From Tilletiopsis washingtonensis (taxonomy: Eukaryota; Basidiomycota; Exobasidiomycetes; Entylomatales): a stretch of DNA of 64,000 bases. How positions within the stretch are numbered: the stretch's first letter is position 1; each line of letters opens with the position of its first letter. The notes under the pieces are model-generated. The model had not been told where the DNA came from. It did no database searches and saw only the letters and a program-made list of their open reading frames with translations. This document shows positions 1-64,000 of this stretch, one piece after another. The stretch spans positions 357,442 to 421,441 of the forward strand of contig NW_020312012.1 in the NCBI RefSeq assembly GCF_003144115.1. The letters are read 5' to 3'. The position numbers and the translations under genes are program-made.

Positions 1-2398
1 CGCTGGAGCTCGCGACCTCGCTGATGTCGACCTCGCCGGCCTTGCCAGACTCATCCGACTCGGCCTCGGCCTCTTGCTGCTGCTGGTCTTCAGCATCGTC
101 TCCGTCTGCGCTCTCCGCGAAGCTCTCCTCCATCGCTTCCTCTGAGACTTCCTCCGCGACCGAGTGCTCCTCCTCGTAGCGTGTGAGCTCGGCGCTGAGC
201 TCGCGCTCATCTGCCGAGTCGTGGCTGATTTGGCGCCCTTCTTGTTCCGCGCTGCTGAGGTCCTCCTCGTCCTCCGAGCGGCCGTCGAGCTCCTCCTCGT
301 TGTTCTCCAGGCTCAGCTCTTGGCCTGACTGCTCGAGCGCTTCCTCCTCAACGGGCTCGACCATGGACTCGTCTGACGCGGACTCGTCATCGTGGGTGAA
401 GTCGATCGGACTCTGAGCACGCTGTCCCGGCTCCACGATAGCCTCGCTGATCTGCTCTTCCTCCTCCTCAGACTCTGCGTGACTTGCACTGGCGTCGTCG
501 TCCTCTCCTTCGTACGCGACCGCGAGCTGTTCGCGCAGTGGAGTCGGCACGGGCGTGAGGCGCGGTGCAGGCGATGGCGAGCTGTCAGACTGCAGCGAGT
601 TGCTGCTTGCCGAGCCGATCAGCTCGATCTCGTCGTCTTGCGGCAGGTCCTCGTCATCCTCGTCGAGGTACGAGTCGTCCTCGTCGTAGATCTGCTGCTG
701 CTCCTCCTGCAGCTCCGAGACGCAGCTCGCCTCGCCGGCCTGCGAGCCGTGCTCCGAGTCGCTGAGCGCTGCGCTCGCGTCGCCGAGTGCGGCATCGGCA
801 GAGTGCACCTCCGCAGCAAAGCTCTGCAGGTCCTCGTCCACCTCGTGCGAAGAGTTGTCGTCGAAAGAGGGGTCGTGCGCTTCCGCCTCCTCTGCCAGCA
901 GCACGCTCCTGTCCTCGGCAGGGCCAGAGTGAGGCTCGCTCGAGGAGTGATGCTCGGACACCGCGCTGTCAGACACGTCAGCAGCGCTTTGCTGCGACTC
1001 ATCGCCTGCGCTGTGGGACAGCTCCGGCTCGGGGGACGGCTCAGGCGAAGGAGAGTCCTGCGCGCCGCCGTCCATGCCGAATGCATCGAAGCCGTCGTCG
1101 TAGCTTTCCTCGTGCTGCTGCTCCTCGTCGTGCCATGCATCATGACCCTGCGATCGCTCCGCCTCCTCCTCATCCTCTTCTTCAATCGCTCCTCGCGGTC
1201 CCGCCACTAGGCCCAGACTGGAGCCCTCGCCCACCTGCTCGCGGCCCCTCACGTCTGCAAACGTGTCGTCGTAGCCCGCCTCTGTCTCGTCGCCGCCGAC
1301 GCCGACCTCACGTTTGAGATACGGCGTCTGGCTAGTGCCAACGAGCAGAAGCGGGTCGTCTGAGGGCGAGCTTGGCGCATCAGGCCGGGCAGAGAGACGA
1401 GGCACGCGCTGAGGCGCCGGCGATGGCTTGGCACGCGCGACGGTGCGCAGCAGCGACGCTCGTCCCTTGGCTGCCTTGGCGGTGCGAGGCTGCGTCTGTG
1501 GCAGCACCTGCGAGATGGACGGCAGAGATGGCGGGGGCGTGGGCGAGGCCTTGCTGCTCTGTCGCCGCCGCGGCGCCGCGCTGGTGATCGGCGGCAGGAT
1601 GCGCACGGCGACGGGCGAGTGCAGCATCATGCGGTCCCATCCCCGCTCGCGCGCCTCGCGCACAAAGCTGTCGTCGCCGGCGTTGGCTTCTGCCTCGGCC
1701 GCAGCCGCAGCCTGCGATGCTCGGCCGCGTACTTGTGACTTGCCCGCCTTGACGGGCGTCGCCTCGCGCATGCTGAAGTCGCCGCTCGTGTCGGCCTCGT
1801 CGTCGTCTGCCGCGTCGACCGGCGGAAGCCAGTCTGCTGCTGACGGCACACGACGCGGCGTGGCACGAGCAAGGTGCCGTGGCGGTGTCGACGGCGCACG
1901 GCTGGTGCGCTTGCGCTCGCGCGGGTTGGGGCTCGTGTCGGCGCCGGGCTCCATGCTCGAGCGCAGCCGCGCCACGGCCGGTGAGGCAGCGGCTCGTGGC
2001 CGCTTGCCTGCGGCGGCCTCTGGTGTGACGCGAGTCTTGGCTGGTGTGCCGAGCACCGTGCCAGCACCGCTCCGCACGGGCCGAGTTGGCGAAGGCGATG
2101 TCGGCTTGGTGAAGGTCGGCAGCGAGGCGTCCGGCTCGCGCGAGCTCGGCGGGGTGAGCGGCATCTCGCTGGGCGCCGTGCTGTGAGTCGGCGCCAGGTG
2201 CGGCATCTCGTCGTTGTTCTCGGTCTCGGCCGTGCCCAGTCTGTGTCTGCGAGACACATTCGGCAGCGCAGCGAGGCGGCTCTTGAGCGCAGACAGGGCG
2301 GGCGACTCGGCGCGCTGCTGCGACGACGAGGCCGAGCTGCGCTCCTGGTTCGTCACGACGCCGAAGACGGGCCGCGCGACGGCGGGCGTGCGCGCCAT
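1..2398 (-). CDS. Acidic, Ser/Thr-Pro-rich disordered protein, 3' part outside window
   Basis: An uninterrupted reading frame runs from the ATG at 2398 to the left edge (about 799 codons, no stop), so the protein continues outside the window. I do not recognise the family. The first ~330 residues are basic and rich in Ser/Thr-Pro sites (TPPSS, GTPAK, STPPR, ATPRR), as in cyclin-dependent kinase targets, with an RxxL element (RHRL) near residue 45. The following ~450 residues are very acidic, with long Glu/Asp/Ser runs and no predicted globular region. No signal peptide or membrane segment is visible. The start was chosen because the next upstream sequence in frame is non-coding in character. 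A chromatin or cell-cycle scaffold is possible, but that rests on composition only. Confidence 0.6.
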   Translation of the reverse strand, partial: MARTPAVARPVFGVVTNQERSSASSSQQRAESPALSALKSRLAALPNVSRRHRLGTAETENNDEMPHLAPTHSTAPSEMPLTPPSSREPDASLPTFTKPTSPSPTRPVRSGAGTVLGTPAKTRVTPEAAAGKRPRAAASPAVARLRSSMEPGADTSPNPRERKRTSRAPSTPPRHLARATPRRVPSAADWLPPVDAADDDEADTSGDFSMREATPVKAGKSQVRGRASQAAAAAEAEANAGDDSFVREARERGWDRMMLHSPVAVRILPPITSAAPRRRQSSKASPTPPPSLPSISQVLPQTQPRTAKAAKGRASLLRTVARAKPSPAPQRVPRLSARPDAPSSPSDDPLLLVGTSQTPYLKREVGVGGDETEAGYDDTFADVRGREQVGEGSSLGLVAGPRGAIEEEDEEEAERSQGHDAWHDEEQQHEESYDDGFDAFGMDGGAQDSPSPEPSPEPELSHSAGDESQQSAADVSDSAVSEHHSSSEPHSGPAEDRSVLLAEEAEAHDPSFDDNSSHEVDEDLQSFAAEVHSADAALGDASAALSDSEHGSQAGEASCVSELQEEQQQIYDEDDSYLDEDDEDLPQDDEIELIGSASSNSLQSDSSPSPAPRLTPVPTPLREQLAVAYEGEDDDASASHAESEEEEEQISEAIVEPGQRAQSPIDFTHDDESASDESMVEPVEEEALEQSGQELSLENNEEELDGRSEDEEDLSSAEQEGRQISHDSADERELSAELTRYEEEHSVAEEVSEEAMEESFAESADGDDAEDQQQQEAEAESDESGKAGEVDISEVASSS

Positions 2399-4403
2399 GG
2401 CTGCGGAAGCCGATGAGTAGCTGTAGGGACAGGTGGTGATGGTGCAGGACGAGGCGAGGCGGCTCGGCTCGCAGCACGACGGCCCGCTGCTGCATCACAG
2501 CCAGCATCGCCGCCGCAAGCGCCGCGGCGCGCCTCCTCCTGCTGCCGCTCGACACGCGCGCGGCGCGCGGCGCCGCTCAAGCCAACCGCGAACGCTGCGC
2601 AATCTTCGCCTCTCGCCGGCAGCCCGTTTTAACGGCCGTCTGCGTTCTGTCGAACCACTCGGCGACATCTTCGCTCTGTCCCATCGATGCTCACTTCAGC
2701 CCTCACCGTGAGCCGGCAGCTGCCATGAGCCGCGCCAGCAGCCAGGCCTGGGCGAGCCGCGCCAAAAAGTGTTGGACTCGGCGCGCGTGGGCTGACTCCA
2801 CAACACCTCCAGACGCGCGGCGGTCACGTGCGCTTCCGCCACGCCTGGCACAGCCTCGCGCCGGACCCTGGCGCAGGAAGGATCGGCGAGGTGCAGCGGG
2901 CATATGCAGGCCCAGCGAGCGCCGAATGGCCGCTCACGCCGCCGCGGTCCGAAAGGGACCCCCTGAATGGAGGTGCAGCTCCGATGTGAGCGAGGCAAGA
3001 GCATGCCGGATGAGCGGAGGAAAAGATTCGCTGCGAGGGGCCCGTGACGGGCTGCTCTCGACTTGAGCAGGACGGCGTGCCTCGAACGAACGACAGGAGC
3101 TCGTGTTGCGATGGCGCAGGGGCTCTGATGACTCCGGAGCTGCCCATCAGAGCCAGCACCTGCGCCAACGCATGCCTGCGCTGGAAGGTGCGTCGAGGCG
3201 AGGGTGGCAAGGGGCGTCTTTCCCTGCGAGCCAAGCACAAGTGCGAACGATTGGCGCGAGTCCATCGGGCGAGCACTGCCTCGTCGGATGGGCGTACAAT
3301 CCAGCGAGGGCTGTTCTTCGCCGCGAGATCCTGACAACGAGCGTCAGCGAGCTCGTACAGAGTTGGACAGATGCCTGAAGCGCACGTATGACGAAGACGC
3401 TGAACCTCGTCGCGCCAGAGACACTCGGAGGCATCTCTGACGCGCACTCGCCATGCTGCGCAGGCACGAGGCCCTCTCGCATCAGCGCACGAGCGGCAAA
3501 GGCCAGCGTGAGCGGCGTGATGAAGCACATCCTTCTCTTCTCGTCGCGCTCTGCTGCTGGTCATCTGCAGGGCCAGGGCACCCTGACAGCGCCGCAGCGT
3601 GGGCGACGTCGGCTGTCAGGGGCTGATTTCATCAAGAGCGACGTGGGCGCAGCGCAGCGCGTAGAGGACCCAAGGCAGGAGAGCAGCATGCGGGCGCGGC
3701 GTCAGGGTGCAGCGAGCTCGCGGCTGTGGCGCCGCCGCGCGGCAGCGCGCTGCCGCCAGACAGGGGCGCGCGGCTCGCACCCCGCAGCGCTGGGCGGCGG
3801 CCTGCCGCTGTGGACGGCTGCGCGAGGCCCGTCTGGCTGTGAGGCTGCGTGCTGGGCGGCTGGTCCTGCACTGCTGATCCTGCACCTGGCTCGAGATGAG
3901 CTGCCTGCTGATGCCTTGCGTTCATCTGTTGCTCTGCTGTGCGCTGCGGCAGCCCAGCTGGCCTCCACGCTCTGCGTCGGTCGCGTGCGCCGAAGCGCGC
4001 GGCGAGCCTCGCGCCTCGCCGTTACCCGCCGCCGTGCCGCCTCGTCCTCCTTGGCTGCTCTCGCATACCTCCCGCCATTCCTGCCGCCCCCGATCCGCGC
4101 CTGGCCTGCCACGCTTGGCTGCCTCGTCCCGGCTTGGCTCGTGCCTTGGCTGCACCGCGCCTCTCGCCTCGCCGACAGTGCTTGCACCAGAACGCCGCTA
4201 GCCTCTCGCCTGGCAGCCCTCTGACAGTCGACGTGCGGGCTGCTTTGCTGCGCGCTGCCCCGCACCCGCGCGTTGCTCTCGCCTCAGCCGCCATCGGGTC
4301 CGAGCTGTACGTCGCAGCAACAGGCAGCACGCTGCTCCCGACTTACACCCTCACCTCTCAGCACCTATCCTCACGACCGCCACGACCCCGCCCCGCTCCA
4401 TCC
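2399..4403. other. Intergenic, divergent upstream region
   Basis: This 2-kb spacer lies between two divergently transcribed genes. Open frames here are short, overlap one another on both strands and resemble no family. The 400 bases before 4404 are C/T-rich, as expected for the leader of the ArfGAP gene. The frame of that gene stays open upstream to 3939, but its composition there is leader-like. Confidence 0.5.
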
Positions 4404-7400
4404 ATGCTCGTGCCGCACGACTCGCCGGCCGCGGCGGCCGCTGCCGCTGCGGCGCTCGCCTCGCCCGGCCACTCCATCTACCTGGCCTCGACGCGCCTCG
4501 ACGTCCAGACGCTCGTCATCTGCGCGCAGACGAGCATCATCGCTGCCGCTCCGTCATCGCTGGCGGCGCAGCCCACGGCCTCACCGGCTGCGGCACGCTC
4601 GCCCTGCCCCTCGTCCGGCGCAGCCGCCAAGCGTGCCTCGCAGCTAGAGTCGCAGCCGCAGGCCGGCGCAGGACGCACGCCGCGCCTGCGCCCTCGCAGC
4701 GTAGAGCTCGGCTCTCGAGCCCGCGAGGCGCTCCTCGACATCGGCCGAGCAGCTCGCGAGCTGCGCCATGGCGGCACTTCGCGCTCGCGCAACGACGAGG
4801 CCGCTGCTGCTGCATCGGCTTCTGCTGCGTCGCACTCGCAGCTGCCAAACGTCTTCCTCGACGCACAGCCTCGTGCTCGTGATGAGACAGACCCAGACGA
4901 GCGCACGCGCGAGCGTGCCAGTGCTGCCGCTTCACTGGAGGGCCGCCCGGCTGTGGCTGATCAAGTGGTGCGTGTGCGCCGTGTGCTACGGATACGGCCG
5001 CGGCAAGGCACTCCACGGGTCGGCGCCATGCGTGCCGCAGTCTTCTCACGCCTCGAGTCGGACGACGCTTCTGGGCTGTGGGCGCAGCTCGATGCCCCGC
5101 CTTGCGAGCTGGTCGCGGACGAGGAGCCCGCCACTGCCGCCGAGTGCTCGATGGCAGGCCGTGCTGGACGCTTCCAGCCCTCTGATGCGGCCAGCGATGC
5201 TGGAAGTGAGTCAGACGATGAGGAGGAGGAAGGCGCTCTGGACCCAGATCGCATGCTCTTCAAGCTCGAGCCGCCAGCCGCAGCGGCGCGTACTCGCTGG
5301 GCTGCGAATCCGTCTGCGCTTGACGCCGGCACAGTCGAGCAGCACGACGTGATCGTGCGAGTCAGGCTGCGGCTCTCTCCGCCGACGCCTGCCAGCATCT
5401 ACAGCTCCGCGTCGCATCAGCGCACGCCCTCTGGTCCTCGCCCTCGGCGCACATCGCAAGGTGCGCCGCCGTCCGCATACCCAAACATGGCGCAGTCGCC
5501 GCGTCTGCGGCCATCGAGCGGCTCGCGCCAGCTAGCCTTCATCGCCGCTCCCTCATCAGCGCAGCTCGTGCGCGCACTCGAGAGCGATGAGCCGCGAAAC
5601 GTCGAAGGCGTGCACTGCAGCGTCGTGCAGGAGCCTGGGCGCGAGCAGGACTTCGAGTGGGGCTGGTCGCCCTCGGCACTCACGCAGAGCCGCGGCAAGT
5701 ACGCGTGCGCCTTCGTCGAGCGCGAAGAGCGCACTGGAGCATGCACGCTGCTTGCATCCTTTGCCTTCTTCGTCGAGCTGCCGAAGAGCTCTGCCAGTCT
5801 CTCAAGCAGCGCGCAAACGGAGGCGACGAGTGCACCAGCTGCGGTGTCGACCTTCTCCTACCAGCTGTCGAACCACTCAGCGGCGTCACACTCCTTTGCG
5901 GATCTGCGCGGCTCAAGTGACCCTCTTGCTGTCCGTGCACGCCGCATCAGCGGCAGCTTCGGCTCGAACACGCCAGCCACGCCGGCCGATACGCGTGCCA
6001 ACTTTGCGTTCCCTTCGGTGCAGCCAGCCCAGCCGCCAGCTAGCGCCAGCGCTGAGGTTCGCCCGATGCGGCTCGAGCTCGACCAGACGGAGATCTCGCT
6101 CAAGGACGTCGCGGACGACTCGCCGGTCTTTCGCGCTGCGCTGCAGAACCTCGAGCGTAAGACGGCCACGCTCCGCAAGACCGCTAAGACTGTCATTCGC
6201 GCGACGGCAGATGTGCAGGCCCAGCTCAGCGCCTCGCGAGCAGCGCAGGCTGCACTGGATGAGGCGATGCAAGAGCTCTGCTTCAGTGCACCAGGCTCTG
6301 TCGCCGTGCTGATGCGCGACTTCCTCTCCGAGGCGCGCGCTCGGGCGCGTGCGCAAGAGGAGGACGAGGCACGCATGCTCTTCGAGTGCATCGAGCGGCC
6401 TCTGCGCGGCGTGCTCGAGACGTGCCGAGCAACGCAGGAGCAGCACAAGACCTTTGAGCACGAGTCGCGCACGTACTACTCGCAGACGCAAAAGTGGCTC
6501 TCCAGCCGGGCGACCCCTGCTGCTGAGCCCGACACGACGTACGCGGCCAGCGCTATTGGCTTCGACAAGAGCGCCGTCAAGCAAGATCGCCTCGACGAGA
6601 AGCAGAAGCTGCGACAGGCGCGATTCGACCTTGCACGGCTCGAGATCTTCCGCGCCAGTGCAAGACTGCACGGAGGCGAGACGGAGCTGCATCTGGCGTC
6701 GAAGGCGCTCGAGCTGTGCGCCTGGCACGCCAAGCGACCGGCCGGAGGCGACGCAGGGTCGTGGCCGATGACCGACGCCAAGACGCTGCTGAGCAGCTTC
6801 AAGCTCGGCCTGGCTGCGGCTGCAGAGGATTTCCAGACGCGTGACATCGAAATGCGCGAGCGCATCGCGGAGCTCCAGGCCCGCATTGCTCAGCTCGAGA
6901 GCAGTCTCGGCAAGGTCGGCGACGACGGCGACTCTGGCAAAGGGGCTGGCAGTGACGAGCTGGCTCTTAGCGCTGTCACCCGGCAGGCGGGCAACAAGAT
7001 CAAGACAATGATCAGCTCGCTTGGCGGCATCGGCTCTCCGAGTTCGGCGTCGCTCTCGTCTGCGGCACTGGTCCCGAGCGCGAGCATGAACAGCACGACC
7101 GGCAGCTCAGGTCCGGACGGCGAAACGGAGAGCGGCGTTGCAGAGACGCCCACAAAGCCAGGCACTGGCCAGCGCCTTAGGCACACTGTCTCGCTCAAGC
7201 TCAGCGGCGGCGCCTCCGGCCCCAATGGCGTCTCCACGCCCGTCTTCGGTGCGCTGCAGCGTCTTCGCAACAGCCACCACTCGACTGGCCCGAACGATGA
7301 GCGGCGCGGCAGCGTTCCGTCGGCCGCCGTCAGCCTCGACGGCGAGTACGTCGAGGTCAGCCCGACGCGCACGCGCATGGCAAGCGCGCCGCTCGCCGAG

Positions 7401-9843
7401 AACATGCCGGTCAACCCCTTTGAGCCGATGCAAGCACGCTCTCCGGCCTCTCCGCGCCGCGCGCTCAGTCAGTCCAGCACGCAGGCCAGCCCGATGGGCC
7501 GAGCGCGACCAGTCTTCCCGAACCACCGCAGCCCTATGACCACAGACCGCCAGAGCCCTGGCATCAAGCGGTCCGCCTCCGACTGCGCTCGGCTCGGCGA
7601 GCTGAGTCCTCGCGGTCTGCCCACTCGGAGCGCCTCCGGCCTGGGCATCGGCGGCGTGACTCTGCTCGTCGACGAGCCGGAGGACGCGAAGACGCCCATG
7701 CCGTTCCCGCGGAACGTCACTCGCTCTGGCAACCTGTCGCCAGTCGTGGCTCCTGGCCTGGAGCGCAAGAAGGAGGGCCTTCTCTGGGTCCTGAGCAAGC
7801 CGATCGCTGGCGCAGGCGGATCCGATGCGCCCCGCGGCGTCAACCGGGCCACGCACTGGCGCGAGGCCTGGGTCGTGCTGTCCGGCTCCGGCCACCTGGG
7901 CGAGTACGCCGCCTGGCGCGAGTCCAAGATCCTCGAGCCGTCGCAGCCACTCATCGACCTGCGCTTTGCCACGGTGCGCGAGGGGCGCGGCGTCGAGCGG
8001 CGCTTCACCTTCGAGGTGGTCACCCGCGACAGCCGTCGCTTCTTCCAGGCGCCCGACGAGGCGGGCATGCGCAGCTGGATGGCGGCCATCGGTCGCGCGA
8101 TCGAGAGCCTGCTCAACGGCACCAGCAGCGTGCGCCATGTCGAGAAGGTCGCGCGCTCGGTGGACATTGGCGCCATGTCTCCCGACGACTTTGGCGCATC
8201 AGGCCTACGCGCGTTCGGCGGTGCCACGCCGGCTTCCGGCAAGGACGGGCTAGGCCAGTCGCGCGCCTTCAGCCAGAGTCTCACGGACCTCAGCAGCGCC
8301 GCGAGTGCACGTCTCTTTAACCGCATGTCCGACAGCCATCGCACGAGCAAGCGCGACCAGCGCCACGGCGCTGCGGGTGGCGGGCACAGCGAGCACCTCA
8401 GCACGCTCACCGAGAGCATGCCGGGCTCCGCTGGGCTCGTGCCTCAGACGCCCACCCGCCACGCCGGCTTTGAGCGCGGCATCTCCAACAAGACGCCCGT
8501 GTCGGGCTACGTCGCCGACGGCGGCTTCGGCCAGCCTACCAGCGGACCGATCACCATGCTGCCGGCCGCGCTGCGCAGCCAAACGCACCTTGCCCGCCGA
8601 CAGGGCACCGAGATCAGCGACTCGAACTCGTCGTGGAGCGAGATCGAGTCGGAGTACGACGTGCGCATTGCCGAGGCGGTGCACAACTCGTACGGCGGCA
8701 GCAGCGCGATGACGCGTGCAGGAGCGTCGAGCAATGGCAGCTCGGCCTTCAGCCATCGCCGCTCGGGCACGGCCGACTCTCCCATCATGAGCCGGCAGAC
8801 GTCGGCGACTGGCAGCAACGGCCACGTCCGCCAGCGCATCGAGCGCATCAACTCGAGCAACAGCACCAAGGTCACGCGCGCCGCCGAGGTCGCTCGCATC
8901 TCGCGCCTGCCGGAGAACGCCAGCTGTGCCGACTGCCGTGCGCCAGGTACGTGATGCTGCAGATCTGTGTGTGCCGCCGATGCTGACAGCTGCTGCAACA
9001 GACCCGCGCTGGGCCTCATGGGCGCTCAACGGACAGCCGTGCTGCATCTTCATCTGCATCGCCTGCTCGGGTGTCCACCGCAGCCTGGGCGTGCACATCA
9101 GCAAGGTGAAGAGCGTCGATCTCGACGACTGGACGCCCGAGCAGCTCGACGCCGCGCGCAGCTGGGGCAACGAGCGCGCCAACGCCTACTACGAGCACTC
9201 GCGCCCGAGCGGCGGCGCTACGCCGAGCTCCACGCGCGACAAGAGCTTCTGGCAGGACAAGTATGTGCAGAAGATCTGGGCGCGGCCGGGCCCGCTCGAG
9301 CCTGCGCTGCCGTCTAGCCCGTCCAGCCGACCTGCGCAGGTGCGCCGCTCGTCGTACATGATGCCCAGCGGCAGTCCGATGCGCGTCGAGGAGGAGGATC
9401 CGATGCTGATGTTCGACGCCACGCCTCGCGGCACCGCGCCGCCGCTCGACGAGCAGCGTGAGGAGGCGGTGCGCCGCGTCTCGAGCAAGATGCACTCGCC
9501 TGTGCCGTTCGTCACGCTGCTCGGCGCCCAGGACGACGAAGACGAGCGAGGCTCGCGGAGCTCAAGCGACACGTTTGCCTCGGCTGAGCGCGCCGAGACT
9601 GCCGACGAGCACCTGTCGCCTGCCGAGGCCATGGACGACGCGCGACGCATGTCCTCCTCCAGCTCCGTCAGCGCTGCCTCGTCGGTGTCGCCCGGCCCGC
9701 CCAGCGCCAAGGTCTTTACGTCGGCGCCGTGGGCTGCATCGCCTCCGCTCGTCGCCACCACGCCGGCCACGCCGCCGCGCACGCACAGCCGTGTCCAGCA
9801 GCCGCACCACACCCCGACCATGACCTTGGCGCTCGCTCGATGA
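4404..9843 (+). CDS. BAR-PH-ArfGAP protein (ACAP/ASAP-like Arf GTPase-activating protein)
   Basis: Two exons, 4404-8946 and 9002-9843, encode about 1794 residues. The intron (GTACGT...CAACAG) splits the ArfGAP zinc finger, and joining the exons restores CADC...WASW...CIACSGVHRSLG. Order: long Ser/Pro/Ala-rich N-terminus; a helical BAR-like region at ~570-840; a PH domain at ~1120-1240 (starts KKEGLLWVLSKP, ends in the usual Trp-containing helix SWMAAIGRAIESLL); ArfGAP at ~1490-1600 with the catalytic Arg in GVHRSLG; and a disordered tail. The family stimulates GTP hydrolysis on Arf at curved Golgi, endosomal or plasma membranes, and S. pombe Cnt5/Cnt6 share this architecture. The finger has five more residues between its Cys pairs than the usual CX2CX16CX2C. 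The start at 4404 is preferred over upstream ATGs because coding character begins there. Confidence 0.88.
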
Positions 9844-10059
9844 GCGCCTCACGAACCTGCACGTCCCATACATCTGCCCCTCTTTTCCGCCACGTCCCGC
9901 ACCACACTGCCTGGTCGCGCTGAGAATATTGTTCTGTTGTACAAGGCGCCGCGATGCCGCCTACATGAGTCCCCCTTGCCACGTCACATCTGTCTACGCC
10001 CACTCCGCTTCGCGATACCCCAATCCTAACGATGACTTGCTCCGCGCGCCGCGCGTCTG

Positions 10060-11245
10060 CTACGCCTTCTTCTTGACGATGCCGAATGCCGACACGCCCT
10101 TCTTGCGTTTGGCCGGCGGCGCAACGCCGAGCTTGTTCGTCGCCGCCGCCTTGCTGGCGCCGCTGCCGAACGGCTTGCCCGCTGCTAGACCTGCGCGTGC
10201 GCTCGCCAGCTGCGCCCGCATGCCCTCGGACAGCAGCGCGGCCACCTCTGGCTCCGCCTCGTCCTCGTCGTCTGCTCCCCGCGCGCGCTTGATGATCGGC
10301 GCAGCGGAGGCTGGCGCTAGCGTTGCCTCATCGGGCGTGTGCGGCGAGCCTTCGCCGTCGGGAGCAGAGCCGGATCCAGAGGCGGACGAGGGCCCGGCCA
10401 GGCTGCCGCTGCCACTCGGCTCATCGTCTGCGGCGAGGTCGCGGCTGAAGTACTTGCGCACGAGCAGCTCGTCCTCCTCGCGCGCACGCCGCTCCTCCTC
10501 CTCCTCGAGGTTGATGCGGCTCTTGCCCTTGTGAAGCGAGTCCAGCACCGCGTCTGCATCAACGCGCTCGTTGCGGGCGTTGCGCGTGCGGATGTCCTGC
10601 AGCGCGTCCATGATCTCCATCTCGCGCTTCGAGTCGAGCGTGCGCTGCTCCAGCGCAGCCATTGTGTCGCCCGCCTCGTCCTCCTCGTCGGAGATGAGGT
10701 GCGCCAGTGGGTCGCGGTCCGGGTCGTCCTCGTCCTTGGACGTGTCGCGCCATGGCTCAAAGTTGCGCGAGGCGCCGTGCTCGGCCTTGTAGTCTGCCAT
10801 GTGGAGGTGCGGTCAGATCGAACTCGCTAGCTGCAGACGCTTTGAGCGGCGGCATCACTTTCTCAAGGCGCATACAACGCATGCTCGTGCCGGTGCGCTG
10901 TCGCGACGCCAGCTGCCTGCACCGCCCACCCGCCACGTCCGCTGCTGCGCACTCACCCGTGTTCTGCGGGTCGGTGCGGAAGGTGATCTCTGCCGAGCAC
11001 TGCGTGCACTTGATGTAGAAGCGGAAGATCTTGATGCCGTAGTACGTCTCGCCCTGCACCGTCTCCTTGCGCGCGTTGAACTTCTTGCCCTTGTAGATGT
11101 ACTCGCCACACGTGTTGCAGCGCATGCTGAACGGCGCCATGAGGCGCACCTCGATCTGCCGGTCGGCGCCGAGCTTGCGCCGCGGGATCTTGGCCGGGTC
11201 GAAGTCCGGCGGGAAGTAGTGCACGAGGGCCTTGCGTTCGGCCAT
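10060..11245 (-). CDS. YJU2: Splicing factor YJU2/CWC16 (CCDC94 family)
   Basis: Exons 10957-11245 and 10060-10793 encode 340 residues. The N-terminus [20 protein letters not shown] and the zinc-binding core (CNTC near residue 43 and CTQC near 80) are those of Yju2/CCDC94, not of the paralogue Saf4/CCDC130. The splice join restores the conserved [17 protein letters not shown] stretch. Yju2 joins the Prp19-associated spliceosome and promotes the first transesterification step in the nucleus. The C-terminal half is acidic, then Ala/Ser-rich, and ends in a Lys-rich tail ([16 protein letters not shown]) that may be a nuclear signal. The gene is divergent from the gamma-tubulin complex gene, with only 258 bases between the two ATGs, so the promoters must overlap. 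Confidence 0.93.
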
Positions 11246-11503
11246 GCTGGGCGATGGGTGTGGGTGGGTGTGGTGGTGCGGAGGGAGGGGTGGGGCAGGG
11301 TGGGCGCTCCACTCGATCGTACGTGCTGCGCCGCCGCCAGGGGTGCCGATCACGTGCACGACCCCGCCCCGCGGCTCTGGCGCTGCTCCCACGCCGTCCG
11401 CCCAGCCGCGCGACGCGTCCGGAGACCAACTCGCTCGCGCGCCCCTTGCCGCCGCACACCGCCTCCTCTCACATACCCTCAGCGCCCCTTTCAGTCCTTT
11501 GCC

Positions 11504-14500
11504 ATGTCCAGCCGGCACGCGCGCCCCAGTGCGCAGGCGGCCGCGACGAATGGCGTCGCCGGCTCAAGCGCGTCCGGCGCCGCAGCTGCCGGCGCCGCCG
11601 AGCCTCAGACGCCCGCACGACGCGTCCGCAAGTCCAAGCAGCTCAGCGCCAAGCAGTTCGAGAAGGTGCGCAGCCTGTGGCCTTGCATGGTGCACAGGGA
11701 TGTCGGCTGACTGTGCTGCGCTGTGCTGCATGTGCGTATTCAGATGATCAAGGACCTGTCGTCGGTGCAGCGCAGCAACCGCAAGGCCGGGCACATCCGC
11801 CTCACCTCGGGCGAGCCGGCGGGCGAGCCCGGCTCGAGCAGCTCGGGCGCCCGCGCCACAGACAGCGATCCTGCTGCCGGCGCGGGCGAGTATGCCGTGC
11901 CGTACACGATTGGCGAGGAGGCAGAAGAGGGCCTGTCCGCTGCGCTTGCGGCGGTCAATGTGGAGGGCGGCCAGGCCAACACGGAGTACTGGCTGCGCAC
12001 CGTGCGCGATGCCGACACCAGCGGGCTGGCCAAGCTGGCAGGCAAAGGTCCTGATGGGATCGCACTGGCGAGGACAGCTGCGAAGGGGCTGAAGGGCAAG
12101 GCAAATGGTGAGTCTGAGCCCGATGCAGCGCGCGATGGAGGACAGACCGAGCGCGCGCGATAGCTTGTCGCGGCGCGTATTGAACGTGCGTGCAGAGGCG
12201 CTGACATCCCTGTGATCGCAGCCCCGCAAGACTCATTCATGCACGAGGCCTCGTTCGTGTTCAATCCCTTGACACGGCGGGTGCCGCACGCATCGCCGCG
12301 GAAGGCGGCTGCGGCGCCATCAGGCAGCAGGGAGAAGGGCAAGAGCCGGGAGCCGGCTGCCTCCTCGCCTGCCCCGACGGCTCCCCGGCATGAAGCGCCG
12401 GCTGAGGACGAAGAGTCCGAGCTCTTGCCGCTTGGCCTGGCGAGCAAGGAGGTGCAGGAGGCGCTCATTCTGGAGGATCTGCTCTTCGTCCTGATGGTGA
12501 GGGGGCCAGGCCTGTGCTGAGATGAGGGCTAGCAGACTGACGGGCCGATGATTCACAGGGTATCGAAGGCTCGTACATCACGTATGCGCCGTCCTATGCG
12601 CCTGATGATCCGGCGGCGCGGCTAAGGGGCGCGCAGTGGGTCATCGATCCGGCGCTTGGTGAGTCATTCGGCCTGCCTAGGCCAAGCAGCCTCTGACGAG
12701 CTCCATCAGATCCATCCCTTCGCGATCTCGTCGAGCGCATCCTGCCGCTAGCGACGCACTACTCGTCGATCTTCGCCTTTGTGGAGATGGACAGCAGTCT
12801 GGAGTTCGGCACAGTGATGCACGCGCTGTGTGCTGCCATTCGCGAGCTGCTCAAGGTGCGCGGTGCGTTGAGTACCTGGTGGAAGCGTGCTGACGACGGA
12901 TCTCCAGGAGTACGAGATCTTGCTGGTGCAGCTCGAGCACCAGCATGCGACATCGCCGGCCTTCACGCTGCAGCGGTTCTTCTTCTACATCCACCCGACG
13001 ATGCGCACGCTCAGCATCGTGCACTCGCTCACGAGCTCGATCGCCAATGTCTCGCACGCGCCGCTGCTCGCTGACGACGACGACACTGCGTCGCTGTCGA
13101 GCAGCAGCGACGAGGATGATGACGAGGTGTCAGGCACGCTGGAGCAGGAGCAGCGCGCCATCCTTGGCCTCGACGACGACGCATCTGCCACGGAAGTGAA
13201 GGGCGGCATCGTCAAGGGCGGAGAGGTGCTGGCAATCCTGTGGGAGCGGTGCGAGCGAATGCGCGGGTGAGTTGAGCAGCGTTGTGAGCCTGCAGTCGCT
13301 GGTCTGATAGGCTGCTCTGTGCAGAGACGCGACTGCCAGCTCTCTGTTTTCGACCCTCTTCCTGCGAGCGTCGCAGCCATATGCCCGCATTCTGCTTCGC
13401 TGGATCACCACCGGCCACCTCTCCGACACGTACGACGAGTTCATGATCGCCGAGGACCCGCGCGTTACCGTCGCCAGCCTGGAGCAGGACCCGACGGACG
13501 AGTACTGGGACCGGCGGTACATGCTGCGCGACGACATGGTGCGCGAGCAGCGCGAGCAGCGACAGCAGCGCGGCCTCGACTTTGACTTTGAGGAGGAAGA
13601 CCTCGGGCCGCGCGGCTTCCTGACTGGCGGCGCCAAGATTCCTGGCTTCCTCGAGCCCTGGAAGCAGAAGATCCTGCTCGCGGGCAAGTACCTCAACGTC
13701 GTGCGCGAGTGCGGCAAGGAGATCGGCCGCGAGGACGGCGCGGACGCCGCGAATGTGGACGATGCAGCGAGAGGCCAGGGCCGCGACGGCCAGCTCGTCT
13801 CCATGACTGACGACAGGTGAGTGCGCCGACCGATCTTGACACGGCGATGTGCTGATTCACTTCCGATGCACAGCTTCTATGCACGCATCGACGAGGCGTA
13901 CGAGCGAGCCAACTCGGCCCTGCTGCGGCTGCTGCTCGTCGACCACAGCATCATGGAGCGGCTGCGCTCCATGCGCCACTACTTCTTCCAGGCGCAGGGC
14001 GACTTCTTCTCCATCTTCCTCGTCAATGCCGAGCACGAGCTGCGCAAGCGTGTCAACCCGAGCCACATTCGCGAGGCGACGACGGCGCGCCTGCAGTCGA
14101 TCCTTGGCATGGTGCTGGGCAGCTCCAGCTGCGTCGGCTCCGACGACCCATACCGCGAGGACGTGCGCATCGACTTTGCAGGCGAGAATGCGTACGAGCA
14201 GATGCGGCGCATCGCCGAGACCAAGGGCGGTGTCGAGGCAGCCAAGGCGCAGGCGCGGCGAGAGCGGCAGCGCGACGTCGACCTGATCTCTGGTGCGTGG
14301 CCACGCTCCGAGTGCCGCGAGGCGAAGCTGACCCCTCGGCACAGTCATGGAGCTGCTGCAGTTTGACCTTGCCGTGCACTTTCCCGTGTCGCTCGTCATC
14401 TCCAAGCGCAACATCCTCCGCTGGCAGTTCCTCCAGCGGCCGATCATCCACCTCAAGGCCACCGAGCGAGCGCTGGCCGAGGTGTGGCACGAGCACCGCT

Positions 14501-15160
14501 CCTTCGACCTCTGGCGCGCCCGGCACAGTGCGCCGCTGGAGCGCTACAAGCTGCGCGTCTTTGCGCTGCGCTCGCGCATCGGCTGCTTCGTGCAGCAGGT
14601 GCTCGCCTTCATCACCGTCGATGTGCTGGAGCGCAACTGGCGCGAGCTCGAGGAGAAGATGGGCAGTGCCAAGACGGTCGACCAGTTTATGCGCGACCAC
14701 TTTGACTTTCTCAACACCTGCCGCAAGGAGTGCATGCTGACGAACGTCAACTTTGTGGACGTGAGTGCTGCGGCTGCAGTAACGCGCAGCACGGCCGCTC
14801 ACCCACTTGCACCACACAGGTCCTGGGCAAGTTGATGTCCGTCGCCTCCGTCTTCACGCAGAACGCCGTGCGCTTCCGCGACTCGCTCAAGAACGAGGTG
14901 CAGCGCTGGGAGACGCACCGCGCAGCTCACCCGCTCGAGGCGCCGCTGGACGTCGACGAGAAGGTGCTGGCGTTCCTCGAGCGCATCGAGGAGGTCTTTG
15001 ACCGCCGCATTCGCGTGAGGCTGCCGTGCCACGCCGTGCTCGCCGCAGTGCTGACCGCTTGTCTGCGCAGATGTTCCGCGACATCGTCTCGCTCGAGGCC
15101 ACGACGGAGAACCCGGCCGCCGTGCCGCTGCAGTATGCGCTCGTCAACGCCCTGCAATAG
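11504..15160 (+). CDS. GCP2: Gamma-tubulin complex component 2 (GCP2/Spc97/Alp4)
   Basis: Eleven exons: 11504-11665, 11744-12107, 12222-12496, 12559-12658, 12710-12855, 12908-13266, 13325-13816, 13874-14292, 14345-14760, 14820-15014, 15071-15160. All phases agree and give 1005 residues. GRIP1-like motifs include [27 protein letters not shown] and [22 protein letters not shown]2 follows ([20 protein letters not shown], and the conserved helix around [12 protein letters not shown] near the C-terminus). The protein pairs with GCP3 and holds gamma-tubulin in the small complex that nucleates microtubules at spindle pole bodies. An acidic, Ser-rich insert (~380-440) lies between the two domains. 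The small last exon and short introns (50-115 nt) are typical of this window. Confidence 0.95.
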
Positions 15161-16133
15161 AGCCGCCGCTGGCCTAGACGCGTGCTGCCTCCGAAGCCTG
15201 CTGCTCCGCTGCCCCTTTCCGCTCCGCCTCGCATGTCACTGCCTTCTGCGGCTGGACGCCCGTGCCCTGCTGCTATTTACCTGTCCCGAACGCTGCGCAA
15301 TGTATCTGTACTGCTTCAGTCGGTGGGGAGGAGGCGGCGCAAGCGTGGGAAGGATGCTGCACGTGACCAGCTGCCATCGCGCCGGCGAGCCGCAGCCGCA
15401 GTCGCGCGCGCGACTCTGCGCGTCCGCCCCGCTCCAGCCGTCTTGCAGCTGGCGGCACGGCGCCGGATGGCACAGCGGCCGCCGGCGCAGCCGCTCTCCT
15501 CTTCCCACACCCCCTCCCCTCCCGTAAGTATGCCGCACCAGCTACGAGCCTCTCCGCATCCTCTTCTCGACGCACACCGCTGTGCATCATCTGCTCGGGC
15601 GCTGCATGTGCGCCTTGATGCGCTGCAGCCAGCGCCGCTCGGTGCATCCCGCGCGCCACCCAGCACCCGGCCGCAGCGTCGCACTGCTGCCACAACGATG
15701 AAAGCACGCATCGCTGCTCTCCGCGCAGAGCAGCCGTATGCGGCACACTGTCACTTGCGTCGGCAAGGCGCCGCAGCGCTTCGTCGGGCCCGAAGGCGAG
15801 GGCGGGCGGGACGCGGCAGCGGCGTGCAGCACACATCTGAGAAGAATGGAGAGGGCGCAGGCGAGGACGCGGGAGCGCCTAGCGAAGCGCTGGTCACCTG
15901 CACGCCCTGCCGCCCGCTCGTTGCAGAAGCTCAGGTGCAGTCAGAGATCGGTTAGGCGCGGTGCGAACTGCCGCTGTGCGACGGCGCGCGCATCGGAGCG
16001 GGCAGGGTGGGATGAGGTCGGCATGGCAGAGCGCTGGCTGCGGCAGGGCTGCGGACCAGTCTTGGCCGCGCAAGTTGATGCGACGCCAGTACGGGCGCTG
16101 ACCGCTGTTCATGTCTCGCTCAGCCTCTTCAAA
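15161..16133. other. Intergenic, upstream of RPL12
   Basis: This is the 3' region of the GCP2 gene followed by the promoter and leader of RPL12. Open frames on both strands are random in character. No TATA box or recognisable ribosomal-protein promoter element was identified by eye. Confidence 0.4.
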
Positions 16134-17070
16134 ATGGCGCCCAAGATCGACCCCAACGAAGTCAAGATCATCTACCTCCGCGCCGTCGGTGGTGAGGTCG
16201 GTGCCTCGTCGGCACTGGCCCCGAAGATCGGCCCGCTTGGTCTCGTGAGTGGTGGTGTTCGGGCCTAGGCCAGGTCAGGGCGGGCTCGCGCGCGGGACAG
16301 GTGGTGGACAAGCGGCGCGCTCCTGGCGCACTGCTCGACGCTGCGCGCCCGGCGCCTTGACCCTCTGGCGGCTTCGTGGCATGCGTGAACTCCGACTGAC
16401 CCGCGCTCCGCACACAGTCGCCCAAGAAGGTCGGCGAGGACATCGCCAAGGCTTCGGGAGAGTGGAAGGGCCTGCGCGTCACTGTGCAGCTCACGGTCCA
16501 GAACCGTCAGGCTGCCGTGACGATCGTGCCCGCTGCCAGCTCGCTGGTCATCCGCGCGCTCAAGGGTGAGTGGCTGGAGACGCATCCAAGGCAGGAGCAG
16601 GCGACTGATGCAGGGCTGCGCGCACAGAGCCGCCGCGTGACCGCAAGAAGCAGAAGAACATCGCGCACTCCGGCAACATCCCCTTCGACGAGATTGTTGA
16701 GATTGCCCGCACCATGCGGTACAAGTCGCTCGCCAAGGAGCTGTCGGGCACGGTCAAGGAGATCCTCGGCACGTGCCAGAGCGTCGGCTGCAGTGAGTAT
16801 CTGCAGCGTGCACGGGCGTGGGAGGTGGATGCTGTGCTGTTGGCGTCAGTGGCGTCAGATGCAGCAGGCGGCGAGCTGCAGACAGGTCGCTGGGGCCGAA
16901 AGCGCAGGCATGAGGGCGAGCGCGCGGACGATCGCGCCTTCTCGGCGATGCAGACCGCTCGAGGAACACTGCTGACCGCTGCATCCCCTCCTCCAGCCGT
17001 TGACGGCCAGCCCGCCCACGACATCATCGACGGCATCAACGAGGGCGAGATCGAGGTGCCTTCCGAGTAA
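16134..17070 (+). CDS. RPL12: 60S ribosomal protein L12 (uL11)
   Basis: Four exons (16134-16244, 16418-16565, 16628-16792, 16997-17070) give exactly 165 residues, the normal eukaryotic length. The N-terminus [20 protein letters not shown], the middle [19 protein letters not shown] and the C-terminus [15 protein letters not shown] are those of uL11. The protein binds the GTPase-associated centre of 25S rRNA at the base of the ribosomal stalk. Introns are 173, 62 and 204 nt, longer than the window's norm. Long introns in ribosomal protein genes are common in fungi. Confidence 0.97.
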
Positions 17071-17240
17071 AATGCGACGCGCGCGCAATGCCCATCTTCT
17101 TGTCATCTGTACTTCACTGCTGCAACTCCTGGCCTCATCATCGCGTCGTGGTGGAGCAGAGGGGTATGCATTAGGTCGCGGGCGGCGCAACGGGAGCAGA
17201 GAGCAGATGCAGGGAGCAGGAGCTTCGAACGTCACTAGGG

Positions 17241-18481
17241 TCAGGCGCTCTTCGTCATGCGCAGCAGAGTGGCGTTGTCGAGCACGATCGTGTCGACGGG
17301 CTGGTCACGCTTGCTCGCGTCTTCCGCCTGGAGCGTCGCCGGGTTGCGGTACTTGAACGAGGCATGCACCTCCCCACCCAGGCCCTCGGCCTTGAGGCCG
17401 GCGACGCCGCGCTCGGCAGCCAGCACCATGGCGCGTGCGAGGCGCGTCGTGTCGATCTCCATCGAGTCGGAGAAGCGCGAGGCGTGACGGGTGAAGAACT
17501 GGAGGGCACCACTGCATTCAGCTCGCAGTAGACCGGCGCAGCAGCGCCAGACTCACTCCGTACGCAGTCTCGATCGGACGCTTCTTGCCGCCGCGGTCGG
17601 CGTTGGCGAGGAAGCCTGGACGGCAGAGAAATGCCTCTCTGTAGCCAATCGACGCTGGCAGAAGCCAAGTGCGTCAGCGCTGCGATCGCGATACCCTAGC
17701 TCGCAGCTGCTCACCAAGCGCCTCTTCCGTCTCGCCCTTGCTCTGCGGGTACAGGAATGACGCCGAGCTGCTGGCCAGCTGCGCCGAGCAGTACAGCACG
17801 CGCGACTGCTCGCGCTTCGACGCATCGAAGGCGGCGCGCGCACCGGCCACGACGTAGTCTGCGAGTCGAGGTCAGCACGGGTCAAGCGGCGCCGCGATGC
17901 TCCAGCGACGGCGATGACGAGTTGCAGCAGCGACAGCATCGCGTAGTCGTGCGCAACATTGCATCTGCTGCAACCAGTCATCGGCGTCGATCGCGCATCG
18001 CGGCTCGCACCAGACTGCTTGAGTCACTCACCGCGGTCGATCTTGGTGAAGGCGGCAGCTGAGCCGGCCTGTGCGCGAGTCGTGCCCACTTCGAAGACGC
18101 ATCAGCCTGACGTAGGGTCACACTTGGCGCGCAGGCGACAAAGCCTAGCACCTGCAGCGCATAGCCGTGCTCCTCCTGCTCCTCGGCGACTCACGAGTAA
18201 TGTACACGTCCTGTGCGCCGACGTGGAACTTGCGCGCCTCCTCGCCCTCGGCGCCCTGCTCGAGCAGCACGTCAAAGTCGACGATGTGCTCGTGCAGCTT
18301 GGCGTGCTGCACGCCGCTGGGGCGCCGCAGAAAGGCGTGCACGGCGGCGTAGCGCGGCGACTCGAGGAGCACCTGCAGCAGCGGCTTGCCGACGGCGCCG
18401 GTCGCACCGAGGCTGCGCAGACAGGCGTGAGGGGTGAGGCGGCACAATCGGCAAGGGCGCTTCCTACATTGCGGCGTTCAT
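17241..18481 (-). CDS. HTATIP2/TIP30-like NAD(P)-binding Rossmann protein
   Basis: Six exons in transcription order: 18468-18481, 18195-18412, 18032-18088, 17715-17858, 17557-17654, 17241-17498; 262 residues. The first coding exon is only 14 nt, and splicing completes the nucleotide-binding loop MNAAILGATGAVGKPLLQ (GxxGxxG). The join VYITLGTTRAQAGSAAAF and the catalytic-type YPQSKGETEEAL segment match the TIP30/CC3 and fungal Fmp52 short-chain-dehydrogenase-like family. YxxxK is only partly kept as YPQSKGE. The substrate is unknown; fungal Fmp52 is mitochondrial, but no targeting peptide is obvious here. The gene converges on RPL12 (170 bases between stops) and diverges from QCR2 across 400 bases. 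Confidence 0.87.
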
Positions 18482-18881
18482 GCTGGAGGAAGAGGCAGAG
18501 GTGTCGGGCTGCACGGACATGGTGGGGTTTGGTAGACGTCAAGCAGAGTCGGACAAGGCCCGAGCGCCGTGTGGAGTGGAGGCGCGTGGGAGCGGAGGAG
18601 TCGCGCGCTGGGGAGGGGCAGCTGGAGGGCCAGCACGTGCCGCGCCCCAGCAGCCGCTCGGCGCAAGCCGGCGCTGTGTGCCTAGCCTGGCGCGACCTTC
18701 CTGGCGGAGAGCACGTCGTCGCTGCACGCCGGCCCAGCGCCGTGGCAGCCAAGCAGTGCGCCGCCGCCAGCCAGTCGCACGGTCGGCATCGCTCATCGCC
18801 GGACGTGGACGTGCTTGCTCTTGCCTCTGCTCCATCCTCTCCTCTCCTCACCCTTTACCCCTCCCGCCCGCCCGCCTGACC
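18482..18881. other. Shared divergent promoter, HTATIP2-like gene and QCR2
   Basis: These 400 bases separate the two start codons. The last ~60 bases before QCR2 are C/T-rich (leader-like). No TATA box is visible. Confidence 0.45.
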
Positions 18882-20883
18882 ATGTCTCTCGCCCGGGCCG
18901 CCGCCGCGCCCCTCCGCCGCGCTGCTCTTGCCCGCGCCGCCCCGGCCGCGCGTGCCTTCAGCACGGCCAGTGCCGACGGCGTCAAGGTCGCTGCTGCCGT
19001 GAGTATGCCTGTGCGCCGGCAGGCCTGCTGCGGCCCGGATGCGGGCGTGCTCGGCGCTGTGGTTGCCAGGAGGACGCGGCTATTTGGAGCTTTCAGCCCG
19101 TGTCCGCGTCGCTCGAGCCTCGGAGCGCGGCTCGAGCACGCGCCTCGTCAGGAGACAGTACGGCAGCCGACAGAGGCTGACCGGCCGCGCGCTGCAGGAC
19201 GATGGCTCGCAGACGACGAGCATCACCGTCGCCATCAATGCCGGCCCGCGCTACGAGACTTCGGCTGGTGTTGCGCGTGAGTGCTGCGAGCGAGAGCGCA
19301 TTGCGGAGCATGTCGCTGATCTTCTCGCGTCTGGCCTACAGACATCCTCAAGAAGTACGTCTCGCCTGCGAGGCGGTCAAGCCGCCTGCCGTTCTGATCC
19401 CCTCCCCCTCAGCTTCACGTTCAAGTCGACTGCCCAGCGCTCGGCCCTGCGCCTGATCCGCGAGGCGGAGCTGTACGGCGGCCTGCTCTCGAGCAGCCTG
19501 AGCAAGGAGCACCTCTTCCTCACCGCAGAGTTCCTGCGCGGCGACGAGTGAGTGCAGCAGCGTGGGTTGAGCTGGAGCGCGAGCGCTCTGGAGCGGAGCG
19601 GAGCGCGAAGTCTACAGCAGTGCAGCTGCACTTGAGGCCGATGCTAGGAAGGGCCAGCACCGAATGCCGAAGTGCGAGGCCGATTCGGCACCGGCTCGAT
19701 GTACCACGTTCGGTTCGCCGGCATACTGACACGCGCTCTCTCAGGGACTTCTTCGTTCAGGTCCTTGGCGAGGTGCTCTCGTCGTCGAAGCTGCTTGAGC
19801 ACGAGTTCCAGGAGGAGGTGCTGCCCTCGGTGGCCTCGGAGTTCAGCTCCGTGCAGGCCTCGCCCGCAGCGCTTGCCTTCGACGCCTTCACGCAGGCGGC
19901 CTACCGCCAGCGCGGCCTCGGCGCGTCGCTGTACGCCTCGCCCATCACGCCCGTCTCGCACGACGCCGCCGTCTCCTTCGCTCGCGCTGCCTTCGCCAAG
20001 TCGAACCTGGCTGTGCTCGGCTCGGGCATTGACGCTGGCGCTCTCGCCTCGCTTGTCTCGAAGCACTTCCAGGGTGTTGCGTCGTCGGGCAGCGTCGCTG
20101 CCGGTGCGTCGAAGTACTTTGGCGGTGACGCGCGCATTGCCTACGCACCCGCGCACTCCGACAGCCCGCGCGCCAGCGATGGCCACGTCGTGTTCGGCTT
20201 CGAGGGCGCTGCGCTCGGCTCGCCAGAGCTGGCCGTGCTGCGCGCCCACCTCGGCGGCGAGGCGGCCGTCAAGTGGTCGACCGGCCTCTCGCCGCTCGCT
20301 GCCGTGTCCGCAGGCCACCCGGGCGTGCAGGCCAACGCCTTCAACCTCGGCTTCTCGGACAGCGGCCTCTTCGGCGCCCACGTCTCGGCACCGCACGCCA
20401 AGATTGGCGAGGTGGCCAAGGCCGCTGCCCAGGCCTTCAAGAAGGCTGCCGACAGCATCTCGTCGGAGGACCTGAGCCGCGCCGTTGCCAAGGCAAAGTT
20501 CGAGGCCGCCGCCGCGCTCGAGAACCGCGCCACCACGCAGGCCGTTGCCGGCGCACAGGTGAGTGCTGCGGGAGGACTCGGCCGCACGCAGCTGCTTTTA
20601 GCACGCGCGGGCTAGGCGCGCTTCGTCGGAGAAGCGCACTGCTGACCCTCTCTCGGCAGCTCCTGAACGGCTCTGAGGTCCAGTCGCTCGAGGAGGCCTT
20701 CTCGAAGTTCGAGGGCGTCAAGGCAGATGCTCTGTCTTCCGTGAGTAGCAGAGGCGCTTCTCCTAGTCCGGGCGCCGTTCTCATGCCCGCATACAGGCCG
20801 CCGGCAAGCTGCTCAAGAGCAAGCCGACACTCGTCGTCGTCGGCGACGTGCAGAAGCTGCCGTACGCGGACGAGCTGTTCTGA
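18882..20883 (+). CDS. QCR2: Ubiquinol-cytochrome c reductase core protein 2
   Basis: Seven exons (18882-18998, 19198-19276, 19342-19354, 19413-19547, 19745-20558, 20660-20740, 20797-20883) encode 441 residues. The N-terminus is an Arg/Ala-rich mitochondrial presequence (MSLARAAAAPLRRAALARAA). The peptidase-M16-like core follows (TTSITVAINAGPRYETSAGV, FKSTAQRSALRLIREAELYG), and the protein ends VVVGDVQKLPYADELF. The inverted zinc-binding HxxEH motif of active processing peptidases is absent, as expected for core 2. The protein is a matrix-facing scaffold of respiratory complex III. Exon 3 is only 13 nt and is required to complete AHILKN. Confidence 0.93.
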
Positions 20884-21391
20884 GCGGCCGCGCTCGGAGG
20901 TGGAGGAAGAAGTGAGGTTGGACGGAGGGCCGACTGCAGCGGCGCACGGCGGCAGCGAGGGCTGCAGCCCGTCTGTTAGAGCGCAATCGCGAAACTTCTC
21001 TTGGACGCACACGCAGTCGACTCGCAGGCCGTGGGCACGCAGGAAATGGGTTTTGGTTGCGAGTCACACGCCGAGGGCGCGCCGAGCTGCAGCAAGCAGG
21101 AATGTGGCGGGACGTGGCGCACGCGGGCGGGAAGGCGCGGCGCAGCGTGGCAGGCCGGTGGATGCAGGGTGTGATGGGAAGAGATGCGAGAGAAAGAGGA
21201 AGGGTGATGTGCTAGGGACTTGGGTGCGGACAGATGTGGTGTGGGTCAGAGCGCGAAGAGATGATGATGATGATGACGGGGTCCTGCACACGCGCGGCCG
21301 CATAGTGCGCCAGAAGTAGGCCAGCAGGAGAGCGTGCGGATCGCAGAGTGGACCGGCGAGGGCGCCCGGGTCGTGTGTTGAGGCGACGCTG
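20884..21391. other. Convergent 3' intergenic region
   Basis: About 500 bases between the stops of QCR2 (+) and the LARP-type gene (-). It should hold both 3' untranslated regions. A short ATG/GAT repeat occurs near 21258-21278; no gene is supported. Confidence 0.4.
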
Positions 21392-24300
21392 CTATGCGCC
21401 ATTCGACACTGGCGGAAAGAGCGTGCCGCCGAGGCCTTCCGCAGCGACGACGCCGAGGGTCTCCTGATCCTGGAGTCAGCGTCAGCGAAGCCATCCACTG
21501 CTGTTCTCAGCGCTGCTCACCTCCTTGTCCGAGTCGCTGCAGCCGTCTTCCATGCTCGAGTCTTGGTGTGCGGCGGAGCTTGGCGGGCTGGAGAAGGCTG
21601 TTGAGGACTTCGAGCGGCTCGCCTCCGTCAAGACGGTCGTCGTTGAGCGGCCGTCTGCGTTGCTCGACTCGCCCGTGTAGCCATTGACACCGCTGCCCTC
21701 GGTCGCGGCACTGTCCTGGCGACGCAGCTGCGCGAGACCGGCATGTCGGCGGCTGGCGTCGTCCTGCGCAAGCGAGCTGTAGTGCTGCTCGGAGATGCCG
21801 GCCTGCGCAGAAGACGGCCGAGACGACTGATCGACGTCGTTCGGCACGCCGTTGGCGCCAAGCACGTACGACTCCCAGTTCTGCGCCTTGCGCACACGCA
21901 TGTTGCTCGCGTCGACCTCGAGGACGCTCGAGTACAGGAGTGTATCGCGCACGAGCGCCAGGTCTGACGTGAGGCGCTGTACGCGGTTGAAGCCGGCGAC
22001 CGTGCTGATCGAGACCCAGCCGTGCGCGTCCATGCACTGCCGCAGAAAGAAGTCGCCCTGCAGGTTGCGCTCGCTGAAGTAGAACTCGATCTGCTTGAGC
22101 AGCTGGTGCGTCGGTGCGTCGATTCCTGGCACGCGCGGAGACCCGGCCGGCGAATTGACGAATGCGGGAGCGCGAGTCGGCGGTGGCTGCTGCCACTCGC
22201 CGTGCGCGAGCGAAGCAGGCGCCATGCCCTGCGGCTGAAAGACCGGCAGAGCATGCGGCTGGCCGCCGTGCAGCCAGAACGGAAGCTGCGCGCCCGTCGC
22301 GTAGGAGCCCGAGCCTGGGCTGCCACGACTTGACGGGGCACCCTGGCTGTCCAGATCCGCGCCATCGGCGCCGGGGCCGGGCATGTACGCGCCGTCGTTG
22401 CGTGAGCCCGAGAAGACGTCTCCGCCGGCGTGGCGACCTCCGCGGCCGCGGCCACGGCTCCCGCGTCCACGCGCACTGTGCCGCACCGGGCTGTGCGAGG
22501 CGTGCCAGGAAGGATCGCCGTTCGGCACGAGGAAGTCGGTCGCACGCGTAGGCGAGAACGAGCCGTCCTTGTTGAGTCGCTGTGGCGGTGGAGGCACGAA
22601 CGGGAATGGCGACGGCGGTCCCGGGCTGCCCGACGTCCAACGCATTGGCGGGAACATGGCAGGCAGCTCCGACAGCGCCATCGGCATCAGCGGCGAGGAG
22701 AAAGGCAGCGCCACAGGTGCCGACGCGTCTGTTTCGCCGTTGAGTGCCGGCGAGGCGCTCACTGCATCGGGCGCGCCGCTCGAGTCGGCTGCCTCGGCAG
22801 GTGGTGCGCCAGGCGCGGACAGTGACGCCTCCGCCTCGCGTGCCTGGCCTTGTCCCGACGCTAAAACGCTGTCCGCTGCGGCGCTGGGAGCGCTCGCGTC
22901 TTGACGAGAGGCCTTGCTGCTCTCCTTGGTGCCTGACTTCGCATCCTGCTTGTCGGCCTCGGGCCGCTTCTCGCCGCCCGCTGCGCCCTTGTCCGCTCGA
23001 GTCTTGGCGGCCTTCTTCGGGTGCGGCGATGTTGCCGACGAGGCGTCCTTGCTCGCTGCGTCCTTCCCAGACGTCTTGCGCCCGCTCGCAGGCAAGGGAC
23101 TCGCGTGCGTGATGGTGGGCACGATGGAGATCCACTGCTTGCCCTTCTTGCCCTTGTCACCCGCACCCTTGGCGACCTGCACGTCGAGGCCCTCGAGGCC
23201 CTTCTCTGTCGCCGCTGGCCGCTCGCTGCTACTATTCTCGCCGGTGCTGACAGACTCCGCCCGCGGCTTGCTTCGAGCAGCAGTCTTGACAGTGGCGTCA
23301 AGAGGACTCGGCCATGACTCGCTGTCTGCGAGCACGCTTGCTGCGGCCTGCGCACGCCGAGCCTTGCTCTTGGACGTGGCAGCAGGCGCGGCAGGTTTGA
23401 CCGCGCCGCCCGATGATGTGCTGTCTGCGCGCCTGCGGGCGGAGCTCTCTGCGACAGTCGACGAAGCCGGCGCAGCTGAAGATGGGACCGAGGCTGCCGC
23501 AGTCTCGGCGGCTTCGACGCTTGACGAGACACCAGAGGCGGAGAGTGCTACCTCGTCCTGATGATCATCGCCAGCGGCGCCGTTCACGCTCGTGTTTGCC
23601 TTCCGCCAAACGCTGTGCGCCTCAGCGCTGGTCGGCGTTCCGGTGGCTGATGGTTCTTCGGCAGTCGAGGGCAGCGATGGCGGCATCGACACGACCGGCG
23701 CGGGCTGCAGGCCAGCTCCGATGCCCATCTCCGCTGAGCTTTCCTGCAGCGCCGGCACGAACGTCGGCATGTTCTGCCCGCCATTGAGCAGGTGAATGCG
23801 GTCGAGCCACGCGTTGTCGTACGCCGGCCCTGTCGGAGCTCTGGCGAGCGAGAGTGGCGACCGCGGCACGAACGGAAGCGTGCTCTCAGCTATTGAGCGC
23901 GTTATTGGCGAGTCGCCTTGCAGACTAGCGCCGGTACTGCTCCGTCGTTCAGCAGGCTTTTGCGCACTCGGTCCGGCTTGCGCAGGAGCAGAAGCGGAGG
24001 TCGCAGGCGCTGCTGCGCGCCGCTCCTTCGAACTGTCCTCCTCGCCGACTGATGAGCTTCTCGACTCGGCAGCGCCAGGCCGCGACGCGCCACTGGGGGC
24101 GCTGCCATTACTGCGAGTCGAAGCCGGGGGCTGAGCCACCGCAGCGGCCTTGGCACTCGCCGGGGCACTGGACGAAGCAGAAGTGCTCGCGTTCCCTGTA
24201 CTCGTCGCTGGTGGCGCAGTCGTGCTCACCGGCTTCTTCTGCTCGACCGGCGCCTTACTGCCAGCGGCAGCGGCAGTGGAGGTCTCCTGCCGGGACTCTG

Positions 24301-24811
24301 CCGACTTGTCCGCCAGCTGCTTCCTTCTCTGTTCCCAGACATTCACGCCTGACGCAGCAGCTACGGGCTGCGGCCGCTGCGCAAGGGCGTCTGAGCGCAG
24401 GGCCGCGCTGGCGGCAGTGGGCGACTGCGCAGCAGTCTTGCCTTGCGAGGCGCTGGCACTAGCCGCTGGAGCCGACGCGGCTGCGATCGTAGATGACGCT
24501 GCCGCGGGGTGCGCTGATGGTGTCGAGCTCGAGCTCGTGCTGTTCGGCGCATCGGCGCGCCCGTTGGCGCTCTTGTGCGCTGTGACGACCCTCCATGCGC
24601 CACTGCTACTCGAAGCAGGCTTGGGCGGCGCAGGCGCCGCTGGTGGCGGACTCAGCTGCGTGAGCGTCGGAGTGCTGCTGCTTGTCGAGCTGCGTGCCGC
24701 AGCCGAAGAGTCTGCGCTGCTGCGCGAGCTGTCCTCCTTCGCACGCCGTAATCGCTCAGCGTACGAGAGCGCCGAGCCCTTGCCCGACGCGGCAGAAGAC
24801 CACGCGGACAT
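21392..24811 (-). CDS. La-motif RNA-binding protein (LARP1/Slf1-Sro9-like)
   Basis: Exon 1 is 21521-24811 and a proposed exon 2 is 21392-21469; 1122 residues in all. Residues ~890-980 form a La motif (HQLLKQIEFYFSERNLQGDF, then a helix with FNRVQRLTSDLALVRDTL). The rest is low-complexity Ser/Ala/Pro sequence with an Arg/Gly stretch (RGRGSRGRGRGGR, ~790). The family binds 5'-TOP or poly(A)-proximal mRNA and tunes translation of ribosomal-protein messages, a TOR-linked role. The start at 24811 (MSAWSSAASGKGSALSYAER) is preferred to 24961 because the upstream stretch is not conserved in character. The last intron (51 nt, GTGAGC...CTCCAG with GCTGAC branch) extends the tail by 25 residues ending PPVSNGA. 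If it is unspliced, the frame ends at 21482 instead. Confidence 0.85.
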
Positions 24812-25839
24812 GCTCGCGAGCGAGAAGTCTGCTCGTGCTGGCGCAGGTGCAACGCTTCCTGCCTGCACAGCACTGCAGCTGACGTGCCTGTCTGCGCAGT
24901 CCGAAGGTTCGGCGAAAGGAAGCCAGTGGCTAGAGCAGCTCGTCAGTGGTTGCCTTCTCAAATGCTAGCCGAATGAAGCGCAAGGCAGCAATAAAGCAGC
25001 GACTTCAGCGAGCAACAGAGCAGAGACAGCTCGACCGAGCCTGCGAAGCTACAGCACGAGCTCGACGCCACCACTGCGGTTTTCAGCACAGACCGGACGT
25101 GCCTACTGCCCCCCCCCCCCCCCAAGACAGCCCGCCAGCACAGTGGCAAGCGGTGCCGCGCCAACATGCGCATGTATGCGGAGAGACTCGAGCCGCGGCC
25201 TGCGCACTCACGCTTGTCGTCGCCTTGCGACGTCCCAGACTGCCCAGCCCCTAGTCGCGCAAGCAGCACAGGCCGCGAGGGTGCCAGTGAGCGGCGCGGA
25301 GCTCGAATGTCAGGGAGGAGCGCTGAGGACGGCTGTGCGTTCTGCACGAGCAGCGGCGCAGGTCGGACGAGTGGGCCGTGAGTGTGCGAGATGCGAGAGT
25401 CAAGAGGAGACGGGCTGCGGGACGTGGTGGTGGAGAGGTCGCTCGATGATGCGGCGTCAGGGCGCCGGCCTCGTCGCGGCTGCGCTAGTCGACGCTGATG
25501 GACGTGTGAGTGCCTTCAAGGACTCGGCCGCCGCGGCCGCCGCCGCCGCGCGCCGCGCGCCGCGCCGCGTGCATTTACGCGCTCTGCGGCTGCGCATGAT
25601 GAGCTGCGCCTTCTTCTTGTCCGACCTCGAGTGATCGCCCTTGTTTGTCTACCACCAGCTCGCCGCACGCCGGCCTTCAAGAGACACGCCAAGATTCCCG
25701 CACTGCTCATGCACACGCGCGGGGGTTGCCGCTGCAAGTCATGGAAGGGCGCGGCCCAATGGACCGGGTCCAGCATCTCATTCTTCTTGTCTGGCATCTG
25801 TCTCCGACGGCACAGCTGTCGGCGTGTGCCGCACATCGC
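24812..25839. other. Intergenic, upstream of LARP-type gene
   Basis: Promoter and leader of the LARP-type gene followed by the 3' region of the cutinase-like gene. It holds a 15-base C homopolymer and a CCG/GCC-rich stretch near 25529-25568. No coding region is supported. Confidence 0.4.
25109..25123 (+). repeat. Poly(C) tract, 15 bases
   Basis: Fifteen consecutive C about 300 bases upstream of the LARP-type start codon, read directly from the sequence. It may be polymorphic or a sequencing-length artefact. Confidence 0.9.
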
Positions 25840-26808
25840 TCAGGAGCCGAGCGTCTCGCGCAGCTTGGCCGCCGCAAAGGCGATGGCCTCGGCCTGCTCC
25901 GGACTGCCCTGGTAGCACGTGCGAGACGGTCAGCTCCGGCTGCAGCTGTGCGCTCGCTCGCAGACGCCCACGCACCTCGTACAAGACGTGCGTCAGGCCC
26001 GGCTGGCCCGAGCAGACAGCGTCGAGCACCATGCAGTAGTCTTGCGTCTTGTCGGCGTACCGGCGAGGTGTCGAGAGCACATAGTACGCCACGCTGCGAG
26101 GGTCTAGTCAGCCTCGCCGCCGCGCGCTGCTCCTCGAAGCCCGCTCACCCTGCTCCGACGGTCGCTGAGCCCGCCGACTCGCGGTTCCACGAGCGCCAGT
26201 ACGGGCTGCCGTACAGAACGACGGCGCTGATAGCATCGAAAGGCAGCGCCTCATTGTTGAGCGCCTGCACGACGACCATGGCGCCCTCGGAGTAGCCCAG
26301 CAGTACGAAGACCTGCTCCGGGCAGCGCGCGCGCTGGGCATTCACATGCGCCACCAGTCCTGCAGCACCGACGGACGGATCGATTGCGTAGTTGATGCCG
26401 GCCGGATAGATGAGCTGCCGACGCTGTCAGCGACTATGAGCATGCATCGTTCGCAGCGCTCACCTCGTAGCGCTTGCCGCCGGGAACCGCTGCGAGGATG
26501 CCGTCGACGGTGTCCTGGCTCTTCTCCTCGCCCTCCTGAGGCTCGAAGGTGCCTGCCGAAGCGACAGCTCAGTCAGACTGCCTCAACGACGCGTCCGATC
26601 GATGCCTACCTCGGGCCGAGACGACCTGGTATTTGCTGCAGCGCTGCACCTCTTGTCCGACAGCGGGGATGATGTCGCCCACTTGCTGCAGGCCGTCCGA
26701 GATGAGCGGCGAGATCGGATCCGGGATGTCTGGCAGCTTCGGCGCCAGAGGCGCGGCCAGAGCGCATGAGACGAGCGCGGCGAGGACGCTGGTGGCGAAG
26801 ACACGCAT
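25840..26808 (-). CDS. Secreted cutinase-like serine esterase
   Basis: Five exons in order (26610-26808, 26464-26552, 26149-26414, 25976-26093, 25840-25908) encode 246 residues. A signal peptide covers ~1-19 (MRVFATSVLAALVSCALAAP). The cutinase fold is shown by YQVVSARGTFEPQEGE near the first strand, the nucleophile elbow GYSEGA (catalytic Ser), the C-x3-D-x2-C box (YCMVLDAVC) carrying the catalytic Asp, and the His in GLTHVLYEG. These match the Fusarium cutinase triad and second disulfide. Family members hydrolyse cutin, acylglycerols or polyesters outside the cell. Most cutinases have GYSQG; here Gln is replaced by Glu. The last intron (67 nt) is inferred to reach the C-terminus SPEQAEAIAFAAAKLRETL. 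Confidence 0.88.
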
Positions 26809-28479
26809 GACTGGGTGAATGGGCTGCTGAGGTGGCTGAAGAGTGATGGAAGAACGGAAGATGAAGAGGTCGCTGAGCCAGGCTTATGAGGCGCTCCGTT
26901 CTCTTTCTCTACTCTGTGCTGCGTCTGTCGCATGATGTCCCGGCTGTCGAGTCTGGCAAGATCGGGCCTCGTCTCACCTGCGCCATGAGCTGACTGCATT
27001 GCTCGTTGATCATGCGACTCATCGCCGCTAGGAGGACCTGCCGGGGCTAAGACCCCGCCTGATTCCACGCAACTGCATCTCTCAGCACAGCGAAGCTCGT
27101 CATCGTGGTCCCGCCCCTCTTCTCGCTGCGAGGCGTTGCGGCTAGGGCGCGACGGGACGGGCAAGGCGCCGAAGCGCTGGCTAGCGCGGCTGCGCATGAG
27201 CAATATGGACTGGTACGCAGTCAACCGTCGAGCTTCGGCATCCGAGCCTGGAGAGCGAGCGATCTACGTGCTCGTTTTCCGGCTTCGCAAGAGGTCGTGA
27301 TGAGATGCCGGTGGGAGATGAGGGCGCCGTCACTATGCCGTACGCGTGGCGCCTCAGCTTGCCCTCTCCTCGGATGTCAGACTGTTTGTGTGCCTCATTT
27401 CCGGCGTCTAGGTAGAACAGGGTGCATTTCGTGACGAGAGTAGCAAGATTCTGGGGTCAAACGGAAGTGGTTTGCGGTCGTTCCAGCACGGAATCGCCGG
27501 CAAATGGAAGGCTCCGACGGCCTTCCCGTGTGTCCTCTCGCACGCCAGACCCGTGTGATACGCCTCTCTGTCGAGCACTGCTCAGGCTACCAGCACTGTC
27601 CTGATTGGTGCGGCCGCGCTACGTGCCGTGATTGGTGCCAGCTGCGATCAATCAGAAGCTCGTCTCCGTGATGCTGGTGTATGATGGTGCATCGCCAGTG
27701 CGGGGAAGAGGCAAGTCCATGCACGACGCCCTGCGCATCTGCACCTCGCGTCTGCTCCCGCGACTTGCGTCTACGCTGCGCACCTGGTGCTGCTGGGATG
27801 CTGCTGAGCAGCTTGCAACACGCCGGCGCAGGATGAGATCTACGGCTTGGCTCCTGTCACAGCAGCGCATCTGTGTCGCAAGCATTGCCACGCTAGCGCT
27901 AGCGCGTCATCAAAGTGCCGTCCAAGCCACGACCGCGCCCTCATCAACGGCAGCACTTGCACCTGCACGGGCAAGGTGAGGCGCAGCGCCAGCAGTCACA
28001 CAAGCAAGGAGAAGGCAGGATGAACGAGTGCGATTGCAGCCGGAAACAAAGCACGCTCGTCGAGGTGGCTTTTGCCGGCTTTGGGACGACGCACACGCGG
28101 TGTGTGGCAGGGTTGAGTACTGTATAGGCAGCGAAAGGACGGTGGTGAAGTAGGCGAAGAGGCGGATGCGCGTCTCCATGACAGCGTCCCGGGCAAGCAG
28201 GACGGCTGGAAGGGACCGAAAGCACGGGAGTCGCAGGTGAAAGGGAAAGACTATGTACGCGTGGGCGCGGCCAGCGTTGGGCGGGTGAGCAAGCCGTGTG
28301 ATCGAGGAGACGAGGAGACGCTCTCTTCCGCGCAGCGGAGCGAGATGGAGGCAAGGGAAGGCAAAAGGGAGCACGAGTGACGGTGGGCGCAGCACAGCTG
28401 CGCCAGGGCGGAACAGTGAGAGACGGTCTGGAGCCGGCCAGACGGAGGAGCAAAGAGGGCGGTGCGTGTCGCGGCCCGC
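26809..28479. other. Intergenic region
   Basis: 1.7 kb between the cutinase-like start and the stop of the membrane-protein gene. Only scattered short frames are present and no family similarity is seen. The part near 28.0-28.48 kb is probably the 3' untranslated region of the membrane-protein gene, and the part near 26.81-27.1 kb the cutinase promoter. Confidence 0.4.
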
Positions 28480-30270
28480 TTAGAAGGAGACCCGGAAGCC
28501 CTTGTCCATGTTGACGGACAGGTGGTAGTCGCCGCGGGTGCTTGGCGCGCGGGCCAGGTCCTCGCTGCTGTCGGCAGTGACGAGCGTGCGGCTCGTCGGG
28601 CTCTGCGTGGGCGACGAGTGGCTGGGCAGCACGGGCGTGTCGATGCTCTGCACGCTGTCCGGCACGCCGCTGATGTGGCTGTCGCGAGCGTCGGACGCGG
28701 CAAAGGGACGCGTCGGCGCGCTGAGCTCGGCGAAGAGCGCAGCGTCGGAGACGGGCGAGGCCGCGGCGTGGGCGTCGGAGAAGGGCGAGGCGTCGGGCAG
28801 CACCGGCGAGCTGACGATGGGCAGCGAGTACGGGTCCACAGACGAGCGGGCGGCCGAGGAGTAGTGCTTCAGGGTGTCCTGGAGGTCCTCAAGAACCGGC
28901 ACTGGCTTGCGCTGCACGTGCAGCGTCGAGGCCGAGCTGACGCTGCGCTGCAGAGCAGCTGCCTCTGCTGCATCCGACTCCTCCTGCGCGGCGCTCGTGT
29001 GGCTCGTGATGCTGCTAGGCCGGACGTTGGGCGCGGTGCTGTAGCTGTCGAAGCGGCTGTGGCCGTGTGCGGCGCCAGAGAGGGCCGAGTCGCGAGCGAG
29101 GGACGAGTTGTTGTGCTGGTAGAGACCGCCGGTCACGCCAAGGTCGCCACCGACGATCGAGTCCGAAAAGGCAGAGTTGCGAGCGGCTGCCTCGGTGCCC
29201 TCGGGGATGTGGGCGAACTGGCCGGGGCTGAGGACGCGGGCGTCCGGCGAGTTGGTCGCGCTGAAGTCGACCCACTCTGCGCCGTCGGTGCCGGGCAGCA
29301 CGTCGCCGGCATCCGCACGGCGCATGCCAGCCTGGGCGCCCTGCGACGAGAGGCCGGTGTGCTGGCGCGGGTCGAATGGCGACGAAACCGTGCGCATGTG
29401 TCCGCCCGACGCGGCCGCGCCGCCGCCAAGGAACTTCTCCTTCCACGAGCCGCCGGCGCCGCTGCTCTTCTCGTTGAGCGAGTCGGCACGCGACGCGCGG
29501 CGACGCAGGTACAGCACCACGGCGGCAGCGATGACGAGCATCGGCACGACGATGGCAGCGGCAATGCCGCCGGACGAGACGCCGTTGTGCTGCGAGCTGC
29601 TGCTCGTGTCGGCCGAAGCAGAGCCCAGACCGGCAGCGACGCTGGTCGACGCTGCAGCTGCTGCGCTGGCGCTGCTCATCGCGGCGCTGCTGGCAACGAT
29701 GGAAGAGGCGATCTCCGCCGCAGACGAGGTGAACGCGTCTGCAGACGACGAAGGAAGCGCGGCGACGGAGGAGTCGACGGGCGTGCTGCTGCTGGTGAAG
29801 AGCGTCGTGTCGACGCACGACGAGTCGCCCGAGTCTGTGACGTAGAATGGCGCCGAGTAGGCCGTCACGTCCTGGTTCTCGACGATGGCGATCCAGCGGT
29901 ACGCGCCGGGCGCCACGTACGTGTTCCAGGTGTACGACTGGCGCTCCAGCGGCTGCGCCAGGGCAATGCTGACCGTCGCGACATCGCGCTGGGCGAGTGC
30001 GGTGCGGCGCTGCACCTTGTGAAAGCGGCCGCCGGCGGCGTTTGTGCGGCGCACCACGGAACCGGAGTCAAGCTGCTGCAGGCCAATGTCCAGCGCCGTG
30101 GCAGCGCTGTTCAGGCCGGAGTACGCCCACCTGATCGTGGCGATCTTGCACGTGTACGACGGGCCTGCCTGGATCGCGAGCATGGGCGCGGAGTCACTCG
30201 AGGTGCTCTGCGACGTCGTGCCCGTCTCCAGCGGATCGGGCGTGAACGAGACCGAGTATGTGTCGGACAT
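28480..30270 (-). CDS. Single-pass membrane protein with Ser-rich stalk
   Basis: A single exon of 596 residues. Residues ~1-155 form a beta-rich N-terminal region (TCKIATIRWAYSGL, ERQSYTWNTYVAPGAYRWIA), then comes a Ser/Thr/Ala-rich stalk (~155-228). A transmembrane helix sits at ~231-253 (GGIAAAIVVPMLVIAAAVVL), followed by the basic stop-transfer YLRRRASR. The rest is a cytoplasmic Ser-rich tail. This resembles basidiomycete Mid2/WSC-like cell-surface proteins in layout, but no N-terminal signal peptide is present. A stop lies just upstream of the ATG in the spliced leader frame, so no earlier start is available. A 62-nt intron (30282-30343, GTGAGT...GCGCAG) probably lies in the 5' untranslated region. 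Function unknown; wall sensing is only a suggestion. Confidence 0.7.
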   Translation of the reverse strand: MSDTYSVSFTPDPLETGTTSQSTSSDSAPMLAIQAGPSYTCKIATIRWAYSGLNSAATALDIGLQQLDSGSVVRRTNAAGGRFHKVQRRTALAQRDVATVSIALAQPLERQSYTWNTYVAPGAYRWIAIVENQDVTAYSAPFYVTDSGDSSCVDTTLFTSSSTPVDSSVAALPSSSADAFTSSAAEIASSIVASSAAMSSASAAAAASTSVAAGLGSASADTSSSSQHNGVSSGGIAAAIVVPMLVIAAAVVLYLRRRASRADSLNEKSSGAGGSWKEKFLGGGAAASGGHMRTVSSPFDPRQHTGLSSQGAQAGMRRADAGDVLPGTDGAEWVDFSATNSPDARVLSPGQFAHIPEGTEAAARNSAFSDSIVGGDLGVTGGLYQHNNSSLARDSALSGAAHGHSRFDSYSTAPNVRPSSITSHTSAAQEESDAAEAAALQRSVSSASTLHVQRKPVPVLEDLQDTLKHYSSAARSSVDPYSLPIVSSPVLPDASPFSDAHAAASPVSDAALFAELSAPTRPFAASDARDSHISGVPDSVQSIDTPVLPSHSSPTQSPTSRTLVTADSSEDLARAPSTRGDYHLSVNMDKGFRVSF

Positions 30271-31634
30271 GGTGGTGGAGGCTGCGCAGCGATGATCGCC
30301 TCAGCGTGGGCCCGGCGCTGGCGCAAGGCGCGGCACGACTCACGAGGGTGTGTGGGTCAGGAAGGAAGCCAGCGCAGAGCCGGCGACGCGAGCGAGAGGG
30401 AAAGAGAAGAGCGCTGTGCAGCGATCTGACGCAGAAACGACAGGTTGCTGCGGTCGGGCGGCAGCTGCGCGGACTGAGGCGGGACGAGGCGGCGAGCGCG
30501 ACGTGTGAGGGCGAGGCGAGGGGATGGGAGGCGCGCGCAGGACGCGGAAGGGAGTGGAGAGAGGAGAGCGAGTGATGGGTCGAGAAGGAAGGAGCGATCA
30601 GCCAGGATCGCAAGGAGACTGAGACGGAGAGACTTGAGAGGCGAGAGGCGGAGCGGTGCGTTCGCGGAACGGCTGCGGAGTGGACGGTACGGGTCTTGGT
30701 GTGAGGGTGCGGGAGAGCCAAGGCGCCGGCGGCTGAGAACAAGCCAAGAGGCGGCGCTGCGCGGGGCGAGGCGTGTCTCTGAGGCGCGGCGGAGCGGCCA
30801 CACAGGCGACGTGCCCGAGACAGCGCAAGCGCATGCCGGAAGCGGCACGGCGCGGCGGCAGCCCCCTCGGCACGGCGGCACCGCCAGCGCGCGCCACAAC
30901 ACATTTCTTGTATTCGGCGCGCCCCGCCAGCTGTAGTCGCACATACAACAAAGGACCCGCGCGCAGGTCTCGCTGGGGTTCACTCGAAGCCCGACGCCGC
31001 AACCGCTGCTTGCGGCGGCGGAGGCCCATCTCGACGCCTCGCGCTCCCGACGCATGCGACTCGGCCGCGAGCATGATCGACAAGGCATGCCGCCGCAGAG
31101 GCCGTCTCGTGTTGCTCGAGCTTGTCGGCGCTCGCATGACGAGAGAGCGCGGCGGCGAGCCCTTCATGATGAGGAGGGCGCGGGCGCAGGCACGCACTAC
31201 GCCGGCCTCTGCAAGGGGCGCCGGCGCGGCGCAGCACCGCAGCCGCTGCGCTCGGCACCTCGGCGCCGCGTCACTTCACCCTCAGCTCCTCCAAGAACTC
31301 GCAACGTCCGTGCGAGCTCTGCAACTTCGCATGCGACGGTTCCGGGAACGTTCGTCGATGGGCGGAGGCTGCGGCTGCGGCCCATCTTGCGGCTTACGGA
31401 CGTACGGCACGGCAGCGCAGAGTTGGCGTGGGAGCAGCGCCGCCTCCGCCGCATCCGTCTGCGATGCGCCGCTCCGCCGCCCGCAGCGCCACTCCGCCGC
31501 CCACGCGGCCGCCATGTCTCAGCTGCTTCGATTCGACTTTTACGTGTGACAAGGAGAACATAGTGTAATGAGAAAGAGCAGCGGCCGGAGAACAAGCAAA
31601 TCGAGCAGGCACGGCCGCAAGGCCCGGCGCGCGC
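30271..31634. other. Intergenic, leader and promoter of membrane-protein gene
   Basis: On the minus strand the first ~600 bases upstream of 30270 are rich in CTCTC tracts, as in a long leader, and contain the proposed leader intron 30282-30343. The remaining part up to 31634 is the 3' region of the urea transporter gene. No coding region is supported. Confidence 0.45.
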
Positions 31635-33902
31635 TCAGCTGCTTGTCTCGCCGCTGGGCGAGACGGGCACCTTTTCGTCGTGGCCGATGCTGCTGCTGCT
31701 GCTTGCCGCGGGCGACGGCGTCGGCGAGTGCCGGCCGCGCAGCCGGTTGAGCACGCCGGAGCCGACGAGCCGCAGCAGCGGAATACCCTCGTAGAGCGGG
31801 TAGAGGCCCACGGCCACGAAGGCCAGCACCGACCACGCAAAGGAGACCCACACCCAGCCTCCGAAGAAGCTCCGGGGGAAGATGTAGTCGCGGTACAGGC
31901 TCAGCGGCCAGATGAGCATGAAGACCACTGCAGGGGCGTGGAGTCAGCGAAGCAGCAGCAGATGCAGGCAAGTCCGCGACGCACCGAAGATCGTGCCGCT
32001 GGAAATGCCAGCGAGGATGGTCCACTTGCGCAGCGACGAGGCGTTGTAGCGCGAGTCGTTCTCGATCTCTTCGAGCTCCTTGGCGTCGGCCGAGTCGTTG
32101 TTGCGCGCGTCCCACAGCGACTGCCAGGTGAAGTCTCCGGGGAAGAACAGCACGCCGACCGTGCAAATCACCAGGCCGGTCGCGATGGCCGCGGTGAAGG
32201 CGTAGATCTGCGCAGTAGGTGAGCGAGGGTACGTAGCAGGCCGCACTCGAGAAACTCACGTTGACGTCCTGGCTTCCAAGCGCCGCGATGGTGATGCCGC
32301 CCTCAAGGCGACGCGCAAGGCCAAGCCAGGTGCCGAGACCGGCGGCGAAGCTGATCCAGATGCCCGGGAAGGCGACCCATTTCGGCGTGCGCTCGGACCA
32401 GAAGCTGAAGATCATCTGCGGAAGCGCGGCAGTCGACCAGACACCGGTGCTGCAATCAAAGGGTAAGCATAGGACTAGGCATCCGCCTCGGGCAGCCACT
32501 CACATGTTGTAGAGGAGGCCGAGGTCCACGCCAACGCCATGCAGGAGCGATCCAAACGCGGCCATGAAGATTGTGAAGCCAACGACCACGTAGCGCTGCA
32601 CGCGGAGGATGTCGTCCGGCGTGGCCGACTTCTTGAGGTAGGTCTTGTAGACGTCGTAGCCGCCGATGGACGAGACGGCGATGAGCTGTGCGCTGATGGC
32701 GCTCGTCGAGGACATGAACATGAGCAGCAGCACGGCCGCCGAGCCTCCGGAGCCAAGCACGGCGTTGGCGGCGTACGGCAGCACCAGGCCGGCGCTGACC
32801 TCGCCGGCCGTCATGCGGCGCGGGTAGGTCGGGAAGCTCGTCGACGTCGTCTCGAGTGCGAGGGCAGCCAGGCCGGCCGTCGTGGCGAGGGCCCAGGGAA
32901 TCGAGAACCAGGAGAGCGAGCCGATGAGGTAGCCTGGCACCACGGCGCTCGGGCCGGCGGCGAGGCCCTTCTGGTGGAACGAGGCGTCGTTGAAGACGAC
33001 ACCAGTGTACTCGAGGAACGAGAGCCAGCCGAACTGGATGGCGCCGCGGCTCTTGAGCGTCGTGTAGCTGCCCTGGTAGTTCTCCGACGGGTTGCGCGCC
33101 GCAGCGTCCTGCAAGAGCTGCCACATGCGGCCCGAGCTGCCGATCTGCGAGCCGGTGCTGTACGTGACAATGAAGAGCACGAAGAGGATGATGAAGATGA
33201 TGACGGTGTGCAGATAGTCGGCGAGAATCGTGCCACGCAGGCCGGTGCGCAGCGTGTAGGCCGCGACCGCGAGCGGCAGCAGCCAGAGGCTCGCGTAGAT
33301 GTTGACGTCCGTGATCGAGTTGACGGCCGCGGCAGCTCCGACGAGCACGGAGGAGACGACGAGGATGTTCGTCGAGAGCGCGAAGAACAGGAACGAGAGG
33401 TGGCCGGCGGGGCCGTAGCGGCGGTGAAGGAGCTCGAGGTGCGTGTGCAGCTGCGGGACCTTGGCCTTGAAGCGCACCGCCATGAGCGAAAAGAGCGCCA
33501 CCTGGGACATGTTACCTGCGCCGTAGATCAGAGCGCCAGCGAGACCTTGCGAGTAGGCAACCGTGCACGAGGAGAGACTGTGTAGCGCGTCAGACAGAGG
33601 CAGCGAGGCGTCACGCGCGGCATCCACTCACAGCGTCACGGACCACGTCCAGCCCGAGACGGCACCGGCGGCCGTCAGACCGACGCCCAGCGAGCGACTG
33701 GCAATGGCATACTCGGCCGACGTCTGCTTGACTCCACCGAAGCGGTGCAGCGAGCCTGAGATGCCGACGACGACCTGCTCAGGCGCGTCAGACGTGTCGC
33801 GGGCTGCTGCAGCTTGCAACTCACAATGGCGAAGAAGGCGCCGAGGCCGATGATGACGCCGTAGCCGACGCCCTGAGACAGAGGAGCTGCAGGAGAGTCC
33901 AT
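31635..33902 (-). CDS. DUR3: DUR3-type urea/H+ symporter (SSS family)
   Basis: Six exons in order (33825-33902, 33632-33774, 32504-33577, 32260-32449, 31985-32207, 31635-31927) encode 666 residues, the usual DUR3 length. About 15 hydrophobic segments are visible. Family landmarks are FGGVKQTSAEYAIASRSLGV, SGWTWSVTLLSSCTVAYSQG, ILADYLHTVIIFIILFVLF, SSTSAISAQLIAVSSI and the late FTWQSLWDARNND stretch. The family imports urea, and in yeast also polyamines, across the plasma membrane with proton or sodium coupling. DUR3 genes are usually repressed by good nitrogen sources; no GATA cluster was examined here. The C-terminal tail is Ser-rich and cytoplasmic (HSPTPSPAASSSSS), a possible phosphoregulation site. 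Confidence 0.9.
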
Positions 33903-34922
33903 CTTGGCAGCGAAGCGAAGGTGAGAGGGGAAGGGACAGACGCGAGCCTGGGGGCAGAGCTGCTCGACGCTCGCCTTATGAGTCAAGTCCTGCTCAGGAC
34001 GGAGGAGGGGCTCCGGGTGCGCCGAAGCACTGGAGCGATCGTTTGGACCACCTTGGCCCCTCTCAGCTCTGCAACCAGCTGATCGGAGTCGGAAGATGCA
34101 CCCAGGAGGGAAAGCATGACAGCTGCAGCCGGCCCTGCGGCGGTGGTGTGATAGACGAGGCGTGCTTCGAGGAGCAGCCGACCGGCCGACTTGAGGGCCA
34201 CAAGATGCTTCTGATGCACGCCAACGAGCTAGCGCTGCCGGCCTCCGGCCTTACGGAAGAGACGTGCTATCACCTCCCCCTCGCACGCACGCGCGCGACA
34301 CACACGCAGCCGATCGAAAGGGAGTGCGCTCCTGGCGCCCTGAGCGCGCACGCACTCGGCGTGGCTGGCGAACTCGATGTCCAGGCGTGCGCTAAATGGA
34401 GAAGGTGCAGCGTGTGACACTGCGGAGGTGCCAGATGCTCTCTGCTCTGCGTGCCAGCTGCTCTTGCATCCTCGGGCATGGCGACATTTCGAGGCGACGG
34501 ATAGCGTGCACGCGCAGGCAGCGCGGCGCGGATGACGAGCGCGCGCCGCGCCCCTCGCGCCAGCGGCCTTGCGTGCTTGGCCGGGCGCTGGCGCCACGTG
34601 GGCGCGCCGCGACGCCCGCGCATGCGTGGGAACCGGACCATTCCGCCTCCCCTGGCCCCTCGCACCTCAGCTTGACAGCACAGTGCGCCAGCAAGCCACC
34701 GGCCGGGACCTGCATACCCCGTCTATCAGGGTGCGGCTCGCTCTCGCAGGTCATCTGCCATGCAAGGGTCGCGCCTTGTGCCGCTGTGCAAGGCAACAGA
34801 TGCAGGAACGTCCCGCCCTGCCTCGGACGCCGAGGCGCCAGAGACTCGCTCGGTCTCACACACGGATCTCTGCCTGTCTCAACATCAGCTGATATTCCAA
34901 TGACACCCTGCATGTCTTCGCT
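33903..34922. other. Intergenic, upstream of urea transporter
   Basis: About 1 kb between the transporter start and the epoxide hydrolase stop (both on the minus strand). No open frame with family resemblance is seen. Confidence 0.4.
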
Positions 34923-36897
34923 TCATGCTCTCGGGAACGACTCGGTGAAGAAGTCGCGCACGTCATCTGCGAGCGCCTCCGGGTTGTCGCTGGAGAAACG
35001 GCAGGCGTGAGTGTCTAAGACCGCGAACAAGATGCAGGCGGCATTCTCTCACAGCGCAGCAAAGTGTCCTCCCTTCTCGTGCGTGCGGTAGAAGACGAGA
35101 TTGAGGCCGCAGCGCGGGATCCACGCCTTTGGCGAGCCGGCGAGCTCGTACGGGAAGCCCGAGTCTGTGGGAGGGGTTAGCAGGGCCTGGAGCCGGCGTT
35201 CTGCGATGCATCACGCACGTCCGTACGGCTTGTCACGCGCAGGCGCAGTGAGCTTGCGGTCGGTGCCGAGCTGGTACATCAGGCCGCCCATCTCCTTGTA
35301 CGGTAGGAAGGCTGCGGCGATCGTGAGCGGCGGGAGAGCAGCGGTCAGCCGGACGTTGCTTACAGGTGTGGCTGAGCGAAGGAAAGCATCAGTGAGATGC
35401 TATGCTACGTCGGACGCACCGCGGCACTCACATCGTGCCGGACAGCCAGTAAAGCGTCACGTTGATTCTGTGGAGCCATATCAGTCTCCGCCTCTACGCC
35501 TGGCCTGCGCAGCTCGGCTCACAGGAGATTCTCATCGTTGATGCCGCTGCTGCTGTCGGCTTTGCTCTTCGGTGCGAACGCAGGAGCGCCCGGGTCGCTC
35601 CAGCCTAGCGAATGGGAGTCAACAGGGGCAGCGCTGCATGCATGCTCAGCCGCGCGGCTCACCTTGGAATTTCTGCATTTGGCCACCGGCACCGCAGGTC
35701 GTGAGCACAACGCTTCTTCAGAGCCCATCAAACTCACGTCCAGGAACCAGCTGTGCGCGAGCGACGTCAGCTGCAGCTCAGCGCTTCTCGTTCCTGACAG
35801 ACGCACCTGAGTACCGCCACCGGCGAGTCGTGCATGCCGTAGCCAAGCGACGCGGGCTTCGTGCTCTGGATCGAATAGTAGCCGAAGCCCTGGTCGAGGT
35901 AGTCCAGGCCGCGCTTGACGAGGCCCGTCTCGAAGTCGGAGAACAGCCAGGGCATAGTGCGCGCCGCCAGACCCTTGGCGCCGACCTTCTCGGCAGCGAT
36001 GATGGCCGAGGCGTACATCGGCGGGTTGGGCACGATGAAGTTGGTGTGGTACGCCTTGCAGCCCGGGTGGTTGGCCAGGAAGCGCGTCACCTGTCGGAGC
36101 ATCGTTGTGAGCGCCGAGGCGTTCGACGGGCCAATCAAAAGCACGCACAGCATAGCCCCAGTCGCCGCCCTGAGCAGCATACGACTTGTAGCCCAGCACC
36201 TCAGTCATGAGCGTGTCAAAGACTCGCGCCGTGTCCTGAAGCGTCCAGCCCTGGCGCGGCGGCGGGCCGGAGAGGCCGTAGCCGGGCAGCGAGGGCACGA
36301 CGACGTGGAAGGACGTGCCCTTGTCGGACTGTGCCGAGAGGCGGTCGAGAATGAGGTCGGCCTCGAAGAAGGACTGTGGAGGAATCAGCAAGAGCGCAAG
36401 TTGCAGCAGGAGCAGTGCTCACGCCAGGCCAGCCGTGGCTGCGCGGGGCTGGTCAGCGTGGCAAGTGGAGGACAGGGCTCGGCAGACGCACCTGAAGATG
36501 AGCGGCACCGCGTCCGGATCCTTCGACTTGGCGATCTGGTAGTGCACAGAGATGCCCTCGATCTCGACGAGGAAGTGGGGGTGCCTATGATGGCACAGGT
36601 AAGCTCTGCCTCGCACATGCGCTGCCCGCCAGCCACGCACCGGTTGATGCGCTTCTCCACGCCCTTCCACCACTTCTGCACGCCTCCACCCTCGGCGTGC
36701 GAGCCGTCCGAGCGCGCCGGCGCACCGCTCTTCCAGTCGGCAAGAATCTGCTTGAGCTTGCCGAGCTCCGTGCCGTACTTCCAGCCGGCGTCGGGCACGA
36801 TGGGCGTGTCGGGCAGGTGGGCGTCGTCCAGCCGGCGCGCCAGACGCTCCAGCGTGGCGTCGGGGAACTCGAAGCGGATCGGCTTGAGAGTGGCCAT
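34923..36897 (-). CDS. Microsomal-type epoxide hydrolase (EHN family), 13 exons
   Basis: Exons in order: 36641-36897, 36492-36584, 36423-36438, 36149-36373, 35807-36090, 35738-35750, 35663-35672, 35523-35604, 35432-35467, 35364-35371, 35219-35311, 35053-35164, 34923-34989; 431 residues, normal for the family. The EHN N-terminal region begins PIRFEFPDATLERLARRL. The oxyanion motif HGWPG is encoded almost entirely by a 16-nt exon. The nucleophile Asp lies in QGGDWGYAV, and the catalytic His in EKGGHFAAL near the C-terminus. YYSIQSTKPASLGYGMHDSP and SFLPYKEMGG are conserved family stretches. The enzyme adds water to epoxides, typically from xenobiotics or oxidised lipids. Exons of 16, 13, 10 and 8 nt are each needed to restore conserved sequence. 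The gene diverges from the catalase gene. Confidence 0.88.
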
Positions 36898-38360
36898 CTT
36901 TGCTAGGGGTAGCGAGGGGTGATGGAGAGAGGTGCAAGGCGGCGGATCGGAGCTGCAACGGATGCCTCCACTTGGCGCCAAGCGAGATCGACGCGGCCGG
37001 CTTTCGCTTCTGCCGGGCCCGTGCGAGAGGTGGAGATCCGAATGGTCTAGAAGCGCGTCCAGCTCGCACCCATCCCTGTACTTCCTCCGCTGCCGTCGAA
37101 GGTTTGCTGTCAATGCTCCCTCTTTGACGTTCAATATTCAAGCCCAGTCAAGGTGCAGGCCTTCGAGCTTCTTCAGCTCGCTCCCGCTAGGCAGAGCACC
37201 CGCGCTGGCACGCCAGGTTCGCCTCCTTCGCACACATTTCTCGCGCCTCTGCCGCGTTGAGCAATCGGCCGCCACCACAACCCGCTGTCGCAGCTCCATC
37301 CGATGGCGTCAAGCGCCGGCGCCGCTGTCGTCGGCATGTGACATCGGGCATCCCTCCGAGCAGAACGGGCAAAGCTCGAGCCGCTCGCCAAGCTCCAGAG
37401 TCGAAACGCCGAAGGATGGTCACACGCTCTGGCTCGGAGGGTGACATAAGCAGGCCTCAGTGCATGCTCGCTCGCCAGCCAATCACGGCGCGCGTCTGGC
37501 CATCAAGTGCCTGGGGCGAGATGAGAGGTCGTGAAACAGAGTGGGCTCGGACTGCCGCTGTCTGCGAGATGCTGCTGCGCAGAAAGGAAGGCCAGCAGCG
37601 CAACAGCGAGCAAAGAGTGTGGGGTCGAGCTGCAGGAGGCTGCACGTGCATGCATGCATGGGAGGAGGGCGCTGTCCAAGCGTGCAAGGGCGCTCGCCGT
37701 TGCTGCCGCTGCAGTGCGGGGAAGGCAAGCGGCAGCGAATGAAGCGAGGGCAGGAGCGAGCAAGAAGGCGAGCGTGGACGGCAGAGCGGCATGCTGCCGG
37801 GCGACAGCCGCCGGCGAGCTGCGGCTGTCGAGGGCACGCTGCGAGGGACGGGTGCCGCGTGGACGCCTGATGAGCCCAGCCTTCCTCGGAGCGGAGGCCG
37901 TTGACACTGTTTTTCGCGCTGAGCGCGCTCTAACGTTGGCTGAGCGCGGAGGGAAATGTCTCGAGCGCTCCTGCGGCGAGGCGGCGACAGGAGAAGCACA
38001 TCGACGCAGGCGGTGGAAGCTTTCCGGTGGCGGCGCGGCGATGATGGAGCGGCACTGACGGCACGGCGGCGGCACGGCTGCAGCGGTGCACGGGCGCGCG
38101 GCGCCGCCTCGCTCGCCGAGTGCCGAGGCGGTCGCCGGTCGCGGCGCCACACAGGCGGCGTGCCCAGCGCATGCGCGCGCTCATCACCGTGCGGCGCGCG
38201 GGTGAGATGGGCACTTTGCCCATGTGCCTTCTACCGCCTCTTGCAGCCGGCAGTCTAGTAGTCCTTGCCACGCCCCGCCGCAGAGTATATAAATCTCGTC
38301 GGCACTGCTCTCGCTCGCGCATCGCCACCCACCAAACCCACCACACATCAAACATCCACC
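36898..38360. other. Shared divergent region, epoxide hydrolase and catalase
   Basis: 1.46 kb separate the two start codons. A TATA box serves the catalase side. CCAAT-like pentamers occur (for example in GCCAGCCAATCACG near 37475-37488). Open frames on both strands overlap and look random. Confidence 0.45.
38286..38293 (+). promoter_or_regulatory. TATA box of catalase gene
   Basis: TATATAAA lies 68-75 bases upstream of the catalase ATG in otherwise GC-rich DNA, a normal distance for a fungal TATA element. It suggests an inducible, strongly regulated promoter, as is common for catalases. Confidence 0.7.
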
Positions 38361-40222
38361 ATGCCATCTGCATCTGTCTGGAAGGCCGGCCCGGAGAACG
38401 TGAGCAGCGCACGACGCCAGCCGGCGCGACCACCTTCTCACCTACTCTCGCAGGTCACCTACACGACGTCCAACGGCGCGCCCTTCCCTGAGCCGTACCA
38501 GACGCAGCGCGTCTCGAACGGCAAGAAAAACATTGGCGGCCCGCTGCTGCTGCAGGACTTCCACCGTGAGTGCAGCATCAGAGTCAGACGCGTTCGGCGC
38601 TGACGGCACGCCACAGACATCGACCTGCTCGCGCACTTCGACCGCGAGCGCATCCCCGAGCGCGTCGTCCACGCCAAGGGCGGCGGTGCGCACGGTGTCT
38701 TTGAGGCCACGCACGACGTGAGCGACATCTGCTGCGCCAAGTTCCTCGAGCAGGGCAAGAAGACGCCGCTCACCGTGCGCTGGTCGACCGTCGGCGGCGA
38801 GAGCGGCTCCGCCGACACGGCCCGCGACCCGCGCGGCTTCTCCGTCAAGCTGCGCACGGAGGAGGGCAACTACGACTGGGTCTTCAACAACACGCCCATC
38901 TTCTTCCTGCGTGACCCGGCCAAGTTGTGAGTTAAATAGCGGAACGCGCGCGGAGGCGGAGGTGTGGCGCGCGCGCGGCGCGTCCGGCGCGCCACCACCT
39001 CCTCCATCCCCGATCGCCTCCCTCCCTCGCCACCATCCCCTACTCACTCTCCTCCTCCTTTACAGTCCTCATTTCATCCACACTCAGAAGCGCGTTAGTT
39101 TTAAGGGGTTGAGAGGGTGTAGGAGGGCTTTGGGGTGTTCTGGGGTGCCGGGCGTGTCTTTGGGTGCCCTCTGGTGATCCGCCGTTCATTTGGCTGACCA
39201 CTTCCGACCCACAGGACCCCCAGACGCACCTTAAGGACAACGACATGTTCTGGGACTACCTGTCGCAGAACCCGGAGAGCGTGCACCAGGTCATGATCCT
39301 CATGGGCGACCGCGGCATTCCCAAGGGCCACCGCCACCAGCACGGCTACTCGGGCCACACGTTCAAGCTCGTCAACGAGCAGGGCAACTGGGTTTACGCG
39401 CAGTGGCACCTGCGCAGCGACTCGGGCTTCAAGCACTACACGCAGGAGGAGGGTGTCAAGCTCGCGGGCGAGAACCCCGACATCCACAACCAGGAGCTCT
39501 TCGAGCAGATCGAGGCCGGCGACTTCCCGACGTGGACGGTCTCGCTGCAGACGATGACGCAGGAACAGGCCGAGAAGTGGGAGCACAGCGTGTTCGACCT
39601 GACCAAGGTCTGGCCGCACAGCGAGTACCCGCTGCGCCCCGTCGGCAAGCTCACCGTCAACAAGAACCCGGAGAACTACTTTGCCGAGATCGAGCAGGTC
39701 GCCTTCGCGCCGAGCCACCTCGTGCCCGGCATCGAGCCCTCGGCCGACCCGGTGCTGCAGTCGCGCCTCTTCTCGTACCCCGACACGCACCGCCACCGCC
39801 TCGGCGTCAACTACCAGCAGATTCCCGTCAACGCACCGCTGGTGCCGGTGGCGAACTTCCAGCGCGACGGCGCGATGACGGTGAACGGCAACCAGGGCGC
39901 GCGCCCCAACTACCAGTCGACGGTCGTGCCGCTGCAGTACACGAAGCGCCCCGTCGTGCACAGCGCGACGCACGACGACTTTGCCGCCTCGTCGATCGGC
40001 AACTTCCTCAGCGAGGTCAACGACCTCGACTTTGTGCAGCCGCGCGCGCTGTGGGAGAAGGTCTTCGACGACGGCGCCAAGGAGCGCTTCATCAACAACG
40101 TCTCGGGCCACCTCGGCGGCTGCAAGAGCAAGGAGATCCAGCTGCGCCAGCTCGCCGTCTTCAAGCGTGTGCACCCCGACATTGCCGCGCGCATCGGCGA
40201 GAAGATCGGCGTCTCCGCCTAG
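38361..40222 (+). CDS. Catalase (monofunctional haem, small-subunit type)
   Basis: Five exons (38361-38399, 38454-38565, 38617-38926, 39066-39093, 39215-40222) encode 498 residues, typical of small-subunit catalases. Landmarks: [19 protein letters not shown] with the catalytic His; [40 protein letters not shown] with the catalytic Asn; and the proximal haem motif [14 protein letters not shown] with the Tyr ligand. The enzyme splits hydrogen peroxide into water and oxygen. No signal peptide is visible and the C-terminus GVSA is not a canonical peroxisomal PTS1, so a cytosolic location is most likely. Exon 4 is only 28 nt (encodes PHFIHTQKR) and sits between a C-rich and a G-rich intron. Confidence 0.95.
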
Positions 40223-40551
40223 GAACTTCGCGGCCGTCTATGAAGGCACGATTCCAGCCGGGCTCGGATGCCGCAAGCACCCGCCACGCGGATCTCAGAG
40301 AGGCCCGGCCCGGATAGTGTCGCGGCCGTAGCCATCCCCATCTCTGTTCGCAACGCGCCTTCCCGTGGGCTGCCGTCTAGCCCCTGCTCTTCATCCCCTG
40401 GCTCTGCCGCCTCTTCATGGGACCGTCGGTTCCTCACCCCTTCCCTTCTACGTCTGTACGCCCCTTCGTTACCCGCTATGACCAATGCACACCTCTTCGC
40501 GCTACTTCAGTCTGTGTGCAGCGCAGTTATCGTGATACATTGCTCCGCCCC
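40223..40551. other. Convergent 3' intergenic region
   Basis: About 330 bases between the stops of catalase (+) and the zinc-knuckle gene (-). It should contain both 3' untranslated regions. Nothing else is seen. Confidence 0.4.
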
Positions 40552-43064
40552 TCAGTAGCCACCGTTGTACTGCGGCCGGAAGCCCCGGCTGTCGCTCTGC
40601 GGCGCACGGCGCTCGCCGTCGTCGCGCGAGTACGGCCCGAAGCTGGGCTCGCCGCGCGAGCGGTTCTCATGGCCGGCGCGGCGAGAGCGTGCCTCCTCGG
40701 CCAAGCGGTTGCGCTCGCGATCGCGGCGGCTCTGCTCGCGGCGCGCGTCCTCGTCGATGCGCTCGCTGCTGCCGCCACCAGCGGCCACACGAGCCTGGTG
40801 TGCGGCGCGGTCGCGCTCGCTCTGCTCCTTGCGCTGCCGCATGCGCTCGTTCTTGGAGCTCTTCTTGCCGCCCTTGCGGTCAGAGCGACCGGAGCGCGAG
40901 TGCGAGTCGTCAGAGTCCGAGTCGGAGTCCATGTCGCGACGAGGGCGCTTGCTGCTGCTGCCGCCGTTGCGCGGACTGCTCCCGGAGGCTAGCCGCTCGG
41001 CAAGCGACTGCCCCTGCCGGCCGGCGTGCGAGCCCTTGCTGCCAGACGGCGCCGAGTGGCGGTCGAACCAGTCAGGCTCCTCGTCGCGCTCAGCCTCCTC
41101 ATGCCGACGACGCTTCGACGCCTGCTCGTCGCGCGAGCTTGTGCGCGAGCTGCCGTGGTCGGGCTGGCGTCGCGCGCGGCTGTGGCCTCGGCCTGCAGGA
41201 CGAATGCCGGCGAAGAGGTCGTCGACCGTCTGTGCAGCGCCGCGGCTCGGGTCTGCGGCCAAATGCATCGATGCGCCGGGCCCGACCGAAAACTCGATGC
41301 CAGCACCGGCCCGCGACGCCGGCATGTGGTGGCTCTGGCGGGAGCCGCCTGCGCCGCGACTGTCGCCATACGACGTCTCCCACGGATCCGGTGCGTCGGG
41401 CAGGTACTGGCCAAATGGCCCGGAGCGCGACAGGAAGTCGCTGAACGTCGACGGGTCGCCAGACGAGCGCGTCGGGTTGCAGCGCGGCAGCGGGCAGTCA
41501 TCGCCCCAGTGAGAGCCGGCAGCCGCGCAATTGTAGCACCACAGCACCTGGACAGGACATCAGCGAGGAGGCCCGAGTGCCGTGCGTGACCGCACTCACC
41601 GCTGGGTCCCAGTCGCGCGCCGGGCTGCGCTCGCGCTTCTTCCGCGCCGCATCATCCTCGCCACTCGACACTGCCATGTCGCTGCCCGACGCATTGCCAT
41701 CGCTCTCATCCGCACCCATCGCCTTGCGCCGGCGGAAGCGCCGCCACTCGCCGTTCGTGCTGAACGCGTAGATGCGCCACAGCGTCGGGCAGTTCTTCTC
41801 CACGTGGCGCGGCGAGCCGCAACGCGCGCACGAGGACTGGTAGCCGCCATGCCGCCGCGGCACGGGACAGTTCTGCGAGCGATGGCCAGTGTTGCCGCAG
41901 CGGAAGCAGACGACGCCGAGCGGGCAGTCGCGCGTCGAGTGCTCGTCCAGCGCTCCGCAAGCGAGGCACTGAGGGCAGCGTCAGCAGCAGCCATCGGCCG
42001 CACCACGGCAGCCGACTCACCTGCGAGTGCGTGCAGCCCTTCTTGTCGTGCCCAAGCTCGCCACAGACAGGACACTCCTCGCGCGCCAGGCGCTCCGCCT
42101 TCTCCTCTGCATCGTAGTAGCGGCCCTTGCCCGACGTGTCGTCCAGCTGCGCATAGTCGCCCAGCTCGCCCTGCGCAGCCAAGTCGTCCTTGCGCGCCTC
42201 TTCCTCCTGCGCTGCCGTGCGCTCAGGCGACGCCGCCGGCGCATCGATCTGCACGTGTCCCGGCAGCAGCAGGCCGTTCACCTGCTGCTCCTGGCGCAGC
42301 GGCGACGGCGCGCGCACGACGGGCTTGGCGAGCGCCTCGAGGCCGAACGGCTGCGACGGCGCCGCGTCGAGGGTGAAGGAGGCATCGCCCATCCACTCGC
42401 CCTCCTCCTCCTCAGCCTCTTCCTCCTTCGGCGCAGCAACGCGCGCAGAGCTCGACGGGCCAGCGGCGCTCGGACCGGCATCGTCTGGAAAGGTGAATGC
42501 GGCGTCGAAGCGAGGCACCTCGTCGGCCTTGCGTGATGCTGACTCGGCCTTCATGGCTGCGCGAGGTGCAGAGCTGGCCTCTTTCCTGGGCATCGGCAGT
42601 TTGGGCGCGGGCGCGCGGTGCTGGGCCTGCTGGGCGCGGTATCGCTCCTCGCGCGACCGCTCTCCCTCAGCCGTATCGACGATCTGCTTGCTCTTCTTCT
42701 TGGCACCCGCTGCTGCCGGCCCTGCTGGTGCCGCAGCCTGCTTCGCGGCCTTGCGCTCCTGGGCCGCCTTGACCTCGGCCTCGTGGCGCGCCTTTCGCTC
42801 GGCTTTTCTGGCTGCTGCCGCCTTGCGCTGCTCTTTCGCCTGCGCAGCTGCGTCTATCTTGGCCTGGTTTGCAGCTTTCTTGGCGGCCTTCTTCTCCTGC
42901 GCCGCCTTCTCCGCTGCCTCGTGGATGGCGCGGCGCTCGGCCTTGGACACGACCTTGTGATTGATGAAGCCTTCGGCGAAGGTGGGCTCGGTGGAGTCTG
43001 CCGGGGCGGAGCGCCGCGACATGGAATGCGGCGGGATGCTGGGATTCACCTTCCGCCTGGTCAT
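40552..43064 (-). CDS. Zinc-knuckle protein, AIR1/AIR2-like (TRAMP RNA-binding subunit type)
   Basis: Three exons in order (42021-43064, 41600-41968, 40552-41547) encode 802 residues, or 788 if translation starts at the in-frame ATG at 43022. A Lys/Ala/Glu-rich predicted coiled coil (~25-120) and an acidic stretch precede five CCHC knuckles: CPVCGELGHDKKGC, CLACGALDEHSTRDC, CFRCGNTGHRSQNC, CARCGSPRHVEKNC and CYNCAAAGSHWGDDC. The knuckle array and the WRIYAF stretch after knuckle 4 resemble Air1/Air2, which link Trf4/5 and Mtr4 in the nuclear TRAMP polyadenylation complex. The C-terminal 330 residues are rich in Arg/Ser/Asp (RRDMDSDSDSDDSHSRSGR). Yeast Air proteins are about half this length, so extra roles are possible. 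Confidence 0.8.
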
Positions 43065-43357
43065 CTCCCAGGTGAGCCGCAGTGCGGACCGACGGCGGAG
43101 GGGGCGAGAGCGGTGCCGGCAGGAAGGAAGTGGAGCTGAGGTGAGCCTTGCCGGTCAGCGCTGGCCAAATTATCGAGCGCCGGCCGATCACGTGCGCTGC
43201 GCCCGCACGGGGCTCATGCTGTGAGGCTTGGCTCGCCGGCTGGCCGAGGAGCGCACGCGCCGCCGATCTCCGCCTCTCCCCACATCCATCCTCCACCCTC
43301 TCGCAGCCGCGTCACTCCTTCTCAGCAGCTGCCTGGCGCTCATCTCCGCGCACTTAC

Positions 43358-44780
43358 ATGTCCTTCAACGATCTCGAGCGCGGCACCGGCGGCGCCGGCA
43401 ATGGCGCACACGGCTCGCCCTCGCGCGGCGGCGCAGCCGGTGGCCTGACGGGCTCCGTGGGGCGAGCCGGCGCCGCACCTCGCCATTCGGGCTCCTTCAC
43501 GCCGCTGCCGCTCTACCGTGCACCGCCATCATCCAACGCCGCATCGAACAGCACACACGCCGCCATCGACGTCGAGGCTGCCGGTGCAGCTGGCAGTGCG
43601 CCCAGCGAGGTGGAGCTCGAGTTTGAGCGCCTCGCCAAGCGCATGGGCATCCAGATCTTCAAGCTCAACTCCAACGTCGCGGGCATTGAGAAGCTGGTGG
43701 AGCTGTCGAGCAAGAGCGGAGGCACGGGTGCTGGCAAGGACCGCGACTGGACCAAGTCTGTGTGAGTCAGATGTGCACAGGTGGAGGCCAAGACCAGCCG
43801 CCGATGCTTCGCTTTGGGGCGGCCTGAGCACGGCACGCTTGCCTCGCAACGTGTCGCTGCTTGTGACTCCTTCTCGCTGCATTGATGTCTGTGCTGCAGT
43901 CATCTCACGCACGATCTCATGCGCAGGGCCGACCTCACCTCGACGACACAATCGCTCTCGAGCTCGCTGCTCTCGGACATGAAGCAGCTGGGCGCGCTGC
44001 GCTGCTCGGGCCAGGCGCAAAAGATCGCGCTCAACAAGCTGCGCTCGGACCTCGAGGCGGCACTCAAGGGCTTCAAGCAGGCGCAGCTGCGCGGCGCAGA
44101 GGCTGGACGTAAGGCTGTGGAGGGCGAGCGGAGAAAGCAGGAGGGCAACCGGAAGTGAGTGGCAGCAGTACTGCCCCTGAGCAGCGGCAAGAGCTCGTGC
44201 TGAACAGACCGCTCCGCAGAGCCCTCGAGACGACGCCTCTCATCAACGTCGCCGACCCCTCAGCTGCACCAGACTCTTCTGCGCAGTCACAGGAAGAGGC
44301 AGGCGAGCAACAAGAGCAGGCTCAGGCGCAGGCGGTCGCGCAGGTCGGGCCATCGCAGGCCGAGGTGGAGTTCCAGGAGGCGCTTATCTCCGAGCGCGAG
44401 GCCGAGATCCGCGAGATCGAGAGCGGCATCCATGAGCTCAACGAGATCTTCCGCGATCTGGGCACGATCGTGCAGGAGCAGGGCGGCATGATTGGTGAGC
44501 GCAGCTGCGGCCTCTTGCTGCATCGACGCCGAGGCTCACGCTCGCTTCCGTGCAGACAACATCGAGTACAACGTGCAGACCATCGCCACGCATACCGGCG
44601 CCGCCGACCGGGAACTCGTGAGCGCTCACGAGTACCAGCGCAAGGCCGGCAAGCGTGCTGCATGTCTGCTCGCCGTGGTCGGCTTCGTCGTCGCGATCGT
44701 GCTCATCGCGGTGAGTCTTCCCGGCTGCATTGGCCCACCATCCAACACGCTCACACGTCCACGTGCAGGCTCTGAGCTGA
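43358..44780 (+). CDS. Qa-SNARE syntaxin (Pep12/endosomal type)
   Basis: Five exons (43358-43761, 43900-44154, 44220-44494, 44556-44710, 44769-44780) encode 366 residues. An N-terminal three-helix Habc region (~90-210) precedes the SNARE helix: ELNEIFRDLGTIVQEQGGMI, DNIEYNVQTIATHT, then ADRELVSAHEYQRKAGKRAA. The central-layer Gln and the DLGTIVQEQG signature are Qa type. The C-terminus is a single hydrophobic tail anchor (CLLAVVGFVVAIVLIAALS) that stops at once, with no lumenal domain. The Pep12 branch drives fusion at late endosomes and prevacuoles. The final coding exon has only three codons plus stop. The gene diverges from the zinc-knuckle gene with under 300 bases between starts. Confidence 0.88.
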
Positions 44781-45200
44781 TGCCGGGCAGTGCGCTACAC
44801 ACTACCCATCCAGCTATCCGTCTCCATACCTGTTCCATCGCCCTGCCTCTCCGTGTTACCAGAGTCCTGCCTCCTCCTGCGCGCCCTCGTCGTGCCTATA
44901 CCGCTGCTAGGCGTCAAGCCGAGTTTCATTGTCATTGCGTGACCGAGTGAGAGGCAACAGGCCCGGAGATGTGCGTGGTCGGCAGGGGAAGAGACGTGAT
45001 GCAACGACGAGGGAGAGAAGGGCAAGCCGAGCGCATGTAGGGTGAGAAGAAAGGGCGTCGCGGGAGCGTGCGAGTGTATGTGGGGCGTCTCGAGGAAGCA
45101 CAGATGAGCATGAAGGAGGAGGGAGGAAACCGCGACGGATGAGTTGAGAAGGAGCAGCGAAGAGGCAGGTGCAGAAGTGGCGGGCGCGGCGCAAACGCTA
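44781..45200. other. Convergent 3' intergenic region
   Basis: 420 bases between the stops of the syntaxin (+) and cyclin (-) genes. Probably both 3' untranslated regions; nothing else is visible. Confidence 0.4.
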
Positions 45201-46743
45201 TCAGCCAACGCCCGAGACGCCACCGTGGACGTCGCTGCTGCGCTTGCGTGCATGAGCATCGGGACTGGCGCCAGATGAAGCGTCCGAGTAAGCAGGTGGC
45301 GACGTGTGGTGCCGTCGCTTGCCGTGACGCTCCTCCTCGGGCGCACGCTGAACGCCGGCGGCAGGCGCCTCGTCGACGACCATGTCGCCGCCGCCGTTGC
45401 TGCTCTCGTACGACGACGAGGCCTCGGCCATCGAGACGTCGTTGGCGGACTGCGTCGGGGCGACGACTTCGGACGGCTTGGGCTCGGCGAGGACGTAGGA
45501 GGCGTGCGAGCGCACGAGAGAGGCGTAGTAGTGCTGCAGCAGCACACCGCTGCACTGCACGTCGGATAGCGCTGATCAGCGCAGGCACAACGCTTGCACA
45601 CGAGGCCATGACTCACCGTCAGACGCCAGTCGATGATGCTGAGGAACTCCTTCTCCAGCATGTTGAGCTCAATGAGCGAGATACCGCCAACACGCGCGTA
45701 GTGGCCTGACTCGAGAGTCAGCAAGAAGAAGCCGCAATGCAGGTCGAGGCGCGCTCACCGTTCGTGCTGAACGCATCGCACAGCGCCTTGCTGGCGCACA
45801 CGACAGCGGCACAGGTGAAGCGATGCACGGTCAGGCTGCACACAGTGAAGCCCTCCATGCGCTCGCAGACGCGGTCGATGTAGACGAGCAAGATGAGAGC
45901 GCAGGCCTTGTCGAGCGAAGTGTAGCGCGCAATGCGCCGCAGGTACGAGGTGATGGTGATGCCGGGCGTGGCGCGCGAGTGGAAGCGCGTCAATGCGGAA
46001 GGGTGCAATGGCAGATGGTCGTTGTGCGAGGTGAGCCGCGTGAGCATGTCCGCTGCAGGCAAAGCGTCAGCGAGTGCAAAGGCGAAGCGGATAGAGGCAG
46101 TGCGCAAAGCCGTGCCGTCGACCAGCGCAGCTGCAGCTGCAGATCCTCGAGGCACGGGGCAGCACGAACACATCCCAGCAAGGCAGCTTGCGCTCGAGAT
46201 GACCCGGCGCGCCCACTCACCGACCAGTAGCACCACGTCGTCCACGTCCGCATCCTCGAAAGTGGCCGGCAGCTCTCGCTTCTCCTCAATCTCCACTTCC
46301 CGCACGCCCGGCTCCTTGAGTGCCTCTCTCGCCGCCGGCAGGGCTCCAGCTGCGTCTGTCAAGACAGTCGCCGGACCCGAGTGACTGGCCGAAGAGCTGC
46401 CTTGCTCGGGAGACGTCTGCTGCGAACTGCCTGCCGAGACGGACGCATCGGCTTGCAGCCCGAGCTCTTCGACTGTACGAGCAGCGGCAGACGAGCCAAA
46501 GATGACGTCTGACGGCGAGGCTTTCTTCGGCGCGGCAGCCGCGAGGGAAGAAGAGGATGCGCTGCGCAGGGAAGAGGAGGCAGCTGCAGCAGCGACGTGC
46601 GAGCTGCTGCTCCGCTGGTGCTCCTCCACTGAGCTGCTGCCGCCGCCGCCGCGACGCCCGCTACTCGATGCGTACGCCGGCGACGAGCTCGAGGAGGCGA
46701 CGGAGAACTGCGGCGAGACCATGGCGCCGGCGTTGCTGGCCAT
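45201..46743 (-). CDS. Pho80/Pcl-type cyclin
   Basis: Four exons in order (46221-46743, 45759-46052, 45617-45705, 45201-45554) encode 419 residues. The first ~165 residues are Ser/Ala-rich and disordered. The cyclin box (~175-300) shows RFHSRATPGITITSYLRRIA, SLDKACALILLVYIDRV, FTVCSLTVHRFTCAAVVCAS, FSTNGHYARVGGISLIELNM and EKEFLSIIDWRLT, all hallmarks of the Pho80/PREG1 family. These cyclins partner Pho85-type kinases in phosphate, glycogen or cell-cycle control. The C-terminal tail is Ser/Pro/His-rich with RKRSSDVHGGVSG. The start MASNAGAMVSPQFS is favoured over 46875, whose added stretch looks like leader sequence. Confidence 0.88.
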
Positions 46744-47039
46744 CTCGCACTGCGGAGCAGCGCCGCGACGCGCACAGGCAGAGCAGGCGGACGCGCGCTG
46801 GGAGGTGCGTGCGAAGGAGGTCCGGCCAGGCGGAGCGGGCGGTGACGGGTGTGCCCGAGGATGGCGAAGGTGCACTACGGCAACGTGACGGATGGCTCGT
46901 CACGGGCGCAGCGCATGGAGTCGGCCGTGCTGGATGGCGCGTGGTGCGGTGTGCTCGCGCGACACGAGAAGAAAGGAAGAGCAGCGTCGCGGAGCAGCGA
47001 GATGCGGCCGGCGCCTCGAAGGACTGGCGGCCGGACAGG

Positions 47040-47053
47040 GAGAGAGAGAGAGA
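47040..47053 (+). repeat. (GA)7 dinucleotide repeat
   Basis: Seven GA repeats upstream of the cyclin gene, reading as CT repeats on its coding strand. Confidence 0.9.
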
Positions 47054-47175
47054 GACAAGGCGCAGCGAGCCGGAAGTAGCACGTCAAGGAACGGAGACGG
47101 CCTGCTGCGAGACCTCGGGAAAGGGAGAGGGAGAGGAAGAAGGAGAGGAGAGCGTGGTGGGCCAGCAGCCGGCTC

Positions 47176-47189
47176 GAGAGAGAGAGAGA
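47176..47189 (+). repeat. (GA)7 dinucleotide repeat
   Basis: A second run of seven GA repeats about 120 bases from the first, in the same C/T-rich leader region of the cyclin gene. Confidence 0.9.
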
Positions 47190-47853
47190 CGCGTGCCGCT
47201 CCCGTTCCCGTTCCCAGGCGCGTGCAGGCGCAGCACCAGGCAGGCAGACGCGAGAGCGGAGGGCCAGGCCGGCCTGTCGCTGTCTCTGCAGAGGTGCCGC
47301 GGCCGGCCGGCAGAGGCGCAGCGTGAGGTGCAGCACCGCCCTCCGCGGAATCGTCGCGCCTGCGCTGCCGCCTCGCTGCGCCGCCCGTGTCATCTCGCGC
47401 GACGAGGGCACGTGCGTGCTGCTCTCCCTATCGCTGCGCCCGTGCTCGCCGTGTGCTGCTCCTGCGCAGGCAGAAGACCCTGCGGCTGAGCAACCCCGCA
47501 TGGGCACGCCGCATGGAGCAGCTCCGCTCGCCTTCAGCAGCAGCAGCGCCGCTGGAGGTTTTGCGGCGCGAGAGGAGGCGTCCCTCGTGCCCGCACCGAG
47601 CCGCTTCCATGCCCGCCCCGCTGCCGCCGGCAGCTCCTCTGCGCCCGACGATACCTCTCACCAGGCACCAGAGAGCCTCTTTGCAGCGTTGGAATTGGCA
47701 GAGGGCGCGAATTTGGAATACAAGACGGATAAGCGGAGCGGAGCGAGAGACGAGGGAGGGAGGGAGGGGTGCACAAAGGCCCATCGAGGTGTGCGGCACC
47801 TCCGCTTTGCGCTCCTCTCCGAGCATGCCTTCTGCCTTTTGTAGTGTCGCCGT

Positions 47854-50259
47854 CTAGCTCATGTACGTCGCCGCATCGATCTCCTGCGGCAGCGGCGGGA
47901 TCTCGACGCTGAAGCGGCTCTGGATGTCGCTCAGCACGCTCTTGTCCTCCTCGCTCGACGTCATGAGGATGGCCAGGCCCTTGGTGCCGAAGCGGCCAGC
48001 ACGACCGGCGCGGTGCAGCCACTCGTCGGCCGACGTCGGGGCGTCGTACGAGATGGAGAGGTTCACGCGCTCCACGTCGATACCACGGCCGAAGACGTCG
48101 GTGGCTGTGAGGCGAGCGGTGAGCAGATGCCGTGCGCGGGCAACGTCGTGCTACGCACCGACGAGGATGCGCTTCTCGAACTTCTTGAACTGCTGGTACC
48201 GCTCAATGCGCTCCTCCTGCTTCAGTGCGCCGTGCACGCAGATCGACGGGAAGTTGCACTCGATGAGCAGCTGGTTGAGCTGGTTGGCGCGGGCCGTGGA
48301 GCGGACAAAGATGATGACCTGTGGCAGAAGGGCGATGAGCTCCGAGACGCACGTCTTGTGCCGGCTAGCGCACCTGGTTGAAGTCGAGCGAGTCGAGCAG
48401 CTCGTTCAGCTTGCGGTTCTTGGCCGCCTCCTCGAGCTGCACAAAGTACTGCTGCAGGCCGTGCAGCGTGAGCTTGGCGCCGTCGTCGACGTAGATCTCG
48501 AGCGGCTGCGTGCAACAGTCAGCGATGGCGCGAGCTTGGCGTGCGGGCGACCCCACGCACGTTCTGCATGAACTTCTTGCACACGGGCCGGACCTCGGTC
48601 GAGAGCGTGGCTGAGAACATCATGACCTGCTTGTGGTGCGGCGTGGCGCGGAAGATGTCCTGCACGTCGCGGCGCATGTCTGAAGTACAGAGATGCTGTC
48701 AGATGCAGTGAACGACGGAGAGCTTTGCGCGACTGACCAATCTGCTCGAGCATCTTGTCGCACTCGTCGAGAACGAAGTGCTTGACGCCGCCGGCCTTGA
48801 GCGACTTGTCGCGCACGAGGGCGTTCATGCGGCCGGGCGTGCCGACGACAATGTGCGGGCACTTGGTCTTGTCCTTGAGCACGGCCTGGTCGGCCGCGAC
48901 GGGAGTGCCGCCGTAGAAGACCGAGGTGCGCACCTCGGGCATGTACTTGCTGAAGCGCGCGTACTCGTTGCGGATCTGGAACGCCAGCTCGCGCGTGTGG
49001 CACAGCACGATGACGCCCACCTCGCCGTCGACCGGCTCGATCTGCTGCAGCGTGGCGAGCACAAAGACGGCCGTCTTGCCCATGCCCGACTTGGCCTGGC
49101 AAACGAGGTCCATGCCGAGGATCGACTGCGGGATGCACTCCTGCTGCACTGTGTTGCGCGAGATGGGAATGTCAGGCCGGGCCGTAGCGATGCGGTCCAG
49201 ACGCGCAGCTCGACTGACCCTCGGACGGGTGCTCGAAGCCGAGGTCTCCGACGGCACGGAGCAGCTCGGGCTTGAGGAGGAAGTCGCGGAAGCCGGTCGA
49301 GTGAACGCCGGCGTAGGCAGCCTGTGGGAGAGAAGAGGACGCAACGCGGCGACGAGGGGGAAAGAGGAGGAGGGAAAGGGCAGGCGTAAGGATGCTGTTG
49401 ACGGAGTGGGAGGAGCAGCGCGAAGGGACAAGATGGAGCAAGAGCAGTGCGCAGTCGCCGTTGATCGTCGCACCGTCCGCCGATGCGGGCTGCAGCCGTG
49501 CTGGCACTTGCGGCGGGCGTCCTACCAGCCCTCATGCCTATTTGACATCCGACGTGGCAGCACGATGATCGACAAGCTCCGCCAGCTTGACAAAGTGCGC
49601 GCCGGGCTCGCGTCTCGCGGCCATTGCGTCCGAGGAGCCAGACTGCCTGGATGTCTAGCCGCCCGGTCGAGCGCGTCTCGCTGTCCGCCACGAGCGAGCG
49701 CCACAGTGCGTGGCTGGTCGCACGGACGGTCGTGTGCGCCTGGGCTCGCATCGGCGTGCACCGCTCCGCGCGCGGATGGAAGCCCAGCGGCGAGGTTCGG
49801 GCTTCCTATCCAAACGCTGGGCGTGAAAGCGCCATCGTGTACGTGCACCGTGCAAGCTCGCAAGGGCGCCGCCGATGACGCTGCAGCAGCGTGTCGAAGA
49901 GCCGCACGCGGCGCACCATGCACCGCACGGACGAGGTGCGACAGAGAGGAACAGGAGATGCCGGATGTGGAGAGAACTAAGGGCAGGGAAGAAGAATGCT
50001 CGCCTTCTTGTCTCCATCTGCGGGCGCATCGGCAGACGCGGCACCGTCGGCGGCCGAGGCGTCGGTCGCGGCGGCAGCGGCCGGCGTGACGGTGGGCAGC
50101 TCCTCCTCGTAGTCGACAAGGCTGTGGCAGGCGCGGTGTGAGCGGCGTGCTGCAGAGCGGAGAATGGGTGCTGCGCTGCAGGCCGAGGCGGCGCACGACA
50201 GCGGCGCGTCGCCAGCCTGACCCGAGTGTCCGCGGCGATACGCACTCTTCGCCGTCCAT
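47854..50259 (-). CDS. SUB2: DECD-box ATP-dependent RNA helicase SUB2/UAP56
   Basis: Eight exons in order: 50246-50259, 50004-50121, 49219-49321, 48738-49148, 48561-48679, 48374-48505, 48159-48318, 47854-48104; 435 residues. Motifs: Q-region [15 protein letters not shown], motif [17 protein letters not shown], motif II DECDKML, motif III MFSATLS, motif [10 protein letters not shown], motif [19 protein letters not shown] instead of DEAD and the N-terminal LVDYEEELP mark SUB2/UAP56. It acts in spliceosome assembly and, through TREX, in mRNA export. The first coding exon is 14 nt. Intron 2 (49322-50003, 682 nt) is by far the longest in the window and starts with GC, not GT; no GT lies between the last conserved codon and the in-frame stop. 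The gene diverges from CCT6. Confidence 0.94.
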
Positions 50260-50687
50260 GATGACTGGTGGTGTGGGGGGTGAACGGGGCTGGGTGGTGA
50301 GAGAGAGGATGCGGGTGCAGAGCGGGGTGGTCGGCGTGGGATGTGACAGGGGTGACGAAGGAGCACGGAGCACGGACGGTGTGGCGTAGGCGCGCGTCCA
50401 GCCGCACACCGCGGCTCACGCGCGAAGCTCGACGCGCCTTCGCAGCGCAGCGACGGCGAGAGGCGCGCGGCGGGCTGGCAGGGCGGGAGAGGTCACGTGG
50501 CGCGAAGGTTGCGGAAGGCACAGCCAAGGCACGACCAGGACGCGCGCCGCGAGACGCACAGACGCAGCCTCGAAAGCATCTCTCTCTCCGACACCGGCTC
50601 CACCACCTCCGCTCTCGCACCCGGCGCAGCACACCCGTGCATCACAGCGCCAGCCTTCCACGTCGCGCTCCTCGCTCCGCCTGCGCC
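50260..50687. other. Shared divergent promoter, SUB2 and CCT6
   Basis: 428 bases between the two start codons. The CCT6 side is C/T-rich in its last 100 bases. No TATA box is seen. Confidence 0.45.
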
Positions 50688-52834
50688 ATGTCCTCGGCCA
50701 TCGAGCTCATCAACCCGCGCGCCGAGAGCGTGCGGCGCGCACAGGCGCTCGGCGTCAACTGCGCCGGCGCCATGGGCCTCGCCAACGTCGTCAAGTCGAA
50801 CCTGGTGCGCAGCAGCGCGGTGCGGGACATGTGCTGAACGGCGTGCTGACGGCGTGTGTGCGATGCGCAGGGCCCGCGCGGCACGATCAAGATGCTGGTG
50901 CGTGGCAGAGGCGCGAAGGGCGTGCGGGGATCGGACAGCTGACATGCGCTGCAGGTCGATGGCAGCGGCAACCTCACCATGACCAAGGACGGCTGCCGGT
51001 GAGTCGTGCCTGCAGTCTGTGCGTGAAGGCACACCGCTGAGCCCCCTTGCGCGTAGTCTCCTCAAGGAGATGCAGATCCAGAACCCGACGGCCTCGATGA
51101 TTGCGCGCACTGCCGTGGCGCAGGACGACCAGTGCGGCGACGGCACCACGAGCGTCGTGCTGCTCGTCGGCGAGCTGCTCAAGCAGGCTGAGCGCTACAT
51201 CCAGGAGGGCGTGCACCCGCGCGTCATCAGCGAGGGCTTTGAGCTGGCAAAGACGAGCACGCTGAAGGTGAGTTGCACAGCAGCAGGCGCGGGCAGATCG
51301 GCAAGCCGTGGGTTGGCATTGCAGGGCGCAGCTGACGCGCTTGGCGCGCAGTTCCTCGAGACGTACAAGCAGACGCCCGAGCTGGACCGCACGACGCTCA
51401 TCTCTGTGGCGCGCACGTCGCTGTCGACGAAGCTGCACGCCAAGCTTGCAGCGCAGCTCGCAGGCGACGTTGTTGACTCTGTGCTTGCAATCCGGCCGTC
51501 TACGAGCACCAAGATCTCTGCGCCCGCGCCTACGGGCGACAAGAGCGCCGAGAACCCGGCCGAGTGGGAGGTGCGCGACCCCATCGACCTGCACATGGTG
51601 GAGATCATGAAGATGCAGCACCGCCACGAGACGGACACGCAGCTCGTCCGCGGCCTCGTCATGGACCACGGCGCACGCCACGCCGACATGCCGCGCCGCG
51701 TCGAGAACGCATACGTGCTCACGCTCAATGTCAGCCTCGAGTACGAGAAGACGTGAGTCGCATCGCGACCGGCAAGGTGTGTGGCGCGGCGCTGATGCTG
51801 GCCCCTCTCAGCGAGGTCAACTCGAGCTTCTTCTACTCGTCGGCCGAGCAGCGCGAGAAGCTAGTCGAGTCGGAGCGCCGGCACGTCGATGCCAAGCTGA
51901 AGAAGATCATCGAGCTGAAGCAGGCCGTGTGCGATGCGCCGACGGACGGCTCGTCCAGCGAGAAGCCGAAGCAGTTCGTCATCTTCAACCAGAAGGGCAT
52001 CGACCCGCTGTCGCTCGACGTGCTGGCCAAGCACAACATCCTGGCACTGCGCCGCGCCAAGCGCCGCAACATGGAGCGTCTGCAGCTCTGCTGCGGAGGT
52101 GTCGCGCAGAACTCCGTCGACGATCTCTCGCCTGACATTCTCGGCTACGCGGGTCTCGTGTACGAGCACACGCTCGGCGAGGAGAAGTACACGTTTGTCG
52201 AGGAGTGCCGCGAGCCGAAGAGTGTCACGCTGCTCATCAAGGGTGCGTCCTGCGCGCGTTCGCTCTGCCAGCGCTGCTGACCTCCTGCCAGGCCCCAACG
52301 CACACACCATCTCGCAGATCCAAGACGCAGTGCGCGACGGCCTGCGCTCCGTCAAGAATGCGATCGAGGATGCCTCGCTCGTTCCCGGCGGCGGCGCCTT
52401 CCAGATTGCTGCAGCACAGCACCTCGAGGAGCAGACGAAGAAGGCGGCCAAGGGCCGCAGCAAGCTTGGCGTGCAGGCGTTTGCCGATGCGCTCCTCGTC
52501 ATTCCTAAGACGCTGGCTGCCAACGGCGGCTTCGACGTGCAGGATGCCATTGTGGCGCTGCAGGATGAATGCTCGGCCGGCAACGTTGTCGGCCTCGACA
52601 TTCTCACCGGCGAGCCGACGGACGTGGTCACGCAGGGCATCTGGGACAACTACCGCGTCATCCGGCATATGCTGCACAGCGCGTGAGTCGGACGTGTGGG
52701 CTGCGCTGAAAGGATGGCTCCGCTGACTGAGATTTCCGCCCTGCAGCTCCGTCATCGCCACCAACATCCTCGCCGTCGATGAGATCCTGCGGGCGGGCCG
52801 CAGCTCGCTGAAGAGCGAGCAGCCGGGGCCTTGA
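50688..52834 (+). CDS. CCT6: T-complex protein 1 zeta subunit (CCT6)
   Basis: Eight exons (50688-50804, 50871-50897, 50955-50998, 51057-51267, 51352-51752, 51812-52242, 52292-52682, 52747-52834) encode 569 residues. Group II chaperonin landmarks: [20 protein letters not shown], the ATP loop [29 protein letters not shown], and late [17 protein letters not shown] with the [10 protein letters not shown] nucleotide motif. [14 protein letters not shown] and [20 protein letters not shown] are zeta-specific. CCT folds actin, tubulin and other proteins in the cytosol as a double eight-membered ring. Exon 2 is 27 nt. In intron 4 the acceptor at 51351 is chosen over one at 51324 because it joins TLKFLETYKQ as in the family. 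Confidence 0.95.
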
Positions 52835-53248
52835 GAGGCGCCGGAGCAAGCATCAAAGAGGGAGAGAGGCGGAGAGGCGCTGGGAGGCGCATAGGCAATC
52901 ACCATGAGATGCGCACAGCCACTCGCTTTCTCGCAGCCTCGGATGACGCAGAGATGATGATTGGCAGTGGTTGCTCGTGTAGTACACAGGTGCACGAGAG
53001 AGTAGAGAGAGGTAGGGCGGGTGAGGGTTACATGGTGTTCGGGCGGCATTCAGGTGGACTGGGCGGACAGATGGAGATTACGCGACGGCATTGGGTTGAA
53101 GAGCGGCGGGCGACAGCGACGTGACCGAGGAGGAAGAGATTGTATGCGGAGAGACGAGACGGGAGGGAAAGCGAGATTGAGAGCTCGCACGTCGAAGCGA
53201 AGGCACCTGCAAGGCAGAGCTGCAGAGAGCGTGTTGGCGGCGACAGCA
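52835..53248. other. Convergent 3' intergenic region
   Basis: About 410 bases between the stops of CCT6 (+) and the 4E-BP-like gene (-). Purine-rich on the + strand; nothing else is visible. Confidence 0.4.
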
Positions 53249-54122
53249 TCAGATGTCCATGGCGAACTGCTCGCCGCCTGCCTGTGCTCGCGGCGGGCTG
53301 CTGCTGTTGGGCTTTGCAGCCGTCGGCGATGTCGGGCCCGTAGGTCGCTGCGCGGAGATGCCGCTTGGCGCCGTCGAGCCGCCGGCAGATGGGTAGCGGC
53401 GCGAGCTCGGACTGACAGGCCCGCTGAAGTTGAATGCGGAGCCCGGCGAGCGCGGCGTTGCGCCCAGAGGCGAGCGCGAAGCGGGCGGCGAAGAGCCAGC
53501 GGCGCTGCTGCCAGCGCCGATGTTCATGGCGCGGTTGAGAGCGGCAGTGTTGCGCAGACTGCTCTTCTCAGGCGAGCGGCCCAGAGAGGTGCCGGCTGCG
53601 CCGAAGGAGGAGGAGAACGCTGCTGCATCTCCCGAGCCAGGCGAGCGGGAGATCTCAGACGGGATGCCAGAGGCGCCCAGTCCGCGTGGAGGCGTGGCGG
53701 AGAGCGGAGAAGAGGCGAGGGCGAGGAGCTGCTCGCGCGAGTAGACGATGCGCGTGCTGCGAGTGAGGTGTCAGATGGGGGTTCAGGAGTGGCAGGCAGC
53801 GCCGTGGCTGGCAGCGGCCATGCTTGCGAGCATGCGAGAGAGAGCCACGTCCTGCCACAGAGCAGACGCTATCTGGCAGCCCGAGCGCCATGCTCAGGCT
53901 CGCCCACCTCGCTGCACCTATTGCCAGCCAGAGTTCCACTCGCGCGCCCTCCGCAGCCCCTCTGCACCCGTGCTGCGCCCTCACTCACCCGCCGGGCGTG
54001 GTGCCGTAAAGATGTGCGCCTCCCGGCGTCGCCGCGAGGCCGTCGTGGCGGCGGTTGTGCGCGGCTAGCAGCTCCTGCTGCGTGGCGGCGCGCGGACGGA
54101 TGGGCAATGGCGAGGAGGACAT
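53249..54122 (-). CDS. eIF4E-binding protein (4E-BP-like) with TOS motif
   Basis: Two exons in order (53989-54122, 53249-53756) encode 213 residues. The join gives [30 protein letters not shown], then ATPPRGL. From memory, human 4E-BP1 reads [24 protein letters not shown] followed by TKTPPRDLP at the same place. The eIF4E-binding motif YxxxxL-phi is YSREQLL. Both N-terminal TPGG sites (4E-BP1 Thr37/Thr46), the SP site (Ser65) and the TPP site (Thr70) have counterparts. The protein ends GGEQFAMDI, matching the 4E-BP1 TOS motif FEMDI used to dock Raptor. A Ser/Pro-rich linker of ~120 residues makes it longer than the animal proteins (~118-120). Expected role: TORC1-controlled block of cap-dependent translation. 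The single intron is 232 nt. Confidence 0.82.
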
Positions 54123-54820
54123 GGCTGGCTCGGGCGTTGCGGGTGGTGGTGGAGAGGAGGGAAGTGGGGCACGGACGACGCTGATCCCCGAGGTGACGTG
54201 GCCGGCTCGAGATGAGGCTGTGTGGTGCGAGAGATTGCCCGCGTGGTGTGGGTCCAGAGCGGCCTTTGGAGGCGGAGGCGCAGCGAAGCGTCTCGCGGCT
54301 GGCGAGCTGAGCTGGACGCCGCATGCCGAGTGCCGAGGCGGCGCGGCGCGGCGGCGCACGGCGTATCGTGTGGAGCAGAGCAGCGCTATCGCGTGCCAGC
54401 GGCAGCGGCTCACGGCACCCAGCACGCAGCGCTCGCCCTCGTCAGGGGCACCGGCCCGGCGCCAGGCCGTGTTTCTCGGGCCGCCAGCTGGACGTGCTTC
54501 GTCACGCAACGCAGCTCGGCAGTATGCAGCGGCGGCAGCACCTCATCTCGCCCACACCTCGAGGCGCTGAAAGGCGCCGTGGGTGAGCCCGTACCGCTGC
54601 CGGCGTGCGGGGTCGAGTCGAGTGACGCAACGCTGGGCCTCCTCATGCACCGCTGGTCACGTGACCGCGCACGGACGTAGGCGCCTTGCCTCGCCTTGGG
54701 GTCCAGCTCCTGCTCTCCACCTCACCTGCTTCCATCGAGCGTGTCCGCAAGTACGGCTCGCATCGCTCTCGGACAAGGCGTGCACCGGCAGTCTGGCCTC
54801 TGGTGCCCGTAGCGGCAGCC
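54123..54820. other. Shared divergent region, 4E-BP-like gene and DCTN6
   Basis: About 700 bases between the two start codons. No TATA box or family-like open frame is visible. Confidence 0.4.
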
Positions 54821-55699
54821 ATGTCGCGCGAGTGAGCTTGGCTCCGCTTGCCAGAACGCGGCGGCCGCTCTGATGCTCCCACTGCCCACCGCTCCAGAGC
54901 CGCAGCTGCCATCGTCGACAAGCTCACCGTCGGCAGCAAGGTCGTCATCGCCGCCGATGCCGAGCTGCGGTGCGTTGCATGCGCGCGTTCGATGCAGCCT
55001 GCTCAGCTGACAGCTGCGTGCGACTCGACAGAGGCACCATCACCATCGGCAATGGCTGCGTGCTGCATCCTCGCGCCTCCATCGTCGCGCTAGGTGGACC
55101 GGTTCATCTCGGCGCAGACTGCATCGTGGAGGAGAACGTGCGCATTGTCAACCGGCGCAGCGAGGCGCTGATGATCGGCGAGAGCAACTTGTTCGAGGTC
55201 GGCTGCTGTGCGTGCCACGTGCAGCGTGTCGCTTCTCGAGGCATGTGCTGATCAGACCGGAGCAGTCATCGAGGCAGCAGAGATTGGCAGTCACAACACC
55301 TTCGAGCCTCGCTGTTCCGTCGCGAGCTCGGTGCGCATCGGCTCTTATACGTCCGTCGGCGCCACATGCGTCCTTTCCGCATCGCCCGTCTTCCCGGACG
55401 ACGCTGCCGCCATCCTCGCTGAGGCAGAGCACGGCGACGAGGGCGAAGAGGTGCAGGCGGACGCGCCGAGAGAGGAGAGACTGCCCGATCACTCGGTCAT
55501 CTTCGGCACGGGCGCGCAGCCGCAGCGCAGGCTGTGGAGCGGAGAGGGCGTGCAGCAGCAGGCAGCGCTGCATGCGAAGCATCTCGAGTACCTCAGACAA
55601 AGTGAGCTGCACCTCTTCTCGAGCGGCGCTGTACCAGCGACTGATGCTCGCCTCTCCGCAGATATCCCGCAGCAGCATAAGCTGCGAATGATCACGTAG
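54821..55699 (+). CDS. DCTN6: Dynactin subunit 6 (p27, left-handed beta-helix)
   Basis: Five exons (54821-54831, 54898-54969, 55032-55207, 55266-55601, 55662-55699) encode 210 residues. Hexapeptide-repeat coils are visible: VVIAADAELRGTITIGNGCV, HPRASIVALGGPVHLG, MIGESNLFEVGC and IGSHNTFEPRCSV. These match p27 of the dynactin pointed-end complex, which with p25, p62 and Arp11 helps target dynein to cargo. An acidic loop (~120-145) lies after the helix, then the C-terminal helix begins HSVIFGTGAQPQRRLW. The first coding exon is 11 nt (MSRE split), so this start is less certain than the rest. Confidence 0.87.
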
Positions 55700-55834
55700 A
55701 TGCCCCCCCGCTTCTCCGCCATGCGCCGAGCGGCCCAGCCGCGGCTCGACAGAGGTAAGGTAATGAGTGCAGCGTACAAGTACAAGTGAAGATGGGAGGG
55801 GCCGCGTGACGAGGGACCGGATGGGAAGGGCGCG

Positions 55835-58131
55835 CTAGCCAGCGGCGAGCGACGGCTCTTCGTCTGGCAGTTCAAACGGCGTGCCGTTGTCCTGCGGCAA
55901 AGTGCGTCAGTCGCCGCTTTGCGACTTCAAGTGGCTGTGCGCTCGACTCACATCGATGGCAAATGGGATCCACGTGCGCCAGCCGAGCTCGGGCACGGCG
56001 GGCTCAGCAGGCTCGGCGTCCGGCTCAGGCTTGATCAGAGGTGCGGCGCGTGGCGGCATCGGCTGCGAGGCGGGCCGTCCCACCATCTGTGCGAAACTGC
56101 GTGCGAGAGGTGGAGGAAGGACGCGGTCAGCACTCGGCAAGGGAAATAGCCTCAGCGCCAGTGGCCGACTCCTCACGTCTGACTGCGCGGTCCAGCTCGA
56201 AAGAGAGTGACTCGGTTCGTCTCCTTGCCCAGTGCGCTTCCTCGTTCAGCGTACAGCCAAGCCGCCTCCGCCTCGTCTCGCGGCACGATCTGCATCTCTT
56301 CCGCGTCGACACCGAGCACCAGCGGCGCCAGCAGCTGCGGCACCAGCCGGGCGATGGCGTCCGGGTTGCGAAAGTTGGAGAGCACTCCGCCAGGCGCAAA
56401 CATCTTGCTTGCCATCTGATTCGTCGCCAGCACGGCAACGTTGGCGGCTCGCGCCCGTGCAGCGAAAGAAGCGATGCTGGCGAAGGCCTGCGTGCGGGCA
56501 GTGCGCTGGGCTGATGTATCGCCGGGCGGGAACCGCAGAGGCGAAGAGAGAGTGTCGATCACGATGAGCGCACAGCGCGCCGGCAGACGTCCCGCGTATG
56601 GAGCGGCGATGGTGGGCGGAAAGGCGAGGAAGAAGTGTGCCAGCAGAGCGGCGAGAGAGAGGACCCGAGAGATGTGGAGTCCTTGAAGAACAGCTCGGAG
56701 CAGGCCTTTGCGACTGGCGTCTGCATCTGCGTCTGCGGAGGATGCCCCATCCATGACTACGTCGCCATCTGCTGCGAGGCTGGACTCGATGACCTCGCTC
56801 TCGGGCAGCGCGGCAACTTGCGACACAGCAGCCTGGCGCAGCCGAGCGGCGATCAAGGCACCCTCGGTGTCTAGAGCGCATCGAGTGTGAGCAGACCAGT
56901 CGCGGGAGATACGACAGCTTCTCGACTCACCGAGAAGCCACACCTGCTCGGCTGTCTTCGCCGCGCTCTCCCACGTGTCAGGGCTCGCATCATCCGCCTC
57001 GCCTTCCGACCTCGCTCGCAACCGCGCCCTGACTCGCCGCAGACTATCCAGTCTGCAGCGCACCGCCGCCGCCACTGCGAGCACCGTCTTGCCCGAGCCT
57101 GGCGGACCCGCAATCTCGAGTGCGCCGCCAGGACGCAGGCCGATGCGCCGCTGCTCGTCGGCCGAGTACGGACGCAGCGCAGTAGGAAACGGCAGCGGCG
57201 CCAGCAGGGCGTCGAGGGAGGGCAGGTGTGTCGAGAGACGTTCTCGTGGCACATGTCGCGAGGGTGCAGTGGGCGGACGAGGCAGTGCTGGAGAGGAGAG
57301 CGATGCCGGCAGTGCTGGAGAAGCGTGCGGCGTCTCTGCTGGCGGCACCGGTGGTGGCAGCGCTGCAGGTGGCTCGACGACTGCCGGCGCAGGCATGAGG
57401 AGTGACTCGACCGCCGGCAACGGTGTGCGCTGAGATGGTGCCGCCGCGAGCGCAGCTGCTGCTGCGAGCTGGCGCTCCGAGTTCGCTTGCTCTGCGGCTG
57501 CTGGCTGCATATGCGCCGCCTGTACGCTCAGCGACACCTGCCGACGAGTGGGACTGGCGGAACGACGCGGCAACGGCGGCGGTGGAGGCGGAGGCTCTGC
57601 AACGAGGCGCACGGGCTGGAGTGCGCTGAGCGCCATCAGCGGGCGAGGCGATGCCGCTGGAGCGCCGCCGCTGACAGCTCGCGGACTCGGCGAGGAAGGC
57701 GGTGCGAGCCGCGGTGGTGCTGCGCCATGTACGCCAGGCACGCCTGCTGGCGAGCGTCGCACAGCGCTGCTCTCGCCGCGCCGCCCAGACTGACTGCTGC
57801 CGACGGCGGCGAGCAGCGATGCCTGCGAGAGCACATGCGAAGAGATGCCCATGGGCGACGCTTGCTGGCTAGCTGGGCCGCCGCGCGAAGGCGACGCAGC
57901 GGGCATCTGCGGCGATGCCGGCGGTGCAAATTGCCGGCCCTCGAACGCGGGCGCCACCAGGCTGGTGCGCTGCCTCTTCTGCGCCACGCCGGGCCGCGAA
58001 GGCGTCATGCTCGACAGCGGCGCCATCGATGAGGAGGGAGCATCGCTGAGCGACGAGCTGGGCACCGTTGTGCCGCTGCCACTTGCCCGCCCACGCGCAG
58101 CCGAGCCAGAGCCGCTCGTTGGCGCCGTCAT
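55835..58131 (-). CDS. RecA-fold ATPase, Rad51 paralogue-like (Rad55/Rad57/XRCC type)
   Basis: Four exons in order (56931-58131, 56177-56870, 55952-56096, 55835-55891) encode 698 residues. The first ~310 residues are Ser/Pro/Ala-rich and disordered. The ATPase begins RIGLRPGGALEIAGPPGSGK, with the Walker A motif GPPGSGKT at ~342-349. Splicing restores LLDTEGALIAARL, the counterpart of the Rad51 DTEG strand. Walker B is ALIVIDTLSS near residue 500, and VAVLATNQMASKMF resembles the Rad51 loop-1 strand. The C-terminus carries the conserved AWLYAERGSALGKETNRVTL segment followed by ~75 acidic and Pro-rich residues. Rad51 paralogues help load Rad51 in homologous recombination. Which paralogue this is (Rad55, Rad57, or the Ustilago Rec2 type) cannot be decided by eye. 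Confidence 0.75.
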
Positions 58132-58633
58132 GGCTGCAGCAGCGAGACGCTGGCTGGGTGGGCGTACACGGCGCCGCCGCGAGTGCACATGCGATGCTGC
58201 GCGAGTCGGGCGGGTGCAGACGCTGTTGGGTGAGAGAGGGCGGCGCGAGGATGGGGAGCTGCGGCAAGAAGGCACGACGCGTGAGGCGAGCATCCAACAC
58301 GCGTCAGGATCGGATGCGCGCCGGCAGCGAGAGGATGTGGAGGCAGGCGGGCACAGCAGCGCCGCAGCAGCGAGCCTGCGTCTCGGCCACCACCCCCCTC
58401 CCTCGCTTCCCGGCTGCATCACGCTCACTCGCGACGTACAAAGTAAAAGGCTAGATTAGAGTAAAAAGGTGACAGCTGAAGAAGTAGAAAGGAGAAGGCT
58501 ACAGATGCTGTGCGGTGGGACAGCGTCGGACAAGGAATGCGTGTGGTGTCTCGCTGCGAAGACGGGGTAACGGATGTGGGGTGGCCGAGAACAAGAGAGG
58601 GTAGGCAAGGGCCGGCGAGGACGCTGCACTTGC
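58132..58633. other. Intergenic, upstream of Rad51-paralogue-like gene
   Basis: 500 bases between the ATPase start and the MAP kinase stop (both minus). The end nearest the kinase gene should hold its 3' untranslated region. No coding region is supported. Confidence 0.4.
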
Positions 58634-60127
<1,494 letters not shown>

Positions 60128-60232
60128 GATGGAGAGCGTGAGGCAGAGCGGGAGGAGAGGAAGGAGGGGGGATGAGGGCATGCGTCAGCTAAGTTGCTCG
60201 AACAGCGGGGCAAAGCGCAGACGCAGCGTCGT

Positions 60233-60238
60233 CTTATA
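60233..60238 (-). promoter_or_regulatory. TATA-like element upstream of MAP kinase
   Basis: TATAAG on the minus strand, about 106 bases upstream of the chosen kinase start codon. Distance and orientation fit a TATA element; no other support. Confidence 0.4.
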
Positions 60239-60500
60239 CGCCTGCAGTGGGCGCAGCGCAGCATGTTGTGCGGTGCGCGAGAGGAGGTGGGACAAAGGCT
60301 GGCGCCGGCGAAGAGTGCGCCTCAGGGGGCGGGACAAGGGGAGCGGCGGCGGCGAGGCACGCGTAGCGCGCGCCGCGTCCTTGTTCTCGCCTCGCCGCCG
60401 CGTCTCCCTTGTCCTCCAGCCTCTGCCGCACCGCACACGAACAAGAGCATCCACCCGTGGTCCAACCGCCGCTCCCTCCTGTGCCGGATCGGAGCAGCAC

Positions 60501-60662
60501 TCACCGGACCTTGCGCACGGGCTGCGCCGCCTTCGTGGCCGTTGGCTTGGTCACCTTGCTCGACGGCGTCGTCGGCGCCTGCTTCGTCGTCGCCTTCTTC
60601 GTCACTGCCGGCGCAGAGCCGGGCATGTTGGCGAGTGCCGGCGCGGAGAGGACGCTGGTCAT
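60501..60662 (-). CDS. Possible small Lys/Thr/Ala-rich basic protein, 3' end uncertain
   Basis: A 53-residue frame starts MTSVLSAPALANMPGSAP and continues Lys/Thr/Pro-rich to AAQPVRKVR. I do not recognise it. Its support is context: a TATA box (61027-61034) about 365 bases upstream in the same orientation, and a strongly C/T-rich leader between them. The apparent stop lies inside CCG-GTGAGT, a perfect donor site, so this is more likely a first coding exon whose downstream exon I could not place with confidence. One option joins an acceptor near 60424. Composition resembles short histone-H1-like or ribosome-associated tails, but no function is claimed. Confidence 0.35.
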   Translation of the reverse strand: MTSVLSAPALANMPGSAPAVTKKATTKQAPTTPSSKVTKPTATKAAQPVRKVR

Positions 60663-61026
60663 GCTGGGCGAGTGGGGTTTGAAGTGCAGGGGCTGTACCG
60701 GACAGTCGGAGCAACGAGCGGATCGGCAGACGAAGAGTCTGCTCTGGCGGGAGTAGTAGCTAATAGAGGTACGCAGCGAGGAGCGCAGCAGCAAGGATTA
60801 GGCGAATGTGTCGTCAGCCCAGCTGGTAGTGAAGAAGTAGCGTTGAGGCGTAGCGAAGGGGTGGAGAGAGCCAGAGATCAGTGCGTCCAGACGCAGAGAG
60901 GTGGCTAAAGAAGAGGGTGTCGCGTGTAGTGCGGGTAGAGAGGGAGGCGGCTCGACGGTGCGGGGTGGCGGACAAGGGGATGGTGTGAGCGAGGATGAGA
61001 GAGGCTGACGAGGCGAGAGGTGCGGC

Positions 61027-61034
61027 TTATATAG
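61027..61034 (-). promoter_or_regulatory. TATA box of a minus-strand promoter
   Basis: TATATAAG on the minus strand in GC-rich DNA, followed downstream by a long pyrimidine-rich stretch typical of fungal leaders. It probably drives the small basic-protein transcript at 60.5 kb. Confidence 0.55.
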
Positions 61035-64000
61035 CAGATAGACAGCTCGTCTCGAGCTCGCAGAGGCAGGCGGCTGTCTACGTGGCCGCTACCATAGGAG
61101 AACGCCGCAGCCGCACCGAGGCTCCTCTGCGGCGTCAGCTTCGGGCGCGGAGAGGAGCCTCCATGTGCTCTCTCTGCCACTGCCACCGCACATCACGCCG
61201 CAAGAATGAGAGGAGCGGGCCAAGCCAGTCTGGAGCGGCGGCGCCATCATGGGTCCCTGTGGAGACGGCGCAGCGCACTTGTGGCCAAGCCCCCCGATGG
61301 GCGTCTCGCTCCTAGTCTGCTGTTCGTCCGAGGCTGCACGCACGGACGTCGGTGCGGCTCGACGTCGGCGTAGGCTTCAGGGTGAGAGTGCGCCCCTGCG
61401 GAGCCGGCGCAGTGGCGAGACCACGCGGCATCAGTGTCGCAGGCAGGAACGCCGTAGCTCGGGCTCCGGCCGTCGAAGCTCCGGCGCAGTGGCGGTGTGA
61501 CGGCGCCGAGCGACAGGAGAGGCCGGGCGCGGCTCGGGGCTGCACTTGACCCTGTCCTGGCGGCGCAGCAAGTCCACGCCGCAGAGCGGCTGCTGTGCTC
61601 GGGAGGCAATGCGTCTCCTGTGGACTCGGTGGCCGAGGCGCACAAGCTCCGCCTCGGGGCGCTGCGCTGCTGGGCGGTGGCGCTGCGCCGACGGAGCGGC
61701 AGAGGAGCGGCGCAGAGGGGAGAGGAGCTGGCATGACGCGCTATGGGGCTCTCTCCATCTGCTATCCGCACGCCGCAAGGACTAGCCTAGGCTTGCGACA
61801 GGAGGCAATTGAGCGCTCTGCCGCACGAGGGCAAGAATAGCCACTCGAGGAGCACGAGGTCGGCGGCGAGCGAGAGCAGAGGATGGGCGCCCCATCTCGC
61901 TGCAGGGGCCAAGCTGCCGCGCTGCGGCCTCTCACATAGTGCACCTCGTGGGCGTTGCGGAGTGCGGATGTGTGCTTTCGGATCTCAAGTCTGTGCGCAA
62001 GAGAGTAGGCGAAAGAGGCCGTGCGGGCGCAGTGCGAGGGGCCGCACTCGAGTCTCGGCTCCGGGGCCAGGAGCAGCTGAGCAGGCGTGGTGGCGGCGTG
62101 CGGAAGAAGCACACCGGCGGTGCAGCGTGCGTGCGTGCGTGCGTGCTTGCGCCGTGCTGCTCTGGTGCCCGGCGCGTGCCGGTTTGCCCTCGCGCGCTGC
62201 GCCCACTTTCAGCTGCGGCGCGGCGCAATATTTCGCACGCTGCCCACATGGGCCGAAGGCGAGCCCTCGCCGTGCTCCTCGTCCCTCCCGCTCGCCTCTC
62301 AGGAGCATGTCATGTCCGCCAGCTGGCGATCGACGATGCTCACGTGCTCCTCATTCCAAGGCCTCGATCCGCGCTGCTGGTCATGTGATCCAATTCCAGG
62401 CTGTGCCGAGGCTCGTCTCTGCCTCGCGCCTCGACTCCCAGCATCTCCTTCCCCCCCTCAGCCCACACGCACCGCTTGGTCAGCAGCCGCAGCAGGGGCG
62501 CATCTTAGGGGCCGCAGCGCCGCATCTAGGAGCTCGGCGTCCGAGCTCGGGGCTGTGCCGGACGCCAGTGAGAACATCTACATTGCCGGCGGGCGTGCGG
62601 CGTCTCGCTGCGCCGAGGCTCGCCTCCTCTACTCCTCTGCTCCTCCTCGGCTCCTCTCGCTGCTCTCGTGCGACTGCTGACCTTCCGGGAATAGCGCTTG
62701 CAAGCACACGGCCGAGAAGCAGAACACCGGCTGGGAGCAGCCGAGGAGGCAGACGAGCTCGTCTTTTCGCTGCTTCATTCGCACCTCCAGCACACGCACT
62801 CAGCTCTCAAGCGCAAAAGGCGAGCGATTCAAGAGGCCGAGTGTCCAATCCAATGCGCCGCCCAACGGTGACCGTGCATCGCTATGCTGCGCCCACCGCT
62901 CGACACTGCGGCTCTCGTACTCTGAGGCAGCAGACGAGCTGCGCCCCCGCTTGCCCTGCCACGTCGCCGGTGACGCAACAAACCCTTGGGTCTGCCGCGC
63001 TGGTCCCTAGGGTGTGCAGGGTGCTGCGAATAGCTCGTCTCCTGCACGAACTGGCCTGATGCTGGTGCGTGCAGTCTTTCTCCTCTGCTGAACAAAGGGA
63101 GAAGGGGAGAGGAGGCAATGCATTCAGCCCGCATTCGCGCCCCCAGGGTATCTGGACGCCGAGCTGCCGAGTTCGGCAGCAATGCGCTGGAGTAGGCAGC
63201 ACAGCCTTGTGTAGGTCCCTTGACCCCACCGGCTCCTGCTGCTGCCCCACCGCTTCGAGAGAGACAGAGGAGTCGTTGGCGTCGCAGGGGCCCAGCGAGG
63301 CTCGCAAGCGGGGCGAGGTTAGAGCTCCACCAGGCCGAGCGCTTCGCCGCCCTCTAGCAGTCGCACGTAGAGCGAGAGACGTCGCGTGAGCGTCTGAGGT
63401 GTACGAGGCGCTCGAAGTCGCTCAGACGAAGATTGTGAAGGCAATGGCGAGGTGGCAGGTTGATCGAGCTGGCAGTGCGATGCGACGAGGCAAACAACGA
63501 TGGCCCTGCCAGGCCGCGTCGCGCCGCCAGCGTGTACCTGCTGCTCAGGGCCATCACGCTCTGCAACTGCTGCATGCTGCGCCCTCGGCGGCACGACGGC
63601 ATGCAAGACGAAGCAGGCCGTTGCCAGCGAGGCACGCAGCGTCTCGAAGCACCTCCGCGTCCGGTCCTCGTCCAAGCGCTGCCGGCGGGCGGCAACGTCT
63701 CTGAGACGGCACGGCCAGCTCAAAATCAGCGGCAAGCTGCCGCAGCAAAAGTCGGGAGCGTCGCTGTGCTGGCGGGTGGGAGCAGCACGCTGCGCATGCG
63801 CGTGGAGGTGCGGCTCGGGCGCAAGATCGGCGTCTGCAGCGGGCGGCACGGCCACGCAGCAACGTCACCGCGCAGCGCCCGGGCGGCGTCTGGCGAGGTG
63901 CGGCGCCTGACACATCAGAGCGGAGCGCTCCCCGCCTGCGGATACGACTCCGCTGCACGGCTGAGCGAGAGCTTGTGCAGCGAGCGCTTGGATGGCTGGA
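61035..64000. other. No supported gene; right-hand end of window
   Basis: Nearly 3 kb without a convincing gene. Long open frames occur on both strands, including 61809-63059 (+), but their translations are Arg/Ser/Ala/Cys-rich, match no family and show no exon-like splice pattern. The minus-strand frame 63319-63855 is a weak candidate for the last exon of a gene entering from the right edge. A short GTGC repeat lies near 62130-62150. Confidence 0.4.

Follow-up and report, generated by a model that had tools for sequence, protein, structure and literature searches.

A predicted 4E-BP homologue with a C-terminal TOS-like motif in the basidiomycete Tilletiopsis washingtonensis

Analysis of the window, the whole stretch of 64,000 nucleotides of Tilletiopsis washingtonensis DNA studied here, revealed a predicted gene on the minus strand (54122..53249) for a product of 213 amino acids. 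Judged from its sequence, this product appears to be a true homologue of the animal translational repressor 4E-BP, a member of the PF05456 family, which would represent a variant of the known architecture and not a new kind of protein. We propose that the gene encodes an eIF4E repressor that is released by TORC1 and was inherited from the common ancestor of animals and fungi. To this reading we assign a probability of roughly 0.7. 4E-BP is one of the major branches through which the nutrient-sensing TOR kinase governs protein synthesis. The pairing of TPGG turns with a TOS motif is a feature of 4E-BP proteins.

Gene structure and coding potential

The gene is predicted to consist of two exons, which reproduces the coordinates and the structure proposed in an earlier note on this DNA. 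Exon 1 (53989..54122, minus strand) starts with an ATG at 54122 and codes for residues 1-44 and for two bases of codon 45. It is followed by a phase 2 intron of 232 nt (53757..53988, minus strand), which begins with GTGAGT, carries CTGAC at 53774..53770 and ends with CAG. Exon 2 (53249..53756, minus strand) includes the stop codon at 53251..53249. The start codon is the first ATG of its open frame, an in-frame stop being located upstream at 54545, and reading without splicing runs into a stop immediately past exon 1. Two introns of the neighbouring CCT6 gene were checked for comparison. They are 49 and 64 nt long and show GTGCGT or GTGAGT, CTGAC and CAG, and the splice signals of the 4E-BP intron match this type. 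In human EIF4EBP1 an intron also seems to lie near the TPGG/TR junction, a parallel on which no argument is based here.

Coding potential was measured by a codon score trained on the conserved genes of the window. Exon 2 reached +22.6 in the claimed frame, compared with -18.6 to -54.1 in the five others, and a sliding window of 30 codons placed this frame first among the six at all seven positions. The score of exon 1 was only +2.2. The GC content at third codon positions is 0.84 in exon 1 and 0.77 in exon 2, compared with 0.93 in the catalase gene and 0.90 in CCT6.

An open frame of 392 codons on the plus strand (53006-54184) runs antisense across the entire 4E-BP locus. Coding on this strand was rejected because exon 2 gave negative scores in each of the three plus-strand frames, and the open frame is probably a by-product of high GC. 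No tRNA or Rfam genes were reported in the window, with the tRNA scan on its bacterial setting. Direct repeat families of at least 18 nt were not found around the 4E-BP gene; four imperfect inverted repeat pairs occur there, without evident meaning.

Assignment to the 4E-BP family

The membership in the 4E-BP family that the earlier note had suggested was borne out by hmmscan. PF05456 (eIF_4EBP) was matched with an E value of 5.8e-15 and 55.7 bits, the cut-off being 24, and it was the only Pfam family found in the 213-aa protein up to E 1, at which level no eIF4G domain or other family was seen. The match spans profile positions 31-81 of 117, and the TOS-like motif lies outside of it. The pieces of human 4E-BP1 scored 149.7 against the same model. 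Among PDB sequences, six were matched up to E 10, five of them 4E-BP1 and one 4E-BP2 (best E 2.6e-9, weakest E 2). A local alignment with the human 4E-BP1 pieces gave a score of 128, and 2000 shuffles gave a mean of 37 (SD 6) with a maximum of 88.

The motifs themselves were also compared with chance expectation. None of 1,000,000 shuffles that keep the composition reproduced the ordered motif core, and 14 of 1,000,000 ended in a TOS. Across the six frames of the window, TPGG occurs three times, and the pair in the 4E-BP gene accounts for two of these occurrences. In the window, 648 six-frame ORFs closed by a stop reach 60 aa or more, and one of them, the 4E-BP gene, has a TOS-like end. The last 20 residues (aligned through AGGE-QF-MD) reach a score with the human tail that was equalled by 1 of 20,000 shuffles.

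Relatives of the protein were also searched for in viral and prokaryotic collections. With the single sequence as query, 27 pattern matches were obtained in viral contigs, none of which was confirmed, and with an alignment 5 matches were obtained in viral contigs and 35 in prokaryote genomes, again with none confirmed. Since only viral and prokaryotic sequences were covered, the misses are uninformative on fungi.

Motif anatomy in comparison with human 4E-BP1

All motifs are encoded on the minus strand and follow each other in the order of 4E-BP1, just as the earlier note had read them. The first phospho-turn, TPGG followed by A (54018..54029), contains T32 as the counterpart of human T37. The second one, TPGG followed by T (53989..53999), contains T42 as the counterpart of human T46, and the intron splits its last glycine codon. 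A predicted canonical eIF4E-binding motif, YSREQLL, covers residues 50-56 (53723..53743). The putative phosphosites SP and TPP (53687..53710) provide S61 and T66, which correspond to human S65 and T70. At the very end of the protein stands the TOS-like FAMDI (residues 209-213, 53252..53266), the counterpart of human FEMDI, and these five residues fit the TOS motif as the earlier note had proposed.

The spacing of the core is close to that of the human protein. From T to T, Y, S and T the steps are 10, 8, 11 and 5 residues here and 9, 8, 11 and 5 in human 4E-BP1, so that S61 and T66 are spaced from Y50 exactly as in human, whereas one additional residue lies between the two TPGG turns. Between TPGG and TPPR, the product is identical to human 4E-BP1 at 22 of 37 aligned positions. 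Two further differences from the human protein concern the first turn, which reads TPGGA, and position 2 of the TOS-like motif, where A replaces E.

The claim of the earlier note that all TOR-linked motifs are present holds in part. It stands for the TOS and the phosphosites, which are backed by their spacing and by the shuffles, but not for two other elements. RAIP is an N-terminal motif of mammalian 4E-BP1 that does not occur in every member, and it was not counted here as defining for the 4E-BP family. It is not present as such in the product, where IRPRAAT is aligned with SRAIPAT. At the second, lateral eIF4E site (IPG-V), the positions of human L75 and V81 are taken by L and I and that of I78 falls into a gap, with MAFFT placing the segment elsewhere. 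This second site is only partly recognisable and seems to be shortened and weakened.

For the first turn, work on 4E-BP2 is of relevance. There, phosphorylation of T37 and T46, which lie in TPGGT turns, is described to drive folding, by which the binding helix becomes partly hidden, and TPGGA put into 4E-BP2 as the first turn is described to disturb folding little (PMC7305185).

The Ser/Pro-rich linker

Between the core and the C-terminal motif lies a linker rich in Ser, Pro, Ala and Gly (residues 69-203; 53282..53686, minus strand), most of which has no counterpart in human 4E-BP1. These four amino acids make up 66% of its 135 residues, and nine further [ST]P sites are found within it. The distance from TPP to the TOS-like motif is 143 residues, compared with 44 in human 4E-BP1. 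Because of the linker, the protein with its 213 aa is longer than a 4E-BP1 chain in PDB (118 aa) and than 4E-BPs usually are (about 100-120 aa), a size that the profile does not demand.

The possibility that the linker is a missed intron was rejected. None of the seven GT positions of exon 2 fits a GTRNGN donor, and a CTRAY branch site is missing as well, though 16 acceptor-like YAG triplets occur. With neither donor nor branch site in exon 2, a missed intron is not evident, and the long linker pointed out in the earlier note seems to be real as far as can be judged from the DNA. A counterpart of the human S101 segment within the linker, for which MAFFT suggests SPEK, was rejected as well: in the comparison, which covered residues 84-200, a fraction of 0.48 of 20,000 shuffles reached the best score of the linker. 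The linker is presumably disordered, as is probably the spliced protein altogether.

Proposed function and the link to TORC1

By analogy with the human proteins, we expect the product to bind eIF4E, to dock to Raptor, to be phosphorylated by TORC1 and to undergo a fold switch. In its unphosphorylated state, the YSREQLL helix would lie on the dorsal face of eIF4E and exclude eIF4G, whereby cap-dependent initiation would be reduced. When nutrients are present, TORC1 would dock at the C-terminal FAMDI via Raptor/Kog1 and phosphorylate T32 and T42, and the TPGG turns would then fold over the binding helix. S61 and T66 would be phosphorylated next, and eIF4E would be released. The long linker could serve as a flexible tether and may accept extra proline-directed phosphorylation.

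A part of this model could fail although the homology is correct. The protein might be a 4E-BP by descent that binds eIF4E and is no longer a direct target of TORC1, with FAMDI no longer functioning in Raptor docking and the SP and TP sites serving CDK or MAP kinases. The altered position 2 of the TOS, the nine extra [ST]P sites of the long linker and the missing RAIP would fit such a protein. We nevertheless consider it rather unlikely, as FAMDI is located exactly at the C-terminus, where a TOS arises in just 14 of 1,000,000 shuffles, and as the tail resembles the human one (1 of 20,000 shuffles) even though the linker from residue 84 to 200 is unlike the human segment tried. The C-terminus of human 4E-BP1 has been described to double as a PDZ ligand for PP1-Neurabin (PMC12185105). 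Neurabin is not known from fungi; if it is absent from them, the conserved tail of the protein described here would be better accounted for by Raptor docking.

Origin of the gene and of the surrounding DNA

Inheritance from a common ancestor of animals and fungi competes with two other explanations for the presence of the gene. The first one is horizontal transfer from an animal. It would agree with reviews that treat the 4E-BP1 type as metazoan and p20/Caf20 of yeast as unrelated (PMC7139794, PMC11447835). However, the GC content of the locus (0.667) is very near to that of the window (0.672), and the splice signals are like those of the neighbouring gene. The long linker and the altered first turn also weakly suggest a long divergence. 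Transfer from an animal is very unlikely in our view.

The second explanation is that the DNA is not fungal and comes from a eukaryote close to animals, in which a 4E-BP would be less surprising. For pieces of CCT6, RPL12, GCP2 and a UAP56-like helicase, animal entries in PDB give better scores than those of ascomycetes. The catalase gives a mixed picture. PDB entry 1a4e, catalase A of S. cerevisiae, scores 313.9 bits and falls below the mammalian catalases, which reach about 337 to 343.5 bits, whereas the top two matches are the yeast catalases 6rjn (389.5 bits) and 6rjr (350.3 bits). Against a non-fungal source, a MAP kinase piece matches FUS3 of yeast best, with 131.6 bits compared with 106.4 bits for the entries that follow, MAPK1/ERK2 and a chimera of it (among the best 60 of 302 matches). 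The window further contains a urea symporter of the DUR3 type (three of three PDB rows), and DUR3 is not known from animals. The two CCT6 introns with CTGAC are short (49 and 64 nt), and the frame with a La domain shows no second Pfam domain, both of which also speak for a fungus. Taken together, the neighbouring genes fit a fungus outside the ascomycete yeasts as far as their sequences indicate, and we give very little credence to a non-fungal source.

A chance assembly of motifs by a wishful splice, without any real gene, could be imagined in view of the low-complexity exon rich in Ser, Pro, Ala and Gly, the antisense frame that is open throughout and the weak codon signal of exon 1, but it is strongly disfavoured by the PF05456 match (E 5.8e-15), the absence of the core from 1,000,000 shuffles, the codon signal of exon 2 and the canonical splice sites. 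Vertical inheritance of a genuine 4E-BP gene by a fungus is the reading followed below.

Relation to fungal eIF4E-binding proteins and evolutionary meaning

According to the earlier note, the yeast eIF4E-binding proteins Caf20 and Eap1 have nothing in common with 4E-BP1 beyond the YxxxxL-phi motif. For Caf20/p20 this agrees with the published descriptions, which report no sequence homology outside this motif (PMC11447835, PMC7139794). In one review, p20/Caf20 and the metazoan 4E-BPs are termed convergent and the 4E-BP1 type is treated as metazoan (PMC7139794). Eap1, against the usual view, is called a homologue of 4E-BP in another text (PMC6749009), and 4E-BP is counted among the TORC1 effectors of opisthokonts generally in a further one (PMC12467227).

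The protein described here presumably resembles Caf20 and Eap1 in that it would bind eIF4E through YxxxxL-phi in competition with eIF4G. Judged by Pfam membership, it would differ from them in being homologous to 4E-BP1, with PF05456 as its sole Pfam family up to E 1. The YxxxxL-phi motif is also shared with eIF4G and other eIF4E binders of the canonical type, whereas no eIF4G domain was found in the product up to E 1.

Caf20 is reported to be a direct substrate of yeast TORC1 (PMC11447835), so a link from TORC1 to an eIF4E-binding protein is already known in fungi. What would be new is a fungal TORC1-linked eIF4E-binding protein that is homologous to 4E-BP and bears a TOS. In S. cerevisiae, rapamycin was described to leave the binding of Caf20 to eIF4E and of eIF4E to eIF4G unchanged (PMC11447835), and for this reason the animal mechanism is not to be assumed for fungi. 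In its RAPTOR section, a review from 2017 states that TOS motifs are unreported in fungi (PMC5745459). In the accessible text of a survey of fungal Tor, 4E-BP occurs only in the reference list (PMC2997006), and by word search of the accessible text it is absent from a survey of fungal TORC1 (PMC11836306). A description of a fungal PF05456 protein was not found in the accessible open-licence literature; unremarked database entries may well exist.

We lean slightly towards the following scenario. The TORC1-to-4E-BP switch, with its docking by TOS and its phosphorylation-driven folding of the TPGG turns, would predate animals. It would have been present in the ancestor of fungi and animals, kept in at least the fungal lineage studied here and lost in those yeasts on which the textbook picture is based, where Caf20 and the like, which are unrelated, took over. 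In the fungal form, the long linker would separate docking from the switch. If this is true, a fungal homologue that ends in a TOS would place the origin of the circuit earlier than the split of animals and fungi. It would also provide a candidate substrate with a TOS in fungi, for which none was reported according to the RAPTOR section mentioned above (PMC5745459). With its long linker, altered first turn and FAMDI, the protein would in addition be a natural variant to probe what Raptor docking and the phosphorylation-dependent fold need.

Other genes in the window

Several other genes of the window were inspected. On the plus strand, BAR (under the Pfam cut-off), PH and ArfGap domains follow each other at 3912-9840, which is probably one large ACAP-like gene. 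A frame of 1160 codons (21485-24964, minus strand) carries a La domain towards its C-terminus, preceded by a long N-terminal part rich in Ser and Ala, and no other Pfam domain was found in it. It is perhaps a fungal protein of the LARP1/Sro9 type, which would put another gene connected with translation some 28 kb away from the 4E-BP gene. The frame at 28483-30300 (minus strand, 606 aa) has no Pfam match; it contains a part rich in Ser, a single apparent transmembrane segment and a long Ser/Pro-rich tail, in which respect its sequence resembles a fungal cell-wall sensor. The fragment of the DUR3 urea-proton symporter lies at 32503-33627 (minus strand).

Closer to the 4E-BP gene, a frame of 760 aa (56176-58455, minus strand) carries the P-loop GPPGSGKT and gives AAA matches below threshold only; from its sequence it looks like a diverged RecA relative of the Rad55/Rad57 type. 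Next to it, a MAP kinase gene in at least three pieces is located at 58637-60184 on the minus strand, and among the matches listed FUS3 of yeast is the closest to its N-terminal piece.
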